A stretch of 64,000 bases of DNA from Levyella massiliensis. GTDB lineage: Bacteria > Bacillota > Clostridia > Tissierellales > Peptoniphilaceae. This document shows positions 1-64,000 of the stretch, piece after piece. How positions within the stretch are numbered: the first letter of the stretch is position 1; each line of letters begins with the position of its first letter. The notes under the pieces are model-generated. The model saw nothing but the letters and a program-made list of their open reading frames with translations. It did no database searches and had not been told where the DNA came from. Position numbers and translations under genes: made by a program. The stretch lies in contig NZ_HG529490.1 of the NCBI RefSeq assembly GCF_000308275.2, forward strand, positions 272,609-336,608, given 5' to 3'.

Positions 1-1
1 T

Positions 2-2602
2 CGTGCGTTCTATGCGATTCGACATTTGACGACACGAGACGGTATTTTTACCAATGGCGTTTATGGCTTTTTAAATATGTATCTGAGTGCACGGGATCAG
101 GTAAAGCCTGATTATGTGTTGGTTGCTTTTGATCGTGGGGGAAAAACCTTTCGCGCTGAAGACTATGAAGCATACAAAGGCACACGCCAGGAAACGCCGT
201 CAGAATTGAGCGCGCAATTTGGAATGACCAAAGACGTATTGGATGCCTTGGGCATTTGTCATATCGATGTGGAAGGCTATGAGGCAGATGACATCGTAGG
301 CACGGTATCTAAGATGGCCTCCGAAGCAGGCATTCAAAGTGTACTTTTAACGGGAGATCGCGATTATTTTCAATTGGTCGACGAGAATACGACGGTGCTT
401 TTTACGAAAAAAGGCATCAGTGAACTGGAAGAAGTCGACCCCGCATGGATTCGCGAGAAATATGATCTGGAACCGTCGGCACTGATTGAAGTGAAAGGCT
501 TGCAGGGCGATACATCGGATAACATTCCGGGTGTTGCCGGCATTGGCGAAAAAACAGCGCTGAAGCTCATTCGCGAATATCATACCATTGACGGTGTCTA
601 CGAACATATCGACGATTTGAAAGGGAAAATGAAGGAAAATCTCGAAGAGGGACGCACGCAGGCGTACTTGAGCCGTCGTCTGGGGACGATTTTCCGTGAG
701 GTTCCTTTGGAACAGACCTTAGAAGATTTCATTCCTAAACCGGTGAATCAAGAAAAATTGGCGGATCGCTTTGAACGCCTGGAGTTTCATTCCTTGGCGG
801 ATCGCTTTGCCGTGCGAAAAGAAGCCGTTCCGCAGGCTGAAGAGGCAACCTGGGTCAAACCCGAGGACTGGGCATCGTTGGCCGATTCTTTGGCAAAGGA
901 AGAAGAACTGACGTTTGCATTGTTGGCGGACGGAGAAAGCTATATACATGATGCACCGGCGTTTGCGGCATTTCGCACCGGCGATGGCAAGAGTCTGGTG
1001 CTGCGACTTATCGGTGAAGAAGCGCATTTTGCCGAAGTGTTTCACCCTTTATTTACGGAAAACACGCATTTCATTGCCTACGATATGAAAGAAAGCATGG
1101 TATTGCTCCAACGACTCGGCATTACATTGGAAGGGTCTTATGACGACGTCATGCTCATGGAATATTTGCAAGATCCCAATCGTGCCAATTACACCGTGGA
1201 TCAACTGGCCGGACGCCTTTTGCATCTGCAGTTGCCCAGTCGTTCCGATCTTCTGGGCAAGGGCAAGAATAAGAAGACACTTTCGGCGGTAGAGCCTTCC
1301 GTTCTTTCCTCCTATATAGGCGCAGCATTAAAAACTATCACGGAGGCAAGACCCTTGTTACAAAAGGAGATGGATCGCTTAGAAATGCATCATCTCTATC
1401 AGGACATTGAAAATCCGCTGGCAGCGGTGCTGGCGCGCATGGAAATTGCCGGCGTGGCTGTGGATGTAGGGGTACTTGATTCGTTGGATCAGGAATTTAG
1501 CGCAGCTCTTGCGCGATGCGAACAGCAGGTGTACGCGGCGGCCGGTCAAGAATTTAATCTGAATTCGCCAAAACAGCTGGGGGAGATTCTCTTTGAAAAA
1601 ATGCAGCTTCCTCATGGAAAAAAAACAAAAACCGGCTACTCTACTAATGCGGAGGTGTTGGAGAAGCTGCAAGATGTCGATCCGATTATTCCCGCCATTC
1701 TGGAAGTTCGTAAGCTCTCCAAATTGAAATCCACGTATGTGGACGGGCTTCGTCCGCACATCGGAGAAGATGGTCGCATTCATTCCACGTTCCGTCAGAA
1801 TGTGGCGGCCACCGGTCGAATTTCTTCGACTGAACCGAATTTACAGAACATTCCGGTGCGTACGGAGGAAGGACGTAAATTGCGTGCGGTGTTTGTTGCC
1901 GAAGAAGGCAATTTGCTGGTGGATGCCGATTATTCCCAAATCGAGTTGCGAATTCTGGCTTCGCTCAGTGGTGATGAAACCATGAAGGATGCGTTTCGCC
2001 ATGGCGTTGATATTCATCGCAAAACCGCAGCGGAAGTCAATCATATTTCTCCGGATGAGGTGACGCCTCTGCAGCGATCTTACGCCAAGGCAGTCAATTT
2101 TGGCATCATCTACGGCATCAGCGATTACGGCCTATCGCGTGATTTATCCATTTCCCGCAAGGAGGCCAAGGACTATATTGAAACCTATAAAGACACCTAT
2201 CCGCGCATTCGCGACTACATGAAAGAAATCGTCGAAAAAGCCAAGAAGGACGGCTATGTGGACACGTATTATGGCCGTCGTAGGGAAATTCCGGAGTTGA
2301 AAAGCCGCAACTTCAACGTGCGCGGCTTTGGGGAACGTATTGCGTTAAATACGCCGATTCAGGGCACTGCGGCAGATATGATCAAAATGGCGATGATCCG
2401 CGTGGATCGCGGTTTGCGGGAAGGCGGATATCGCTCCCGATTAGTCCTGCAGATCCACGACGAGCTGATCATCGAATGCCCGAAAGACGAGGCAGAGGAA
2501 GTGGGAAAACGGGTCGTAGAGTGGATGCAGGAAATCAGCGATTTTGACGTGCCCATTATTGCCGATATGAATATGGGGAAGAGCTGGCTGGAAGCAAAAT
2601 AA
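2..2602 (+). CDS. polA: DNA polymerase I, 5' end cut off by the window edge
   Basis: The reading frame is already open at base 2 and encodes a typical PolA N-terminal nuclease sequence before any start codon, so the true start lies to the left. Domains in order: 5'-3' exonuclease (to about base 850), a 3'-5' exonuclease-like fold (about 860-1400) and the polymerase domain. Polymerase motif A (DADYSQIELR, near 1923), motif B (RSYAKAVNFGIIYG, near 2077) and motif C (QIHDELI, near 2448) are all present. In the proofreading domain the expected DxE metal-binding motif is replaced by a stretch around ALLADGESY, so proofreading is probably lost, as in many Gram-positive PolA proteins. The enzyme fills repair gaps and removes Okazaki primers. 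coaE follows closely, a pairing that is common in Firmicutes. Confidence 0.96.
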   Translation, partial: RAFYAIRHLTTRDGIFTNGVYGFLNMYLSARDQVKPDYVLVAFDRGGKTFRAEDYEAYKGTRQETPSELSAQFGMTKDVLDALGICHIDVEGYEADDIVGTVSKMASEAGIQSVLLTGDRDYFQLVDENTTVLFTKKGISELEEVDPAWIREKYDLEPSALIEVKGLQGDTSDNIPGVAGIGEKTALKLIREYHTIDGVYEHIDDLKGKMKENLEEGRTQAYLSRRLGTIFREVPLEQTLEDFIPKPVNQEKLADRFERLEFHSLADRFAVRKEAVPQAEEATWVKPEDWASLADSLAKEEELTFALLADGESYIHDAPAFAAFRTGDGKSLVLRLIGEEAHFAEVFHPLFTENTHFIAYDMKESMVLLQRLGITLEGSYDDVMLMEYLQDPNRANYTVDQLAGRLLHLQLPSRSDLLGKGKNKKTLSAVEPSVLSSYIGAALKTITEARPLLQKEMDRLEMHHLYQDIENPLAAVLARMEIAGVAVDVGVLDSLDQEFSAALARCEQQVYAAAGQEFNLNSPKQLGEILFEKMQLPHGKKTKTGYSTNAEVLEKLQDVDPIIPAILEVRKLSKLKSTYVDGLRPHIGEDGRIHSTFRQNVAATGRISSTEPNLQNIPVRTEEGRKLRAVFVAEEGNLLVDADYSQIELRILASLSGDETMKDAFRHGVDIHRKTAAEVNHISPDEVTPLQRSYAKAVNFGIIYGISDYGLSRDLSISRKEAKDYIETYKDTYPRIRDYMKEIVEKAKKDGYVDTYYGRRREIPELKSRNFNVRGFGERIALNTPIQGTAADMIKMAMIRVDRGLREGGYRSRLVLQIHDELIIECPKDEAEEVGKRVVEWMQEISDFDVPIIADMNMGKSWLEAK

Positions 2603-2670
2603 GAGAGCAGCCGTTGCGGCAGGAAGTCCGCTTTTTTCGGTGCGATCATGTTACAATAGCGGGAGAAACC

Positions 2671-3325
2671 ATGAAAGAAAAGAATGTATTTCGCCGCATT
2701 GGCATTACCGGTGGTATTGCCAGCGGAAAATCCACCGTGACGACGTGGCTGAAGACACATGGGTATCCGGTGTGGGACGCCGATGCGATCTGACGAAACG
2801 CTGACAGCCAAGGGAAGTCCGTTATTGCAACAGATTGCAGGACGGTTTGGACCGCAGGCTCTCACGGCGGACGGTACATTACATCGCAGCTATTTAGCAG
2901 AGCGTGTCTTTTCCGATCCTGTTGCGCGAAAAGCACTGGATGCGCTCACCCATCCTGCCGTGTATCAAGAGATGGCACGACAGGCCGCAACGTGGGAAGA
3001 GATGCAGCGTGCGAACACGACTTCGACGAATCGTAGTGAATTGCTGTTTTTTGATGTGCCATTGCTGCTTGAAACCCATGAGGATGCAACGGTTCTTCAC
3101 TTGGATCACATCTGGCTCGTGCATACTTCACCGGAAGTACAAATCGAGCGACTCATGGCGCGCAATCTTTTTTCGGCAGAGGAGGCAAAACGACGTATCG
3201 CCTCGCAGATGCCGTTGGCCGAAAAGCAAGCGTTGGCGGATGTCCTGATCAATAACGACGGAAATCGGCAACAGCTGGCAAAAAGAATAGAAGAATGTAT
3301 TGAGGGAGAATACCGTCATGTTTAA
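2671..3325 (+). CDS. coaE: Dephospho-CoA kinase, split by a one-base frameshift
   Basis: CoaE phosphorylates dephospho-CoA in the last step of coenzyme A synthesis. Translation from ATG 2671 gives the P-loop GGIASGKST and then WDADAI, followed by TGA at 2791. The rest of the family sequence (DETLTAKGSP, then ADGTLHRSYLAERVFSDP, ALTHPAV, FFDVPLLLET) continues in the next frame from 2792 to 3325. Skipping the single T at 2791 restores DADAI-DETLTAK-GSP with the spacing normal for the family, so the break is one extra base. The gene is normally essential. Sequence error, a recent mutation or +1 recoding at ATC-TGA-C are all possible. A TACAAT box lies at 2653, about 18 bases upstream of the start. 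Confidence 0.85.
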
Positions 3326-3989
3326 GAATGCGATGAAAACATTGGGGCACATTCTACGCAATTTGTTGCTGATTGTGCTTGTGCTTTTTATTTTGGCATT
3401 TTTGGTGGCAGGCTTTTTGTTTTATCGCGGTACAACCAACTATTCGGTGCGCTATGGCGCAGAGATCACGGCTGCTGCAGAGAAAGAAGGGCTCAGTCCT
3501 TTTCTGGTGGCAGGCGTCGTGAAATCGGAGAGTAATTTCAAAGCGGACGTTGTTGCCGATGACGGGGGTGTGGGGCTGATGCAACTCATGCCGGAAGCCG
3601 TCGATTGGGTTGCGGATCGCTTAAACCTGGATAAAACGACACTGAATATCAAAGATCCAAAAACGAACTTGATGATCGGCACACATTACCTTGCCTATCT
3701 GCTGAGTCGCTATCAAAGCGAGCATCTGGCTATTGTGGCGTACAATACGGGGCTGAGCAATGTCGATAAATGGCTTAAGGATGGTACGATCACATGGGAT
3801 TCCGATACGATGGACAACATCCCGGCCGAGATCCCTCGTCGGTATGTACGGCGCGTCGAACAGGCGCATTCGGTCTATGCCACGATGTATAAGGATGGTC
3901 TGCCGTCGGATTCTTCAAACGAAAATCCGTTTCTTTTGACGCTGCAGAATATGAAACGTACCATAACCGGCATCTGGCAGCGTTATTGA
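3318..3989 (+). CDS. Membrane-anchored lytic transglycosylase (SLT/GH23 domain)
   Basis: This is a 223-residue protein that cleaves peptidoglycan glycan strands outside the membrane. One N-terminal membrane helix (about residues 14-36) is followed by an SLT domain. The catalytic glutamate is in VVKSESNF (about residue 71), with the usual VGLMQLMP, AYNTG and RRYVRRV segments. I chose ATG 3318 rather than TTG 3300 because GGGAGAA at 3303-3309 is well placed as a ribosome-binding site and the start overlaps the coaE stop by eight bases. It resembles the SLT proteins that follow coaE in many Clostridia. Its cellular partner is not shown by the sequence. Confidence 0.9.
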   Translation: MFKNAMKTLGHILRNLLLIVLVLFILAFLVAGFLFYRGTTNYSVRYGAEITAAAEKEGLSPFLVAGVVKSESNFKADVVADDGGVGLMQLMPEAVDWVADRLNLDKTTLNIKDPKTNLMIGTHYLAYLLSRYQSEHLAIVAYNTGLSNVDKWLKDGTITWDSDTMDNIPAEIPRRYVRRVEQAHSVYATMYKDGLPSDSSNENPFLLTLQNMKRTITGIWQRY

Positions 3990-4027
3990 CAATTATAAAT
4001 CGTGCCCCTATAATGATAGGGTCACTT

Positions 4028-4112
4028 GCAGAAGTGGTGGAATAGGCAGACACGCCACTTTGAGGGGGTGGTGAGCATTACGCTTGTGTGGGTTCGAATC
4101 CCATCTTCTGCA
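4028..4112 (+). tRNA. tRNA-Leu (anticodon GAG)
   Basis: The acceptor arm GCAGAAG (4028-4034) pairs with CTTCTGC (4105-4111), followed by discriminator A. The anticodon stem CCACT/GGTGG encloses the loop TTGAGGG, which gives anticodon GAG for CTC/CTT codons. A long variable arm (GAGCATTACGCTT region) identifies a class II leucine tRNA, and the T-loop GGTTCGAATCC is intact. No CCA is encoded. ATAATG just upstream (about 4010) may be the promoter -10. Confidence 0.95.
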
Positions 4113-4163
4113 TTTTCGGGATGGATATTGTCCCTAAGATTCGGTGGTCGAAAGACCGAAACG

Positions 4164-4209
4164 GCGGCGCTTCTGGTAGCGAAAGCACGGAAGCGCTGCT
4201 GTTTTTTTT
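4164..4209 (+). terminator. Intrinsic terminator after tRNA-Leu
   Basis: GCGGCGCTTC (4164-4173) pairs with GAAGCGCTGC (4190-4199), and a run of eight T follows. A second small hairpin (TTCGG...CCGAA, 4140-4160) lies just before it. Confidence 0.85.
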
Positions 4210-4262
4210 ATTTACAATGAACGTATTTTCTACACAAAGTCTCCATGTTTCTTTGTGAACTC

Positions 4263-4291
4263 TGTAACAAGAAAGGCAGGTGTGCTAAAAT
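4263..4291 (+). promoter_or_regulatory. Likely promoter of the rnf operon
   Basis: An extended -10 (TGC-TAAAAT, hexamer at 4286-4291) lies about 90 bases before the rnfC start. The -35 region (TGTAAC, 4263-4268) is weak, as is usual with an extended -10. The leader after it can form a small hairpin (TCCAC...GTGGA near 4317-4331). I see no known riboswitch. Confidence 0.5.
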
Positions 4292-4381
4292 AGGAGTGTT
4301 TAAGGCTCGATCGTTTCCACGTTTGGTGGAGTGTGGTAACGATTCCTGATAACAGTCATAAATTCTTGAGAGGAGTAGTTT

Positions 4382-5704
4382 ATGCAATTAAACAACCTGA
4401 CGTTCCGGGGTGGCGTGCATTTCGAAGATTATAAATCGCTTTCCAACGGAGCAGAACTTCAGGTCATGCCTGCTCCCGATGTGATCACTTTACCGATGGC
4501 GCAGCATATTGGCGCACCGGCAAAGCCCATCGTGAAGAAAGGCGACCATGTAGATGTAGGACAAAAGATTGCGGAGCCGGGTGGATTTGTTTCAGCGGCG
4601 ATACACGCAAGTGTTTCTGGCGAAGTAAAGGGCATTGTGGACTTCGTCAAAACGGATGGCTCCAAGGTTCCGGCTATCGTGATTGAGAATGACCATCAGG
4701 ACACCTTGGGCTATACGCCGGTGGACAGAAGTCACGATGATCTGACGCCGGAACAGATTATTGATTATGTGAAAGAAGCCGGCATTGTCGGTATGGGCGG
4801 CGCGGGCTTTCCGACGCATGTCAAGTACATGCCGCCAAAGGATATGACCATCGACACGATCATTATCAATGGTGCCGAATGTGAGCCGTATCTGACCAGC
4901 GATGACTTGCTCATGCGTACGCATCCGGAGAAGGTGGTTGCCGGCTTGAAATTAATTATCAAAGCCACCGGTGCCAAAAAAGGTTACATAGCCATCGAAC
5001 AAAATAAGCCGAAGGCCATTGAGGCGGTAGCAGCTGCTTTGGGCGAAGAGGAAAATCTTGCCGTGGCCACCATGCAGACGAAATATCCGCAGGGCGATGA
5101 AAAGAATCTCATTGCTGCGGTTACGGGCTTGCATATTCCAGCCGGACAGCTTCCGGCTAGTGTGGGTTGCGTGGTCTCCAACGCGGCGACGACCTGTGCG
5201 GTTGTGGATGCGGTGTACTACGGTAAACCGCTTTATGAGCGCATCGTGACCATTACGGGACATGCCGTGAATGCGCCGAAAAATATTTTATTGCGTTTTG
5301 GCACGTCCATTCATGATGCTGTAGAATTCAGCGGCGGCTATGCTTCGCAGCCGGGAAAGATCATCTGTGGCGGCCCGATGATGGGGGTTGCCATGTATTC
5401 GGATGTCGTACCTTTGGATAAGCGAAACAATGGCGTTCTCGTTATGACAGAAGAAGAAAGTCTCCCCAAACCGGTGGATCCGTGCATTCGCTGCGGTCGC
5501 TGTGTGGATGGATGCCCGATGCATCTCGAACCGCTGATGCTGGCGAATGATTCTCGTATCGGTGCGTTTGATCGCGCTCGAGAATTTTATATTAAGCAAT
5601 GCATTGAATGCGGCACGTGCGCCTATGTGTGTCCGTCGCATCGACCGCTGTTGCAGTGGATTCGTTTCGGTAAAGCGGAAATCGCGAAAATGGACAGAAA
5701 GTAG
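4382..5704 (+). CDS. rnfC: Rnf complex subunit RnfC
   Basis: This 440-residue peripheral subunit is the NADH-side part of the Rnf ferredoxin:NAD+ oxidoreductase. The N-terminal region is the usual biotinyl-lipoyl-like and SLBB fold. The nucleotide/FMN-binding segment includes GIVGMGGAGFPTHVKY (about residue 136). Two 4Fe-4S motifs lie near the C-terminus, CIRCGRCVDGCP and CIECGTCAYVCP. AGAGGAG precedes the ATG by about eight bases. It is the first gene of the order C-D-G-E-A-B, which is the usual clostridial order. Confidence 0.97.
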   Translation: MQLNNLTFRGGVHFEDYKSLSNGAELQVMPAPDVITLPMAQHIGAPAKPIVKKGDHVDVGQKIAEPGGFVSAAIHASVSGEVKGIVDFVKTDGSKVPAIVIENDHQDTLGYTPVDRSHDDLTPEQIIDYVKEAGIVGMGGAGFPTHVKYMPPKDMTIDTIIINGAECEPYLTSDDLLMRTHPEKVVAGLKLIIKATGAKKGYIAIEQNKPKAIEAVAAALGEEENLAVATMQTKYPQGDEKNLIAAVTGLHIPAGQLPASVGCVVSNAATTCAVVDAVYYGKPLYERIVTITGHAVNAPKNILLRFGTSIHDAVEFSGGYASQPGKIICGGPMMGVAMYSDVVPLDKRNNGVLVMTEEESLPKPVDPCIRCGRCVDGCPMHLEPLMLANDSRIGAFDRAREFYIKQCIECGTCAYVCPSHRPLLQWIRFGKAEIAKMDRK

Positions 5705-5712
5705 GAGGGCAT

Positions 5713-6690
5713 ATGGAAACTACTTCTAATATTCAGGTGGAGAATAAACTTCTTCATGTTGCCGCTTCGCCCCATGTCACAACGAGCGAAACGATGCAGC
5801 GCATGATGTTTGATGTATTGATCGCATTAATTCCTTCCGTTGTTGTGGCGGGGGTTGTGTTCGGATTGCAGGCCATTGTTTTGATTGCGGCCTGTGTCGT
5901 GTCTGCTGTTGCAGCAGAAGCAATTTTTCAAACCATTCGGAAACAGCCGGTGACGATCAAAGACGGATCGGCCATGATCACCGGCGTATTGTTGGCCTTT
6001 AACCTGCCCTCGACGTATCCCATTTGGAAAGCCGCGCTTGGCGCTGTGTTTGCCATCGTGATTGCTAAGCAATTTTTCGGCGGATTGGGCAGTAACTTTG
6101 TGAACCCCGCTCTGGCCGGTCGTGCCTTTTTGATGTCGGCTTGGGCAAAAGATTTTGCAAACACCCCGTTTCCGTTCGGCGTAAAACCGGCCGGCACGGA
6201 TGCCGTGACCGCGGCGACGCCCTTATCCGGCGGCCCGACCCCGGGACTTTGGGATATGTTCGTCGGCAATATGCCCGGTATGCTGGGTGAAGTGAGTGCT
6301 TTAGCCATTCTTATCGGCGCTGCCTATCTGTTATGGCGCGGCGTGATTCGCATTCGCATCCCTGCCGGTATGATCGGTTCTTTCGTCGTATTTACCTCGC
6401 TCTTTGGCATCGTAACGGGACAATTTCAGCCGGCACAGTTGCCGACCGAAGTCCTCAGCGGTGGCTTGGTGCTGGGCGCCTTCTTTATGGCGACGGACTA
6501 TGCTACGACGCCAATGACGGCCCGCGGACAACTGATCTTTGCCATCGGTGCAGGCTTTATTACGGCTTTGATTCGTCATTTCGGCACGCTGCCGGAAGGC
6601 GTTTCCTATGCGATTTTGCTGATGAATGTTGCCACACCGCTGATTGATAAGTACGTAAAGAACAAGCCGTTTGGAGGTGTGTCAAAATGA
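5713..6690 (+). CDS. rnfD: Rnf complex subunit RnfD
   Basis: This 325-residue membrane subunit has many hydrophobic helices. The segment TAATPLSGGPTPG (about residue 166) corresponds to the site where FMN is linked covalently to threonine in the RnfD/NqrB family, and GGLGSNFVNPALAGRAF is another family hallmark. It starts eight bases after the rnfC stop behind GGAGGG and overlaps rnfG by four bases, so translation is probably coupled. It forms part of the ion-translocating core. Confidence 0.97.
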   Translation: METTSNIQVENKLLHVAASPHVTTSETMQRMMFDVLIALIPSVVVAGVVFGLQAIVLIAACVVSAVAAEAIFQTIRKQPVTIKDGSAMITGVLLAFNLPSTYPIWKAALGAVFAIVIAKQFFGGLGSNFVNPALAGRAFLMSAWAKDFANTPFPFGVKPAGTDAVTAATPLSGGPTPGLWDMFVGNMPGMLGEVSALAILIGAAYLLWRGVIRIRIPAGMIGSFVVFTSLFGIVTGQFQPAQLPTEVLSGGLVLGAFFMATDYATTPMTARGQLIFAIGAGFITALIRHFGTLPEGVSYAILLMNVATPLIDKYVKNKPFGGVSK

Positions 6691-7280
6691 AAAAATCTGT
6701 CGAATATGCTGTGAAATTATTCGTGATTTGCGCCATTGCCACGCTCGTTTTGGCTTTTACCAACAATGCAACGGCACCGGTCATTGAAGAAGCACAGAAA
6801 CAAAAAGAATTAAAGGCCTTTACCGAAGTTTTTCCGGGTTTGGAAGAGACGAAGCCGGTTGCCGATAAAAGTGTTCTGAATGACAATATCGTTTCTGTCA
6901 ATGAAGCCATTGTCGGAGGAAAAACAGAAGGCTATCTTTATTCCGTCAATTCTCCGGTAGGATATGACGGACCGATCAGCTTTGTCGTCGGGGCGAAAAC
7001 CGATGGTACGGTAACGGGACTGAAAATCATCAACCAAACGGAAACCACAGGCTTTGGCGCTAGCGTGGCCAAGCCGGAATATGCGGCCGGCATGCAGGGC
7101 GTCACATTGAATCAAGCCTTGAAGATGGAAGGCGCCGGCGGAAAACCGGACGTAATGCCGGCCATTTCCGGTGCGACCCGTACATCGACGGCAATGTTAA
7201 AAGCCATGAACATGGTGGTGGAAGCGCAGGCAAAATTAACCGGCGGTGCCGGCCAGTCGAACGCATCCGAGACAAAATAG
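6687..7280 (+). CDS. rnfG: Rnf complex subunit RnfG (covalent FMN subunit)
   Basis: This 197-residue protein has one N-terminal membrane helix (about residues 8-27) and an extracytoplasmic FMN-binding domain. SGATRTSTAM (about residue 160) is the flavinylation motif, with the FMN-bearing threonine inside SGATxxT. The fold hallmark ETTGFGASVAKPEY is also present. The start overlaps the rnfD stop (ATGA). Confidence 0.97.
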   Translation: MKKSVEYAVKLFVICAIATLVLAFTNNATAPVIEEAQKQKELKAFTEVFPGLEETKPVADKSVLNDNIVSVNEAIVGGKTEGYLYSVNSPVGYDGPISFVVGAKTDGTVTGLKIINQTETTGFGASVAKPEYAAGMQGVTLNQALKMEGAGGKPDVMPAISGATRTSTAMLKAMNMVVEAQAKLTGGAGQSNASETK

Positions 7281-7290
7281 GGAGGATTTT

Positions 7291-7936
7291 ATGGATAAGT
7301 TAAAAGAAGGTATGTTTTCCAACAATCCGGTCCTGGTCCAATTGATCGGATTTTGCTCGGTCCTGGCGGTTTCTTCCACGGTGTTGGGAGCGGTGGGCAT
7401 GTCCCTCTCCTTTATGTTCGTGTTGATTCTGTCCAATATCGTTATTTCACTGCTGCGCAATTTCATTCCGAATGAAATTCGTATTCCAGCGTTCATCGTG
7501 GTTATAGCCAGCTTTGTGACGATCCTGCAGATGTGCTTACAAGCGTATTTTGAAGAAATCTACAATCTGCTCGGCATTTTCCTGCCCCTGATTGTTGTGA
7601 ACTGCATTATTCTCGGCCGTGCCGAAGCGTTTGCTTCGAAAAACGGCGTAGTGGCCTCCGCTATTGATGGTTTGGTCAACGGACTGGGTTACGGCTTCGT
7701 GGTCATCACCGTAGCGATTGTGCGTGAATTGATCGGTGCGGGGCACGTTATTGGGCGTGCGCATTTTACCGGAAGCCGCTACCATTCCATTCTTACTGCA
7801 ACCGGCGTCCTCTTTCATCCTGCTGGGCATCTTCTTAGCGGTCATGAATCAGATCAAGCTCATGCAGGCTAAGAAAGCGAAAGAAAAAGAGGCCCAAATG
7901 GTAGCGCCGGCCGAATCGCAAGCGATAGCGGAATAA
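7291..7936 (+). CDS. rnfE: Rnf complex subunit RnfE, broken by a one-base frameshift
   Basis: This integral membrane subunit of about 214 residues (if corrected) starts at ATG 7291 behind GGAGG. The first frame gives normal RnfE sequence (FSNNPVLVQLIG, NCIILGRAEAFA, VRELIGAG) to about 7743. The expected continuation TLLGVRILPEAATIPFLL, PASSFILLGIFLAVMNQIKL is in the next frame from 7745 to the stop at 7936. Skipping the C at 7744 (just after GGGG) joins the parts exactly as RELIGAG-TLLG. Without correction the protein loses its last helix and ends at 7872. The complex needs RnfE, so an error in the sequence or a recent mutation is likely. Confidence 0.9.
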
Positions 7937-7946
7937 GGAGGAGAAT

Positions 7947-8522
7947 ATGGGATTTTTTCAAATTATCTTTCTGACGATTTTTGTGAACAACTACGTGCTT
8001 GCGCAATTCCTCGGTATCTGCCCGAGTATTGGTGTTTCCAGCAAAGTGGAAACGTCCATGGGCATGAGCGCGGCCGTTACGTTTGTTATCACGTTGGCGT
8101 CAGTCATTACCTGGGCTTTGGATCGCCTCATTTTGCAGCCGAATCTGGTCTATTTGCGCACGGTGGCTTTTATCTTGGTCATTGCTGCGCTGGTACAAAT
8201 CGTTGAAATGTTCCTTAAGAAATCGGCACCTGCCCTGTACAACGCCTTGGGCATTTATCTGCCGTTAATTACAACCAACTGTGTCGTTTTGGGCGTAGCC
8301 ATTCTGAACGTACAGAGCAATTACACGCTTCTGCAGACCGTGGCCAGTGCATTGGGTGCTTCCTTGGGATTTGCTTTAGCCCTGATTTTGTTGGCCGCTA
8401 TTCGTGAATCGTTTGATCGCTTGGATAACATTCCCGCCTGCATGCGCGGCGTTCCCAGTGCCTTGTTTACGCTGGGTCTGATGTCCATGGCGTTTGCCGG
8501 CTTTGCCGGTATGTTCCAGTAA
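7947..8522 (+). CDS. rnfA: Rnf complex subunit RnfA
   Basis: This 191-residue protein has six predicted membrane helices and is the homologue and partner of RnfE. NNYVLAQFLGICPSIGVSSKV near the N-terminus and NCVVLGVAILNV mid-protein are diagnostic; the conserved cysteines in these half-repeats bind an Fe-S cluster in the membrane in related NQR/Rnf complexes. It starts behind GGAGGAG, ten bases after the end of rnfE. Confidence 0.97.
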   Translation: MGFFQIIFLTIFVNNYVLAQFLGICPSIGVSSKVETSMGMSAAVTFVITLASVITWALDRLILQPNLVYLRTVAFILVIAALVQIVEMFLKKSAPALYNALGIYLPLITTNCVVLGVAILNVQSNYTLLQTVASALGASLGFALALILLAAIRESFDRLDNIPACMRGVPSALFTLGLMSMAFAGFAGMFQ

Positions 8523-8538
8523 CGGAAAGAAGGGTGTC

Positions 8539-9399
8539 ATGTTTTCTACAGAGATTTTTATACCGGTTGTGATCATGTCGATTTTGGGCGGTGCCTTTGC
8601 ATTGCTCATCGGTGTGGTCAGCCAGTTAACGCACATTGATGTTGACCCGCGTGTGATTCAGATTCGTGAAGCTCTTCCGGGGGCAAACTGTGGCGCCTGC
8701 GGTTATCCGGGGTGCGATGGCTGCGCTGTGGCCATTGCCAAGGGAGAGGCTCCGATTAGTGCCTGCGTGGTAGGCGGTGCCGCTTCGACGGAAAAAATTG
8801 CCGACATTATGGGCGGCAGTGCGGAAATCGGCCAGCGCTATGTGGCCAGTGTAAAATGCCAGGGCGACTGTGAGCACACGCAAAAACTTTTTGCGTATCA
8901 CGGCATTCAGGATTGCCGTATTATGGCCAAACAGCGTGGCGGCAACAAGTCTTGCCTATACGGTTGTTTGGGTTGTGGGACGTGCCAGTCTGTCTGCAAC
9001 TTTGGCGCAATTCAAATGGTCAATGGCGTAGCCGTCATCAACGAAGAAAAATGCACGCAATGCATGCAGTGCATCAATATTTGCCCGAAGCATATTATCG
9101 AGCTCGTGCCGTATCATGCGCCGGCACAGGTCAAATGCCATAATCCGGAATTTGGCAAGGATGTCAAGACGGCCTGCACCATCGGTTGTATCGGTTGCGG
9201 CATTTGCCACAGATTAGCGCCGGAAGAATTCAACTTGGATGGCAAATTGGCGCACGCAACCTATCACGATGCCTTTGATATGGAGAAGGCACAGGCAGCA
9301 GCGGCGAAGTGCCCGTCCAAGTGCATTGTCATCAATGCCGAAGGCGATGTGAATGCAAAACCGTTGCCGAGTGAGGAAAAAGAGGCGGCTGTTCAATAA
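8539..9399 (+). CDS. rnfB: Rnf complex subunit RnfB (ferredoxin-like electron entry)
   Basis: This 286-residue subunit has an N-terminal membrane anchor (about residues 6-30). It then has the four-cysteine RnfB cluster motif (NCGACGYPGCDGC, about residue 52) and several ferredoxin-type clusters: CLGCGTCQSVC, CTQCMQCINIC and CIGCGICHRLA. It accepts electrons from reduced ferredoxin. ATG 8539 was chosen for its downstream hydrophobic anchor and AAGAAGGG upstream. It is the last gene of the operon and ends 12 bases before galK, which may be co-transcribed. Confidence 0.97.
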   Translation: MFSTEIFIPVVIMSILGGAFALLIGVVSQLTHIDVDPRVIQIREALPGANCGACGYPGCDGCAVAIAKGEAPISACVVGGAASTEKIADIMGGSAEIGQRYVASVKCQGDCEHTQKLFAYHGIQDCRIMAKQRGGNKSCLYGCLGCGTCQSVCNFGAIQMVNGVAVINEEKCTQCMQCINICPKHIIELVPYHAPAQVKCHNPEFGKDVKTACTIGCIGCGICHRLAPEEFNLDGKLAHATYHDAFDMEKAQAAAAKCPSKCIVINAEGDVNAKPLPSEEKEAAVQ

Positions 9400-9411
9400 C
9401 AAGGAGATCCT

Positions 9412-10620
9412 ATGAAGGAAATGGAAAGCGTGCGTGCACGCTTGCAGAAAGAATTTGTTCGTCAATTTGGTGATGCGAAGGGCGTACGCTTCTTCTTTTC
9501 TCCCAGTCGTATCAATATTATCGGCGAACATATTGATTACAATGGGGGCGCAGTATTTCCCTGCGCCCTTACCATTGGTACGTATGCCCTGGCCAGACCG
9601 AATGACCGGGGCATCTTGCGTTTGTATTCCATGAATCTTGACAATCGCCAAGATATTGCCTATCCGCTGCCCGCGTACGATCCGGCACACGATTGGGGGA
9701 ACTATGCGGCAGGCGTGTATTTAGCGTTGCAACAAGGTGGCTTATCCACAGCAGGCTTGGACTGCGTTGTTTATGGCAATATTCCTAACGGCGCAGGCCT
9801 CAGCTCTTCTGCCAGTGTGGAATTACTGTTCGGCGTTATCGCTCGAGCGTTTTGGGGTGAAAAGGACAAACCCACAACGCTTGAACTGGTCGAAGCCGGC
9901 GTATGGTGCGAGAATGAATATTTCGGCTTGCACACCGGCATCATGGATCAGTATGTGATCGGATTCGGAAAAGCTGGTTGTGCCATGGTATTGGATACTG
10001 CGCATAAACGCCATAAGCAAGTCCCTCTGGCGATGGACGAGCAGGGCGCCATCTTCATGGTGCTCAACACCAAGCATCGCCGAGAACTCAAGGACTCAAA
10101 ATACAATGAGCGTCGCGAGGAATGCGAGAAAGCCTTGGAACAGTTAAATACCTTATTAGCTGAGCAGGGGGAGAAGCCCAAAGAGCATCTGTGCGATTTT
10201 GATCTCACGGATTTACCGCTTCTTGACGCTTTGGATTCGGATACGTTGCGTCGCCGTGTGCGTCATGTGATTACGGAAAATGCACGCGTCAAGGAGACCG
10301 TCGCTGCTTTACAAGATGGCCGGTTGGACGAGGTGGGTCGACTGCTTAAAGAAGGCCATGCTTCCATGCGCGATGATTATGAAGCAAGCGGTCCGCATCT
10401 GGACGCCATCGTGGATGCAGCCATTGCTGCTCCCGGCTGTTACGGGGCACGGATGACGGGCGCAGGCTTCGGCGGCTGTGCTATTGCTCTAGTAAAGAAA
10501 GAGGCCATTGAAGCCTTTTCGAAAGCCGTTGAAAAAGCTTACTATGAAAAAACGGGCCTTCACCCGGAGCTGATTGTGTCTTCAGCCGGCGACGGAGCCG
10601 GAGAAATCGAAATGCTTTAA
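9412..10620 (+). CDS. galK: Galactokinase
   Basis: This 402-residue GHMP kinase phosphorylates galactose with ATP. The substrate motif IIGEHIDYNGG (about residue 38), the ATP loop IPNGAGLSSSAS (about residue 123) and the C-terminal MTGAGFGGCAI (about residue 346) are present. AAGGAGA lies seven bases upstream of ATG. No galT, galE or transporter is nearby, so the rest of the Leloir pathway must lie elsewhere. It sits 12 bases after rnfB and is followed by a strong terminator. Confidence 0.95.
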   Translation: MKEMESVRARLQKEFVRQFGDAKGVRFFFSPSRINIIGEHIDYNGGAVFPCALTIGTYALARPNDRGILRLYSMNLDNRQDIAYPLPAYDPAHDWGNYAAGVYLALQQGGLSTAGLDCVVYGNIPNGAGLSSSASVELLFGVIARAFWGEKDKPTTLELVEAGVWCENEYFGLHTGIMDQYVIGFGKAGCAMVLDTAHKRHKQVPLAMDEQGAIFMVLNTKHRRELKDSKYNERREECEKALEQLNTLLAEQGEKPKEHLCDFDLTDLPLLDALDSDTLRRRVRHVITENARVKETVAALQDGRLDEVGRLLKEGHASMRDDYEASGPHLDAIVDAAIAAPGCYGARMTGAGFGGCAIALVKKEAIEAFSKAVEKAYYEKTGLHPELIVSSAGDGAGEIEML

Positions 10621-10630
10621 TCTATTTCGA

Positions 10631-10665
10631 AAAGCCTGCTACAAAATGTTTGTAGCAGGCTTTTT
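10631..10665 (+). terminator. Intrinsic terminator after galK
   Basis: A 13-base-pair stem AAAGCCTGCTACA / TGTAGCAGGCTTT is followed by further T residues. It probably ends the rnf-galK transcript. Confidence 0.92.
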
Positions 10666-10683
10666 CAGTTTAGTTATATTTTG

Positions 10684-10715
10684 TTGACGCAAGTGTTTTT
10701 TGGGGGGGGTATAAT
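10684..10715 (+). promoter_or_regulatory. Promoter with a G8 tract in its spacer
   Basis: TTGACG (10684-10689) and TATAAT (10710-10715) are near-consensus, but their spacer is 20 bases, three longer than ideal. It holds a run of six T followed by eight G that abuts the -10 box. Slippage in the G run would change the spacer and so the promoter strength, as in known phase-variable promoters. Confidence 0.6.
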
Positions 10716-10794
10716 TTACGAAAAGAAAACGTTAGCAGGTCTTTTGAGCGAACAAAGCCATTATTGAACGCAATACAAAAGTGAGGATTCATTA

Positions 10795-11085
10795 ATGTTT
10801 ACCGAAGAAAAAATGCTTGAAATGGAAAAAGTTTATCAGGAGATTAAACATCCCTATACGAAGAAAAATTTATCATTTCGCCTTTTTCGCTGGGGACTAT
10901 GGGCGCTGTATGCATTTGCTTTGCTTGCCGCAGTACGACTGGTGTTGGCGTTAATCTTACCGTTAGTCAATAATTGGCGCACCACAGAAGAACTTCTTCT
11001 AAGTGGGTGGTCGGTCCAATATTTACTTCTAGTCGTAGGATGGGTTTTATTGGGCTTAGGCATTGCGTTCCGTAAAAAATGGTAA
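10795..11085 (+). CDS. Small two-helix membrane protein of unknown function
   Basis: This 96-residue protein has a charged N-terminal stretch of about 30 residues, then hydrophobic helices at about 33-58 and 68-90, and ends in RKKW. I do not recognise a family. Support for its being real comes from the near-consensus promoter with a G tract about 80 bases upstream and the GAGGATT ribosome-binding site before ATG. It stands alone, with no clear terminator after it. Confidence 0.65.
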   Translation: MFTEEKMLEMEKVYQEIKHPYTKKNLSFRLFRWGLWALYAFALLAAVRLVLALILPLVNNWRTTEELLLSGWSVQYLLLVVGWVLLGLGIAFRKKW

Positions 11086-11236
11086 AGAGAGCGGGAAATA
11101 GCAACGAAATATTAACGTGATACACAATCGGAATAACAGAACAGATATTCACTGAGAATGGCGGAGTTTCAACAAAGGCACGGTCGAAAAGAGTTGAAGC
11201 AACTTTGGAACGCCTTGGTACAGTTTCCAATCTTTT

Positions 11237-11264
11237 TTGTACTTTTCCTCTTTTCTCGTATGGT
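11237..11264 (+). promoter_or_regulatory. Possible promoter for the NusG-II/Gx/radC genes
   Basis: TTGTAC (11237-11242) and TATGGT (11259-11264) are separated by 16 bases; TACACT just downstream is an alternative -10. Both boxes are imperfect. The 100 bases before it hold nothing I recognise. Confidence 0.35.
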
Positions 11265-11294
11265 ACACTAACAAGAGGTAAGGGGGATGACAGC

Positions 11295-11690
11295 ATGAAA
11301 CGATTGACGACACGAGCCGATCGCCTTTTGATTGTCTTTCTGGCACTGACAAGTGTAATGGCTTTGGTATTGCTTTTTTGGCATAGTCAAAGTGTAGCGC
11401 AAACGCTTGAAGTGAGCGTGCAGGTGGATGGAAAAGAAATTGATCGCTTTTCGCTGAAAGAGGCGGAAGGAAGGTCCATTCGCTACGAAACCGATTTTGG
11501 TTTGAATGTCGTGCGTGTGAAAGACGGCAAGGTGTCGGTGGCAGAGGCGGATTGCCCGGACAAACTCTGCATCAAACAGGGAAAGATATCGCAACCCGGA
11601 CAAATTTTGGTTTGTTTGCCGAATCGCTTTTTAGTGGAAATGGTAGGAGGGGCAGAGCAGTCGTCCGAAGTGGACGTCTATCTGCATTGA
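11295..11690 (+). CDS. NusG domain II-containing exported protein
   Basis: This 131-residue protein has an N-terminal hydrophobic helix (about residues 10-32) and then the compact beta domain called NusG_II (DUF1312). CPDKLCIKQGKI with the pair of cysteines and ILVCLPNRFLVEM are the family's typical segments. The cellular role is unknown. In many Firmicutes it is encoded next to the Gx-type membrane protein, as here (three bases apart), and near FMN/Rnf or prenyl genes. ATG 11295 follows AGGTAAGGGGG. Confidence 0.85.
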   Translation: MKRLTTRADRLLIVFLALTSVMALVLLFWHSQSVAQTLEVSVQVDGKEIDRFSLKEAEGRSIRYETDFGLNVVRVKDGKVSVAEADCPDKLCIKQGKISQPGQILVCLPNRFLVEMVGGAEQSSEVDVYLH

Positions 11691-11692
11691 AA

Positions 11693-12259
11693 ATGAAACG
11701 ATTTGAGATTCGTCCCAATAAAATGGTGTTTCTATCCGTCCTTACTGCTATTGCCTTAGTGATTTCGTTAGTGGAACATTCCATGCCTTTGCCCGTCGGT
11801 GTGCCCGGCGCCAAATTAGGTTTGTCCAATCTGGTGATCTTGGTCACCATTGTGGTCTATGGCGGGCGGGAAGGCATCTTGGTCTCCATCCTGAAATCCG
11901 TGCTATTGCTACTGTGCACTGGCTCCGTGACCGGCTTTTGGTATTCCGTTTGCGGCGCTCTTTTCTCTTCTGTCGTCATGAGCGTAGCCGTTCGTCATTT
12001 TATGCCGCTTTTCAGCTTGATCGGTGTGAGCGAGCTGGGCGCCTTGGCCCATAATATCGGGCAGCTTTGTATAGCTTGTATCGTATTGCAGAATCGTGCG
12101 ATCTTTGTCTATTTACCGATTCTTACTTTAGTGGGGTTATTTACAGGATTTTTTGTGGGCCTATCCGCGAACGGATTGGTTCCGCCACTTCGAAAGGCTT
12201 CCGGTGCATTTCGCGAAGGGAGACTTTATGAAAACACAAATCCAAGAGAAAAACAGTAA
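11693..12259 (+). CDS. Gx transporter family membrane protein
   Basis: This 188-residue protein has five or six predicted membrane helices. GVPGAKLGLSNLVILV and LGALAHNIGQL are hallmarks of the family annotated as Gx transporter or heptaprenyl diphosphate synthase component I (COG4769), which resembles ECF-transporter substrate-binding subunits. Its substrate is unknown. The ATG lies three bases after the stop of the NusG-II gene, so the two are probably co-translated. The C-terminal tail overlaps the radC start. Confidence 0.82.
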   Translation: MKRFEIRPNKMVFLSVLTAIALVISLVEHSMPLPVGVPGAKLGLSNLVILVTIVVYGGREGILVSILKSVLLLLCTGSVTGFWYSVCGALFSSVVMSVAVRHFMPLFSLIGVSELGALAHNIGQLCIACIVLQNRAIFVYLPILTLVGLFTGFFVGLSANGLVPPLRKASGAFREGRLYENTNPREKQ

Positions 12260-13022
12260 CACAAAAAGGGAGATCAGACCGCTAAATGCGGAGATAAACC
12301 AGCCCATTGCTGAAAAAGCAATGGAGCAAAAAGAAGATTCTTTCTTTTTCGGCATTAAGGATATGCCTAAAGAAGATCGACCCATGGAGAAAATGCTGCG
12401 CTGTGGCGTGGCTGCTCTGTCGGATGAGGAACTGTGTGCGATTCTGATTGGCTCGGGGACACGGAAAAAGAGCGCGTTGGAATTAGCGTCGCTGCTATTA
12501 CGCAGGGATTTGCCGCGTGCCCGCTTGCTGCAAGCGGAGCCGGAAGAACTCATGCAACTGGATGGCATTGGCATGACCAAAGCCTGCCGTATTTTGGCAG
12601 GAGTGCAGCTTGGAAAACGACTGAATGAAGAGCAGGCGTTTTTTTCCATATCGCTATCCAATCCCAAGTCCGTGGCCAATTATTTTGAGACGTATTATGC
12701 GCATGTCCAGCGCGAACATTTTTGTATTATTTTGGTGAACGCTAAACTAAAACCCATTCGAACCGTTCTTATTTCGATCGGAACACTGACGCAAGCACGC
12801 GTGCATCCGCGGGAAGTGTTTCAACCGGCCATACGCACCGGCTGTGCGGGCATTCTGCTTTCCCACAATCATCCCAGCGGCGATCCCGAACCCAGCCCGC
12901 AGGACATTGCCATTACGAAGCGATTGGTGGAATGCGGTGAATTGCTGGGTATTGAGGTCTATGATCATGTAATTGTCGGCAAGGGACGGTATGTAAGCAT
13001 GCGTGAACAAGGATTGCTTTGA
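12228..13022 (+). CDS. radC: RadC family protein (JAB/MPN domain)
   Basis: This 264-residue protein has a lysine/glutamate-rich N-terminal tail of about 50 residues, a helix-hairpin-helix region (LMQLDGIGMTKA, about residue 110) and a JAB1/MPN-type metal-binding domain with SHNHPSGDPEPSPQD (about residue 213). The family is conserved and often called a DNA repair protein, but its biochemical role is unsettled. It lies directly upstream of mreB, a pairing widely seen in Firmicutes. GAAGGGAG precedes ATG 12228. Confidence 0.93.
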   Translation: MKTQIQEKNSNTKREIRPLNAEINQPIAEKAMEQKEDSFFFGIKDMPKEDRPMEKMLRCGVAALSDEELCAILIGSGTRKKSALELASLLLRRDLPRARLLQAEPEELMQLDGIGMTKACRILAGVQLGKRLNEEQAFFSISLSNPKSVANYFETYYAHVQREHFCIILVNAKLKPIRTVLISIGTLTQARVHPREVFQPAIRTGCAGILLSHNHPSGDPEPSPQDIAITKRLVECGELLGIEVYDHVIVGKGRYVSMREQGLL

Positions 13023-13036
13023 AAAGCTTCATTTCT

Positions 13037-13066
13037 TTGTGACAGGCGGTCGACTCGTGATAGAAT
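13037..13066 (+). promoter_or_regulatory. Promoter of mreBCD-PBP2
   Basis: TTGTGA (13037-13042) and TAGAAT (13061-13066) are separated by 18 bases. They lie 45 bases before the mreB start, in the only gap between radC and mreB. Confidence 0.65.
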
Positions 13067-13110
13067 AACGAAAGTGACAGACTGTTTTTTGACCGTTAAC
13101 ACAGGAGAAT

Positions 13111-14151
13111 GTGGTGGATTATTTTCGTATACAAGCACCGGATTTGGCCATAGATATCGGTTCCGCGCAGACGCGGGCCATGCGCATGGACAATCATAAA
13201 GCGGTGGAAGAGCCGAGTGTTGTGGCTTTAGATTATAAAAAAATGCAAATTGTTGCCGTTGGTGAAGAAGCCAAAGCGTTGCTCGGAAAGGCACCGGAAA
13301 ATATTGTGGCCATTCGCCCGTTGCAGCATGGCGTGATTTCGGACTACGACTTAACCAGAGCTTTGTTGGAACATTATATTCGTCGCTTGATACCGGGGGT
13401 GACACTGTTAGCACCGCGTCTGACGATAGCGGTACCATCCGGTGCGACGGACGTAGAGCAGCGGGCTTTGCAGGATGCCTGCCTCCAATCCGGCGTGCGA
13501 GAGGCGTTTTTGGTCGAAGAATCCTTGGCTGCCGCTTATGGGGCGCGTCAGATTCGTTCGGCAACGCGTGGTGCACTCATGCTCAATATCGGTGCCGGCA
13601 CGACAGAAGTAGCCGTTGTCAACAGCTATGGCGTCATTACCGCAGAAACGATGAAACGCGGCGGACAGTATTTGGACCAGGCCATTCTTCAGCTCATTCG
13701 GGACAAATACAATCTGATGGTCGGCGAAAATACCGCCGAAAAGATTAAGATTACGATTGGCTCGTTGCGTGACGATCGACAAAACGATGCGATGGAAGTC
13801 GGGGGCCGCGATATTTTGAGCGGTATGCCGAAGAGCATTGATATCTATGCTTCCGATGTAACGGAAGCCATGTTGCCCTATATTCGTGAATTGCTGGATC
13901 GCCTGCGTTTGACATTGGAAAAAACACCGCCGGAGCTTTCACGCGATATTATGGAAAAAGGTGTGATTCTCACGGGCGGCGGCGCTCAAATTGACGGCTT
14001 ATGCGAATATATCACGCGCGAATTGCACATTCATGCTTCCTTATCCGCTCATCCGGCACAGGATACGCTCTTGGGATGCGGCTATATTATGGAACATATT
14101 CAGGAATGGACGGGGAAAGGGGCTCGGCATGATTCGGACCAAAAAGACTAA
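13111..14151 (+). CDS. mreB: Rod-shape protein MreB (bacterial actin)
   Basis: This protein of about 346 residues polymerises under the membrane and guides lateral wall synthesis. Actin-fold motifs are phosphate 1 (IDIGSAQTR, about residue 14), phosphate 2 (LNIGAGTTEVAVV, about residue 160) and the adenosine motif (ILTGGGAQIDGL, about residue 287). There is no ATG; both GTG 13111 and GTG 13114 are possible, and 13114 has the better distance from AGGAG (13103-13107). It opens the mreB-mreC-mreD-PBP2 operon. The phosphate-1 sequence SAQTR deviates slightly from the usual TANT. Confidence 0.95.
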   Translation: MVDYFRIQAPDLAIDIGSAQTRAMRMDNHKAVEEPSVVALDYKKMQIVAVGEEAKALLGKAPENIVAIRPLQHGVISDYDLTRALLEHYIRRLIPGVTLLAPRLTIAVPSGATDVEQRALQDACLQSGVREAFLVEESLAAAYGARQIRSATRGALMLNIGAGTTEVAVVNSYGVITAETMKRGGQYLDQAILQLIRDKYNLMVGENTAEKIKITIGSLRDDRQNDAMEVGGRDILSGMPKSIDIYASDVTEAMLPYIRELLDRLRLTLEKTPPELSRDIMEKGVILTGGGAQIDGLCEYITRELHIHASLSAHPAQDTLLGCGYIMEHIQEWTGKGARHDSDQKD

Positions 14152-15034
14152 GGGGCGCAAAGCTTTCTTACTTACGGTGCTGATTCTGGTGCTTCTGATC
14201 TTATTCTCGCATCGCAACCCGGAAACCAGTCGTTTGCCATCCAATGTCCTCAACATGGCTGTTTCTCCCGTGAATCGTCTCTTTTATTCGGCATCGCGTT
14301 CCTTGCAGGATCTTTACGATCATGTATTTGGGAAAAAAGCCACACAAGCGGAAGTGGATCGTCTGACGTTGGAAAATCAAGCACTGAAAGATGAAGTGCG
14401 TACGTTAAAGGGTGTCGTTGGTGATGCGCCCTATTTAAAGGATGAGTATGCCATGCAGCACGTGGCCGGGCATGCCTTAATTTCTGCGGAAATTACCATG
14501 TCCGATCCGTCGCCCACCTTTGTTCGTTTTACCATTAATAAGGGATCCAAGGACGGCGTGAGCAAGGGCGACATCGTTGTGCAGGGCGTGAAAAATGCGG
14601 ATCAATCCGTGGTATCGGGCCTTATTGGACAAGTGACGGAGGTCGGATTCAATTATTCGAAAGTTTCCACGATTCTGGATCAGTCGCATAATATATCGAT
14701 CTTGTTTCCCTCCAGTAAAAAGTACGGTGTGATCAATAACCGCGATGCAGAACGTTTCTACGGTTATTTACTAGATGCGCAAACGGATGTACCGGTGGGC
14801 GAAGAAATCGTCACCAGCGGTGTGGGCGGTCGGTATCCGCGTGGCCTTTACATCGGTAGCGTGAGCGAGGTTACTCTGGCACAGGACGGGCTGACGAAGA
14901 CAGTCAGCATTACGCCGGCGGTGGATTTTTCGAAGCTCTATCGTGTGCTGATCGTACCCCAAGTGCAAAAAGACGCCAACGCATCTTCTGACCAGACATC
15001 TTCTCAATCACAGAAGGAGGCATCCGGTGAATAA
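14129..15034 (+). CDS. mreC: Rod-shape protein MreC
   Basis: This 301-residue protein has a short basic N-terminus, one membrane helix (about residues 11-27), a coiled coil (about 65-95, ENQALKDEVRTLKG) and an extracytoplasmic beta domain with VTSGVGGRYPRGLYIGSV. It ends with a serine/glutamine-rich tail. It links MreB and MreD to PBP2 outside the membrane. The start at 14129 overlaps mreB by 23 bases behind GGAAAGGGG. Confidence 0.95.
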   Translation: MIRTKKTKGRKAFLLTVLILVLLILFSHRNPETSRLPSNVLNMAVSPVNRLFYSASRSLQDLYDHVFGKKATQAEVDRLTLENQALKDEVRTLKGVVGDAPYLKDEYAMQHVAGHALISAEITMSDPSPTFVRFTINKGSKDGVSKGDIVVQGVKNADQSVVSGLIGQVTEVGFNYSKVSTILDQSHNISILFPSSKKYGVINNRDAERFYGYLLDAQTDVPVGEEIVTSGVGGRYPRGLYIGSVSEVTLAQDGLTKTVSITPAVDFSKLYRVLIVPQVQKDANASSDQTSSQSQKEASGE

Positions 15035-15527
15035 ATCTCGCTATATTTTAAGTCTATGCCTTGTCATCGTCTTGCAAAATGCGGTGGTTTCAAACTGGAC
15101 TGTTTTTGGCGTGGCGCCTGCACTGACGTTGCTCTATGTGGTGGGGTTGACGCTTTTGTACGGTCCCATGTGGGGCGGCTATACGGGTCTTGGTTTGGGC
15201 CTTTTACAGGACATCATCTTTTCCGACGTGCTCGGTGTACGGGCATTGCTCTTCTTTGTCGGTGCGACGGTGCTCGGACATGCCTTGTATCATAACGATC
15301 GCAATTATGCGACGGGCACGCTGGCAACGGCGTTGTTCTCCGTATTCGTATTGGTGGGACAATGGTTGATATTCTTTTTATTACGCATGCCATTGCCCGG
15401 CACCTATATGTTAGGAGGACCCATGTTGGTCTATGCAATTTTGAACGCAGTACTGTTTACTCCGGTCATGTGGCTCATGCAGCGATGGATAAAACCGGAG
15501 AACGTACGACGTTTTGGCACGTTTTAG
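15027..15527 (+). CDS. mreD: Rod-shape protein MreD
   Basis: This 166-residue protein has about five membrane helices and includes GPMWGGYTGLGLGLLQDIIF, typical of MreD. It begins at GTG 15027 behind GGAGG, overlapping the end of mreC by eight bases. It acts with MreC in the elongasome. Confidence 0.93.
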   Translation: MNKSRYILSLCLVIVLQNAVVSNWTVFGVAPALTLLYVVGLTLLYGPMWGGYTGLGLGLLQDIIFSDVLGVRALLFFVGATVLGHALYHNDRNYATGTLATALFSVFVLVGQWLIFFLLRMPLPGTYMLGGPMLVYAILNAVLFTPVMWLMQRWIKPENVRRFGTF

Positions 15528-15555
15528 CCGTGCGAACGATTAGAAAGAGAGCAAG

Positions 15556-18500
15556 ATGAAAAAGCAGTCTCTGCTGCGGTGGGGCATGATTGTTGCGGTG
15601 ATGCTCACACTCATCGGTGTGCTTTTGTGGCGCCTGTATGATCTGACGATCCTGCAGGGGGATCATTATCGCCAATTGGCGCAAACGCGGCGTACGAAGG
15701 AAATACAAATTGCGGCACCGCGTGGCAATATCTATGATCGTAACGGCATTCTTTTGGCGGGTACCCGCTCTTCCTATGCAGTGCAAGGTTTTAAAGATGA
15801 CCTTATGCAACTAAAAAATAGTGAGCGTAACGATGTACTGGCCCGCTTACTGCGCTATGTTGAAAGAGACGGCGCCGATTATAGCGAAGAAGATTTCCCG
15901 ATTTCGCTCAATCAGATCGTTTATTCTTCGGAGGCGGAATATCTGAAAGAAAAGGAAACCCCGGATTCAAAGGTACAGCGTCTGCTCATTGAACACAATC
16001 TGTTGGACGACTGGCTGCAGATGGTGTATCGGACAGCACTGGATCGTGACTTTTGTGTATCGCCGGCAGCACGAGCGCTCAATGCAATGTCATTAAAAGG
16101 CAGTGCCTTGCCGATCAAGGCGGACCCGGCGCAGAACTTTCGCCTGCAATGGGTTCCCGGGAAGGAATATGATGCTCTACTGAAGAGCAAAGCCATCACG
16201 AAAGACAGTAATGCTTTGTCCTATCTCACGCAGCGCGTGAAAGACAATGAAAATTTGTTGGATCATGTTTTGAATCATCCCGCCGCCAGGAAACTGGCTT
16301 ATGATCTGCTGGCACAGAAAAAACTCACGGGCAATTTACGTTTGGCGGAAAGCAACTATACCTATGTGGAAAAATACCGCCGCAATAAGGCGGCCTTTCA
16401 TCAGGCTTTCCCGGAGATTACGCTGACATCTTCTGCCAAAAATGATTTCGTCACGATTATTAAAAAAATAGCGTTAGATCGCTTTTTGACATCGCTCGAA
16501 GTGGCGGAGGACAATCATTTTCAAATCCCCGCCGAAGGCCTGTTGAACCGCTTGGCAAGTAAAGGCGTGAAGACGAATTTGAAGTACACGATTGCGGCAG
16601 ATGCCCGTCGTGTTACCATCGAATTTGTGAATCCCAAGGGGACCAAGGGCACGGCACTGGATCAGCTGAAAAAACTCGGGGAAGAGAATCATCTTCTGGA
16701 TGAAATCATTACCCAGGATACGTATAAGTTTTTGGCCGAGAAAGCCATGTTTGCGGAGGGCTGCTATCCGGGCATTTCCCTGAAAAACTGGCAATACAGT
16801 CTCGAAAAGGATCAGAGCGATTTTCTGGAAAAATACAGCCTGAAGGATAAGAGCGCGGATGAAGCGTTTCGTCACTTGTTGGAGACTTATGAAATTGAGC
16901 CGAACATGGATCCTGTATTACAGCAGGGCATCATGCTGCTTACGAATCGCGTGGGACGCCCCGGAAACTACGCCTTCTGGCCGGTGAACATTTGCTACGA
17001 ACTGTCCGAAGATACCGTTGCTAAAATTGAGGAGAATATCTCCAATGCGACAGGCATTATGGTTTCGAAGCAACCGATCCGCTACTATCCGTTTGGCGAG
17101 TCGGCAGCCCATATTTTAGGCTACATCGGTAAAATTGCCACGGATGCCGAAGTGCAGACGTATGTCAAGGAGAAGAAGTATTTACCGAATGAATTCATCG
17201 GTAAGACCGGCGTGGAACAGAGCTTTGAAAGTACACTGCACGGTATCAGTGGGAAAGAGACCGTTTTGGTCGACTCGTTCGGCAATCGTACGGAAGTCGT
17301 GGATCGCCAGGAGCCAAAGGCAGGGAACAATATTTATCTGACGGTGGATATGAATCTGCAGTTGGAATCAGAAAAATCGCTGAAAAAATCCATTTTGGCC
17401 ATTCGTCACGGTTTACCGTATGTCACGAAGTGGGGAACGAACAAGACCTATTATTCACCCACGGCTAATAGCGCTGCGAGCGTATCTGTAGATCCCAACA
17501 ATGGTTCTTTACTGGCGATGGCCTCCTATCCGATGTTTGACCCGAATCTGTTTGTAACGGGCATTTCTAATTCTGATTGGGAGATGTATCAATTGCCGAC
17601 GCGCACGGATACCAATGCACCGCGTCCTTTGTTGAATCTGGCAACGCAGTCCGCTGTACAGCCGGGATCTACCTTTAAGACGGTCACTTCCTTAGCCGCA
17701 CTGAAGAAGGGCTTGAATCCCAACAAACGCATCTACGACTATGGCTTTGTCAAAATCGGGGATCGTCAGTTTAATAACCTCTATTACACGTTGACCGGCG
17801 GTTCCAACGGCATGATCAATATGTACGATGCCATCGGTAAGTCCAACAACTACTATTTTTATATTTTGGGATTGGGCCGTATTCCCGCGACGGGAGAATC
17901 CATGGGCGTGCAGGTCACGGTGGATGACCTGGAAAAGACAGCCATAGAGTTAGGACTGAACCGGGCGTCGGGATTGGAAATTAAGCAACCGTCCGAAGCT
18001 CCAAACAGCATTCCGAGTCTGAAAGCCAAAATGAATTTGGCAAAAACGTTGCTATCTAATTACCTGAAGGGCAATTTGAAGCGCTATGCCAAAGAAGAGA
18101 GTCAGAAGGAACCTGCCGTCGTGGCACAGGACATTGCCACGATATTGAAATGGTCGGAAAGGGGAGAAAACTATCCCCGCACCCAATTGATTGCCGACCT
18201 GGAAAAATTGGGCTATTATGCCGAGCGTCCTTTGGACGGCGCACGTAGTGGATTGGCAGATATTTTGAAATACACCTATTTCAACCAGACCAATTGGACG
18301 GTGGCCGATTCCATGAATGCTTTGATCGGACAGGGACAAAATGCGTATACGCCCATCTCGATGTGTACGGTGGCGTCGATTTTTGCCAATGGCGGCACGG
18401 ACTATGATTTTACGCTGATTAAGGAAATTCGCAGCGCCGATAATAAAACAGTCTTGTACAATCAGACGCCGCGTGGGCGCAAAGTGCCCGGCAATCCCCT

Positions 18501-18930
18501 GTATTTTCAGCAGGTGCGTGAAGGCATGCTGCGTTCGGCACAGGACAGTCATCTGCAATTTAACGGCCTCAATTTCCCGTTGGGCAGTAAAACGGGAACG
18601 GCAACGCGTTCCGGCGTGGATCCGCGTACCGGAGGGGAATATGCCTCCTACGCTTGGGATATATGTTTTGCACCCTATGACCATCCCACCATTGCTACGA
18701 CGGTCTTTATGCCGGATGGCGATACCAGTTTGAATATCGTGCCGATTGCTCGTGATATTGTGGCGTCTTATTTGAAGGTGCCTGCGTCGCAGGACGAGAC
18801 GCCTTCTCTCTATGAGGGACTGAAAACGTACGAGCCATCACGACGCTTGTCTTCAGAGAGTGGGAACACTTCAGACAGCTCGGACAGCAGCGCAACGCGC
18901 AACCCGGAAGCAGAACCGATTGGCGAATAA
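15556..18930 (+). CDS. Penicillin-binding protein 2 (transpeptidase), unusually large
   Basis: This 1124-residue class B PBP cross-links peptidoglycan during elongation. A membrane helix (about residues 7-30) is followed by the PBP dimer domain (RGNIYDRNGILLAG, about residue 55) and a long insertion with no clear motif (about 100-480). The transpeptidase domain has catalytic STFK (Ser705), SNN (about 763) and KTGT (Lys1012). The C-terminal 50 residues are Ser/Asp-rich and low-complexity. Usual PBP2 length is 600-700. The large pedestal region resembles the longer PBP2 proteins of some Clostridia and Tissierellia, and its function is unknown. It is the last gene of the mre operon. Confidence 0.94.
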   Translation: MKKQSLLRWGMIVAVMLTLIGVLLWRLYDLTILQGDHYRQLAQTRRTKEIQIAAPRGNIYDRNGILLAGTRSSYAVQGFKDDLMQLKNSERNDVLARLLRYVERDGADYSEEDFPISLNQIVYSSEAEYLKEKETPDSKVQRLLIEHNLLDDWLQMVYRTALDRDFCVSPAARALNAMSLKGSALPIKADPAQNFRLQWVPGKEYDALLKSKAITKDSNALSYLTQRVKDNENLLDHVLNHPAARKLAYDLLAQKKLTGNLRLAESNYTYVEKYRRNKAAFHQAFPEITLTSSAKNDFVTIIKKIALDRFLTSLEVAEDNHFQIPAEGLLNRLASKGVKTNLKYTIAADARRVTIEFVNPKGTKGTALDQLKKLGEENHLLDEIITQDTYKFLAEKAMFAEGCYPGISLKNWQYSLEKDQSDFLEKYSLKDKSADEAFRHLLETYEIEPNMDPVLQQGIMLLTNRVGRPGNYAFWPVNICYELSEDTVAKIEENISNATGIMVSKQPIRYYPFGESAAHILGYIGKIATDAEVQTYVKEKKYLPNEFIGKTGVEQSFESTLHGISGKETVLVDSFGNRTEVVDRQEPKAGNNIYLTVDMNLQLESEKSLKKSILAIRHGLPYVTKWGTNKTYYSPTANSAASVSVDPNNGSLLAMASYPMFDPNLFVTGISNSDWEMYQLPTRTDTNAPRPLLNLATQSAVQPGSTFKTVTSLAALKKGLNPNKRIYDYGFVKIGDRQFNNLYYTLTGGSNGMINMYDAIGKSNNYYFYILGLGRIPATGESMGVQVTVDDLEKTAIELGLNRASGLEIKQPSEAPNSIPSLKAKMNLAKTLLSNYLKGNLKRYAKEESQKEPAVVAQDIATILKWSERGENYPRTQLIADLEKLGYYAERPLDGARSGLADILKYTYFNQTNWTVADSMNALIGQGQNAYTPISMCTVASIFANGGTDYDFTLIKEIRSADNKTVLYNQTPRGRKVPGNPLYFQQVREGMLRSAQDSHLQFNGLNFPLGSKTGTATRSGVDPRTGGEYASYAWDICFAPYDHPTIATTVFMPDGDTSLNIVPIARDIVASYLKVPASQDETPSLYEGLKTYEPSRRLSSESGNTSDSSDSSATRNPEAEPIGE

Positions 18931-18942
18931 GGGCAAAAGGAC

Positions 18943-18969
18943 TGGACAAAACGCCTTTTATCCTATAAA
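18943..18969 (+). promoter_or_regulatory. Probable promoter and leader of rplU-prp-rpmA
   Basis: TGGACA (18943-18948) and TATAAA (18964-18969) lie about 100 bases before rplU, with a short spacer of 15 bases. The leader after it (18975-19060) is long for a simple ribosome-binding site and can form local stems. Many Firmicutes carry an L21 autoregulatory leader here, but I cannot confirm its structure by eye. Confidence 0.45.
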
Positions 18970-19068
18970 ATATGTCGATGTGAACTCGCTCTGAAAAGGC
19001 AAGAGTAAATGTTTGGACGGCCTGTGCCAAACTGCCTCGATGGCGTCGCGAAAGTTAAGGAGAAAAAT

Positions 19069-19377
19069 ATGTACGCAGTGTTGGAAACCGGCGGCAAGCA
19101 GTATCAGGTGCAAGTCGGTGATCAGGTAAAAGTTGAAAAGCTGACCTCTGAAGTCGGCGCTACCGTGGAACTGGATAAAGTTCTGGCGCTTGGCGGAGAG
19201 ACATTTAAAGCAGGGACTCCCTATGTGGAAGGCGCAAGCGTAAAAGCCACCGTCTTGGAACAGGGGAAAGGCAAGAAGATTCTTATCGGTAAGTTCCGTC
19301 CGAAATCGGGCTACCGTCGTACGCGTGGCCATCGTCAGCCGTATACGCTGCTCAAGATCGAGGCAATTAACGCGTAA
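19069..19377 (+). CDS. rplU: 50S ribosomal protein L21
   Basis: This 102-residue protein begins [14 protein letters not shown] and includes the C-terminal [19 protein letters not shown], both diagnostic of L21. ATG 19069 follows TTAAGGAG. The stop overlaps the start of prp by one base, giving the conserved Firmicutes order rplU-prp-rpmA. Confidence 0.98.
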
Positions 19378-19724
19378 TGATTCGCACCGTGTTTTGGCAA
19401 GATGCAAAAGATCCCTCTCGGCTGGTCGGCTTTGATGTAAAAGGCCACGCAGATTTCGGAGAGGCCGGTCATGATTTGCTCTGTGCTGCCGTGTCAGGCA
19501 TTGTGACAGCCGCCCTGAATACGTTTCAGGAAGCAACAGATTTTGGAGATCGGGTGCAAATTCGTTGCAACGAAGGCGATGTCAGCCTGCGGGTGGAGCA
19601 ATCTTTAGAGACAGTGCAGCAGACCGTTTGTCAAACACTTCTGCTGGGATTGCAGATCAATATGGAGCAGTTAGAGAAGAAATATCCCGATCATATCGGA
19701 GTGGAATATCGGAGGTCATTATGA
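19377..19724 (+). CDS. prp: Ribosomal-processing cysteine protease Prp
   Basis: This 115-residue protease removes the N-terminal extension of L27 in Firmicutes. The catalytic pair appears as the histidine in [11 protein letters not shown] (residue 24) and the cysteine in [10 protein letters not shown] (residue 36). It lies between rplU and rpmA and overlaps both by a few bases. The substrate, L27 with the motif NLQLF, is encoded immediately downstream. Confidence 0.95.
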
Positions 19725-20011
19725 TTCAATTTAATCTTCAACTCTTTTCGAGTAAAAAAGGTGTGTCCAGTTCTAAGAACGGACGTGATTCGAATGCAAA
19801 GCGTCTGGGCGTAAAACGCCATGACGGTGTTGTTGTTAAAGCGGGCAACATTCTGGTTCGCCAGCGTGGAACGAAGTTTCATCCCGGCCTGAACGTGATG
19901 AAGGGCGGCGATGATACGCTGTTTGCCGTTTCGGACGGTGTGGTACGTTTCGAGCGCTTGGGCAAGGACAAGAAGCAAGTAAGCGTCTATCCGGTGGAAG
20001 CATTAGCGTAA
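19721..20011 (+). CDS. rpmA: 50S ribosomal protein L27 with a Prp-cleaved leader
   Basis: This 96-residue protein begins MIQFNLQLF, the recognition sequence for Prp cleavage after Phe9. Mature L27 would start [28 protein letters not shown] and [11 protein letters not shown] are L27 hallmarks. ATG 19721 overlaps the prp stop (ATGA) behind GGAGG. Confidence 0.97.
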
Positions 20012-20047
20012 TTTCCGCAGATACGTCGGATTGCTAACACAGACTTT

Positions 20048-20088
20048 AACACCCCATTCGGCCATCAGTCGAATGGGGTGTTCTTGTT
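20048..20088 (+). terminator. Intrinsic terminator after rpmA
   Basis: AACACCCCATTCG (20048-20060) pairs with CGAATGGGGTGTT (20070-20082), followed by CTTGTTTT. Confidence 0.9.
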
Positions 20089-20098
20089 TTCAGCAATC

Positions 20099-20127
20099 AT
20101 GACAGATGATCTTTCGCCTGCTACAAT
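20099..20127 (+). promoter_or_regulatory. Promoter of obgE
   Basis: ATGACA (20099-20104) and TACAAT (20122-20127) with 17-base spacing lie between the rpmA terminator and the obgE start. Confidence 0.65.
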
Positions 20128-20158
20128 AAGGGCAAGAACAGAGCCCGAGGAGAGAATT

Positions 20159-21514
20159 ATGTTTATCGATACAGCAAAAATTGAAGTTCGTGCCGGTAAC
20201 GGTGGCGATGGTGCCATTTCCTGGCGACGTGAAAAGTATGTTCCGGATGGCGGCCCGGACGGCGGAGACGGCGGTCGTGGCGGTTCCATCATATTGGAAG
20301 CGGACCAGGATGTCGGCACTCTGTTGGATTTTAAATATCATCCGATTTATAAAGCGGAATCCGGGGAACCCGGGCGCGGCCAGCAGCAATTCGGTAAGGC
20401 GGGGCAAGATCTAATTTTAAAGGTTCCTGTCGGCACCATTGTGCGTGAGTGTGAAAGCGGGGCTGCCATTGCTGATCTCAGGGAAGACGGTCAACAATTT
20501 GTGGTGGCAAAGGGCGGCTCCGGCGGAAAAGGAAATGTGCATTTCAAAAGCTCCATTCGTCAAGCTCCGCGTTTTGCAAAACCGGGCGGTTTCGGACAAC
20601 AGCTAAAAATCATTCTGGAAGTCAAGCTGATTGCGGACGTGGGCCTGGTCGGCCTTCCCAATGTGGGCAAAAGTACAATCTTATCGATCCTTACCCATGC
20701 GCGTCCGAAAATTGCCAATTACCACTTTACGACCTTGGAACCGAATCTTGGCGTTGTGGATATGGGGGCAGGCCGTTCCTATATCATGGCGGACATCCCC
20801 GGGCTCATTGAAGGCGCCAGTCAAGGCGCGGGTCTCGGGCACGACTTCCTTCGTCATATCGAACGCACCCGTGCTTTAGCGCATGTGCTGGATATGTCCG
20901 GCAGCGAGGGGCGCGATCCGATTGAAGACTTTGACCTGATACAAGAAGAACTTTTAGAGTACCATCCGGAATTACCCAAGCGCTTGCGCGTGATCGTCGC
21001 TAATAAGATGGATTTGCCGGGTGCGGTAGAAAATTTGGAACGCTTCCGTCATGAAATGACAAAGCGCGGTGTGACGCTGGTCACGCCTACCGAACGCAAA
21101 GAAGAAGAAATTCTGCATCCCTGGAAGGAACCACAGGAGCAAGAAGCTGCTTTAACATTACTTCCGGTTTCTGCTGCTACGACCGAAGGCCTTGAAGCAC
21201 TGCGCTATGAGCTTTGGAAAGCAGTCTCAAGCGTGGAGAAGACCAATCTCACCTTCGACGAGGACATTGTGGATGTGGAACAGTTCTACCGGCGCGATAC
21301 TGCAGTTACCGTAACACGCAAGGGACATCGCATTACGGTGTCGGGTGAGCCGGTGGCCAATCTCGCGAAGAAGCTCATCATCAATGATGGCGCATCGGTG
21401 CAATTCTTCGAGCGTTCTCTCGAGCAGATGGGAATTATGGATCGTGTGCGTGCCCTCGATCCGACAGAAGATGATGTAATTGATATCGAAGGCTTTGAAT
21501 TTGATTGGCTGTAA
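20159..21514 (+). CDS. obgE: GTPase ObgE/CgtA
   Basis: This 451-residue protein has an N-terminal glycine-rich Obg domain (GGDGAISWRREKYVPDGGPD, about residues 16-35), then a G domain with G1 GLPNVGKST (about 165), G3 DIPGLIEGA (about 212), G4 NKMD (about 281) and G5 SAATTEG, and a C-terminal OCT domain. It acts in 50S assembly and stress control. ATG 20159 follows GAGGAGAG. It lies in the common rplU-rpmA-obgE order but has its own promoter. Confidence 0.97.
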   Translation: MFIDTAKIEVRAGNGGDGAISWRREKYVPDGGPDGGDGGRGGSIILEADQDVGTLLDFKYHPIYKAESGEPGRGQQQFGKAGQDLILKVPVGTIVRECESGAAIADLREDGQQFVVAKGGSGGKGNVHFKSSIRQAPRFAKPGGFGQQLKIILEVKLIADVGLVGLPNVGKSTILSILTHARPKIANYHFTTLEPNLGVVDMGAGRSYIMADIPGLIEGASQGAGLGHDFLRHIERTRALAHVLDMSGSEGRDPIEDFDLIQEELLEYHPELPKRLRVIVANKMDLPGAVENLERFRHEMTKRGVTLVTPTERKEEEILHPWKEPQEQEAALTLLPVSAATTEGLEALRYELWKAVSSVEKTNLTFDEDIVDVEQFYRRDTAVTVTRKGHRITVSGEPVANLAKKLIINDGASVQFFERSLEQMGIMDRVRALDPTEDDVIDIEGFEFDWL

Positions 21515-21601
21515 TTTATATGCTTGAAATGACGGGCCAAAATGCCAGTTGGTGAAATGCCCCTCAATTTGCGTCTGCGTACGAGTCAAGTTGCGGCGGC
21601 A

Positions 21602-22052
21602 CCCCATGTTTAAATGCGTTTATTGAAATAACATGGGGGCCCAATTTCGGCATTCCCCATGTTAAATGTAAATCGTAAAAATAACATGGGGTAAAAAATC
21701 TCTAAATTCTTCGCATTACCCCATGTTAAAAGCAAATCCTAAAAATAACATGGGGTGCATTTGCAGTCGAAACGCAAAATTACCCCATGTTAAAACGTGA
21801 TTCCAAAAATAACATGGGGTATCGTAGCCTGTCCTACCCCATGTTAAATGCGAATCGCAAAAATAACATGGGGTAAAGCCGCCTTTGGGACGAAAAATTA
21901 CCCCATGTTAATTGCGAATTGTAAAAATAACATGGGGTAAAGCCGCTTTCGGAGCGAAAAATTACCCCATGTTAAAATGCGATTTTTGAAATAACATGGG
22001 GCACCGGCAGTTTGGCCCCATGTTAAATTGTTTTATGTGAAATAACATGGGG
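21602..22052. repeat. Repeat array 1: eight 37-bp inverted-repeat units
   Basis: Eight units start at 21602, 21655, 21719, 21783, 21837, 21901, 21965 and 22016. Each is exactly 37 bp: CCCCATGTTA, a 17-base AT-rich core, then TAACATGGGG (the first unit has CCCCATGTTT). Arms are almost invariant, cores vary, and an A-tract usually abuts the right arm. Start-to-start steps are 53, 64, 64, 54, 64, 64 and 51, a short-long-long pattern in which the difference is about one helical turn. Units bordering 27-base spacers often extend the arms to TTACCCC/GGGGTAA. No ORF covers it. It is not CRISPR, since the units are palindromic and the spacers short and partly alike. Function unknown. Confidence 0.95.
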
Positions 22053-22067
22053 GGCAAAACCTAAAAA

Positions 22068-22111
22068 GAGTCGCCGGCGGCGACGATAAGGGACCGGCCC
22101 TCCGGCCGGCA
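22068..22111. other. Two GC-rich hairpins after array 1
   Basis: GTCGCC-GGC-GGCGAC and CCGGCC-CTCC-GGCCGG follow each other directly after the last repeat unit. No T run follows, so they are not ordinary terminators. They could mark the edge of the array or block transcription into bioY. Confidence 0.5.
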
Positions 22112-22155
22112 GTAGGTAAATAAGAAGCGCTGCTTGCAGCCGTATTGCAGCCTAA

Positions 22156-22208
22156 TTGTCAACTATTATAAATAATAAGTTTACAATTAAGGAAAAATAT
22201 GCTATCGT
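22156..22208 (+). promoter_or_regulatory. BirA operator and promoter of the bio operon
   Basis: TTGTCAAC (22156-22163) and GTTTACAA (22179-22186) form an inverted repeat with a 15-base AT-rich spacer, matching the Firmicutes BirA box (TTGTnAAC-N15-GTTnACAA). The right arm contains TTTACA, which could serve as -35, with an extended -10 TGC-TATCGT at 22203-22208. Biotin-bound BirA would then block the promoter. birA is encoded 3.8 kb downstream. Confidence 0.75.
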
Positions 22209-22245
22209 TACGCTGTTTGAACATTCATCACAGACCTGTCTTGAA

Positions 22246-22296
22246 AACTGGAACGTAGTGAGAACTGGAAGGTAGTAAAAACTGGAATGTCGTAAA
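22246..22296 (+). repeat. Three 17-bp tandem repeats in the bioY leader
   Basis: Copies beginning AACTGGAA start at 22246, 22263 and 22280, exactly 17 bases apart, with two or three differences between them. They lie between the bio promoter and bioY. They could bind a regulator or be a chance slippage product. Confidence 0.7.
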
Positions 22297-22317
22297 AAAC
22301 GTGAAAAAGGAAGAAAA

Positions 22318-22905
22318 ATGAGAAACGCAAAAAATATGGCATTGTGTGGAGTGTTTACCGCATTGATCGCTATCGGGGCATTTATTCGCATCCCGGTGCC
22401 GGTTGTGCCGTTCACGCTGCAGTATCTGTTCACGATGCTTGCCGGATTGCTCTTGGGAGCAAAGCTCGGCGCGGCGGCTGTGGCGCTTTATGTAGGCATG
22501 GGGCTGATCGGCTTTCCGATTTTTACCCAAGGCGGTGGTTTCGGCTATGTGTTTAACCCGAGCTTTGGCTATCTCGTGGGCTTTATTGTGGGAGCCTATG
22601 CCACGGGAAAAATAGCGCATACGGAGGAATCGCCGCGATTCGGGCGTCTGTTGGCGGCGAATCTGATCGGACTTTTCATCGTGTACGCCTTTGGCATGGT
22701 GCATTGCTATCTGATTCATAACCTCTACATGAGCGATCCGATGGGCGTATGGACGCTGTTTCTGTATTGCTTCGTGCTGGCGGTACCGGGCGATTTTGTC
22801 CTGTGCTTTGTGGCGGCAGCCGTGGCCAAGCGCGTGATGCCGCGAATGGAAGTTAGTTTTTCGGCGCAACGCACACCGCAGAAGGTGCGTTCACCCCAAC
22901 GATAG
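22318..22905 (+). CDS. bioY: Biotin transporter BioY (ECF S component)
   Basis: This 195-residue membrane protein has about six helices. IPVPVVPFTLQYLFTMLAG near the N-terminus, GFPIFTQGGG and FNPSFGYLVGFIVGAY are characteristic of BioY. It binds biotin or precursors and works with a shared ECF energising module not present here. It is first in the BirA-controlled operon. The last 20 residues are polar and differ from usual BioY ends. Confidence 0.95.
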   Translation: MRNAKNMALCGVFTALIAIGAFIRIPVPVVPFTLQYLFTMLAGLLLGAKLGAAAVALYVGMGLIGFPIFTQGGGFGYVFNPSFGYLVGFIVGAYATGKIAHTEESPRFGRLLAANLIGLFIVYAFGMVHCYLIHNLYMSDPMGVWTLFLYCFVLAVPGDFVLCFVAAAVAKRVMPRMEVSFSAQRTPQKVRSPQR

Positions 22906-22926
22906 AAGACAGCAGGAGGAAGAAGG

Positions 22927-23955
22927 ATGACAGTCGAAGAATTGGAAGAAAAAGTACTCCGTGGGGACGAGATAACGCGAGAGGAAGCGCTCTTTTTATA
23001 CGATCAGCCGTTGAAGCCATTAACCGAAGCGGCCAATCGTATTCGCAAGCATTTCTGTGGTAATCGGTTTGATCTTTGCACCATCATCAATGCCAAAAGC
23101 GGAAATTGTCCGGAAAACTGTAAATTCTGTGCGCAGTCGGCCCATAGTAAGACACAGGCGGAAACCTACGGCTTGCTGCCCATGGATGAGATTGTGGAAA
23201 AAGCGCGCTCGGATTATGAAAAGGGCGTATTGCGCTATTCTCTGGTCACGTCGGGGAGACGTTTGACGGATGAAGAAGTGGATTATCTGTGCGAGGTGAC
23301 GCGACGTATTTGCCGAGAAGTAGGCATATCCGTGTGTGCCTCATTGGGACTATGTACCGAAGAACAGTATCGCCGACTGCGTAATGCGGGCATGACGCGG
23401 ATACATAATAATTTGGAAACCTCACGCAATCACTTCAAAGAAATTTGTACAACACATAGCTTTGACGATAAATGCGAAGCCATTCGGGCTGCGCGTGCGG
23501 CAGGCATGTCCATCTGCTCCGGCGGTATTGTCGGACTGGGAGAAAGCGTAGAAGATCGCATTGATATGGCTATATCGCTCCGGGAGCTGCAGGTGAAAAG
23601 TGTACCGGTCAACATGCTTAATCCCATTCCCGGTACGCCCTTGGAGAACCTTCCAAGACTCACACAAGAAGACATGGAACGCATCGTTGCGGTGTATCGC
23701 TTCCTGCTGCCAGACGCCTCCATACGATTGGCAGGTGGTCGTGGCCTGATGCAAGACAAGGGGCGCAGCTTATGGAAATCCGGTGCTAACGCCACCATAT
23801 CCGGCGATATGCTCACAACGCAGGGCATTACGGTAGCCAAAGATTTGGAAATGTTAGACGAATTGGGCTATGAGCCGGGCCTTTGTAACGATGAAGTACT
23901 GCCAACGGCGGTCGAAGAAGAAAAAGCAACCGCCACCACAGGAATGGAGGCATAA
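22927..23955 (+). CDS. bioB: Biotin synthase
   Basis: This 342-residue radical SAM enzyme inserts sulfur into dethiobiotin. The radical SAM cluster motif is SGNCPENCKFCAQS (about residue 57). VCASLGLCTEEQ holds further cluster cysteines, and the C-terminal AGGRGLM and GANATISGDMLTTQG motifs are BioB-specific. ATG follows AGGAGGAAGA. It is the second gene of the bio operon and its stop lies one base before bioD. Confidence 0.97.
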   Translation: MTVEELEEKVLRGDEITREEALFLYDQPLKPLTEAANRIRKHFCGNRFDLCTIINAKSGNCPENCKFCAQSAHSKTQAETYGLLPMDEIVEKARSDYEKGVLRYSLVTSGRRLTDEEVDYLCEVTRRICREVGISVCASLGLCTEEQYRRLRNAGMTRIHNNLETSRNHFKEICTTHSFDDKCEAIRAARAAGMSICSGGIVGLGESVEDRIDMAISLRELQVKSVPVNMLNPIPGTPLENLPRLTQEDMERIVAVYRFLLPDASIRLAGGRGLMQDKGRSLWKSGANATISGDMLTTQGITVAKDLEMLDELGYEPGLCNDEVLPTAVEEEKATATTGMEA

Positions 23956-23956
23956 G

Positions 23957-24640
23957 ATGGGCAAAGCATTTTTTGTAACGGGAACGGATACGGAGATCGG
24001 TAAAACTTATGTGAGCGGTCTTTTGGTTAAAAAGCTGAAAGAATACGGCATGAATCCGGCGTATTTTAAAGCCGCCATGAGTGGCAATGATCGTCGGGAA
24101 GACGGAACACTCATTCCGGGCGATGCGCTGCACGTCAAAGAAGCCTCCGGCGTGGAGCAATCGCTGGAGGCCATGTGTCCTTATGTTTACGAAACGGCGG
24201 TATCGCCACATTTGGCCTCAAGGCTGGAAGGCCATCCGGTGCAGATGGATCGCGTGTTAAAAGAACTGGATGCGACCTTGGAAGCCTATGATCACGTGGT
24301 GATGGAAGGCTCCGGCGGCATCCTGTGCCCGCTTTGCTTTGACGAAGCGGAATTCGGCGTGGAAGATGTAATTCAAGCTCGGCAACTTCCCTGTGTCGTC
24401 GTAGCCGATGCCGGCTTAGGAACGATTAACCATGTCGGTCTTACGATTTTTTATATGCAACAAAAAGGCATCGCGGTCAAAGGCGTTTTGATGAACCATT
24501 ATAGCCCGGGCAATGTGATGCAGGAGGATAACATCAAAATGTGCGAACACATTACCGGTGTGCCGGTTGTTGCCTGCGTTCAGGATGGCGATACGGATAT
24601 CGCGCTCACCAAAGAACAACTGGAAGCATTATTTGCTTAG
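23957..24640 (+). CDS. bioD: Dethiobiotin synthetase
   Basis: This 227-residue ATP-dependent carboxylase forms the ureido ring of dethiobiotin. The P-loop is TGTDTEIGKTYVSG (about residue 9) and EGSGGILCPL (about 113) is conserved. I chose ATG 23957, one base after the bioB stop, because GGAGG precedes it; upstream extensions in frame have no family similarity. Confidence 0.96.
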   Translation: MGKAFFVTGTDTEIGKTYVSGLLVKKLKEYGMNPAYFKAAMSGNDRREDGTLIPGDALHVKEASGVEQSLEAMCPYVYETAVSPHLASRLEGHPVQMDRVLKELDATLEAYDHVVMEGSGGILCPLCFDEAEFGVEDVIQARQLPCVVVADAGLGTINHVGLTIFYMQQKGIAVKGVLMNHYSPGNVMQEDNIKMCEHITGVPVVACVQDGDTDIALTKEQLEALFA

Positions 24641-24661
24641 ACAAAGAGGGAGGACAAGAAA

Positions 24662-25864
24662 ATGCTCTGGTACCCCTATGAACAGATGAAAACAATGAAT
24701 GTGCCCTATCACATTGTGGATGCCAAAGGCGTGTATCTTTACACCGATGATCAAAAAATGATCGACTCCGTTTCGTCTTGGTGGAGCGTGATTCACGGTT
24801 ACAATCATCCGGTGTTAAATCAAGCCATTGATGATCAGCTTAAGCATTTTGCGCATGTGATGTTGGGCGGTCTGACGCATGATCCAGCCTTGCGCTTAGC
24901 CGAAAAGCTCAAAAACTATTTGCCGGGCGACCTGAACTATAGCTTCTTCTCCGATTCCGGCAGCGTTGCGGTGGAAGTCGCCCTCAAAATGGCACTTCAA
25001 TACTATATGAACCGCAATGAAACGCAGCGGACCATGGTGCTGTCGCTTGAAAACGGCTACCACGGCGATACGTTTAAAACCATGGAAGTGGGCGATGATG
25101 CGGACTACCATTTTGTCTTGAAAGCCTTTGGACCGAATCCCCATGTTGTACACATTCCGACCACCGTTGCCGCCCTCGAAGAAGCGTTCGATACTTACCA
25201 CGATCGCTTGAATTGCTGCCTGGTCGAACCGCTTCTGCAAGGCGCCGGTGGCATGCGGATGTACGATATCTCGTTTCTGAAACGAGCGCGTGAACTCTGC
25301 GATAAATACGATGTGCTGCTGCTCTTTGATGAAATTGCGACAGGCTTTGGTCGCACCGGGCATCGTTTTGTATCGGACCTCGTACAACCGGATATCCTCA
25401 TGCTCGGAAAGGCCCTGACAGGCGGCTATATCGGCCATGCCGTCACGGTGGCCAATCAGAAAGTCTTTGACGGTTTCTATGATGACAATCCGGAGCATGC
25501 CTTCATGCACGGTCCGACCTTTATGGGCAATGCTCTGGCCTGCAGCGTGGCTTTAAAATCCATCGAGCTTTTTGAAAACGAGCACTACATGGATAAAATT
25601 CAGCGCATTGCGGAAATCACCCGTCGCGAGATGGAAAATTTCACCGATTCGCGCATCGAAGACGTGCGCATGATGGGCGGTTGCGTCTGTATCGAGGTCA
25701 AAGACGCAAAAACGCTCGAAGGCTACCAACAATTTGCCTATGATCGCGGTGTTTTTGCCCGTCCTTTCCTCAAATACCTATACGCCATGGTGCCTTATGT
25801 CATTACGGAAGAGGAACTCGTCAAGGTGTTGACCACGATGAAGGCATGGTTTAAAACGCATTGA
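24662..25864 (+). CDS. bioA: Adenosylmethionine-8-amino-7-oxononanoate aminotransferase
   Basis: This 400-residue PLP enzyme makes DAPA from KAPA using S-adenosylmethionine. SSWWSVIHGYNHP at the N-terminus is typical of BioA. FDEIATGFGRTG and LGKALTGGY (PLP lysine, about residue 249) complete the active site. GGGAGGA lies before ATG. It is the last gene of bioYBDA. No bioF, bioC or bioH/W is nearby, so the cell may take KAPA or a precursor from outside. Confidence 0.95.
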   Translation: MLWYPYEQMKTMNVPYHIVDAKGVYLYTDDQKMIDSVSSWWSVIHGYNHPVLNQAIDDQLKHFAHVMLGGLTHDPALRLAEKLKNYLPGDLNYSFFSDSGSVAVEVALKMALQYYMNRNETQRTMVLSLENGYHGDTFKTMEVGDDADYHFVLKAFGPNPHVVHIPTTVAALEEAFDTYHDRLNCCLVEPLLQGAGGMRMYDISFLKRARELCDKYDVLLLFDEIATGFGRTGHRFVSDLVQPDILMLGKALTGGYIGHAVTVANQKVFDGFYDDNPEHAFMHGPTFMGNALACSVALKSIELFENEHYMDKIQRIAEITRREMENFTDSRIEDVRMMGGCVCIEVKDAKTLEGYQQFAYDRGVFARPFLKYLYAMVPYVITEEELVKVLTTMKAWFKTH

Positions 25865-25917
25865 GTTTTTTATCCGAAAAGCGATGAGACGCCTTCGCGG
25901 CTTGGCCATGGCTTGGA

Positions 25918-25947
25918 TTGTCACCCTACGGTTCAAATCGTTATAAT
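25918..25947 (+). promoter_or_regulatory. Promoter of birA
   Basis: TTGTCA (25918-25923) and TATAAT (25942-25947) are 18 bases apart and lie 50 bases before the birA start. Confidence 0.7.
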
Positions 25948-25997
25948 AAGGGAAATGCATCAGACAGCTTGCCATGACGGCGGATAAGGAGATAGCA

Positions 25998-26975
25998 ATG
26001 ACAACCAAAGAAAATTTGTTGGCCTTTTTTGAGACGCATCGGGGCGAATATTTTTCCGGGGAAGCAATCGCTCAGCAGTTGGGCGTTTCGCGTACTGCGG
26101 TTTGGAAGGCAGTTAAATCGTTGCAAGCGGAAGGCTATTCTATTGATGCCGTGACCAACAAGGGATATTGTCTGGCGGAAGAAACGGATATTTTGTCCGC
26201 ACAGGGGATTAAAAAATATCTGACGCATCCCGAAATTTTTGATATTACGGTACTCCCTGTAACAGAGTCCACCAATCTGGACGTCCGTGAAAAAGCGAAT
26301 GCCGGTGCGCCGGAGGGCACTTTTATCGTATCCAACGAGCAGACGAAGGGACGCGGGCGTCGGCAGCGCTCCTTTTATTCTCCGGCCAAAACAGGCTTGT
26401 ACATGAGCCTTCTTTTGCGTCCGAAGGAAAATCTAATGCAACAAACAACCAATATTACCACGATGGCCGCCGTTGCTATGTGTGAAGCCATGGAGAAAGT
26501 ATCCGGTAAGCATGCGGTGATCAAATGGGTGAACGATATTTTCCTGGATGGGAAAAAGCTATGTGGCATCTTAACAGAAGCTTCCTTCAATATGGAAAAT
26601 GCGCGTGTCGAGTATGCCGTCTTGGGCATCGGCACCAATGTGTATGAACCCGAGGGCGGATTTCCGGTGGAATTAAAGGATGTGGCTACGGCGCTATTTG
26701 CTTCACCGCAAAAGGATGCCAAAAATCGTCTGGCTGCTGAATTTCTGCGTCATTTCATGCCCTACTATCAAGATGCCGCCGGCTCCGATTATGTTGATGC
26801 CTATCGCAAGCGCTGCTTTGTTCTTGGTAAGGAGATTATGGTTTTGCGCGGTACCCAAAAGCGCGAAGCAACCGCCTTAGATGTGGATGAGCATTGTCAC
26901 CTGTTGGTGCGCTATAACGATGGGGAAGAAGAGGCGCTCTCGTCGGGAGAGATTTCCATTCGGTTGAAAAAATAG
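25998..26975 (+). CDS. birA: Biotin-protein ligase and biotin repressor BirA
   Basis: This 325-residue bifunctional protein has an N-terminal winged helix (FSGEAIAQQLGVSRTAVWKA, about residues 18-37), a ligase domain with the biotinyl-AMP loop KGRGRRQRSFYSP (about 113) and KWVNDIFLDGKKLCGIL (about 175), and a C-terminal SH3-like domain. The DNA-binding part means it can act as repressor, most likely at the box before bioY. ATG 25998 follows AAGGAGAT; an in-frame ATG at 25974 lacks a site. Confidence 0.96.
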   Translation: MTTKENLLAFFETHRGEYFSGEAIAQQLGVSRTAVWKAVKSLQAEGYSIDAVTNKGYCLAEETDILSAQGIKKYLTHPEIFDITVLPVTESTNLDVREKANAGAPEGTFIVSNEQTKGRGRRQRSFYSPAKTGLYMSLLLRPKENLMQQTTNITTMAAVAMCEAMEKVSGKHAVIKWVNDIFLDGKKLCGILTEASFNMENARVEYAVLGIGTNVYEPEGGFPVELKDVATALFASPQKDAKNRLAAEFLRHFMPYYQDAAGSDYVDAYRKRCFVLGKEIMVLRGTQKREATALDVDEHCHLLVRYNDGEEEALSSGEISIRLKK

Positions 26976-27010
26976 ACGAAAGCAAAAAAAGTTTTATTCC
27001 GCTTGAGAAA

Positions 27011-27045
27011 AAAGGAGGCGACCCTAATGGGCCGCCTTCTTTATA
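27011..27045 (-). terminator. Terminator of guaB, probably two-way
   Basis: Arms 27012-27024 and 27029-27041 pair over 12 of 13 positions around a TAAT loop. Read on the minus strand the stem is followed by TTTTTTC, so it fits guaB best; birA reading the other way may also use it. Confidence 0.8.
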
Positions 27046-27060
27046 GAGATAATTTATACG

Positions 27061-28566
27061 TTAAATATTCTGTGCACGATTGGTTTTCAGCATGACGTCG
27101 TGTGCGCCGCCTTCCACAATGGAAGTGGAGGAAACCAGCGTGAGCTTAGCTTTCTCGTGCAGTTCGGCAATGGAGAGTGCGCCGCAATTGCACATGGTGG
27201 ATTTCACCTTGTGCAAGGAAATACCGACATTATCTTTTAATGAGCCGGCATAGGGGACATAGGAGTCCACGCCTTCTTCGAATTGCAACTTGGCTTCACC
27301 GCCCAAGTCATAGCGTTGCCAGTTACGGGCACGGGCAGAACCTTCGCCCCAGTACTCTTTCATCGAGGAACCGTTGACGGTCACCTTTGCTGTCGGCGAT
27401 TCATCAAAACGGGCAAAGTAACGACCGAGCATTACGAAGTCGGCCCCCATGGCTAAGGCGAGCGTGATGTGATAATCGTAGACGATGCCGCCATCGGAAC
27501 AAATCGGTACGTAGATGCCGGTTTCTTTGTAGTATTCATCGCGGGCACGTGCGACATCAATGACCGCTGTCGCCTGACCGCGTCCGATTCCCTTGGTTTC
27601 ACGGGTGATGCAGATGGATCCGCCGCCGATACCGATCTTCACAAAATCCGCGCCGCAGTCCGCTAAGAAGCGGAAGCCTTCGCCATCCACGACGTTACCC
27701 GCACCAACTTTGACGCTGTCGCCGTAGCGACTGCGAATCCATTCGATGGTACGTTTTTGCCATTCGCTATAGCCTTCACTGGAGTCAATGCACAGGACAT
27801 CTACGCCAGCTTCGACCAGAAGTGGTACGCGGGTTTCATAGTCGCGCGTATTGATGCCGGCGCCCACCTTTAAGCGCTTTTTGTGATCCAACAGTTCCTG
27901 TGGATTTTCCTTATGACTGTCGTAGTCCTTGCGGAAGACAAAATAGAGCAAACGCTGATTGGCATCAATAATGGGGAGGGCATTGAGCTTTTTATCCCAG
28001 ATGATATCATTGGCTTCTTTGAGCGTAGTGCCTTCTTTACCGAAGATCAGCTCGTCAAACGGCGTCATGAATTCCTTGACTTTCGTTGATGGATCCATAC
28101 GTGAAACGCGATAGTCGCGGCTGGTGACAATGCCCACCAGCTTACCGTGTTGTGTGCCATCTTCGGTGACGGCCATAGTCGAATGGCCGGTCTTCTCCTT
28201 TAAGGCTAAGACAGCTTCCAGCGTATCTTCCGGAGAGACATTGGCATCGCTCGGAACAAAGCCGGCTTTATAGCCTTTGACATTGGCTACCATGGCGGCT
28301 TGGCTTTCCGGTGACTGCGAGCCGTAAATAAAGGACAGACCGCCTTCACGCGCGAGAGCAATGGCTAAGGAATCATTGGATACGGACTGCATCACGGCGG
28401 AGACCATGGGGATATTTAAGGTATGTTCTGGCTCTTCGCCGCGATGATAACGCACCAACGGGGTCGACAGATTGACATTATTCACCATGCATTGGCTGGA
28501 TGAATAACCGGGAATTAACAAATATTCGCTGAATGTACGGGATGGTTCCTCTAGATAAAGCGCCAT
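27061..28566 (-). CDS. guaB: IMP dehydrogenase
   Basis: This 501-residue enzyme oxidises IMP to XMP, the first committed step of GMP synthesis. The catalytic loop [18 protein letters not shown] carries the active cysteine (about residue 317). CBS domains lie at about 95-220 ([10 protein letters not shown]), and [10 protein letters not shown] and the flap (RARNWQRYD) follow. The variant sequence around the catalytic loop ([11 protein letters not shown] rather than ITREVAGVG) belongs to a less common IMPDH subgroup. AAGGAGGAAG precedes the start. It stands alone on the minus strand. Confidence 0.94.
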
Positions 28567-28602
28567 GCTTCCTCCTTCTTTGTTTTTCTAATGTTTGCAT
28601 CG

Positions 28603-28608
28603 ATTATA
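28603..28608 (-). promoter_or_regulatory. Promoter -10 of guaB
   Basis: On the minus strand TATAAT lies about 37 bases before the guaB start, with TGTGCA as a weak -35 17 bases further upstream. I see no purine riboswitch in this short leader. Confidence 0.55.
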
Positions 28609-28773
28609 TCCTTTTTCGCGTTTCCTGCACAGTCCAATCGTGAAAGAGCCACAGGAAAACATCTCAACTGGCGGAAAAAGCGGCCCCCAAAGCGTAGCCA
28701 TATCATGATAGAATGGTACAGGGAAATCGGAAAGGGGCACCGGCTCCTTATTACGAAAATGAGAGGAAGAAAA

Positions 28774-29784
28774 ATGCAGATTGCCGTTTTGGGCGCCGGA
28801 ACTTGGGGCACTGCCTTGGCGCGGCTTTTGGTGAAAAATAAGCATCACGTTACGCTGTGGTCTAAGATTCCGCAGGAATTAGAGGCGATGCAGCGCACGC
28901 ATCGCCATCCGAATTTGCCGGAGGCGGTGATCCCTGAGGCATTGCAGTATGCTTCGATGCTGGATAGGGCGCTTGCCGGGGCGGAGATTATCGTCTTTGC
29001 TGTGCCATCTCCTTTTGTACGTGCGACGGCGGAAGAGGCTGCACCGTATCTTAAAGAAGGCCAGATTCTTGTTGACGTGGCGAAGGGGATCGAAAAGGAC
29101 AGCGGTCTGACATTGACAGAGGTCATTGGCGATGTGTTACAGGCAAAACGACCGGAGCTTGCATTGCCACTGGTGGCACTCTCCGGACCGACCCATGCCG
29201 AGGAAGTCTCGCGTGATTTGCCGTCTGCGATTGTCGCGGCATGTCGGGAAGATGCGGCGGCGCATCGCGTGCAGGATGCTTTTATGAACGAGAATTTCCG
29301 CGTGTACACCAATCACGACGTGCATGGGGTAGAACTTTGCGGTGCGTTAAAAAACATTATTGCTCTGGCGGCAGGCATTTCGGACGGACTGGGCTTTGGC
29401 GATAATACGAAGGCGGCTCTAATGACGCGTGGAATGGCGGAAATGACACGTCTCGGGTTGGCCTTAGGATGTGAGCCCTCCACCTTTTCCGGTTTGGCCG
29501 GTTACGGGGATTTGATTGTTACAGCGACTTCGGTACACAGTCGAAATCATCGCTGCGGAGTGTACATCGGACAGGGGGTTCCTGTACCGGAGGCCATCCG
29601 TAAGGTGGGACAGGTGGTAGAAGGCATGAATGCGCTTCCCGCCGCACAAGCACTCTCGTCGCGATGCCAAGTGGAAATGCCATTGGTCGATGCCGTGGCG
29701 ATGGTCCTGGATGGCCGGGATGTGCGGGAAACGGTGCTTTCTTTAATGACGCGTGAGAAAAAAAGAGAATTCTCGCGTCATTAA
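28774..29784 (+). CDS. gpsA: Glycerol-3-phosphate dehydrogenase [NAD(P)+]
   Basis: This 336-residue enzyme makes sn-glycerol 3-phosphate for phospholipids. The Rossmann motif VLGAGTWGTALA (about residue 5) is at the N-terminus. LSGPTHAEEV and ELCGALKNIIALAAGISDGLGFGDN (conserved catalytic lysine) follow, and then GLAGYGDLIVTATS. ATG 28774 is right for the family and follows GAGAGGA; longer in-frame upstream sequence is not coding-like. Confidence 0.96.
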   Translation: MQIAVLGAGTWGTALARLLVKNKHHVTLWSKIPQELEAMQRTHRHPNLPEAVIPEALQYASMLDRALAGAEIIVFAVPSPFVRATAEEAAPYLKEGQILVDVAKGIEKDSGLTLTEVIGDVLQAKRPELALPLVALSGPTHAEEVSRDLPSAIVAACREDAAAHRVQDAFMNENFRVYTNHDVHGVELCGALKNIIALAAGISDGLGFGDNTKAALMTRGMAEMTRLGLALGCEPSTFSGLAGYGDLIVTATSVHSRNHRCGVYIGQGVPVPEAIRKVGQVVEGMNALPAAQALSSRCQVEMPLVDAVAMVLDGRDVRETVLSLMTREKKREFSRH

Positions 29785-29785
29785 G
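29742..29785 (+). terminator. Hairpin overlapping the end of gpsA
   Basis: AATGACGCGTGAGAA and TTCTCGCGTCATT pair across the last codons and the stop of gpsA. No clear T run follows, so termination is possible but uncertain. Confidence 0.4.
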
Positions 29786-29868
29786 TGATATTATGGTAGC
29801 GTCTGTAGCTGAAAACCCGAAAGGGTTGATATTGCCACAGCGATTCTAATTTAAGGGAGTAGGGCAGC

Positions 29869-31149
29869 ATGAAGAAGGGAAAGAAGTTCATTGTTTTTAT
29901 CGCCATAGTGGTCTACCTTGCTTTTGGGTTGATCCTATGCGTGAATAATTTTTTGCCGCTCAAAGAGCGCCTGCTTTTGGTTGGCATCTTTTTCGTATTG
30001 AATTTGTTACTGATGATCGGCTTCGGACACGCGCGCCGCGGATCGGCAGTGGTGCTTGGACTGTTGTTGATCTCGGTGATCGGTGCCGAAGCGTACAGCA
30101 GCTATTTTGTGTGGTCTTCCATTCGTACCTTGGATATTGTTTCCAATAAGAAAGGGGAATTGGGAGGAGAGAGCGTGGAACGCCCGATCGCTCCCGAGAC
30201 GGAAGAAGAACTAGTGAAACCGTTTCATGTGTATTTGAGCGGCAAAGATACGAACGGTTCTTTGGACAAGTCCTCGCGTAGCGATGTCAATATGATTTTG
30301 ACGGTAAATCCGTCGACGCATTCGGTTCATATTACTACCGTGCCGCGTGATGCCTACATGAAAATTGCCGGAGACGGCAATGATCGCTACGATAAATTGA
30401 CGCATGCCGGAAACTACGGTGTCCAGACGTCCGAGCGTACATTGGAAAATTTCTTTGGGATTACGATCAAATATCATGTGATGGTGAATTTTGATTCCAT
30501 CGTGGACATTGTGGATGCGTTGGATGGTGTAGATGTAGAGAATCCGGAGTCTTTCTCCGCCCAAGGGTATCATTTTTCTACCGGTAAAATACATCTGGAT
30601 GGTAAACAAACGCTGGCCTTTGCGCGGGAACGCTATGGCCTGGGAGAGGGCGAATTAGCCCGCGGGCGTAATCACGTGCGCATCATGAAGGCAATTATCG
30701 AACGCGCGGCATCGCCGGCTATTCTCACCAACTATCCTGCGATTTTACAGGTCATTGCGCGTGAAGTTTCCACGAATATGCCACGTGAAACGATGGTGGA
30801 TTATATCAACTATCAGATTTCCCATAACGAAAAATGGAAGACAACCTCTTCGCAGCTGCAGGGCTTTGAAACCATGGGATTGCCCTCTTATCAGATGCCG
30901 GGTTCACGCCTGTACATGTTCTTGCCCAGCCAAGCCAGCAAGCGTGATATCTTGGAAATCATGGATTTGATTAAAAATGGCAAGTCCGTGCCGAAAGCCG
31001 GTACGAAGCATTATTCCCTGCATGAAGAGGATTATGAAGATATCCCGGTGCGCAATATTATGAATTATCTGCAGGGTGGCGCCGAGATCACGGCGGGGGA
31101 CGATTTTGATCCCAACGAAACAAAAGGCTCGTCCGAATTTCACTATTAA
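29869..31149 (+). CDS. LytR-CpsA-Psr (LCP) family protein
   Basis: This 426-residue membrane protein has three N-terminal helices (about residues 5-25, 33-53 and 60-80). These precede an extracytoplasmic LCP domain with SRSDVNMILTVNP, TTVPRDAYM, KLTHAGNYG and the conserved arginines in FARERYGLGEGELARGRN. LCP enzymes attach anionic polymers to peptidoglycan. The acidic C-terminal tail is not conserved. It stands alone upstream of ssrA, with AGGGAGTAGGG before ATG. Confidence 0.92.
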   Translation: MKKGKKFIVFIAIVVYLAFGLILCVNNFLPLKERLLLVGIFFVLNLLLMIGFGHARRGSAVVLGLLLISVIGAEAYSSYFVWSSIRTLDIVSNKKGELGGESVERPIAPETEEELVKPFHVYLSGKDTNGSLDKSSRSDVNMILTVNPSTHSVHITTVPRDAYMKIAGDGNDRYDKLTHAGNYGVQTSERTLENFFGITIKYHVMVNFDSIVDIVDALDGVDVENPESFSAQGYHFSTGKIHLDGKQTLAFARERYGLGEGELARGRNHVRIMKAIIERAASPAILTNYPAILQVIAREVSTNMPRETMVDYINYQISHNEKWKTTSSQLQGFETMGLPSYQMPGSRLYMFLPSQASKRDILEIMDLIKNGKSVPKAGTKHYSLHEEDYEDIPVRNIMNYLQGGAEITAGDDFDPNETKGSSEFHY

Positions 31150-31223
31150 GGGAGGCGCCTTTTCGTCCTTCTGCTTTCAGCACTTGTTATCATGAACAGG
31201 GCATTGGATTCGTCCGGTGCTCG

Positions 31224-31253
31224 GTTGCGTGAATAATGCGCCTATGCTACAAT
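31224..31253 (+). promoter_or_regulatory. Promoter of ssrA
   Basis: TTGCGT (31224-31229) and TACAAT (31248-31253, with upstream TGC) are 18 bases apart, ending 10 bases before the tmRNA. Confidence 0.75.
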
Positions 31254-31263
31254 GGCGCGACAC

Positions 31264-31607
31264 GGGGATGCTCGGTTTCGACAGGGAAACGGAAGAAGGA
31301 GAAGCGAGTCGTCAGGCAGATGACGTAAATCAGGCAAAAACAATAACTGCTAACGACAACGAATTAGCTTACGCTGCCTAATCATGGCGGCCGGTCCTCC
31401 GGCTGGACCCGTAACAGACGGACTGACCTCAACTATGTCGGGAAACTTCCTGCGCTAAGCTTTGCCCGCAGGTTGGATCTATGAAGCTACCGAATGACTT
31501 CGTTTGTTTATTTCCCCGGTCATTCGGGAATCAAATGAAATAAACTGCACTCGGAGAAACTCGTTTGGATGTTTTTTTGGACGAGGGTTCGATTCCCTCC
31601 ATCTCCA
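31264..31607 (+). ncRNA. ssrA: Transfer-messenger RNA (tmRNA)
   Basis: The 5' end GGGGATG pairs with CATCTCC at the 3' end to form the tRNA-like acceptor; GGTTCGATTCC is the T arm. The resume codon is GCA 31334, and the tag reads AKTITANDNELAYAA with stop TAA 31379-31381. CCA is not encoded. The tag ends in YAA, as expected for degradation signals recognised by ClpXP. A phage fragment begins just beyond the 3' end. Confidence 0.97.
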
Positions 31608-31617
31608 AAGTAGAGAA

Positions 31618-31656
31618 ATGCCCGTCCTTGTAATTTCAAGGAAACGGGCATTTTTC
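31618..31656 (+). terminator. Intrinsic terminator of ssrA
   Basis: ATGCCCGT-CCTTG pairs with CAAGG-ACGGGCAT (with a short AA bulge), followed by TTTTTC. Confidence 0.9.
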
Positions 31657-31689
31657 AATGTTTGGGCTATTTAGCAGGGAAAAGCTCAC

Positions 31690-32031
31690 AGGAAATGGCG
31701 AGGATACTACGCAGACGCTTCGGCGTCTCCATGTATAACGCCTAACGTCTGGCACGAACCGAAATGGCACGTGTACAGATAGAAGCGCAGATGCAGTCCT
31801 TTGAGAAAAACGGCTATACGCACTATGTTTTCATCGCGCGCGAGAGCGCCTGCGATCATTGCGCGCCGCATGATGGAAAGATTTTCGCAGTAAAAGACAT
31901 TTGACCGGGCGTGAACGCACCGCCGATTCATCCGGACTGTTTTTGCTCGATCGCGGCGGCAACGGGGAACAGATACAAGCGAAAGAGTTGGCGGAAAAAC
32001 ATATTGAACGAATGAAAGAGGAGACGCTATG
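31690..32031 (+). pseudogene. Remnant of a phage minor head protein (MuF/SPP1 gp7-like)
   Basis: The C-terminal part of a phage head-morphogenesis protein is readable: RFGVSMYNA, RLARTEMARVQIEAQM, FIARESACDHCAPHDGK, PGVNAPPIHPDCFCS. The cysteine/histidine pattern CDHC...HPDCFC is typical of the family's last domain. The frame is interrupted by TAA at 31743 and TGA at 31902. The tail ELAEKHIERMKEETL lies in another frame, so there is at least one indel near 31960. No N-terminal part remains. It lies immediately 3' of ssrA, a common prophage integration site. Confidence 0.8.
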
Positions 32032-32223
32032 AGCTTAACACCAACAGAGTATTATTATTGCCCAGATTATGATAAATATGTGAAGAGAGTAAACGGGGCT
32101 TTTTATTCAATCGATGATAATGGGAAAGAAATGTTTGATCAACGAAGATTTTGTCCGATACTCATCGGAGAGATATTCACCATTGATATTACAAAAGAGG
32201 AATACGAGAAACATCTAAAATAA
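32029..32223 (+). CDS. Small phage-associated protein of unknown function
   Basis: This 64-residue protein, rich in Tyr, Asp and Lys, starts at ATG 32029 overlapping the stop of the head-protein remnant, behind GAGGAG. Small ORFs of this size often lie between minor head and scaffold genes in Firmicutes phages. I recognise no family. It is intact, but it is probably a leftover and may not be used. Confidence 0.55.
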   Translation: MSLTPTEYYYCPDYDKYVKRVNGAFYSIDDNGKEMFDQRRFCPILIGEIFTIDITKEEYEKHLK

Positions 32224-32329
32224 ACCATCGCTATAGGCATAAAGCGTGACCGGAAACGGTCGCGCTTTTTATATGCAACAAAAGGACACCGTGGGCGAAG
32301 AACGCGGCGGACAAAGAAGGGAGAAAACA

Positions 32330-32623
32330 ATGGCAGAGGAAATGATCACAGCGAAAGACGAAGAACAGGTCGATGAGGCTAAAGCGGATGAACAGAAAGA
32401 CACGGAGAAAGCGGAAAAGTCCGCACCGTCCTTTGACGACATCCTGAAAGACCCGAAGATGCAGGCAGAGTTTGACCGCAGACTGAGCAAGGCACAGCAG
32501 ACACGCGAGGAAAATATCCGAAGCGAGATCGAGAGCAATATCAAAGCACGCCTTGTGGAAGAGCAGAAGGTTGCCAAAATGAACGCGGAAGAAAAGGCAA
32601 GACGCCTGCATTTCGACACGTAA
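32330..32623 (+). pseudogene. Truncated phage capsid scaffold protein (DUF4355-like)
   Basis: This 97-residue, highly charged protein contains FDDILKDPKMQAEFDRRLSKAQ and EEQKVAKMNAEEKAR, segments typical of the N-terminal half of phage scaffold proteins. Full-length members are about twice as long; here the frame ends in RRLHFDT and the rest is missing. GAAGGGAG precedes ATG 32330. With the neighbours it forms a roughly 0.95-kb prophage fragment with no capsid, tail or integrase genes. Confidence 0.65.
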
Positions 32624-32734
32624 AGCGTTGAAATGCGGGGATTCGATCTTCGGCATTGTGCCAAGATCGGACTTTTGGTGAGCCCTTTTTTATGATGTCA
32701 ACGTTGTAGCTTTACGGCGGCAAAACGCAAAAAT
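32624..32734. other. Short region with nothing recognised
   Basis: This stretch between the scaffold remnant and the barstar terminator holds a weak hairpin (CGATCTTCGGC...GCCAAGATCGG, 32643-32670) and no ORF or motif I can support. It probably contains the end of the phage fragment. Confidence 0.4.
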
Positions 32735-32762
32735 GCAAAAAGCCGCCGTAAATCTCGGCGGC
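32735..32762 (-). terminator. Terminator of the barnase-barstar operon
   Basis: On the minus strand GCCGCCG-AGATTTA-CGGCGGC is followed by TTTTTGC. It lies 40 bases after the barstar stop. Confidence 0.8.
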
Positions 32763-32802
32763 AAACCACGGCGGCAAACCACGACGGATTCCATACGGCC
32801 TT

Positions 32803-33069
32803 TTACCAATAAATATGGACGCTGTAGCCTTCTTCTCGTTGCAAATCCCCGAATACATCCAACAGGCGTAGGCCGTAATCGCCCAATTGTTCGGGAATGG
32901 CGCGCGCCTCGTTAATTTCAATCTCGACTCCATGTAAATCTTGTAACATATCCCAAAGAGCATCTAAATTATGGCCCACATAATCCGGCCAACGAAAGAT
33001 CTGCTGCATATAGGAGTAGGCCGCTTCGCGGGACGTAAAGGCGGTACCGTTTAACACGTAACGATTCAT
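32803..33069 (-). CDS. Barstar-like ribonuclease inhibitor
   Basis: This 88-residue cytoplasmic inhibitor contains YVGHNLDALWDML, matching the barnase-binding helix of barstar, with the two key aspartates (corresponding to Asp35 and Asp39) retained. Length equals that of barstar (about 90). Its ATG directly follows the stop of the barnase gene (TAA-ATG) with GAGGAG upstream, so inhibitor and toxin are translated together. It would protect the producer from its own RNase. Confidence 0.93.
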   Translation of the reverse strand: MNRYVLNGTAFTSREAAYSYMQQIFRWPDYVGHNLDALWDMLQDLHGVEIEINEARAIPEQLGDYGLRLLDVFGDLQREEGYSVHIYW

Positions 33070-33558
33070 TTACTCCTCCGATCCGTATAATTGCTCAAAA
33101 TGCTCATAATGATCCCCGGTATAATAAATGGCGCCATCGTTTGAGAACACCAGACGTTCCGGACCGCGATGCTCGTGATAGCCGGCGATGAGATCGGCTT
33201 CATAATAGATACACCCTTTTTTCGCGGGCAATTTTCCCTCGCGATTGCCGAAGCGATCGCCACCAATCACATAACCATTATTATCAGAAGCTGACCAATT
33301 TTTCTCTTTGGCTTCCTTTTTTGTAATGTAATTTGTCGGCAAAGTTCCGAACGCATGGATGTACGCTGCGACTTCTTCTTTAGCGTAGTAGCGCCCCTCT
33401 TTTTTCAGCGTTTCCGTTTTTATTTCTTGGCTTATCGATGCCTTGGAGCCGATTTCCGTCTTATGCACAGGCTCTGCGGTGTTCTGTCGTAAAAAGAAAA
33501 ACGCAAGAATAGCAAAAAATACCAGAAGGGGGAGCCATTGATTTCTTTTATTCATCAT
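33070..33558 (-). CDS. Barnase-like secreted ribonuclease
   Basis: This 162-residue protein has an N-terminal hydrophobic signal or anchor (about residues 8-24) and a C-terminal barnase domain. All catalytic positions can be matched: Lys in NYITKKEA (K27), Arg in NREGKLP (R59), Glu in YEADL (E73), Arg in HEHRGPERLVFS (R83 and R87) and His in GDHYEHF (H102). I chose ATG 33558 because AAGGAGG lies four bases before it. It probably cleaves RNA outside the cell for nutrition or competition. Whether the N-terminus is cut or stays as an anchor is unclear. Confidence 0.93.
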   Translation of the reverse strand: MMNKRNQWLPLLVFFAILAFFFLRQNTAEPVHKTEIGSKASISQEIKTETLKKEGRYYAKEEVAAYIHAFGTLPTNYITKKEAKEKNWSASDNNGYVIGGDRFGNREGKLPAKKGCIYYEADLIAGYHEHRGPERLVFSNDGAIYYTGDHYEHFEQLYGSEE

Positions 33559-33662
33559 AAAACCTCCTTCCGTTTTCAAAGAAGTATTTACCCTTTTTTT
33601 CTGAAGTACATGGGGACTTATGAAGGCGAATTGGCCACATGTTATGCTTTCCCCATAAAAGC

Positions 33663-33712
33663 ATAAAAATCACGGTGGAAAATCCGTTTTCTCAGATTGT
33701 CCACCGTGATTT
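33663..33712 (-). terminator. Terminator of the glutaredoxin-like gene
   Basis: AATCACGGTGGA (33668-33679) pairs with TCCACCGTGATT (33700-33711). On the minus strand TTTTT follows the stem. Confidence 0.85.
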
Positions 33713-33741
33713 GCTTAAAATTCGAATGTAAGGGTGCCGAA

Positions 33742-34035
33742 TTACAGTACGTTGCAAACGCCGGGATCTTCGTTTGCGTCTTCGTGTGCTTCGCCTTTGA
33801 CCAAATGTTCTTTCATGTATTGGATAATATCATCCGATTCATAAAGCGGATCCCCGTCGATAAAGAGGCAGGGAACCTGATCCATTCCGCCGCGTTTTAC
33901 GAGATCCTCCTGATTCTTGGGATCTTCGATAATGTCTTTCATGACCACACCTTCGACGTGGTTTTCTTTCATAAACTTCATGACTTTTTGGCAGTAGGGA
34001 CAGACATCTTTTTTATATAATTCATAGCTTGGCAT
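33742..34035 (-). CDS. Glutaredoxin/thioredoxin-fold protein with CPYC motif
   Basis: This 97-residue protein begins YELYKKDVCPYCQKVMKFM, with the CPYC active site at residues 12-15, and has the cis-proline segment QVPCLFIDG (about 53) and YESDDIIQYMKEH. This is a glutaredoxin-like fold that probably reduces disulfides. The tail of about 15 residues is acidic and ends in CNVL. AAGGAGGAT precedes the start. It forms a single-gene unit with its own terminator. Confidence 0.9.
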   Translation of the reverse strand: MPSYELYKKDVCPYCQKVMKFMKENHVEGVVMKDIIEDPKNQEDLVKRGGMDQVPCLFIDGDPLYESDDIIQYMKEHLVKGEAHEDANEDPGVCNVL

Positions 34036-34233
34036 AGTATCCTCCTTCAGAGTGATCCTTTACATATCGATGCTGCGTTTAAAAGCGCATCATTTTTCAT
34101 CCTTATTTTAGATACCCAAAGGTGTACGCAAGTCCATACTATTGTGTAAAATAAACAGTAGAATATCGACAAATGATTCCATAAAACGTCAACCGTCACA
34201 TTCCATACTCTCTCGAAAGGGGATAGAAGAGCC

Positions 34234-35390
34234 ATGAAAAAAAGATGGATTTCTTTCATTTGCGGTGGGCTGGTATTGCTGCTTATCTTAACTTCTTGTG
34301 GAAAAAGCCCTAACAAAACGAATAGCGAAGATGCGTCAAGTGAGACGTCAGAATTGAGCAATACGAGCGTCTCTTCCACGGAGCAAAAAAAGGAAGCAGA
34401 CCCCAAAGAAGCTACTACGGAGAAGAATGCAAAACTGGCAAAGCTATACGGCCAAGTGTTAGATACGATCGGCGAAAGTGATTTTAACGCCTCTTCTGTC
34501 AATGGGAACTATTCCTACGCGTTGGTCAATATGAATGACGAAGATATGCCGCAATTGGCGGTTTGTACGGAAACCGGTGGTGGTGTAGCGGCCATTAAAT
34601 TCTTTTCTGCTGATAATGATTATACAAATGTAGTGACGAATGAAGAGCTCTTTTCCATCGGTGCATCTGCCGCCGGCGGCTTTCGTGGCGGAATGAATCA
34701 AAGCAGAAAGCAAGGCTCTTTACTCTACACGACCTTTTCCGCCGGTAGTGGTGATGCGGAAACGCAAGCGCTGACAACGTCGGTTAAAGATGGGAAGCTG
34801 GTCATTAAGAAGAACACCATTTGGGAAGGAAAAATCAACAATAAGGAAGAGGATGGATCTTTTCCCATCGATTTTTTGCCTGTTCGCGATCGAAGCACTT
34901 TAGACAAACTGGCAAAAACGGAAGATGGTAAAGTGAAGGAAGCCTTGCTTAAAATCTTGACTGGTGGAAAGCCACAATCGGAATCAAAAGCCAATACCGA
35001 ACAGTCGTCCACTCCGAATACTTTGGAAGGCAAGAAACGAGCAGCCGTTGCCGCCGGCAAAACCGTCGTTACGGGCGTCGTTAAAAAATTTAATCACGAT
35101 GAAATGGTTGAATTCAAAAGTTTGATCCAAATGTCTTGCCTGACATGGGAGAAAGTTATATTGTTCTGCTTCTAGAAAACAATGTCGATATTACCGTCCA
35201 TTCCGGAGATCCTTATGGGGGATATCGGACAAAAAGCGTGAATCTGGTAGGCCTTCCCGAAGAGATGGCAGCCTATGACGGACAGAAAATCACGATTGCC
35301 TTTACCCCGGACGATGGCTATTGGCAGACAGACGTCAGTTTGCCGATGTATGCACCGAGAATGCATACAAGTATAAAGATACTGAAATAA
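34234..35390 (+). CDS. Lipoprotein of unknown function, interrupted by a frameshift
   Basis: Translation starts MKKRWISFICGGLVLLLILTSC, a lipoprotein signal with lipobox LTSC (Cys22). A Ser/Thr/Glu-rich linker and an unrecognised domain (LVNMNDEDMPQLAVC, typical of VCBS-free proteins with an acidic loop) follow. At about 35112-35120 the frame changes: downstream sequence FDPNVLPDMGESYIVLLL continues in another frame to 35390. Restoring one A in the AAAA run gives EFKKFDPNVLPD, so a single base is missing. Uncorrected, the protein ends at 35175. A predicted 385-residue product would be surface-anchored. No partner gene is evident. Confidence 0.75.
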
Positions 35391-35405
35391 AAAATAGGAA
35401 ATCAG

Positions 35406-35448
35406 AAAGGCACGAAAGCGGTTACCGTTTTCGTGCCTTTCTTTATTT
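35406..35448. terminator. Two-way terminator between converging lipoprotein genes
   Basis: AAAGGCACGAAAGCGG pairs with CCGTTTTCGTGCCTTT, followed by CTTTATTTTT on the + strand. The converging gene on the minus strand ends nearby. Confidence 0.85.
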
Positions 35449-35479
35449 TTATCGAATTTCAAAACTTTGCCGGCCCCCT

Positions 35480-36526
35480 TTATTGTACGGGATTCATGTA
35501 TACAATCGCCTTGCGGAGGATGCGCCCGCGCTGGTCATGAAGCGAAATCGACAGCGGAAAGCCTTGCGTATCGGGGTGTGCCAAAAAACCTTCCAGACGC
35601 AAGCGTTGTTCTTTTGTCAATGCCGTATCTAACGGAAAACGATAATGCTCTTCTTTTTTGATTTCCAGCTTCCCATCTTCCGTGTTTGTCTTGATTAGAG
35701 GCACTCTTTTCACATTTTCGCCATCCATAGCGCGATACGGGAAACGATCGGAAGCATTCAGTTGGAGATAGTAGCTATCACTGGCATCGGAAGGAATCGG
35801 TTGATCACAATCGAATTGGACATCAAATGCGCTCTTCCCGTTTTCTTCGATGAGACGCACATGAATAGGCGCATCGCCTACAGGCGCCGCATTCGCCACG
35901 GCTTTTGCGTATATGGTATTCATCCCCGTCAGGATATTCTCCGGAAGAAGAATGCCGGCTAAAACTTCAATACCATAGCCGTCCGGAGCAAACAAATATA
36001 CGCTTGCGTTTAAGCGATCCCGTTTGCCATGAATAAACTCCTGGAGTATCGCTTCATTTTCATTGTCAAACGCCTTCGTATCGGATGACAGGGAGAGGGA
36101 AATCGTCCCGGGCATACACCCGTTATCCACCGGTATGGTAAAAATCTTATTTTTTGCTTCTTTCATCGTGTGAGGGATGATTCCGTCGAAAGAAACCATG
36201 GCATAGATTTGCGGGGAATCAAACATGGACATGTCGACGCGAAAAGAGGAATCCACTCTTTCCAGATTCACGTCAAGACGATACTGGTCTCCAGCAACAA
36301 ATAAGGGAAATACATCCTTTGCTTGATAGAAGCGCACCTCCTCCAGCCATCCATCACCGCTTCCAAGAACACGGCTTTCCTCTGACGATTCGGAAACCCG
36401 CTTCGATTCTAATATGATCAGCGATTCACTTTCTTCCGGCGGCTTTTGTCCGGTACAGGCGGTCAACAGCAATAGGAAAGCGAAGAATATCCAGCCGCTC
36501 ACGGAACGAAAAAAGTTTTTTTTCAT
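35480..36526 (-). CDS. Lipoprotein of unknown function
   Basis: This 348-residue protein has a signal peptide with lipobox LLTAC (Cys24). A Ser/Glu-rich linker is followed by about 290 residues that read as beta-rich extracytoplasmic domains; I recognise no family. GGAGGAAAG lies before the start codon. It faces the other lipoprotein gene tail to tail. The sequence shows no catalytic motif. Confidence 0.8.
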   Translation of the reverse strand: MKKNFFRSVSGWIFFAFLLLLTACTGQKPPEESESLIILESKRVSESSEESRVLGSGDGWLEEVRFYQAKDVFPLFVAGDQYRLDVNLERVDSSFRVDMSMFDSPQIYAMVSFDGIIPHTMKEAKNKIFTIPVDNGCMPGTISLSLSSDTKAFDNENEAILQEFIHGKRDRLNASVYLFAPDGYGIEVLAGILLPENILTGMNTIYAKAVANAAPVGDAPIHVRLIEENGKSAFDVQFDCDQPIPSDASDSYYLQLNASDRFPYRAMDGENVKRVPLIKTNTEDGKLEIKKEEHYRFPLDTALTKEQRLRLEGFLAHPDTQGFPLSISLHDQRGRILRKAIVYMNPVQ

Positions 36527-36822
36527 AGCATTCTTTCCTCCTTTCCACAGTAGTAGAAGATCAAACGCAAAGAGAAAGGGTTTACCTTTTTATCTTTTTT
36601 TACCCGTTGCCCCTTATTCAAACGCGATATGTTGAGAAAAGTTCTATTAGCAACATTAAGCAGTGGTGATGTTCTATCTTAAACACACGTGTATCGTCAT
36701 TGATATAAAAAATACCTATTACATGCTCCTATTTTGTTTGGACGAGGAAAGCGATTGGTGGGCGAGAACGACACCATCATGATAAAATAGAGAAGACTTG
36801 ACAGATCCTTAAGGAGGCGCGC
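36527..36822. other. Intergenic region before the ROK kinase
   Basis: This divergent promoter region is rich in A and T. GATAAAAT at 36781-36788 is a plausible -10 for the kinase operon, but I see no convincing -35. I find no operator, RNA or repeat. Confidence 0.4.
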
Positions 36823-37782
36823 ATGAAGGCATATATTGGCATAGATTTGGGCGGAACGACGGCAAAGTTTGGCTTATTTGATGAAAAAGGAAAACTCTGT
36901 AAGTCTGTTTCCATACCCACGGGAAAAGCAAAAGCGCAAGATACGCTGATTCACGAGATGGCTGTACGGATTCGCAGTTTTCTAAAAGAAGAGGGCTATA
37001 CGGAAGAAGCGTTGGCCGGGATCGGCATTGGTGTGCCGGGTCCGGTGATGAACCATTCACTCGTGAACGGTTGCGTCAATCTGAGCTGGGGGCTGGTGCC
37101 TCTCGTAGATCTCTTTAGGGAGCAGGAAGGATTTACTTGTCCCATTGTTGTGGAAAATGATGCGGATGTGGCGGCTCTTGGCGAAGTGTGGCAAGGCGCC
37201 GCTTCGGATCGCAATTCCATCGTGTTTATTATTATCGGCACGGGTATCGGCGGGGGAATAATCTTGGACGATCAAATCTTAGCGGGCGTACACGGCGCCG
37301 GCGGTGAGATTGGTCACATGCCGATATTGTCGGAGCCTTTTTCTTTCGAATGTGGCTGCGGCGGCCATTATTGCTTGGAGCAAGTCTGCTCGGCGCCCAA
37401 TATTCTGCGTTACGCCGGTGAACTTCTGGCGCAATCGGATGAGCCATCGTCGTTACGCCCCTATGGTGACAGCTACGACACTCGTGCCATTTTCCGCGGT
37501 GCACAAAACGGCGACGCTCTTTGTCAGCGCGTGGTAGAGCACGTCACTGATACGCTGGGGCGGGGCTTAGCGGTTTTAAGCGCCACCCTGGATCCCGAAT
37601 GCTTTGTCATTGGCGGCGGCGTGAGCAATGCCGGCGATACGCTGCTCGAGCCGCTTCGCATTGCGTATCGCAAATATGCCTTTTTTGCCACACGGGAAAC
37701 GCCCATTGTTCAGGCAAAACTTGGCAATAAAGCGGGTATGATCGGCGCAGCACGCCTCGTCTTTCCTGCGGAGGAAGCGTAA
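36823..37782 (+). CDS. ROK family sugar kinase, probably glucokinase
   Basis: This 319-residue protein has the ATP-binding DLGGTTAKFG at the N-terminus, the catalytic VENDADVAALGE (about residue 107) and the ROK zinc-binding motif CGCGGHYCLEQ (about 182). It also has the characteristic GEIGHMPI. This pattern fits bacterial glucokinase GlkA, but related ROK kinases act on N-acetyl sugars. AAGGAGGCG precedes ATG. Its stop TAA overlaps the addB start by one base. Confidence 0.9.
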   Translation: MKAYIGIDLGGTTAKFGLFDEKGKLCKSVSIPTGKAKAQDTLIHEMAVRIRSFLKEEGYTEEALAGIGIGVPGPVMNHSLVNGCVNLSWGLVPLVDLFREQEGFTCPIVVENDADVAALGEVWQGAASDRNSIVFIIIGTGIGGGIILDDQILAGVHGAGGEIGHMPILSEPFSFECGCGGHYCLEQVCSAPNILRYAGELLAQSDEPSSLRPYGDSYDTRAIFRGAQNGDALCQRVVEHVTDTLGRGLAVLSATLDPECFVIGGGVSNAGDTLLEPLRIAYRKYAFFATRETPIVQAKLGNKAGMIGAARLVFPAEEA

Positions 37783-40700
37783 TGCTCAATCTTTACGCCT
37801 CACGTGTCCCGATGGAGGCTTGGTATGCGTTAACCGATGCCATTCGGCAAAGCATTGCTGCCGGAAGACACGCCTATTTAGTGGTGCCTTCGCAATTTAC
37901 GGTGGAAGCGGAGCAGGCTCTTTTTGCTGCGCTGGACACGCCGATTCTGATGAAAGCGCAGGTTAAAAGTTTTCGTTCTTTAGTTCGCGATATTTTGCAG
38001 GAAGGCAGTGGTCTGCGCACGCCGGTGTTAACCGAAGAAGGCCGCCGCATGCTGGTGCGCTCGCTGTTGGAATCCAAAAAAGAGGAACGAGAGGTTTTTA
38101 CCGCAGGGACGATCGGCACGCAATTGGTGGATGATTTTGTACGCCAGATGCAGGAATGGAAAGAGTACGGCATTGATAGTCAACGCCTGCAGGCGCAAGC
38201 GGAGAAAGCGCCGGAAAATCATCGCACGCGCCGTAAATTTGCAGAGATTGCCGCTATTTATGAAGCCTATGAAGAAGCATTAGGCAACATTCGCTTGGAT
38301 GGCGATGACCAAATGCGTCATGCCTTTGCGCAATTATCGGAAGTTTCGGTATTCGATGGTGTGGATTTTTTCTTTGATCGCTTTCATTCCATGTCAAAGA
38401 TAGAAGGGGAAGCGCTTGCGGCCTTAGAAAAGACGGGGCATACGCTTCATGTCTCGGTCACCATGGATCCGGGAATGGCGCGCATCATTCTTTCCGCACC
38501 GCCGGAAATCGGTGCAGAGACCTTGGAATGGATGCTTTCTGAGAAAACGGATGATGCTGCGGCGTTTTCGTTGAGCACCCGTTTTGTACGTCAACTTGCT
38601 GCGATGACATCCGTTACGCTGCGTCCTGTTGCCGCCCGACCCGCTACGCCTTATCAAAAGCAGTCATTACAGGCGGCGCAGGCGGTTTTTGCGTTAAAGA
38701 CGCCGCCGCATCCTGCTAAAGAGGCTTTGGCTTCGGAAAACAAGAGCCGAGGCATACGCCTTGTGAGCTATCGCAATACCGAGCAGGAAGTGGACGGCTT
38801 GGTGGTCGCCATGAAAAAGCTGATGGCAGAAGAAGGGGCGCACTTTAGCGATATCGCTGTCTTTTTAACGGAGCAGACGGAATATGCCTCCATGCTCAAA
38901 CGCGCCTTCCATAGGGATCGCATTCGCTTTTTCTACGATGAAGTGAAGGAAGTGGCCTATCATCCGCTGCTGCGAACAATTCGTGCTTTGCTCGCCTTAA
39001 ATCTGAAGGGACCGCGTCCTGAAACGATGCTGGCCTTCTTGAAGGCGGGTCTGTTGGGCGTTGAAGAAGAGGAGATCGAGATCTATCAACGCTTCATTGA
39101 AGAACGGCACATTCGCTATGGAATGTTTGAGGAGATTCGTTATTTTACGGCGGATCCCACGCGGCAATTTCGTGATGCTGAGGAAGAAGCGCGCTATCGT
39201 CATCCGTATGATGTCGCGCGTCGTGTGAATACCATCGTTTTGGAACGGCTGCACTTTTTCGCAAGACGCATCGAAACGGCGCATCGGGTGAAAGATTTTG
39301 CGGCAGCATTGGTAGAAACTCTACGTACGCCGACTACGCAAAATGCCCTCTTTGCTTATGGCGAAACCCTGCAGGCGGAAGGGGAAGAGGAGAGATTGGC
39401 CATCCATGAGCGCGTTTGGAGTGCTCTCATGGAACGTTTGGACGAAATGGTCGAACTCTTTGCCGATAAGGAGACGGATCTTGCCTTGTTTGCGGGCCTT
39501 TGTGAAGAAGGTCTTGCCGGTATATCGCTGGGGGTCATTCCTCCCTTTAAAGAGCAGGTATTTGTCGGCGATCTGCTCCGTAGCCGTATGCAACCACGTA
39601 AATATGTGTTCATACTCGGTATGACGGATGCTTGGCTGCCGGGCATGCATAAAGAGACCGGGCTTTTAAGCGAAGAAGAAAAGGCATTGGTGTTGGAAAA
39701 AGGCGAAGCCTTGCCTTCGATGCAACGCTTTGCGGTAGAAGAGGAGCGTCTGAATTTCTATTCTGTCTTGCAGCAAGCAACAGAGCGCCTGACCTTGTCC
39801 ACGGCGATGCAGGACAGTGCGAATGTGTCAATGACACCCAGCCACTGGCTCTTGCGCATGAAAGAATGTTTGGGCCTTGTGCTATCCGTGCAGGATACTT
39901 TCAGCTTTCCGGAGATCCTGTATTCTCGCGGGCTCTTACTGAAGCGCTTGCCTGCATTGTTGCGAGAAGAAGATACTTCTCCTGCCGTGCGCCGTTTTGC
40001 CGAACGCGTTTTAAGCCATATGAAAGCTTTGCCCGCCTATCGCGAGCTGGCAGAAACACTGGAACGGGAAGGCGCAGAATCTCCGGAGCGTCCGCTCTTG
40101 CCGCAAGAGATTACCCTCGCCCTTTATCCTTCGGAGACGATTAGTGCCTCACAATTGGAATGCTTTGCGGCATGCCCGTATCAATATTTTGTTCGCTATG
40201 GTTTGCGTGCAAAAGAAAGCGAGGATCTATCCATTCAGGCATTGGATATCGGGAGCATTTTGCATGCGGCTGTGGACCAATGGACGACGTTGTTGCCGGG
40301 CTATCTGGAACAGGGAAAACTTCCCGACTTTGCCGCGTCGGAAGCGGTGCTTCTTCAAGCCGGCGACGCATCGATACAAGCCTTCTTGGACGCTGTAAAG
40401 CGCAACGATCCGAAAAATGCATTTATGTTGGATTTAGCTAAAGAAACCATGCGGGAAACCCATGCCCGTCTGCTTTCGCATTTGGCAAAGAGTAAGATTT
40501 GCCGCGTGGATCACGAATATTCCTTTGGCCCGGGCCGAAACTTACCGGGTATTGTTCTGGCCGAATCTCCGCGATCGGTACTGCTAGAGGGGCGCATGGA
40601 TCGTGTGGACACCATTCGAGAAAACGCACAACGCTATGTAGAAGTCATCGACTACAAAACAGGGAAGACGAGTTTTGACTTAACGGCCATGATGAGCGGC

Positions 40701-41249
40701 ACTCGTCTTCAGCTGCCGCTCTATCTCAAAGCTGCCTCCCAAAATGGAAAACCGCTAGGAGCCTTTTATTTCCCCGTGCATGCGCCCGCCCCTTCGGAAG
40801 AAAAGGAGGGCGACGGGGAGACGCTGCTGTGGCCGAAGGAATTAAAGCTTAGCGGATTTATGAGTCGCGTCCCGGTAGGCGAAGCGTTGGATGAACGCTT
40901 GGCCGAGAGTGCTGCGGCGTCCGTCTATCAATTTAACGGCAACGGAAAGGATTGGACGAAGAGAGAGAATGTGCTCACGCAGACGGAAATGGAACGTTTA
41001 TTGCAGGAATCGGTCGAGAAAGCACAAAAACTGACAGCGTCTCGTGAGAGCGGCTATATTTCTGCCCATCCGGTATATTGGAAGATTTCCGATTCTTCAA
41101 GACATTCAGGATGTCACTATTGTCCCTATGCGGCGATTTGTCGCTTTGAACGGCTGCGGCAATTTGGAGCCCAGCGTATCCTTCCATCGACGGATTGGAA
41201 AAGTTGGAAGGCGCAACAAGAAACGGAGCCGAAAGGAGGCGAGGCATGA
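37782..41249 (+). CDS. addB: ATP-dependent helicase/nuclease subunit B (AddB)
   Basis: This 1155-residue subunit pairs with AddA to resect double-strand breaks for recombination. A C-terminal nuclease domain holds DYKTGKTSFDL (about residue 956). Four cysteines bind an Fe-S cluster: CFAAC (about 794 and 798) and CHYCPYAAIC (about 1111-1120). The N-terminus lacks the Walker A motif (GRSGxGKT) seen in Bacillus AddB, reading ASRVPMEAWYALTDA instead, as in RexB-type subunits. It is co-transcribed with the kinase upstream and addA downstream (ATGA overlap). Confidence 0.93.
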   Translation: MLNLYASRVPMEAWYALTDAIRQSIAAGRHAYLVVPSQFTVEAEQALFAALDTPILMKAQVKSFRSLVRDILQEGSGLRTPVLTEEGRRMLVRSLLESKKEEREVFTAGTIGTQLVDDFVRQMQEWKEYGIDSQRLQAQAEKAPENHRTRRKFAEIAAIYEAYEEALGNIRLDGDDQMRHAFAQLSEVSVFDGVDFFFDRFHSMSKIEGEALAALEKTGHTLHVSVTMDPGMARIILSAPPEIGAETLEWMLSEKTDDAAAFSLSTRFVRQLAAMTSVTLRPVAARPATPYQKQSLQAAQAVFALKTPPHPAKEALASENKSRGIRLVSYRNTEQEVDGLVVAMKKLMAEEGAHFSDIAVFLTEQTEYASMLKRAFHRDRIRFFYDEVKEVAYHPLLRTIRALLALNLKGPRPETMLAFLKAGLLGVEEEEIEIYQRFIEERHIRYGMFEEIRYFTADPTRQFRDAEEEARYRHPYDVARRVNTIVLERLHFFARRIETAHRVKDFAAALVETLRTPTTQNALFAYGETLQAEGEEERLAIHERVWSALMERLDEMVELFADKETDLALFAGLCEEGLAGISLGVIPPFKEQVFVGDLLRSRMQPRKYVFILGMTDAWLPGMHKETGLLSEEEKALVLEKGEALPSMQRFAVEEERLNFYSVLQQATERLTLSTAMQDSANVSMTPSHWLLRMKECLGLVLSVQDTFSFPEILYSRGLLLKRLPALLREEDTSPAVRRFAERVLSHMKALPAYRELAETLEREGAESPERPLLPQEITLALYPSETISASQLECFAACPYQYFVRYGLRAKESEDLSIQALDIGSILHAAVDQWTTLLPGYLEQGKLPDFAASEAVLLQAGDASIQAFLDAVKRNDPKNAFMLDLAKETMRETHARLLSHLAKSKICRVDHEYSFGPGRNLPGIVLAESPRSVLLEGRMDRVDTIRENAQRYVEVIDYKTGKTSFDLTAMMSGTRLQLPLYLKAASQNGKPLGAFYFPVHAPAPSEEKEGDGETLLWPKELKLSGFMSRVPVGEALDERLAESAAASVYQFNGNGKDWTKRENVLTQTEMERLLQESVEKAQKLTASRESGYISAHPVYWKISDSSRHSGCHYCPYAAICRFERLRQFGAQRILPSTDWKSWKAQQETEPKGGEA

Positions 41250-44200
41250 ATTTCACAGACGAACAGAAAAAAGCGTTGGAATTAACGCCCGCCAATCGTA
41301 TCGTGTCGGCACAGGCGGGCGCCGGAAAGACCGGAGTATTGGTTGAACGCATTTTGCGTGAAATTACCATTCATCACATCGGTCTGGATCAAATGCTGGT
41401 TGTCACCTTTACCAAAAAAGCAGCTGGTGAGATGCGCAGTCGTATCCGTGAGGCACTGCAGCAGCGGCTATCCGATGGAAACAGTGATCCGGTCTGGATT
41501 TTTCGCCAGCTCAATCTCTTAGCGGCGGCCAATATTCAAACGCTGCATGCGTTCTGCCTGGAAGTGTTGCAGCGTCACTTTGACCTTTTGGATCGCGATC
41601 CGGGACTCCATATTTTATCCGGCCGACAATTGGAAGGGCTGCAGGAAGAGGCCATGGAAAACGTGTTGCGCGCGGCGTATCAGGGGACCATTTTATCGGA
41701 GGCAGACTCTTTTTCGGTATCGGCGGCATCGTTGCATGATTTTTTGGCATGTTATATGGATACGAATCGTCGTGACGACCAGGCCTTGCAAGATCTCATA
41801 AAACAGTGGGATGGCCTGGCCGATGCTTCTGCCGATCCAAAACAGTGGATGCAAAAGAACGTGGAAGGGGTAACCGAGAAAGCCACCATTCAAAAAATCA
41901 TGGACGGCATTCGCGATGCGCTTATCATCGCGCCGGCTCTTTCCGTGGAGAGACAGCTGCGTCGGATGGAAGCATTACCTTGGAAGGAAGTGCCGGAGTT
42001 TCTTGCGCAGTTTTTCTATCGGGAGTGTGCTCAATTGCGTGCCACCCTATTTGAAGCCATGGAGGGGGAGAAGGGGCCACTTACCTTAACTGAAGAACAA
42101 CGGGAAGCGTTGATGGATCGCTTGTCCCGAGGCGTAGCATTCCGCTTTGAGACACAACCGACGGTAACCGAAAAACGTGACGGCGCGCAGGCAGTGCGCG
42201 TCAAAGAAGTATTTCGAAAGCAGCGTGAGGCTTTAAAAAACGATTTTAAGGCATTACTGGAAGGGCTGGAGCAATGGGATTGGGATGCCATTACCCGAGA
42301 ACAGGAGCTTTTGCAGGAACGCTTGCGTCCGCTTGCTTTTCTAGCCACACAGTATCGACATCGCTTACAAGCGCTAAAACGTGATGCCAATGGGATGGAT
42401 TTTAACGATGTCGAACACGAACTAATCCGTTTACTCCAAAATCCGGAAGTGGTGCAGTCGTTAAAGGAGCAATACCAACGCATCTTCTTTGATGAATATC
42501 AGGACGCGAATGCCATTCAAGAACAAATTGTCGAGACGTTAGCAGGCGAGGACAATTTATTTTTCGTCGGCGATGTCAAACAATCCATATACGGTTTTCG
42601 CCAGGCCTTGCCGGAAAACTTTGTGCAGCGCTTCAATCGCTATGAAGCCTCCGACAGAGAGCAAGCCCTTAACTTGACGACCAATTTCCGTAGCGACAGT
42701 CGTATTTTGGATTTTGTGAATCGGATTTTTACGCCCTTGATGACGCAACAGCGCGGCGGTGTGACATATGATTCATCGGGGCATCGGGCGCAGGCTTCGG
42801 CAGAGCATGAGGGAAAAGGCGAGGTTACGCTCTGCGTTTTGGAGGATGTGCGTGAAAAAGAGGATGATGCGGAACCGAAAAGTGCATTGGATGAAATTTC
42901 TTCCGAACCGTTCTATGTGGCGCATCAGATCGTAGAGCATGTGAAGGCGGGCGGTCAGTACCGCGATTGTGTGGTGCTGGCACGTACGAACCTTCGCATG
43001 CCGGAATACGAGCAGGTATTTCGACGCTTTGGTATTCCGTATTTTCAGGACGCATCGGCGTCAGAAGAGGAAACGCTCGAGTTGCAACTGGCCAAAAATC
43101 TGTTATGTTTTCTGGATAATCGTCGCTATGATATTCCGCTGCTGTCTGTTTTGTTATCACAAATGGGCGGCTTTTCAGAGGAAGAACTGGCGCAAATGCG
43201 TGCGGCATATCCGGATGGTGCTTTCCATGAAGCTTTTCTTTCTGAAACGTCGTTCGTCTCCGAGGCATTGCAGGCGAAGCGAGATCGCTTTTTGGCGAAA
43301 CGCAACGCATGGCGGCAGCGCTATACGGAAATGCCGCTCTCGGAATGGATGACGTTTCTTTTCGAGGAGAGCGGCTTATTCGCGTATTTGACCACGCTTC
43401 CGGATGGCGAGATGCGTTTGCAAAACGTGTTAGCCCTCATACGTTTAGCGGAAGACTATGAAAGCCGGGAAGGCGGCGATCTGACAGGCTTTTTGAAGGA
43501 GGCGTTGCGCCCTGCCGGCAATGGCGAAGATACGTTACCGTCCGTACCGTTGTCGGAAGAAGACAATGTCGTTCGCCTGATGACGATTCACAAGGCGAAG
43601 GGGTTACAATTTTCGGTGGTGTTCTTAGTGGATTTGGCGAAAAAATTCAATGAAACCGTGAAGAAAAAGGCACTGGTATCGGATCCCTCATGGGGGACGG
43701 CGTTGCAATTGAACTACCGTGCGCCCGAAGGGGGCAGCTGTTTTCGCAAAAAGACAACCTATCAAAACCTCATTACCAATGCCATTCTTAACAAAGAGCG
43801 CGCGGAAGAAGTGCGCATCCTCTATGTGGCACTGACACGAGCCGTGCATCGCTTATATTTGGTGGGACACGTTACGAATATAGAGAAAGCAAAACCGGAA
43901 GTGCCGGACGTAGAGGCATTTCTAGAAAAAAGCAATACAGTGTTGGACTGGACGTTGGGAATTCTTTCAGCAAGTGCCGAGGAGCTCTCGTCGCAGGAAG
44001 GATTGGAGATTCTTTTTGCGCAAGGCGAAGACTATCGCACGTTGCCGGCGCTCTCTGATACGGCACTCGATCGCGAGAACGGAGGGGCTCTTGATATCGA
44101 TGCGATTTTGCAGGCGTCTGATCTCAAGGAAGAAACAACGCCGTTGCCATTAAAAATGACGGTTTCACAACTCTCCGGGAAAAATCAAATCTTAGATCCG

Positions 44201-44785
44201 CATTTTGAAGATTGGCCGTGGTATGGCGGTGCGCTGACAAAGACAGAGACGAGCACGACGGAAAGCGTCGAGCATATGCCACTTCCTGTTTTTCTGCAGG
44301 GAAAGGTTGAAACTGATCCGGCTACCATAGGCACGTTGTTGCATCGTGCGCTGCAAAATTTACCGTTAAAAAAGTATACGGAAGAAACCATGAAACAAGC
44401 ACTGGACGCGATGGAATCGCGTGCGCTCTTTACAGAGCAGGAGCGATCCCTGCTTGAGGAAGCGCTCTTATTGCGCTTTTTTGAAAGTTCTTTGGGACAA
44501 GCAGTAATTGCCCATGAGAAAAACGTGGTGAGGGAGCATAGCTTTACGATGCGCTTACCTTATGAAGAAAGTGAAATTGCCGTGGACGGGCAGATTGATT
44601 TATTTGTCGATCTGCCGGACGGCATGATTTTAGTGGACTTTAAATCGGATCGCCATCCGAATCCCGAGCGATACCGCAAGCAATTGGCGCTTTATGCGCG
44701 GGCGTTGCAACTAGCGTATCACAAGCCGGTTAAGGCAGCGTATCTCTATTGGATTCGGCATGGCACAGCGGATCGTTTACAGTAG
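41246..44785 (+). CDS. addA: ATP-dependent helicase/nuclease subunit A (AddA)
   Basis: This 1179-residue UvrD-type helicase has a fused nuclease. Walker A is SAQAGAGKT (residues 21-29), motif II is FFDEYQDAN (about 415), motif III is GDVKQSIYGFR, motif V is IHKAKGLQFSVVF (about 783) and motif VI is ALTRAVHRLY. The nuclease domain has DGQIDLFVDLPDGMILVDFKSD (about 1115). ATG 41246 overlaps the addB stop. It is shorter in linkers than the Bacillus protein (about 1230) but complete in motifs. Confidence 0.95.
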   Translation: MNFTDEQKKALELTPANRIVSAQAGAGKTGVLVERILREITIHHIGLDQMLVVTFTKKAAGEMRSRIREALQQRLSDGNSDPVWIFRQLNLLAAANIQTLHAFCLEVLQRHFDLLDRDPGLHILSGRQLEGLQEEAMENVLRAAYQGTILSEADSFSVSAASLHDFLACYMDTNRRDDQALQDLIKQWDGLADASADPKQWMQKNVEGVTEKATIQKIMDGIRDALIIAPALSVERQLRRMEALPWKEVPEFLAQFFYRECAQLRATLFEAMEGEKGPLTLTEEQREALMDRLSRGVAFRFETQPTVTEKRDGAQAVRVKEVFRKQREALKNDFKALLEGLEQWDWDAITREQELLQERLRPLAFLATQYRHRLQALKRDANGMDFNDVEHELIRLLQNPEVVQSLKEQYQRIFFDEYQDANAIQEQIVETLAGEDNLFFVGDVKQSIYGFRQALPENFVQRFNRYEASDREQALNLTTNFRSDSRILDFVNRIFTPLMTQQRGGVTYDSSGHRAQASAEHEGKGEVTLCVLEDVREKEDDAEPKSALDEISSEPFYVAHQIVEHVKAGGQYRDCVVLARTNLRMPEYEQVFRRFGIPYFQDASASEEETLELQLAKNLLCFLDNRRYDIPLLSVLLSQMGGFSEEELAQMRAAYPDGAFHEAFLSETSFVSEALQAKRDRFLAKRNAWRQRYTEMPLSEWMTFLFEESGLFAYLTTLPDGEMRLQNVLALIRLAEDYESREGGDLTGFLKEALRPAGNGEDTLPSVPLSEEDNVVRLMTIHKAKGLQFSVVFLVDLAKKFNETVKKKALVSDPSWGTALQLNYRAPEGGSCFRKKTTYQNLITNAILNKERAEEVRILYVALTRAVHRLYLVGHVTNIEKAKPEVPDVEAFLEKSNTVLDWTLGILSASAEELSSQEGLEILFAQGEDYRTLPALSDTALDRENGGALDIDAILQASDLKEETTPLPLKMTVSQLSGKNQILDPHFEDWPWYGGALTKTETSTTESVEHMPLPVFLQGKVETDPATIGTLLHRALQNLPLKKYTEETMKQALDAMESRALFTEQERSLLEEALLLRFFESSLGQAVIAHEKNVVREHSFTMRLPYEESEIAVDGQIDLFVDLPDGMILVDFKSDRHPNPERYRKQLALYARALQLAYHKPVKAAYLYWIRHGTADRLQ

Positions 44786-44832
44786 GAACTTTGCAGCAGG
44801 AAGGCACGCCGACTCGGCAAGCCTTCCTCGAA

Positions 44833-45573
44833 TCAGTGGATTTCCATGCCGCCGTTAATGCCGAGGATCTGTCCGGTTACGGCATCAGAAGCATCAGAAG
44901 CAAAATGCGCCACCCACCGAGCAATTTCCTCCGGCTGTAAGGCACGCCCGAGTGGAATTTCTTCCACGACACTTTGGCAGGTTTCTTCGCCCATGGCGCG
45001 CATCATGGCCGTGTCCACAACGCCCGGAGAGACAGCGTTGACCGTAATGCCCGAATAAATAAGCTCTTTAGCAGCGGCTTTCGTGAAGGCGTCCACCGCC
45101 CCCTTGGTTGCTGAGTAGAGCACTTCACAGGAAGCGCCCACCTGGCCCCACATGCTGGAAATATTGATGATGCGGCCCCATTTTTGGGAAATCATCGCCG
45201 GCAGCGCACGACGGACGCAGTAAAACATGCCGTTGACATTGGTGGCAAATACACGATTCCATTGGTCATCCTCGATTTCTTGTATCAGGCCGTAGACAGC
45301 AACGCCTGCGTTATTGACCAGAATATCAATGTTGCCAAAGCGTTGTTCCGCTTTGCAAAAGAGCGCGTTAACTTTATCCGATACCCCGATATCGGCGGAG
45401 AGGACCATGGCTTCTGCTCCTTTTGCACGGCACTTGGCAGCCGTTTTTTCGGCAGCTTCCTGATGGCGATGGCAATGCAATACAAGGCGATGCTCCGGTT
45501 CGGCAAGCTGCAGGGCACAAGCGCTCCCGATGCCGCCGGAAGCACCGGTGATGAGAATCGTATGTTGTGACAT
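44833..45573 (-). CDS. Short-chain dehydrogenase/reductase (FabG-like)
   Basis: This 246-residue protein has the cofactor motif TGASGGIG (residues 9-16), NNAGVA (about 87) and the catalytic Ser-Tyr-Lys set (ISSMWGQVGA...YSATK, about 137-158). The PG...T and NGG endings resemble 3-oxoacyl-ACP reductase or YmfI-type proteins. The substrate cannot be told from sequence. It stands alone on the minus strand, converging with addA. A GC-rich stem of about 8 bp (AGGAAGGC/GCCTTCCT, 44798-44828) lies between them. Confidence 0.88.
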   Translation of the reverse strand: MSQHTILITGASGGIGSACALQLAEPEHRLVLHCHRHQEAAEKTAAKCRAKGAEAMVLSADIGVSDKVNALFCKAEQRFGNIDILVNNAGVAVYGLIQEIEDDQWNRVFATNVNGMFYCVRRALPAMISQKWGRIINISSMWGQVGASCEVLYSATKGAVDAFTKAAAKELIYSGITVNAVSPGVVDTAMMRAMGEETCQSVVEEIPLGRALQPEEIARWVAHFASDASDAVTGQILGINGGMEIH

Positions 45574-45717
45574 TTTATACTCCTACTGTTTTTTCTGTTT
45601 CAGGGGTATGATACCATGAATGGAACGATCGCAAGAACGACATGCTTTTAAAAAGAAGCCGGGATTGCGATTATTGCCGTCAGCGCTAGCGCAAACAGGG
45701 CATTGAAGAGGAGAACT

Positions 45718-46569
45718 ATGAAGAAGGTACTCGGTCAACTTTTATATCTGGTGGCAAAAGGCTTGGATCTGCTTTTTTCAGGCTTGATTTTTTTGCTGGA
45801 AGAGGCAGTTCGCTTGGTGGAATCGGTTCGTAATATTTTCAGACCCCTGGTGGGATGTCTGGCGACAGCGATATTTTCCATGCCGCTTCTTTTCTTTTAT
45901 ATTCCGATTATTCGCCTGCCTGCCGGCGTCTGGCTCATTATCCTTATATTAGTTATCTTCCCCTTGCTCGGACGAGGCTTTGTATCCATGCTGGAATATG
46001 GCAAATATGTTTTCACCGAATATCTCTACGATCTTTCCGATGATTTACGCACCGGACGCAAACCCGGCCGCTCCTTCTCCAGTTACGGCCCCGCCTATCG
46101 CCGAAAGCTCTGGGAAAAAGAGGAGAAGAAGCGTCGTGAAGCCCAACAAAAAGAGAAAGAAAAATGGGATCGCATCTTTAATGAATACTTCCGCAATGGC
46201 GGATTTTATTACAACGAAAACAGCGGTTACAACCAAAACTCCGGCTATGGTGGCTTCGGCGGCTTCAACCAAAATACCGGCAATGGAGGCTTCGGGGGTT
46301 ACGGCGGCTATGGCAGCAATGCCGGTGGTTGGGCCGGGCAAAACCCAATGGATCAATTTAAGGAGACCTACGAGAAGAGCTGCAGCGTCCTCGGCGTTTC
46401 CACCAATGCCACGGAATACGAAGTCAAGCTCGCCTATCGCAAGCTGGCAAAGAAGTACCATCCCGACGTGAACCCGGATCCTTCAGCCACGAAGAAATTC
46501 CAAGATATCAATGCGGCTTATGAGTTCTTATCGCCGGAAAATATGCAACGCTATAAGAAGTACTCGTAA
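45718..46569 (+). CDS. Membrane-bound J-domain protein
   Basis: This 283-residue protein has N-terminal hydrophobic segments (about residues 10-30, 45-65 and 70-90) and a charged stretch [13 protein letters not shown] (about 136). A low-complexity Gly/Tyr/Asn region ([20 protein letters not shown]) follows, and a J domain at the C-terminus has [15 protein letters not shown] with the HPD tripeptide. It probably recruits DnaK at the membrane. A J domain at the C-terminus is unlike canonical DnaJ. GAGGAGA precedes ATG 45718. Similar proteins in Clostridia have no assigned role. Confidence 0.85.
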
Positions 46570-46576
46570 GAAGAGG

Positions 46577-46600
46577 GCGGCCGTTTGGCCGCTCGTTTTT
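46577..46600 (+). terminator. Terminator of the J-protein gene
   Basis: GCGGCC-GTTT-GGCCGC is followed by TCGTTTTT. Confidence 0.8.
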
Positions 46601-46665
46601 ATGATGGGCAGACAATGATCCATCCATGAATTACGTTCATTCGAACAAGAAAACCTTGTCGATTC

Positions 46666-46688
46666 CTTTTCTTTATATAAGAAAAGGG
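46666..46688 (+). promoter_or_regulatory. Perfect inverted repeat upstream of the ATPase operon
   Basis: CCTTTTCTT-TATAT-AAGAAAAGG is a perfect 9-bp inverted repeat, 55 bases before the first ATPase gene. It contains or adjoins the likely -10 (TATATA), and TTGTCG at 46657 could be a -35 with a short spacer. It may be a repressor-binding site. Confidence 0.45.
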
Positions 46689-46743
46689 GTAGTATGAATT
46701 TGCTCGTTCATGAGCACGAAAGATCGTAAAGGAGGGAGGGGCA

Positions 46744-47064
46744 ATGAACGAAACCATTCAAGCCATCCTCGAAATAGACCGTTCGACAAAAAAACTAAAA
46801 GAAGATACCGAGCGTATTTTAGAAGAAGAAATGAATAATACGCGATCTGTTATGGCGGATCTTCAGAAGGAATCGAACCGTCAAATGCGAGATGAGGCGG
46901 AACAAAAGGTAGAAGCCATTGAACAAAAACGCAAAAAAGAAGAAAGCGACCTTGCGTCAACATCGCAGGATCAGATAGCGATTATCTGGCGCTTTTTTGA
47001 TGCGCATCGCGAGAAAATGGCAACCGAGTGGTTCCAAAGACTGCGTGATGACGATGGGATCTAG
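46744..47064 (+). CDS. V-type ATPase stalk subunit (G/H-like)
   Basis: This 106-residue, strongly charged and almost fully helical protein (coiled coil, about residues 10-80) is the first gene of the V-type ATPase operon. In this position clostridial operons carry the small peripheral-stalk subunit that pairs with subunit E. GGAGGGAGGGG precedes ATG. It overlaps the next gene by 17 bases. Sequence identity in such coiled coils is low, so the call rests mainly on context. Confidence 0.75.
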   Translation: MNETIQAILEIDRSTKKLKEDTERILEEEMNNTRSVMADLQKESNRQMRDEAEQKVEAIEQKRKKEESDLASTSQDQIAIIWRFFDAHREKMATEWFQRLRDDDGI

Positions 47065-48079
47065 TACGGCATTGGTAGCCAAGGTGCGCGGGCGATTCGG
47101 CAAATATTTGAACCCGATTCAACTGCACAACATGGTACAGGAAACGGATACGGCCGGTGTTCTGCGTTGTATTCGTGCGATTGTCGGTCCGGATGCCGGA
47201 CCTTTTGATGATGTCGTTTCATGTGAAAGGGAATTGGAATCTTGGAAACGTCGAAGGAATGCAGAACTGCTGCACTTCCTAGATACCAAGGAGCGCGACT
47301 TCATTCAAAGCTTCTTGGTGCAAGATGAATTGTTGGAATTGCAACGATTCTTGCGTGTTTTGCAGAGACAAAATCACGAAGAGCAGATGAGTTTTGTGTT
47401 GCACAGCATTTATGCAAACACGTTAAATCTGACGACGGATACTACGGTTGACGTGCCGGCGTATTTGGCAACATTACAAGATAAGGCGTATTATCGACTG
47501 CTGGAACCGATGGTGCTTAATGATACGAAGGCAAAGGATCTGAATTTCGATACCTTGTCGGTGAATAGTGCCCGTTGGTATTATCATCGTCTGCGGGAAG
47601 AAGCCAAATCCTTCAGTGGCAACAGAGCCAAAGTGCTTAACGATTTTCTCGGCGTGATGATTGATTTGCGTAATCTGACACGCATTTTTCACGTCAAGAA
47701 ATTTGTACCGCAGGAAGACGCCTTCTTGCAGCTGCAGATGATAGACGGCGGTAAATCCATTCATGGTAAGGAATTAGATACCTTGGTGGCACAGCCACTG
47801 GCGATGTTTTTAGAGCAAATGGAAAAAACGCCGTATCATGCCCTTTTTGAGGGTGGGGAAGTCGAATATTCCTTCTTGCCCATTGCTACGCAGCGCTATC
47901 TCTATCATTTTTGTCAGCGCATTTTCCGTACCACCGGCGATGGCTTGCTGGCGGCGCTTTGCTTCATTGTGATGTTGCAGGGACGCATGGCGGAGATTCG
48001 ACGTATATTGGAAGCCAAGAGTTTAGGATTGAAAGAGGAGCAGATGATACAGTACTTAATCGAATGGAGAACGGAATAG
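47048..48079 (+). CDS. atpC: V-type ATPase subunit C (d-type)
   Basis: This helical protein of about 343 residues has the AC39/subunit d fold, which caps the membrane ring and links it to the central rotor. ALVAKVRGRFGKYL near the N-terminus and RNLTRIFHVKKF (about residue 210) fit the family's three-part repeat. The start is ATG 47048 or ATG 47054, both within the end of the upstream gene; no good ribosome-binding site is seen, so translation is probably coupled. Confidence 0.85.
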   Translation: MTMGSSTALVAKVRGRFGKYLNPIQLHNMVQETDTAGVLRCIRAIVGPDAGPFDDVVSCERELESWKRRRNAELLHFLDTKERDFIQSFLVQDELLELQRFLRVLQRQNHEEQMSFVLHSIYANTLNLTTDTTVDVPAYLATLQDKAYYRLLEPMVLNDTKAKDLNFDTLSVNSARWYYHRLREEAKSFSGNRAKVLNDFLGVMIDLRNLTRIFHVKKFVPQEDAFLQLQMIDGGKSIHGKELDTLVAQPLAMFLEQMEKTPYHALFEGGEVEYSFLPIATQRYLYHFCQRIFRTTGDGLLAALCFIVMLQGRMAEIRRILEAKSLGLKEEQMIQYLIEWRTE

Positions 48080-48089
48080 GAGGCGTGCA

Positions 48090-50033
48090 TTGGCAGTTCA
48101 AAAAATGAAAATGATGCAGCTGGTTGCGCCCCTGGAGGATCTCGTTCCTGTGGTGATTGCGCTTTTTCGAACCGGTGGCATCCATCTGACGGATGCGGAA
48201 AAGATGATTGAAAATTATGCCTTCACCATACCGGTCACCGAAGAGAATATGGCAAAGACGGTGGATGTTTCGACGGTGCGTAATTTTGAGAAGGAAAATT
48301 TCACCGGCGAACGTCGCAGGTTAGCACTCAATTATCTACAGCGTAAGCCGCGTGAAATGGGCGATATCTTTGCCCAGAAAAGCCTGACCACCACGTTGAC
48401 ACCGGAACAGGAAGCAGTTCTTGCAGGTTTGACACAGCTGGATCAGCAAATCGAAGAAATTAAAAAGGCACAAAAAGACGCTAAGGTGAACTTAAACCTG
48501 CTGCGACTGCTGTCCGCAAATGACATTGAGTATGCGGATCTGGCGGGGTTGGAACAATTTTCCTTTGCCTTTGGTACATTATCGGAAATCGGTCGACGTG
48601 CGATTCGCAGCGCTTACGAGAAAATACCGGCAGCCATTTTGCACTTGGGACAAATCTCTAAAGAAGAGCTCTATCTGTTGGTCTATCCCAACAAGGTGGA
48701 AAATGAAATTCGTCGTCTGGAAGATCGCTTGAGCATGAAATGCCTGAGTCCGAAATTTCCGAAAGAAAAGAGCAATGAACAAAGCGCTCGTTTCATCGAA
48801 CAAAAGCTTGCCGAAGGAGAAGCGACGCTGGCGTCCTTGCAGAAGGAAAAGCAGACGCGCATCCATCGCCATGAAAAGGATCTGGAAGGCCTCTATTATG
48901 CGGCGTCCCTTGGCGATGCGGTTAATCAGGCGAAGCAGTATTTTGCTCGCGGCAAGGAATACTTCTATGTGACGGGCTGGGTGAGTGATGCGGATGAAGC
49001 GGCATTTCGCCAAACCATCTCCGGCTTTAAAGATACCTTTGTTCAGTTTATCGATGAAAAAAATGTGTCGGCAAAAGCGCCGACTCGTTTGCACAACAAT
49101 GCGCTGGTGCGCCCCTTTGAAGCCATGGTCAACATGTACGGCACGCCAAACTATAACGAATTGGATCCGACCGGTTTCTTTGCCATCACCTACGTGATCC
49201 TTTTCGGAGCGATGTTCGGTGATTTCGGACAAGGCGCCATCTTTGCATTGTTGGGGTTGCTTTTAAAGAAAATGCGTCATCCGAATCTGGGCGGCGTTAC
49301 CTTACGTATGGGACTTGCCAGTATGGCCTTCGGCTTGGCTTACGGCTCCGTCTTCGGCTTGGAAGATGTGATTCCGGCCTTGGTCATCCGCCCGTTTAAC
49401 AACATCAATACCGTTTTGATTGCGGCTATTGTCTTTGGGGTGGGCTTGTCAAGCGTTGCCTATATTTTGGGCATTGTGAATAAACTACGCATGCATGACG
49501 TCCAAGAAGCGCTTTTCGGAAAAGAAGGCCTCTGCGGTTTTGTACTGTATCTTTCCATCTTGTTATTGGTGGTCAATATGGCCGTGAAGCCCATTCTTCC
49601 CGCAGGTGTGCTGACGATCATTATTCTCTTGGCCTTGGCGGGGATTCTGTTCCAGCAACCGCTTACCAATTTGCTGATGAAGAAGAGACCGCTTTATAAA
49701 CAAACTGTTGGCGACTACTATGTAGAAACCGGATTCTCGCTCTTGGAAACGCTCATTTCCATCTTTTCCGGAGCCCTGTCCTTTATCCGTGTGGGCGCTT
49801 TTGCCATCAACCACGTAGGATTGTTCATGGCCTTTTCGACCATGGGAAGAATGATGGGCGGTGCCGGTAATATTGCGATGTTGATCATTGGTAATATCGT
49901 CATCATCGGATTGGAAGGCCTGATCGTCTTTATCCAGTCCCTGCGTTTGGAATATTACGAGCTGTTTGGAAAGTACTACGTCGGCGATGGTAAACCTTTT
50001 GTCGATGCGAAAAAAATGTTGAGTAACCATTAA
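48090..50033 (+). CDS. atpI: V-type ATPase subunit I (a-type membrane subunit)
   Basis: This 647-residue protein has a cytoplasmic N-terminal half with coiled coils (about residues 90-280) and a C-terminal half with seven or eight helices. The essential arginine for ion passage is in SLRLEYYELFGKYY near the C-terminus. AFAINHVGLFMAF and GAMFGDFGQG are family hallmarks. Translation starts at TTG 48090, six bases after GGAGG; the next ATG (48105) would lack a ribosome-binding site. Confidence 0.95.
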   Translation: MAVQKMKMMQLVAPLEDLVPVVIALFRTGGIHLTDAEKMIENYAFTIPVTEENMAKTVDVSTVRNFEKENFTGERRRLALNYLQRKPREMGDIFAQKSLTTTLTPEQEAVLAGLTQLDQQIEEIKKAQKDAKVNLNLLRLLSANDIEYADLAGLEQFSFAFGTLSEIGRRAIRSAYEKIPAAILHLGQISKEELYLLVYPNKVENEIRRLEDRLSMKCLSPKFPKEKSNEQSARFIEQKLAEGEATLASLQKEKQTRIHRHEKDLEGLYYAASLGDAVNQAKQYFARGKEYFYVTGWVSDADEAAFRQTISGFKDTFVQFIDEKNVSAKAPTRLHNNALVRPFEAMVNMYGTPNYNELDPTGFFAITYVILFGAMFGDFGQGAIFALLGLLLKKMRHPNLGGVTLRMGLASMAFGLAYGSVFGLEDVIPALVIRPFNNINTVLIAAIVFGVGLSSVAYILGIVNKLRMHDVQEALFGKEGLCGFVLYLSILLLVVNMAVKPILPAGVLTIIILLALAGILFQQPLTNLLMKKRPLYKQTVGDYYVETGFSLLETLISIFSGALSFIRVGAFAINHVGLFMAFSTMGRMMGGAGNIAMLIIGNIVIIGLEGLIVFIQSLRLEYYELFGKYYVGDGKPFVDAKKMLSNH

Positions 50034-50045
50034 AGGAGAATTGCT

Positions 50046-50471
50046 GTGGATATCATTTTAACGTTGTCTACGATCATTGTTGTCTTGACTATTTCTTCCG
50101 GTCTGTATCTGCTGTACAAAAATACGGACTCTTCGAAGACAAAACTGAAGAAGGCGCTGCGTTTGAACCTGACTTGTTTTGTTCCGTGCCTGCTCATGGC
50201 GATTGTCATGTTCATGCCGTCCACGTCGTTTGCAAGCGGCGCATCGGGTAGTGCCGGAAACGGCTTGGCATACTTGGGCGCCGCCCTTTCCACCGGTATG
50301 GCGACCATCGGTACCGGTATTGCAGTAGGCGCCTGCGGTTCTGCTGCTTTGGGCGCTGTTTCGGAAGACCAGTCCATCTTGGGTAAAACCTTGATCTTTG
50401 TCGGCTTGGCCGAAGGTATTGCGATTTACGGTTTGATCATCTCCATCATGATCCTCGGCCAGATTGGCTAA
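50046..50471 (+). CDS. atpK: V-type ATPase subunit K (rotor c-ring)
   Basis: This 141-residue protein has four hydrophobic segments: an N-terminal pair (about 3-22 and 42-62) without the rotor signature, then a c-ring hairpin. Its second helix carries the ion-binding glutamate in VGLAEGIAIYG. The first hairpin helix reads ATIGTGIAVGACG, without the glutamine found at the Na+ site of Na+-type c subunits, which suggests protons; that is an inference. The start is GTG 50046 after AAGGAG. A long N-terminus of this kind is usual in Clostridia. Confidence 0.93.
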   Translation: MDIILTLSTIIVVLTISSGLYLLYKNTDSSKTKLKKALRLNLTCFVPCLLMAIVMFMPSTSFASGASGSAGNGLAYLGAALSTGMATIGTGIAVGACGSAALGAVSEDQSILGKTLIFVGLAEGIAIYGLIISIMILGQIG

Positions 50472-50480
50472 GAGGCAGTC

Positions 50481-50732
50481 ATGCACATGAAGCTCATCAC
50501 CGACAACAAAGAGCTGGCGCTGGGTTCTCGTCTCAGTGGCATCCAAACGCGGGAGATTACGGATCTATCAACGATCGCTTCCGAATGGGAGATGGCCATT
50601 GATGATGCAGACTGTGGCGTGCTCTATTTGTCTAAGCATGTGGCGGAAGCCTTAAAGGAAGAAATTACCGCTTTTCGAGCCAAGCATCATCGTCCGCTCG
50701 TGGTAGTTTTGCCCGAACAGGAGGAGAATTGA
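50481..50732 (+). CDS. atpF: V-type ATPase subunit F
   Basis: This 83-residue protein of the central stalk follows subunit K. LGSRLSGIQTREI near the N-terminus and CGVLYLSKHVAEAL match the Rossmann-like fold of subunit F. It is shorter than the usual 100 residues; the C-terminal helix ends early at QEEN. Confidence 0.85.
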   Translation: MHMKLITDNKELALGSRLSGIQTREITDLSTIASEWEMAIDDADCGVLYLSKHVAEALKEEITAFRAKHHRPLVVVLPEQEEN

Positions 50733-50734
50733 TC

Positions 50735-51382
50735 ATGGTTGAGTTACAAAACAAAATTGTTCTGTTTCGCAATATGATCTGGTCGGAGGAAAAGCGTCGC
50801 TCGGAACAGATGCTCTATGATTCGACGAAACAGAATACAAAATTGATAGAAGATCGCAAAGCGCGTTTAAAGCACGATGCCGATACGTATGTCAAACAAC
50901 ATACGGACCGTGCGGAGCGTGCCGCGCACGAGAGAGTGGTTGTGCATAAACAGGAAAACCAGCGTATTTTCTTGGAAACGCAGCGTAAATGCCTGGACGC
51001 CTTAAATGCCTCCATTCGTCAGAAGTTCACGGATTTCGTACAAACGGATGACTATAAAGAATGGATGAAAAAGCACTTATTGCGTGCACTGAAGGAGTTA
51101 GATGTCGCGCAGGTTCACGTTCTTGCGCGTGATATGGACTTGGCGCATTCGATTTGCGGAGACGATATGCCCATCGAGAGCATGCCGGACACGGAAATCG
51201 GCGGCTTTGTGCTGGTGGATCGCCAGCAGGCCAAGCGTACACGTCATACCTTTCAGTATCTGATTCAAGCCAATGAATATGAAATCGGACGAGGCCTTAA
51301 TGAATGGCTGATGAATGGCGTGGTTCAGGAAGCGGCGGCGGCAGATCAGTCTTCCGTAGCGAAAGGAGGACAGCATGAATAA
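50735..51382 (+). CDS. atpE: V-type ATPase subunit E (peripheral stalk)
   Basis: This 215-residue protein has a long N-terminal coiled coil (about residues 20-95) and a globular C-terminal part, as in subunit E of A/V-type enzymes. ATG 50735 is preferred to TTG 50729 because GGAGGAGAA is then correctly spaced. It overlaps atpA by eight bases. It pairs with the small helical first-gene product. Confidence 0.82.
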   Translation: MVELQNKIVLFRNMIWSEEKRRSEQMLYDSTKQNTKLIEDRKARLKHDADTYVKQHTDRAERAAHERVVVHKQENQRIFLETQRKCLDALNASIRQKFTDFVQTDDYKEWMKKHLLRALKELDVAQVHVLARDMDLAHSICGDDMPIESMPDTEIGGFVLVDRQQAKRTRHTFQYLIQANEYEIGRGLNEWLMNGVVQEAAAADQSSVAKGGQHE

Positions 51383-53162
51383 CGCCCGAAAAGGAACCAT
51401 TCGTGCCATTAATGGCCCGGTTATCCGTGGCGTTCATATGACCGGCTTCGGCATTCATGAGATGGTGGAAGTCGGCGAAGATCGTCGATTGGGCGAAATT
51501 ATTTCGCTGGATGTGGATCATGCCGTGATTCAGGTCTATGAACAAACCGAAGGTTTAAAGGTGGGGGAGTCCATCTATAGCACCGGCGAACCGCTTTCGG
51601 TTGTGCTTGGCCCTGGCCTTTTGATGAATATGTATGACGGTATTGAAAGACCGTTGGAACGCATCCATGATGCACATGGCGATTTCATGGCGACCGGTGT
51701 AAAGATGCCGGCGCTGGATGCGGAAAAGAAATGGGATGTCACCATGCACATCCATGTCGGCGATACGGTAGCACCCGGCGTCATCTTTGCCACCTGTAAA
51801 GAAACGGTGTTAATTGAACATCGCTCCATGGTCCCCGCCGGGGTAGCGGGCAAGGTTACGGAAGTCGTCGAGAACGGCGCCTATACGGTGGAGGACGTGT
51901 TAGCCAAGGTCGAAACCGAAGATGGCAATACGGTGGAATTGAAGTTAGCCCAGCGCTGGCCGGTTCGCCGCCCGCGCACGGTGAGCCGTCGCTTGGCAAC
52001 GAACGATTTGCTTGTCACCGGGCAGCGCGTGTTGGATGTGTTCTTTCCTATCGCGAAAGGCGGTACGGTAGCTATTCCGGGCGGCTTTGGCACGGGAAAA
52101 ACGATGCTCCAGCATCAGATAGCAAAGTTCTGCGATGCGGATGTGATTGTCTACATTGGCTGCGGCGAACGCGGCAATGAAATGACGGACGTTCTGGATT
52201 CCTTCCCGCAACTGGTGGATCCGAACACTGGTGAAAATTTGATGAATCGTACGATTCTGATTGCCAACACCTCGAATATGCCGGTGGCAGCGCGTGAAGC
52301 GTCCATCTATACCGGCATCACGATGGCGGAATACTATCGCGACATGGGATATGATGTGGCGTTGATGGCGGACTCTACTTCCCGTTGGGCCGAGGCGTTG
52401 CGTGAAATCTCCGGCCGTCTCGAGGAGATGCCGGCAGAGGAAGGCTATCCGGCCTACCTGTCCTCACGAATTGCGCAGTTCTACGAACGGGCGGGTCGCG
52501 TGGAAAATTTGAATCATTCTATCGGTTCAGTTACGCTCATCGGCGCTGTATCGCCGGCGGGTGGTGATTTCTCCGAGCCGGTCACCGAAGCAACGAAGCG
52601 TTATGTGAAAGTATTCTTAGGATTGGATAAGGAGTTGGCTTATTCCCGTCACTATCCGGCCATCAACTGGATGGACAGCTATTCCGGCTACCTTGATCTT
52701 TTGGCCAATGACTACATTGATCGTACGGACGTGGATGTGATGGCACTGCGTCGCAAGATGATGGAGATTTTGCTGGAAGAAAGTAAATTGAACGACATCG
52801 TCTCCTTGGTCGGTGCGGATGTCTTGCCGGAAGAACAACGCTTAGTCTTGGATATTGCTCGCATCTTGCGCGTGGGCTATCTGCAACAGAACTCCTTCCA
52901 TGAGATTGATACGTATGTACCGCTGCAGAAACAGGTGCGTATGTTGCAGGTCATTGATACCCTCTATGAAAACGGCAAAGACCTGTTGGCGCTGCATGCA
53001 CCTCTTAGTGTGGTTCACGATGATGAGCTGTTCCAACAGGTGACGATGATGAAATACAATGTGCCCAATGACGACTTGTCCGCCATCGATGCGCTGGAAG
53101 AGTCCATCGTATCGCATTACGATGCGCTCAAGTTGCAGTATCAGGGGGAGGATGCATCATGA
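51375..53162 (+). CDS. atpA: V-type ATPase catalytic subunit A
   Basis: This 595-residue subunit has Walker [14 protein letters not shown] (about residue 234) and the conserved arginine-containing [30 protein letters not shown] segment (about 335-365). It also has the extra non-homologous region (about 110-200) typical of V/A-type A subunits. It hydrolyses or makes ATP. Start and stop overlap neighbours atpE and atpB. Confidence 0.98.
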
Positions 53163-54526
53163 AGATTGAATATATCAAACTGAAGCACCTCGAAAGTGCG
53201 ATTGTTACCGTGGATAAAGTGCGTGACGTCGGCTATGGTGAAATCGTGACGATTACCTCGGAGGGTAAAACTTATACCGGCGAAGTCATGGCCATTGAAG
53301 ACGATTTAGCCATGGTCCAGGTTTTCGGCGATACAACGGGCATGACGGTGGATAACGCTGTCGTGACCTTTGAAGGGCGCCCGCTTTCCTTGCCGCTCAA
53401 TGCCTCGATTTTGGGACGTGTATTTGACGGCCTGGGTAATCCCATCGATGGTGGTGGCGCGGTATTTTCGGACAAGCGCTATAACATCAACGGTTCAGCA
53501 ATGAACCCGGTGGCGCGTGAATATCCGAAGAACTTTATTCAGACCGGTATCTCTGCCATTGATGGCCTGATGACGATTATCCGCGGCCAGAAATTGCCGA
53601 TTTTCTCCGGCTCCGGCTTGGATCATGACCGCATTGCAGCGCAAATTATTCGTCAGTCGCAGATTCGCAATACCGATGACGACTTTTGCTTTGTCTTTGG
53701 CGCCATCGGCGTGCAGAAGGATGAGGCGGATTTCTTTGAAGAAACCTTCCGTGCGGCCGGCGTGCAGGACAAGGTAGCCAGTTATATCAACTTGGCTGAT
53801 GATCCGGTAATGGAGCGTTTAATCACCCCGAAATGCGCTTTGACGGCCGCCGAATATCTGGCGTTTGAAGAACATAAGCACGTCTTGGTTTTGTTGACGG
53901 ATATCACCTCTTACGCTGAAGCTTTGCGCGAGATTTCGAACTTGCGTGAAGAGGTACCGAGTCGTAAAGGCTTCCCGGGCTATCTTTATTCCGATTTGGC
54001 CGCCATGTATGAACGCGCCGGCATTTTGCGTTCGGGCGAAGGCTCCATCACGCTGATTCCGATCCTTTCCATGCCAAACGACGATATTACCCACCCGATT
54101 CCGGACCTTACGGGCTACATTACAGAAGGGCAGATCGTGCTGTCGCGTGAATTATCACGCCGCGGCATCTATCCTGCCATCGATATTCTGCCGAGCCTTT
54201 CGCGTTTGATGAAGGATGGTATCGGGGAAGGTTTCACTCGCGAAGATCATGCCGATGTCATGCGTCAAATCTACGCTTCTTATGCCAAAGCCCAGGAAGT
54301 ACGCAATCTGGCCCAGATTATCGGCGAAGATGATTTGAGTGACGACGATCGCAAGATTCTCTCCTTTGGCGATGCCTTTGAAGAGCAATTCCTGCGACAG
54401 GACTTTACGGAGAATCGCTCCATTGAGCAAACGCTGGATCTCGGCTGGTCCCTGTTCAAACTCCTCCCTGAGAGCGAGCTTTCGCAGATCAGCCCGGAGA
54501 TGAAAGAAAAGTATTTAAAGCGGTGA
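53159..54526 (+). CDS. atpB: V-type ATPase subunit B
   Basis: This 455-residue non-catalytic partner of subunit A has the [14 protein letters not shown] region (about residue 155), where the P-loop is replaced, and [20 protein letters not shown] with [14 protein letters not shown] (about 335). ATG 53159 overlaps the atpA stop (ATGA). Confidence 0.98.
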
Positions 54527-54529
54527 GTC

Positions 54530-55162
54530 ATGGCATTCTTTAAGATTACTCCGACCAAAGCCAATTTAATGAAAGTAAAATCCATGCTCGCCCTGATGGA
54601 GTCCAGCTACACTCTTTTGGATAAGAAGCGCGTCGTGCTCTTGCGTGCGGCAAACGCAGAATTGAAGAAAAAGAAAGAGCTGGAGGCGGATCTTGCTTCC
54701 GTCAGCGATGCGTTTCGTGAGAAATTAAAGCATGCTACGGTTGCCATGGGGCACTATCACTTGGAGTCCATCGCCGCGGGAATGCCTGTCGACGAATCCG
54801 TAACCCTCCAGAATCGCTCGTACATGGGCGTGGAAGTGGCACGTCTGCAACACGGCGAAACCACAAAGGATGAAACAGACTTTGATACCGTGCATATTAC
54901 GTTAGACTTTGCCACCCAAGCAATGCAGGATTTTAAGAACATCCTCTTGGAGCTCGCGTCGGTGACCGATGCCGCCGATCGCTTGCAGCGAGAGATGCTA
55001 AAGACGCAGAAGCGTGCCAATGCCCTCGAAAAAGTGCAGATCCCGAAGTACAAGAAATTCCGGGATTTCATTGCTCAATCCCTTGAAGAGAAAGAGCGCG
55101 AGGAATTTTTCCGCTTAAAATTGCTGAAAAAGAAGAAGACGCGCAAAAAGGGCAAGGCGTAG
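54530..55162 (+). CDS. atpD: V-type ATPase subunit D (central rotor)
   Basis: This 210-residue protein has two long helices joined by a central part. It begins with KITPTKANLMKVKSMLALMESSYTLLDKKRVVLL, which is diagnostic of subunit D. Its C-terminal helix carries RANALEKVQIPKYKKFRDFI and ends in a basic KKKKTRKKGK tail. It turns inside the A3B3 ring. It is the last gene of the operon and a strong terminator follows. Confidence 0.96.
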   Translation: MAFFKITPTKANLMKVKSMLALMESSYTLLDKKRVVLLRAANAELKKKKELEADLASVSDAFREKLKHATVAMGHYHLESIAAGMPVDESVTLQNRSYMGVEVARLQHGETTKDETDFDTVHITLDFATQAMQDFKNILLELASVTDAADRLQREMLKTQKRANALEKVQIPKYKKFRDFIAQSLEEKEREEFFRLKLLKKKKTRKKGKA

Positions 55163-55181
55163 AAGAGAGATACTAAGTGAA

Positions 55182-55222
55182 GAAGCGGAGGGCGGCCTTT
55201 GGGCCGCCCTCCGCTTCTTTCT
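55182..55222 (+). terminator. Terminator of the V-type ATPase operon
   Basis: A very strong stem of about 16 bp (GAAGCGGAGGGCGGCC with its complement, loop TTT) is followed by TTTCTTT. It isolates the repeat array that follows from ATPase transcription. Confidence 0.95.
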
Positions 55223-55251
55223 TTGCCGTATGGTGAAACGCCTGATGGCGA

Positions 55252-55732
55252 CTAGGTATATTTTGATATACGCTTTTTACCTAGCCGGAAATCGGAGTCG
55301 ATCGGCGTGTTGCGACTAGGTATATTTTGATATACGGTTTTTACCTAGCCGAAAATCGGAGCCGATCGTCGTGTCGCGACTAAGTATATTTCCATATACG
55401 TTTTTTACCTAGTCGAAAATCGGAGCCGTTCGGCATGCTGCGACTAGGTATATTTCCATATACGTTTTTTACCTAGCCGGAAATTGGAGCCGATCGGCGT
55501 GTTGCGACTAGGTATATTTCCATATACGTTTTTTACCTAGTCGAAAATCGGAGCCGTTCGGCATGCCGCGACTAGGTATTTTTCCATATACAGTTTTTAC
55601 CTAGCCGGAAATCGCCCACGAACGCTCCACAGCAGCTAGGTATTTTTCCATATACAGTTTTTACCTAGTCGAATAGCGCCCATAGGCACCAAAAGCTAAC
55701 TAGGGTTTTCTGCTATTTTAACTTTTACCTAG
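55252..55732. repeat. Repeat array 2: eight 33-bp units with exact 64-bp period
   Basis: Units start at 55252, 55316, 55380, 55444, 55508, 55572, 55636 and 55700, each exactly 64 bp after the last. Each unit is 33 bp: CTAGGTA, a core with an inner inverted repeat (GTATAT-TTCC-ATATAC or a variant), a T5-6 tract, then TACCTAG. In unit 3 the left arm reads CTAAGTA, and unit 8 is more diverged. The 31-base spacers between units 1-6 are alike and contain GCCGATCGGC or GCCGTTCGGC; the last two spacers differ, yet the 64-bp step is kept. No ORF lies here. Function unknown. Confidence 0.95.
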
Positions 55733-55962
55733 CCTGCAGATGCATCATCCGCATAAAGCCGTGCGCTTTCTCATAAAGAAGCATGGCGAGCGCTTTTCTT
55801 TCTTAGCAAAAATGCCGCTACTCATTTATCGCTTTGTCGCAGACAAGCAGTATTCCCGGTCAATCTCGCCTTGTTATGCTGTTTCATTGAATTGCTAAGC
55901 ATTGCCTATTATTTTTTAATTTTCATTCAACTCCTCTATAATGGTTCTGAAGGAGAAAGTAA
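55733..55962. other. Intergenic region between array 2 and the DUF2599-like gene
   Basis: I see no gene here. TATAAT at 55937-55942, with a weak -35 near TTTTAA (55914), is a likely promoter 21 bases before the next start. Confidence 0.5.
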
Positions 55963-56274
55963 ATGGACACAATTGACAATCAAGCGGCCATCGAAGCCGT
56001 TTTTCATACCTATTTTAACGATGGATATTTCGAGTCCCGCAGCGGCGAAATCTGCCTCACGCTGTATCCGAAGCGATGGGCTTGGCTGCCCTCGGACAAA
56101 CAAAAAGCATGGGATGCGGTTGTTGCAAAATTTTCTGATGACCCGCGTTGGGATCATACGGATGTGATGAAACAGCAATTCTATTGCCATGCGCGCTTTG
56201 TGTATCAGCTCTTTGAGCGAGAATGGAATCTTGAACCGTGGCGGACATCTATGGATTTCTTCACTTGCAATTGA
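55963..56274 (+). CDS. Small DUF2599-like protein
   Basis: This 103-residue protein has no signal peptide or membrane helix in the annotated frame. The C-terminal part FYCHARF...EWNLEPWRTSMDFFTCN resembles the DUF2599 pattern (CH...WNLEPWRP...CN) as I remember it. The role of that family is unknown and its other members are mostly secreted. AAGGAGAAAG lies before ATG 55963. It has a promoter of its own and lies directly downstream of repeat array 2. Confidence 0.65.
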   Translation: MDTIDNQAAIEAVFHTYFNDGYFESRSGEICLTLYPKRWAWLPSDKQKAWDAVVAKFSDDPRWDHTDVMKQQFYCHARFVYQLFEREWNLEPWRTSMDFFTCN

Positions 56275-56406
56275 GAGTAACGGGTATGCCTATGAAACGG
56301 CCCCATAGGTAGATTTTAGCGAGTGAACATCGCAAGAACGATCGAACCTCAACGCTTGTTTGGCGAAATCCATGGTTTAGGTCTTTGGATAGGGAAGGGG
56401 GATGGA

Positions 56407-57426
56407 ATGGAAACGAAAGGGAAGAAGAAAAGAATATTGTTGCTGGGAACTGGGGGCACCATCGCTTCGGTACAGACGAAAGACGGATTAACACCCGCTA
56501 TCAAGGCGGATCAGTTATTGCAATATGTGCCAGAGATTGCTACCAAAGTGGATGTGGATGCAAAGCAGATTTTGAACCTGGATTCCACCAATATTGAAAC
56601 CTGCCATTGGCTGACGATGGCGAAAACCATTCAACAAAATTACGATGCCTATGACGGTTTTGTACTTTGTCACGGTACGGATACGATGGCGTATTCCTCG
56701 GCTGCTCTTTCCTATTTGATTCAGCATTCGTCCAAGCCTATCGTGCTTACCGGATCACAAAAACCGATAAATCTCGACAATACCGATGCGCGTGTCAATT
56801 TGCGTGACGCTGTACGCTTTGCGGCCGATTCGCGCGCCCATGATGTCAATGTCGTTTTTGAGGGAAAGGTGATTTGCGGTACGCGCGTACAAAAGGTGCG
56901 TACAAAAAGCTACAATGCTTTTGATAGCGTGAATTATCCTTTGCTGGCAGCGATCCAGGAGGAGCGCATCGCTTTTTATATTGATGACAAAGCGCGCCAA
57001 AGTGCACCGGTTCATTTTTATTCCACGCTTGATCCTGCTGTTGGCCTGTTTAAGTTGACGCCGTCTCTTGATCCGGTGATGCTCACTGTTTTTGGCCGCT
57101 CGTTCCACGCTGTTATCATTGAAGCGTTCGGCGTGGGCGGTTTGCCAACATATCGAGCAGGTGCTTATCGCGATGCCGTCGAAAAGCTGCTGCAGGCAGG
57201 TAAAACGATCGTGATGACCACGCAGGTACCGTATGAAGGAAGCGATATGTCCGTCTATGCCGTGGGGCGGGATGTGAAAGAAGATCTTGATCTTTGGGAA
57301 GCCTATGATATGTCGCTGCCGTCGGTAGTGACAAAATTGATGTGGATATTGGGTCAAACCGAGGATCCAAAGGAAGCACGAAAACTCTTTCAAACGCCGA
57401 TTAACCGCGACACGCTGTGGTTTTAA
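56407..57426 (+). CDS. ansA: L-asparaginase, type I
   Basis: This 339-residue cytoplasmic enzyme hydrolyses asparagine to aspartate and ammonia. The two active-site threonine motifs are LGTGGTIAS (about residue 15) and LCHGTDTMAYS (about 86); the latter holds the TDT. No signal peptide is present. ATG 56407 follows GGGAAGGGGGA; an in-frame ATG at 56323 would add 28 residues with no family similarity. It is a single gene with its own terminator. Confidence 0.93.
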   Translation: METKGKKKRILLLGTGGTIASVQTKDGLTPAIKADQLLQYVPEIATKVDVDAKQILNLDSTNIETCHWLTMAKTIQQNYDAYDGFVLCHGTDTMAYSSAALSYLIQHSSKPIVLTGSQKPINLDNTDARVNLRDAVRFAADSRAHDVNVVFEGKVICGTRVQKVRTKSYNAFDSVNYPLLAAIQEERIAFYIDDKARQSAPVHFYSTLDPAVGLFKLTPSLDPVMLTVFGRSFHAVIIEAFGVGGLPTYRAGAYRDAVEKLLQAGKTIVMTTQVPYEGSDMSVYAVGRDVKEDLDLWEAYDMSLPSVVTKLMWILGQTEDPKEARKLFQTPINRDTLWF

Positions 57427-57459
57427 GGGGGAATCCTTTCGTTCTGAATTCTTAATTAT

Positions 57460-57525
57460 GAACCGACTTCAAAAAAACAAGAGGCGGTAAATTTTGATTT
57501 TGAGTGGAAGTCGGTTCTTTATTTT
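57460..57525 (+). terminator. Terminator of ansA
   Basis: GAACCGACTTC (57460-57470) pairs with GAAGTCGGTTC (57507-57517) across a 36-base loop, followed by TTTATTTT. The loop is unusually long. Confidence 0.65.
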
Positions 57526-57561
57526 CATTCTATTTTTACAAAACAATAATCATCATTTTTC

Positions 57562-57591
57562 TTGTGAAAACGATATAGCATGTATTATAAT
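57562..57591 (+). promoter_or_regulatory. Promoter of the ABC transport cluster
   Basis: TTGTGA (57562-57567) and TATAAT (57586-57591) are 18 bases apart. The leader is about 170 bases to the first gene and contains a run of eight G. Confidence 0.65.
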
Positions 57592-57608
57592 TGGAGTAGA
57601 CAGTTAGG

Positions 57609-57639
57609 TTGTCTTGATAGAAAATGGGGGGGGTATACA
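57609..57639 (+). promoter_or_regulatory. G8 tract abutting TATACA in the leader
   Basis: A run of eight G (57626-57633) is followed directly by TATACA. TTGTCT or TTGATA upstream could be a -35 with 19 or 14 bases between. The same G8-TATA arrangement occurs at 10702-10715. It might act as a second, length-variable promoter. Confidence 0.4.
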
Positions 57640-57765
57640 CAAGTAAGATTGTTGTCGGCTAAATAGGGAAAATGATTTCTACTGGCTAAAAATTATCATC
57701 GCTATCTGAAACAAGGGACTCAACTGCGCTGCAAAAGTATTAATCAAAGAAAGGGAGGAATGAAA

Positions 57766-58320
57766 ATGCCTAAGAGATTCAAAGTCTTTCTAAGTGCTTT
57801 AGCATTGCTTTTTCTATTTTGCGCCTTTCAAATCGTTCAGATCAATCGTGAAATACCGAATCAAGTTAGAGAAGTACAAAAGTCACTGCCATATACGTTG
57901 AACATAGATGGCACCGAAGTAACGGTGACCGATTATGCGTTTGGCACGAAAGAACTGGATGGAATAGCCTATCATACTTGTACGATCTTTTTGCAAGTAA
58001 AAACAGGCGACGTGATGCCTGATCCGAAGGCGCCTCTCTTTCCTTTTGCCATGGTTGAAAATGATTATATTTTCCCGGATATACAAGGATATTCAGAAAA
58101 TCTTCGCGACCCCGAAACGAGAGCGCTTGTGTTGGAGCCCAATAACACGGTGAAAGGAAGCATTATGTTTTTGCTGAGCGCTGCACAAAAAGCCGATTCC
58201 GTTCGACCGGCATTGGTGATGAAGCCGCGCGCATATCTTGAATTGTATGATCGTGAGTGGAACACAGGCAATCTTTATCTTGAATTTATTCCTTTGGAGG
58301 CAAAACGTGTTCAATCTTGA
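57766..58320 (+). CDS. Membrane-anchored extracytoplasmic protein in an ABC cluster
   Basis: This 184-residue protein has one N-terminal helix (about residues 7-24) and a beta-rich domain facing outward. I recognise no clear family; it is like the DUF4352-type domain only in outline. ATG 57766 is chosen over ATG 57760 because AGGGAGG is properly spaced. It is the first gene of a four-gene unit with two permeases and an ATPase; a role in helping the transporter is inferred only. Confidence 0.7.
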   Translation: MPKRFKVFLSALALLFLFCAFQIVQINREIPNQVREVQKSLPYTLNIDGTEVTVTDYAFGTKELDGIAYHTCTIFLQVKTGDVMPDPKAPLFPFAMVENDYIFPDIQGYSENLRDPETRALVLEPNNTVKGSIMFLLSAAQKADSVRPALVMKPRAYLELYDREWNTGNLYLEFIPLEAKRVQS

Positions 58321-59125
58321 CTTATATCGAGTAGGTTATAGAAAACGCATTTGGGCGATCATTCCCATCCTCATCATTTGTTGTGTTGTAGCCATACAGG
58401 ATATTTCCTTTGGAGATGGAGGGGAAATACCCCTGGATGTAAGGCATTGGTTTCCGTTAAATAGCGCATGGAATATGTGGCAACCCTTCTCCAATGGAAT
58501 TCCGGCGACGATATTGGGGTGGCTTTCTTTTGTGATGGTTGCCCTACCGGCAAGCGACCTCTTCTATGAAGATCAAAAACATCGCCTGGTTGTTCCTTTT
58601 CGCACAGAGAAGAGTCAAAAGATAATTACCAGATCGCACTATATCCTGAATTTTTTAGTCGGCTTTTCTGTATTGCTTCTTTTGGGGGTGGTGCAGAATG
58701 CCATCATTTTTACGCGAATCCCCATGATCCCCATTTCAGAACACTATATTCCCCCGGCGTCAGGTCAAAATATCTTTTCTCTGTTTTTCCTGAAGCAGCC
58801 TTTCTTCTATCTTGTTTTTGCATTATTACGATGTGGACTTTTTGGGGGAATATTGGCGTGTGCGTCGCTGTCAATAAATTATTGGTTAAAAGGAAGCTAT
58901 GCGGGGCTATTTATTCCGTTTTTTGTCATTCAAGTTTTCGACTTTTTATGGAACCGATTGGCTCGACTTCTTCAGCTTCCCATCGAGTGGTTTGCCCAGC
59001 TATCGATCCGATTCCCCTATGGCGTTGTAGCCTTAAACACTATGGCAAAAATCGAACTCGGCGTTTTGGTCTTCTTCATTTTCGCAACATATTTGCATGC
59101 CTGTCGAAATCGAGATGTGCTATGA
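58307..59125 (+). CDS. ABC transporter permease-like membrane protein (first)
   Basis: This 272-residue protein has about six hydrophobic segments. Its length and helix layout suit an ABC-2-type permease, but I see no strong signature. The start is GTG 58307, seven bases after GGAGG, inside the end of the upstream gene. It overlaps the next gene by four bases (ATGA). Genes of this type often serve antimicrobial-peptide export or immunity. Confidence 0.65.
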   Translation: MFNLDLYRVGYRKRIWAIIPILIICCVVAIQDISFGDGGEIPLDVRHWFPLNSAWNMWQPFSNGIPATILGWLSFVMVALPASDLFYEDQKHRLVVPFRTEKSQKIITRSHYILNFLVGFSVLLLLGVVQNAIIFTRIPMIPISEHYIPPASGQNIFSLFFLKQPFFYLVFALLRCGLFGGILACASLSINYWLKGSYAGLFIPFFVIQVFDFLWNRLARLLQLPIEWFAQLSIRFPYGVVALNTMAKIELGVLVFFIFATYLHACRNRDVL

Positions 59126-59856
59126 AGCTATTTAGTCGCAACCTCATCTATTATTTTTTCTTTTGCTTGCGGAAATCACTTCTCATTCTGATGATTTTTA
59201 CGCTTTTCCAGGGGATGGCATTACAGGAGGGGGCAGATCTGGGATTATCTCCCTATGAGACATGGACACAGATCGTTCAATGTGACGTGGGCTTGCATGT
59301 GGATGCTTCCATGTATCGACTTCCTTCGGTGTGGTTTCTATTACATTTCCTTCCTGTGTGGCTGTTTTCCGATGCTTTTTGGAAGGACTATCAAGCGAAC
59401 GGATGTCAGCTCCTATTGCAGTCCGGATCGAAAAGACTTTACTTTATAGTAGGACTTGGAAGCCTATGTACCCTGTGTATAGCGTTTCATGGGACGTTAG
59501 TTCTTGTACTAAGCGTTCTCGCATTGGTCAAAGGCGGAGGTGTTAGTGGATGGATGTCTTTTTTACGAATTCATCTGTTTTTTACCATAGAGAATATTGT
59601 GTTCCTTACAGCAGTGCTTTTTCTAAGTGCATGGATACTGTATCGAGTGGGGCTTGTCGTTGTTTTTTTGTGGTTAGGAGCAGTTAGCTTGATACCATCG
59701 CCATTTCTGTTGGGCAGTGGCTCTCTCGTTTTTCGCCAGGATTTTATGGAACCGGAAGGATATTCGCTTCCTCTAAATCTTATTGTCTGCGCACTATATT
59801 TATTTGTGGTTTTTATTCTCTATTACCGACGAACGAAGAACGTCGATGTTCTGTGA
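59122..59856 (+). CDS. ABC transporter permease-like membrane protein (second)
   Basis: This 244-residue protein has about six predicted helices. It resembles the upstream permease in size and layout but not clearly in sequence. ATG 59122 overlaps the preceding stop. The two permeases probably form a heterodimer with the ATPase encoded next. Confidence 0.65.
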   Translation: MKLFSRNLIYYFFFCLRKSLLILMIFTLFQGMALQEGADLGLSPYETWTQIVQCDVGLHVDASMYRLPSVWFLLHFLPVWLFSDAFWKDYQANGCQLLLQSGSKRLYFIVGLGSLCTLCIAFHGTLVLVLSVLALVKGGGVSGWMSFLRIHLFFTIENIVFLTAVLFLSAWILYRVGLVVVFLWLGAVSLIPSPFLLGSGSLVFRQDFMEPEGYSLPLNLIVCALYLFVVFILYYRRTKNVDVL

Positions 59857-59866
59857 GGAGGACACC

Positions 59867-60496
59867 GTGATTGAATTAAAAAACGTTGGAAAAAAGTTGG
59901 CTGAAGAGTGGGTTTTGAAAAATGTCACGTTGGACATAGAAGAAGGTGGAATTTATGGATTCGTAGGACAGAACGGATCGGGGAAGACGATGCTCTTTCG
60001 GGCTATTCTTGGACTCATTCAGCTCACAGAGGGGGAATGTTACATAGACGGGCATAAAGTAGATTTTGATCATCTACCAAAGGATGTGGGACTACTCCTT
60101 GAATCTCCGGCATTCTTGCCCTATCTGAGCGGACAGCAAAATTTAAAATTGCTTTCCTATTTGAAGTCGGAAATAACGGATAAAGAAATATCCGACATGA
60201 TGAACAAAGTAGGACTGGCAAAGGCGAAGAACAAAGCGTACGGAAAGTATTCATTGGGCATGAAGCAACGATTAGGTCTTGCCTCGGCCTTCCTTCACGC
60301 ACCGCGTCTCATTATATTAGATGAACCCACGAATGCATTGGATTCACAAGGAATTGAAATATTAGTGCAGCTGCTGAAGATGTATGCATCTAAGAAACGA
60401 ATCATTCTGATTGCAAGCCATGATGAGCAATTCTTGTCACAAGTAACGAATAGACTTTTTTATATGAGCAAGGGACAACTAACGAAAACGTTGTAA
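59867..60496 (+). CDS. ABC transporter ATP-binding protein
   Basis: This 209-residue ATPase has Walker A VGQNGSGKT (about residue 32), signature YSLGMKQRLGLA (about 128), Walker B RLIILDEPTNALD (about 147) and the switch histidine in IASHDEQF. It is shorter than typical ABC-2 ATPases (230-300 residues). GTG 59867 is supported by GAGGAGG; an in-frame ATG at 59846 would overlap the previous gene. It powers the transporter formed by the two upstream membrane proteins. Confidence 0.93.
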   Translation: MIELKNVGKKLAEEWVLKNVTLDIEEGGIYGFVGQNGSGKTMLFRAILGLIQLTEGECYIDGHKVDFDHLPKDVGLLLESPAFLPYLSGQQNLKLLSYLKSEITDKEISDMMNKVGLAKAKNKAYGKYSLGMKQRLGLASAFLHAPRLIILDEPTNALDSQGIEILVQLLKMYASKKRIILIASHDEQFLSQVTNRLFYMSKGQLTKTL

Positions 60497-60499
60497 CGA

Positions 60500-60688
60500 T
60501 CTTCATGTGATGGAGGCGTTCCGTATCATACGATGATTGTTCATTCAACAGGAAGCAATGCCGGAAACATAGGGATTTCAGCACACACTACAGCAAGACG
60601 GATTTATCCATTAAAAAAACTGGGGTTAGGCATATCTTCTACACGCCAATGGTTAGGTTTAAAGATTCGAGGCAACTATGGATATTAA
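60500..60688 (+). pseudogene. C-terminal fragment of an amidase-like protein
   Basis: Without an obvious start, the frame reads GGVPYHTMIVHSTGSNAG, then ISAHTTARRIYPLKKL, and ends at TAA 60686. The H-x(n)-SAHT pattern recalls the C-terminus of the amidase-domain family (Amidase_6-like). The rest of such a protein is missing, so this is probably a remnant. It follows the ATPase stop in the same frame. Low certainty about the family. Confidence 0.4.
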
Positions 60689-60960
60689 AAAAACCATGCT
60701 TTCGTTCGCTTTATATGGAACGTGATAGCGCCGTAAGAGATCCTTCGATGACACAATTTGAACGATTTAACGTGATGGATACGTTTAAAAAAGAGGATTC
60801 CATCCTTATGCTAGTCGATACAGTTGTGACCAATGAAGCGCAAACATTCGGTTCCGGTTGCGTTTATCGTTTGCTCTTAACGATGGAAGATGATCATCTA
60901 AGGCTTGATCAAATCATTGGAGAAAGCGGTGAGGACGCCATAAACTATGCTCAAACATGA
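60649..60960 (+). CDS. Hypothetical protein, boundaries uncertain
   Basis: An open frame ends at 60960. The part from about 60720 looks protein-like (FERFNVMDTFKKEDSILMLVDTVVTNEA); the first 25 residues do not. A separate short frame from ATG 60677 (MDIKKTMLSFALYGT) runs into a stop at about 60722, so the true gene may be frameshifted. No family recognised. It overlaps the next gene by four bases, suggesting they are translated together. Confidence 0.4.
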   Translation: MVRFKDSRQLWILKKPCFRSLYMERDSAVRDPSMTQFERFNVMDTFKKEDSILMLVDTVVTNEAQTFGSGCVYRLLLTMEDDHLRLDQIIGESGEDAINYAQT

Positions 60961-61205
60961 CGGTAGAAGAGATGCGCAAGGATATTGATCTTTTGGAAAA
61001 AAGATTACTGTCAACAGTTGATTCACCGGATGTAAAAGCGGCGTATCAAAAGGATATCGACGAGGCGAAGAAGAAATGTGATCCCAAAAGTCCAATGGAT
61101 TTTTACTATACGATGGGCATGTTTGTACGTTCTATCATGGGAATAGAGAACCGGGACATGTTGATTCCCATTATGCAGAAGCATAATGTGGCAGAGAAAC
61201 AGTAA
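60957..61205 (+). CDS. Small helical hypothetical protein
   Basis: This 82-residue, charged and probably helical protein starts at ATG 60957 (ATGA overlap with the upstream frame). No domain recognised. Translational coupling is the main sign that it is real. Confidence 0.45.
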   Translation: MTVEEMRKDIDLLEKRLLSTVDSPDVKAAYQKDIDEAKKKCDPKSPMDFYYTMGMFVRSIMGIENRDMLIPIMQKHNVAEKQ

Positions 61206-61352
61206 TTCTCGTCTATGGAAGGTCGTCCAAAGATCGACCAAATGAGATGCTTTTCTATCAATAGAAAGGCTTGATTTGGCGAAAAAAAACCTTCGTCAGT
61301 GGATAATAGAGTTTCTCTACATGAAAAAATGAAAAAAGCTTGGAAAAGGTGC

Positions 61353-61381
61353 TTGACAGTTCAGGCACCTTTTAGTATTCT
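61353..61381 (+). promoter_or_regulatory. rRNA operon promoter P1
   Basis: TTGACA (61353-61358) and TATTCT (61376-61381) are 17 bases apart. Confidence 0.75.
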
Positions 61382-61447
61382 AATCAACGGCTTCACTCGT
61401 GGGGCAAACAGAAATGAAAAAAATATGAAAAATATTTGAAAAATTTC

Positions 61448-61476
61448 TTGACAAAGCCATACGATGTTGCTAATAT
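61448..61476 (+). promoter_or_regulatory. rRNA operon promoter P2
   Basis: Perfect TTGACA (61448-61453) and TAATAT (61471-61476) are 17 bases apart, preceded by an A/T-rich stretch like an UP element (61415-61445). It lies 95 bases after P1, a tandem arrangement normal for rRNA operons. Confidence 0.85.
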
Positions 61477-61498
61477 GTATAAGTCACCTCGCGTGACG

Positions 61499-61534
61499 CG
61501 AACCTAAACAACTGAATCAATCAATAAACTTTGA
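61499..61534 (+). other. 5' arm of the 16S processing stem
   Basis: GAACCTA...ATCAATCAATAAAC-TTGA is complementary to the stretch at 63258-63283 after the 16S gene. The two would form a long stem cut by RNase III. Confidence 0.7.
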
Positions 61535-61587
61535 GTTGAAATAATTCAAAACAACAAATTTAGAGTCAAGATATTGGCTCTCAAAAA

Positions 61588-63120
<1,533 letters not shown>

Positions 63121-63257
63121 AGCGAAAAGAGAGGAAGGATGGAGATACACGGAGGAAGAAATTCGGAAAAGGCCGTTTATACGGAAGAAGTACGGAGGAC
63201 GAACCCGCGAAACCCATTCGGAATTCTTTTTGCAAGATAAGACTCAATTAGAGTCGT

Positions 63258-63283
63258 TCAAGGTTTATTGATTGATTAGGTTC
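63258..63283 (+). other. 3' arm of the 16S processing stem
   Basis: TCAAGGTTTATTGATTGATT-AGGTTC pairs with the leader segment at 61499-61534. Confidence 0.7.
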
Positions 63284-63311
63284 ACTTGATCACCCTTCGG
63301 GGTGATTTTGT

Positions 63312-63384
63312 GGGGATATAGCTCAGCTGGGAGAGCACCTGCCTTGCAAGCAGGGGGTCAAGGGTTCGATTCCCTTTATCTCCA
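63312..63384 (+). tRNA. tRNA-Ala (anticodon TGC) in the 16S-23S spacer
   Basis: GGGGATA pairs with TATCTCC, followed by A. Anticodon loop CTTGCAA gives TGC, inside stem CCTGC/GCAGG. The T loop GGTTCGATTCC is intact. No CCA is encoded. Only this tRNA lies in the spacer; tRNA-Ile is absent. Confidence 0.97.
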
Positions 63385-63466
63385 TGCCGATTTCGGCTTA
63401 TGCCGTGCGGCATCTTTCCAATAGGAAAGTTTGATCCTTGACAATTCAATCGTAATAGATATTTCT

Positions 63467-64000
<534 letters not shown>

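Follow-up and report, generated by a model that had tools for sequence, protein, structure and literature searches.

The Levyella massiliensis genome carries arrays of palindromes with a regular geometry and constant link lengths, which fall into several families under similar length rules and which, in this genome, lie between genes with an excess of convergent neighbours. Judged from the sequences, the spacing, and not the letters of the spacers, looks to be what is kept in these arrays. One of them lies in the window, a 64,000-nucleotide stretch of this genome, and consists of eight forward-strand units of the form CTAGGTA-N19-TACCTAG (family A) at 55252..55284, 55316..55348, 55380..55412 (unit 3, with left arm CTAAGTA), 55444..55476, 55508..55540, 55572..55604, 55636..55668, and 55700..55732 (a degenerate terminal unit, CTAGGGT..TACCTAG). 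As the original prediction had it, all eight unit starts, from 55252 to 55700, are 64 bp apart. The seven spacers of 31 bp each fall within 55285..55699, the first at 55285-55315 and the last at 55669-55699. The upstream neighbour is the last gene of a V-type ATPase operon (54530..55162, forward strand), which we take to encode subunit D, and the strong terminator predicted ahead of the array is present between the two, at 55182..55225 on the forward strand, with a 16-bp stem, a 4-base loop, and a T-rich tail. A 103-aa ORF follows downstream (55963..56274, forward strand). Elsewhere in the window, the tmRNA gene at 31182-31608 is also matched by the permuted tmRNA model, with overlapping coordinates.

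The exact arm-to-arm pattern has 44 matches in the genome and its reversed control has none, so the pattern does not arise by chance. We found eight family A arrays (a1-a8) with 58 units, allowing at most two arm mismatches per unit, a setting at which more degenerate arrays could have escaped. Those on contig C1 start at 11982, 190365, 327860 (the window array, a3), 800697, and 840776, with 10, 9, 8, 6, and 6 units, and those on contig C2 at 400050, 450810, and 452244, with 9, 4, and 6 units. The search that the original prediction called for thus succeeded within the genome, but the four other genomes of the genus showed no family A when the exact pattern TACCTAG-N20..40-CTAGGTA was sought; a scan of named genomes for the link plus one unit, from which records near our own genome may be left out, likewise gave 0 matches. 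Half-site spacing alternates between 26 and 38 bp except in the unit at C1 190493, which deviates by 1 bp, and the loop is exactly 19 bp in 57 of the 58 units. Because each of the 16 array ends is formed by a complete 33-bp unit (when one or two mismatches in the arms are allowed), we take CTAGGTA-N19-TACCTAG as the unit and the 31 bp as the link. Some details of the original prediction call for correction. The palindrome GCCGATCGGC, claimed for spacers 1-5, is exact in one of the five (spacer 4) and was not seen in the other seven arrays; the inner GTATAT/ATATAC pair is present as described, yet is mainly confined to the window array and a2; and the last two spacers, called unlike the first five, are not wholly alien, as by eye they resemble spacers of a8 and a4. 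A BrkB-like gene (PF03631) is flanked on its two sides by family A arrays, at L010 8811-9035 and 10245-10597, whose orientations are opposite.

All 50 family A spacers are exactly 31 bp long, and 48 of them are distinct. Their mean identity is 0.67 within arrays and 0.48 between arrays, compared with 0.27 for shuffled sequences. Parsimony on a neighbour-joining tree, which gives an estimate of the count, places ∼273 substitutions and 0 indels in these spacers, and the 19-bp loops have 68 substitutions and one indel. In alignable noncoding DNA between congeners, the ratio of gap events to mismatches was 0.112, 0.080, 0.114, and 0.107 in four comparisons, from which 22 to 31 indels would be expected in the spacers. 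The claim that distance is kept though sequence changes is therefore borne out, and we regard 0 against 22-31 indels as strong, not absolute, evidence because gene conversion could copy exact lengths and lower the expectation.

A second family (B, CCCCATG) has seven arrays in our sample of the genome, which comprises 21 pieces and 424,006 bases and was partly chosen around known arrays. The core links are 27-27-17-27-27 bp in six of the seven arrays and 26-27-17-27-27 bp in the seventh, such that the outer core links measure 27 bp in 27/28 cases; outside the core, six links range from 13 to 17 bp, and the seventh array also has one of 27 bp. The 27-bp link is constant with palindromes of either 37 or 38 bp, and the central link is 17 bp in all seven arrays with an identity near chance (0.31). 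A change of step inside the family, from 64 to 54 bp, corresponds to one helical turn. Across arrays, link identity is 0.51 at the same position, 0.50 at the other position of the same half, and 0.41 in the other half, and 0/2000 position permutations reached the observed half-level likeness, which suggests that the block was probably copied as a unit. The family B array of the window, eight CCCCATG..CATGGGG palindromes at 21602..22052 with links of 16-27-27-17-27-27-14 bp, sits between tandem genes. A 17-bp tandem repeat (TGAAAACTGGAACGTAG, 3.4 copies) at 22242-22298 lies immediately 5' of an ORF that looks to us like a BioY-type transporter.

Further palindrome families were found in the same sample and in the congeners. 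Steps of 63-65 bp occur in family C (CCGTGCC, two arrays), in family D (TACCGTGGGT, one array), and in family B together with its one-turn-shorter steps, while family E (TTACGGG, two arrays in the sample and also present in G004) has a step of 53 bp. The congener families have steps of 42-43 and 48 bp (P, CAGGG), 55 bp (Q), 53-54 bp (R), 40-42 bp by TRF (S), 62-63 bp (T), 53-54 bp (U), and 54 bp (V, in G003). Families C and D (L010 1686-2313, L008 16516-16945, and L175 10145-10924) have arm letters in common, and their arms have changed together (CCGTGCC/GGCACGG versus CCGTGGG/CCCACGG), a sign of palindromy kept. The two family E arrays at L178 11264-11503 and 12036-12160 lie on either side of an ORF of 114 aa that has no Pfam match, and each is seen by eye to adjoin an inverted copy of a GTAGAG/CTCTAC-containing stretch. 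Arrays of a GCGCCGC palindrome with a 40-42-bp period (L144 747-1540, L131 11554-11708, L149 14775-14922, L210, and L213), in which the whole-turn rule is fitted loosely, often adjoin other palindrome arrays, and a short 53-bp array of this genome (L170 9-130, AAAAGTACTGTA), whose consensus palindrome is only 6 bp, possibly represents a further family. Beyond the genus, 60 kb from each of four other genera of the taxonomic family held two tandem arrays, neither palindromic, and among 634,503 bases from 79 loci of other genera there were 10 tandem-array rows, of which one is palindromic and lies inside an open frame.

The original prediction placed all units on the same face of the helix. The steps of unrelated families do cluster near whole turns: 12 family steps compared with a 10.5-bp turn give R = 0.84 and P = 0.0001, where both the null (uniform, 40-66 bp) and the family list were hand-chosen and families C/D and P/U look related. 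With the 48-bp layout of family P added, R is 0.70 (P = 0.002); with the likely related families collapsed and 48 bp used for P/U, R is 0.63 (P = 0.024); and the six families from outside this genome, taken alone in an early set, give P = 0.06 by R or 0.03 by mean cosine. The fit to a 10.67-bp turn is post hoc. In one R array, a step of 64 among 53s stems from an 11-bp duplication, a one-turn change. The 48-bp P layout, at ∼4.5 turns, is a clear exception to centre phasing, and Q (55) and S (40-41) fit whole turns loosely. For newly sampled stretches, where the phase prediction was stated beforehand, the steps seen were 53 for E, 55 for Q, 53-54 for R, 54 for V (G003), 62-63 and 125 for T, the 62 being just below the predicted 63-65, and 42-43, 86, 128, and 129 for P. 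Several steps were off the prediction: 30/45/45 in an L350 array inside an open frame; a single 48 in L210 (G002, in a stretch obtained before the prediction); in R arrays, a 44 together with a 64 and two steps of 58.5, which reflect mispaired tokens or the 11-bp duplication; in L333, a 150; in Q arrays, 52 and 56.5 when these are read in the opposite direction; and S tokens of 25 and 30.5. One 43-bp array, in L324, has a consensus without a 7-bp palindrome and falls outside the step measurement.

Since palindrome length differs by 1-2 bp within families B, P, and U, the edge-to-edge link is a stricter constant than the step, and in this respect the idea of same-face spacing had to be amended. 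In family U, the link is 19 bp with palindromes of 34 or 35 bp wherever no unit is skipped. In family P, it is 25 bp with palindromes of 17 or 19 bp in 5/8 and 10/12 links of two arrays, the remaining links spanning units skipped by the palindrome search. The 48-bp P layout alternates palindromes of 17 and 29 bp, so that the 25-bp link is kept, as it also is in the 48-bp layout of L149, where the 43/53 steps are due to a mispaired token. A link that is constant while palindromes vary would point to protein contact across the facing half-sites of neighbouring palindromes.

Of 20 arrays examined in this genome, 19 had both flanks called, and these lie between convergent (9), tandem (8), or divergent (2) genes. 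Convergent siting is in excess (9/19 versus 15/114 other gaps of at least 100 bp, Fisher P = 0.0014), in a comparison made in pieces partly chosen around arrays. Noncoding siting is well supported only for this genome's 64-bp arrays, since in the congeners many 54-bp arrays fall within open frames of 100 codons or more (54 being a multiple of 3). In the congeners, the family A array is missing from the three sites at which both flanks could be aligned. The distance between anchors is ∼265 bp in two congeners versus ∼800 bp here for a5, 218 bp in one congener versus ∼1009 bp for a6, and ∼215 bp in G001 versus ∼2,180 bp for a1, with no array at a5 or a6 in these congeners. At three congener loci corresponding to the window array, an ABC transporter gene lies downstream of ntpD and no array is present, and at b5 the gap in G001 is occupied by another gene and lacks a B array. 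The two sites read by eye gave no sign of a target duplication. Of 10 array-neighbour proteins scanned, four had no Pfam match at E 0.01, and the others have no family in common.

Several processes could give rise to such arrays. One is that they are transcribed and act in RNA as terminators, stabilisers, or sponges; on both strands the window array is predicted to fold more stably than shuffled sequences (z −6.5 and −9.9, 0/100 shuffles each). Such folding is uninformative, as palindrome arrays in general would fold so. Moreover, 17 of the 26 gene 3' ends that face an array already have a terminator-like hairpin before it and nine do not (raw counts), and an Rfam search of the window array returned no family at its gathering score. 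In family A the base preceding the left arm is always a purine and the base following the right arm always a pyrimidine, but these flanking bases do not covary (27/58 Watson-Crick pairs versus 25.4 expected, and 25/50 versus 22.4 expected around the spacer), a pattern more in line with CGRCTAGGTA as a protein half-site than with an extended hairpin stem. We consider a role in RNA very unlikely. Curved DNA was also considered and rejected: excess 10.5-bp periodicity of AAA/TTT tracts is limited to 2/18 arrays, both of family C. Passive satellites, grown by slippage and unequal crossing-over with the period held by recent amplification and homogenisation, could account for the greater likeness of spacers within arrays, for the more frequent mismatches in terminal family A units (5/16 versus 3/42 inner units, P = 0.03), and for the 128-bp higher-order period seen in a3 and a6. 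Slippage should leave partial units, however, whereas every family A array terminates in a complete one; the spacers of this family have diverged with no indel, the central link of family B has a constant length at near-chance identity, and links are constant though palindromes change length. These observations make passive growth an unlikely explanation.

The main rival is that the arrays are selfish mobile repeats of the REPIN/BIME type, copied as blocks into intergenic gaps by a trans-acting enzyme that needs fixed lengths. The block-like copying of family B, the intergenic siting, and the much shorter, array-free gaps of congeners at a5, a6, and a1 agree with this. On the other hand, Y1_Tnp (PF01797) has 0 matches in this genome (G000), although 5/14 control genomes match; the single match among five genomes of the genus, in G003, has a stop inside, and G003 carries V arrays, not A. 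Isolated family A units are likewise lacking among the 50 exact places in the genome, and inspection of two sites by eye gave no target duplication. Taken together, we hold this origin to be somewhat unlikely.

The reading that we tentatively favour, as a real possibility, is that the arrays are predicted cooperative operator blocks, compact and intergenic, in which links of fixed length keep the dimers on the palindromes to the same side of the helix. Each palindrome would bind one protein dimer, for family A through CGRCTAGGTA as the putative half-site, and neighbouring dimers would touch across the fixed link on the same DNA face, making binding cooperative. The bound protein may differ from family to family, or may read shape more than letters. 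BIME-2, an array of REPs, binds DNA gyrase, and BIMEs have been proposed to act on chromosome topology or as borders of transcription units; by analogy, the compact block between genes may do either. The arrays have also spread, family B probably as blocks. Counted against the operator reading are the 48-bp P arrays, which break centre phasing, along with the loose fit of Q (55) and S, the lack of helical phasing of A-tracts in 16/18 arrays, the two arrays between divergent genes, and the copying of exact lengths that gene conversion could provide. A bolder proposal, which we rate as rather unlikely, is that chromosomes of the genus are studded with fast-evolving arrays in which helical geometry and not sequence is inherited, a bacterial satellite chromatin that would pack or insulate intergenic DNA in blocks of, for example, two groups of three sites displaced from each other by one helical turn. 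Distance conserved with free sequence is a rare and clean sign of selection on DNA geometry itself. Several unrelated palindromes under similar length rules in one small genome would make the protein partner and the phase rule directly testable, and the arrays could enlarge the few known chromosome-organising repeats outside Proteobacteria.

A literature search found no description of such arrays, which is no proof that none is in print; the paper on the Murdochiella vaginalis genome (PMC6011929) has no mention of repeats, CRISPR, or palindromes in its main text, and PMC13137690 does not mention tandem repeats. Family A resembles CRISPR in having a 33-bp palindromic repeat and 31-bp spacers, but it is set apart by its spacers, which are related within and between arrays and not unique. 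A phage or plasmid element is not indicated, with no match at E 0.01 in distant mode among 50,697 phage and 72,556 plasmid records. TACCTAG-N31-CTAGGTA occurs in 97 stretches of viral contigs, at a single place in each among the matches listed, in keeping with a 14-letter pattern, and the one viral match of family B is an isolated hairpin; a viral origin was accordingly rejected. The closest likeness is to REPs and their arrays. PMC2817692 describes BIMEs as arrays of palindromes at regular spacing that lie outside genes and for which a part in organising the chromosome has been suggested, puts REPs at >100 copies per genome, and notes that those of Xanthomonas campestris are mostly clustered; PMC3733652 places REPs mostly between convergent and same-direction genes and gives most of them a GTAG or CGTC tag at one end. 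The arrays of this genome are similarly extragenic and regularly spaced, mostly between convergent or same-direction genes, whereas family A has 58 units in eight arrays and its units, by eye, begin and end in CTAG. In Pseudomonas fluorescens SBW25, PMC3116915 reports ordered tandem REP arrays at fixed distances of 112 and 72 bp, which our arrays recall, but also singlets and doublets and a proposed link to RAYT genes. Without single family A units, and with no cognate Y1_Tnp in the genome, membership in the REPIN/RAYT system was rejected. The arrays differ from BIMEs further in that link lengths are kept without sequence and that several unrelated palindrome families have similar length rules. 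They are intergenic palindrome arrays that are BIME-like in place and layout, yet depart from REPs in most of the comparisons made.
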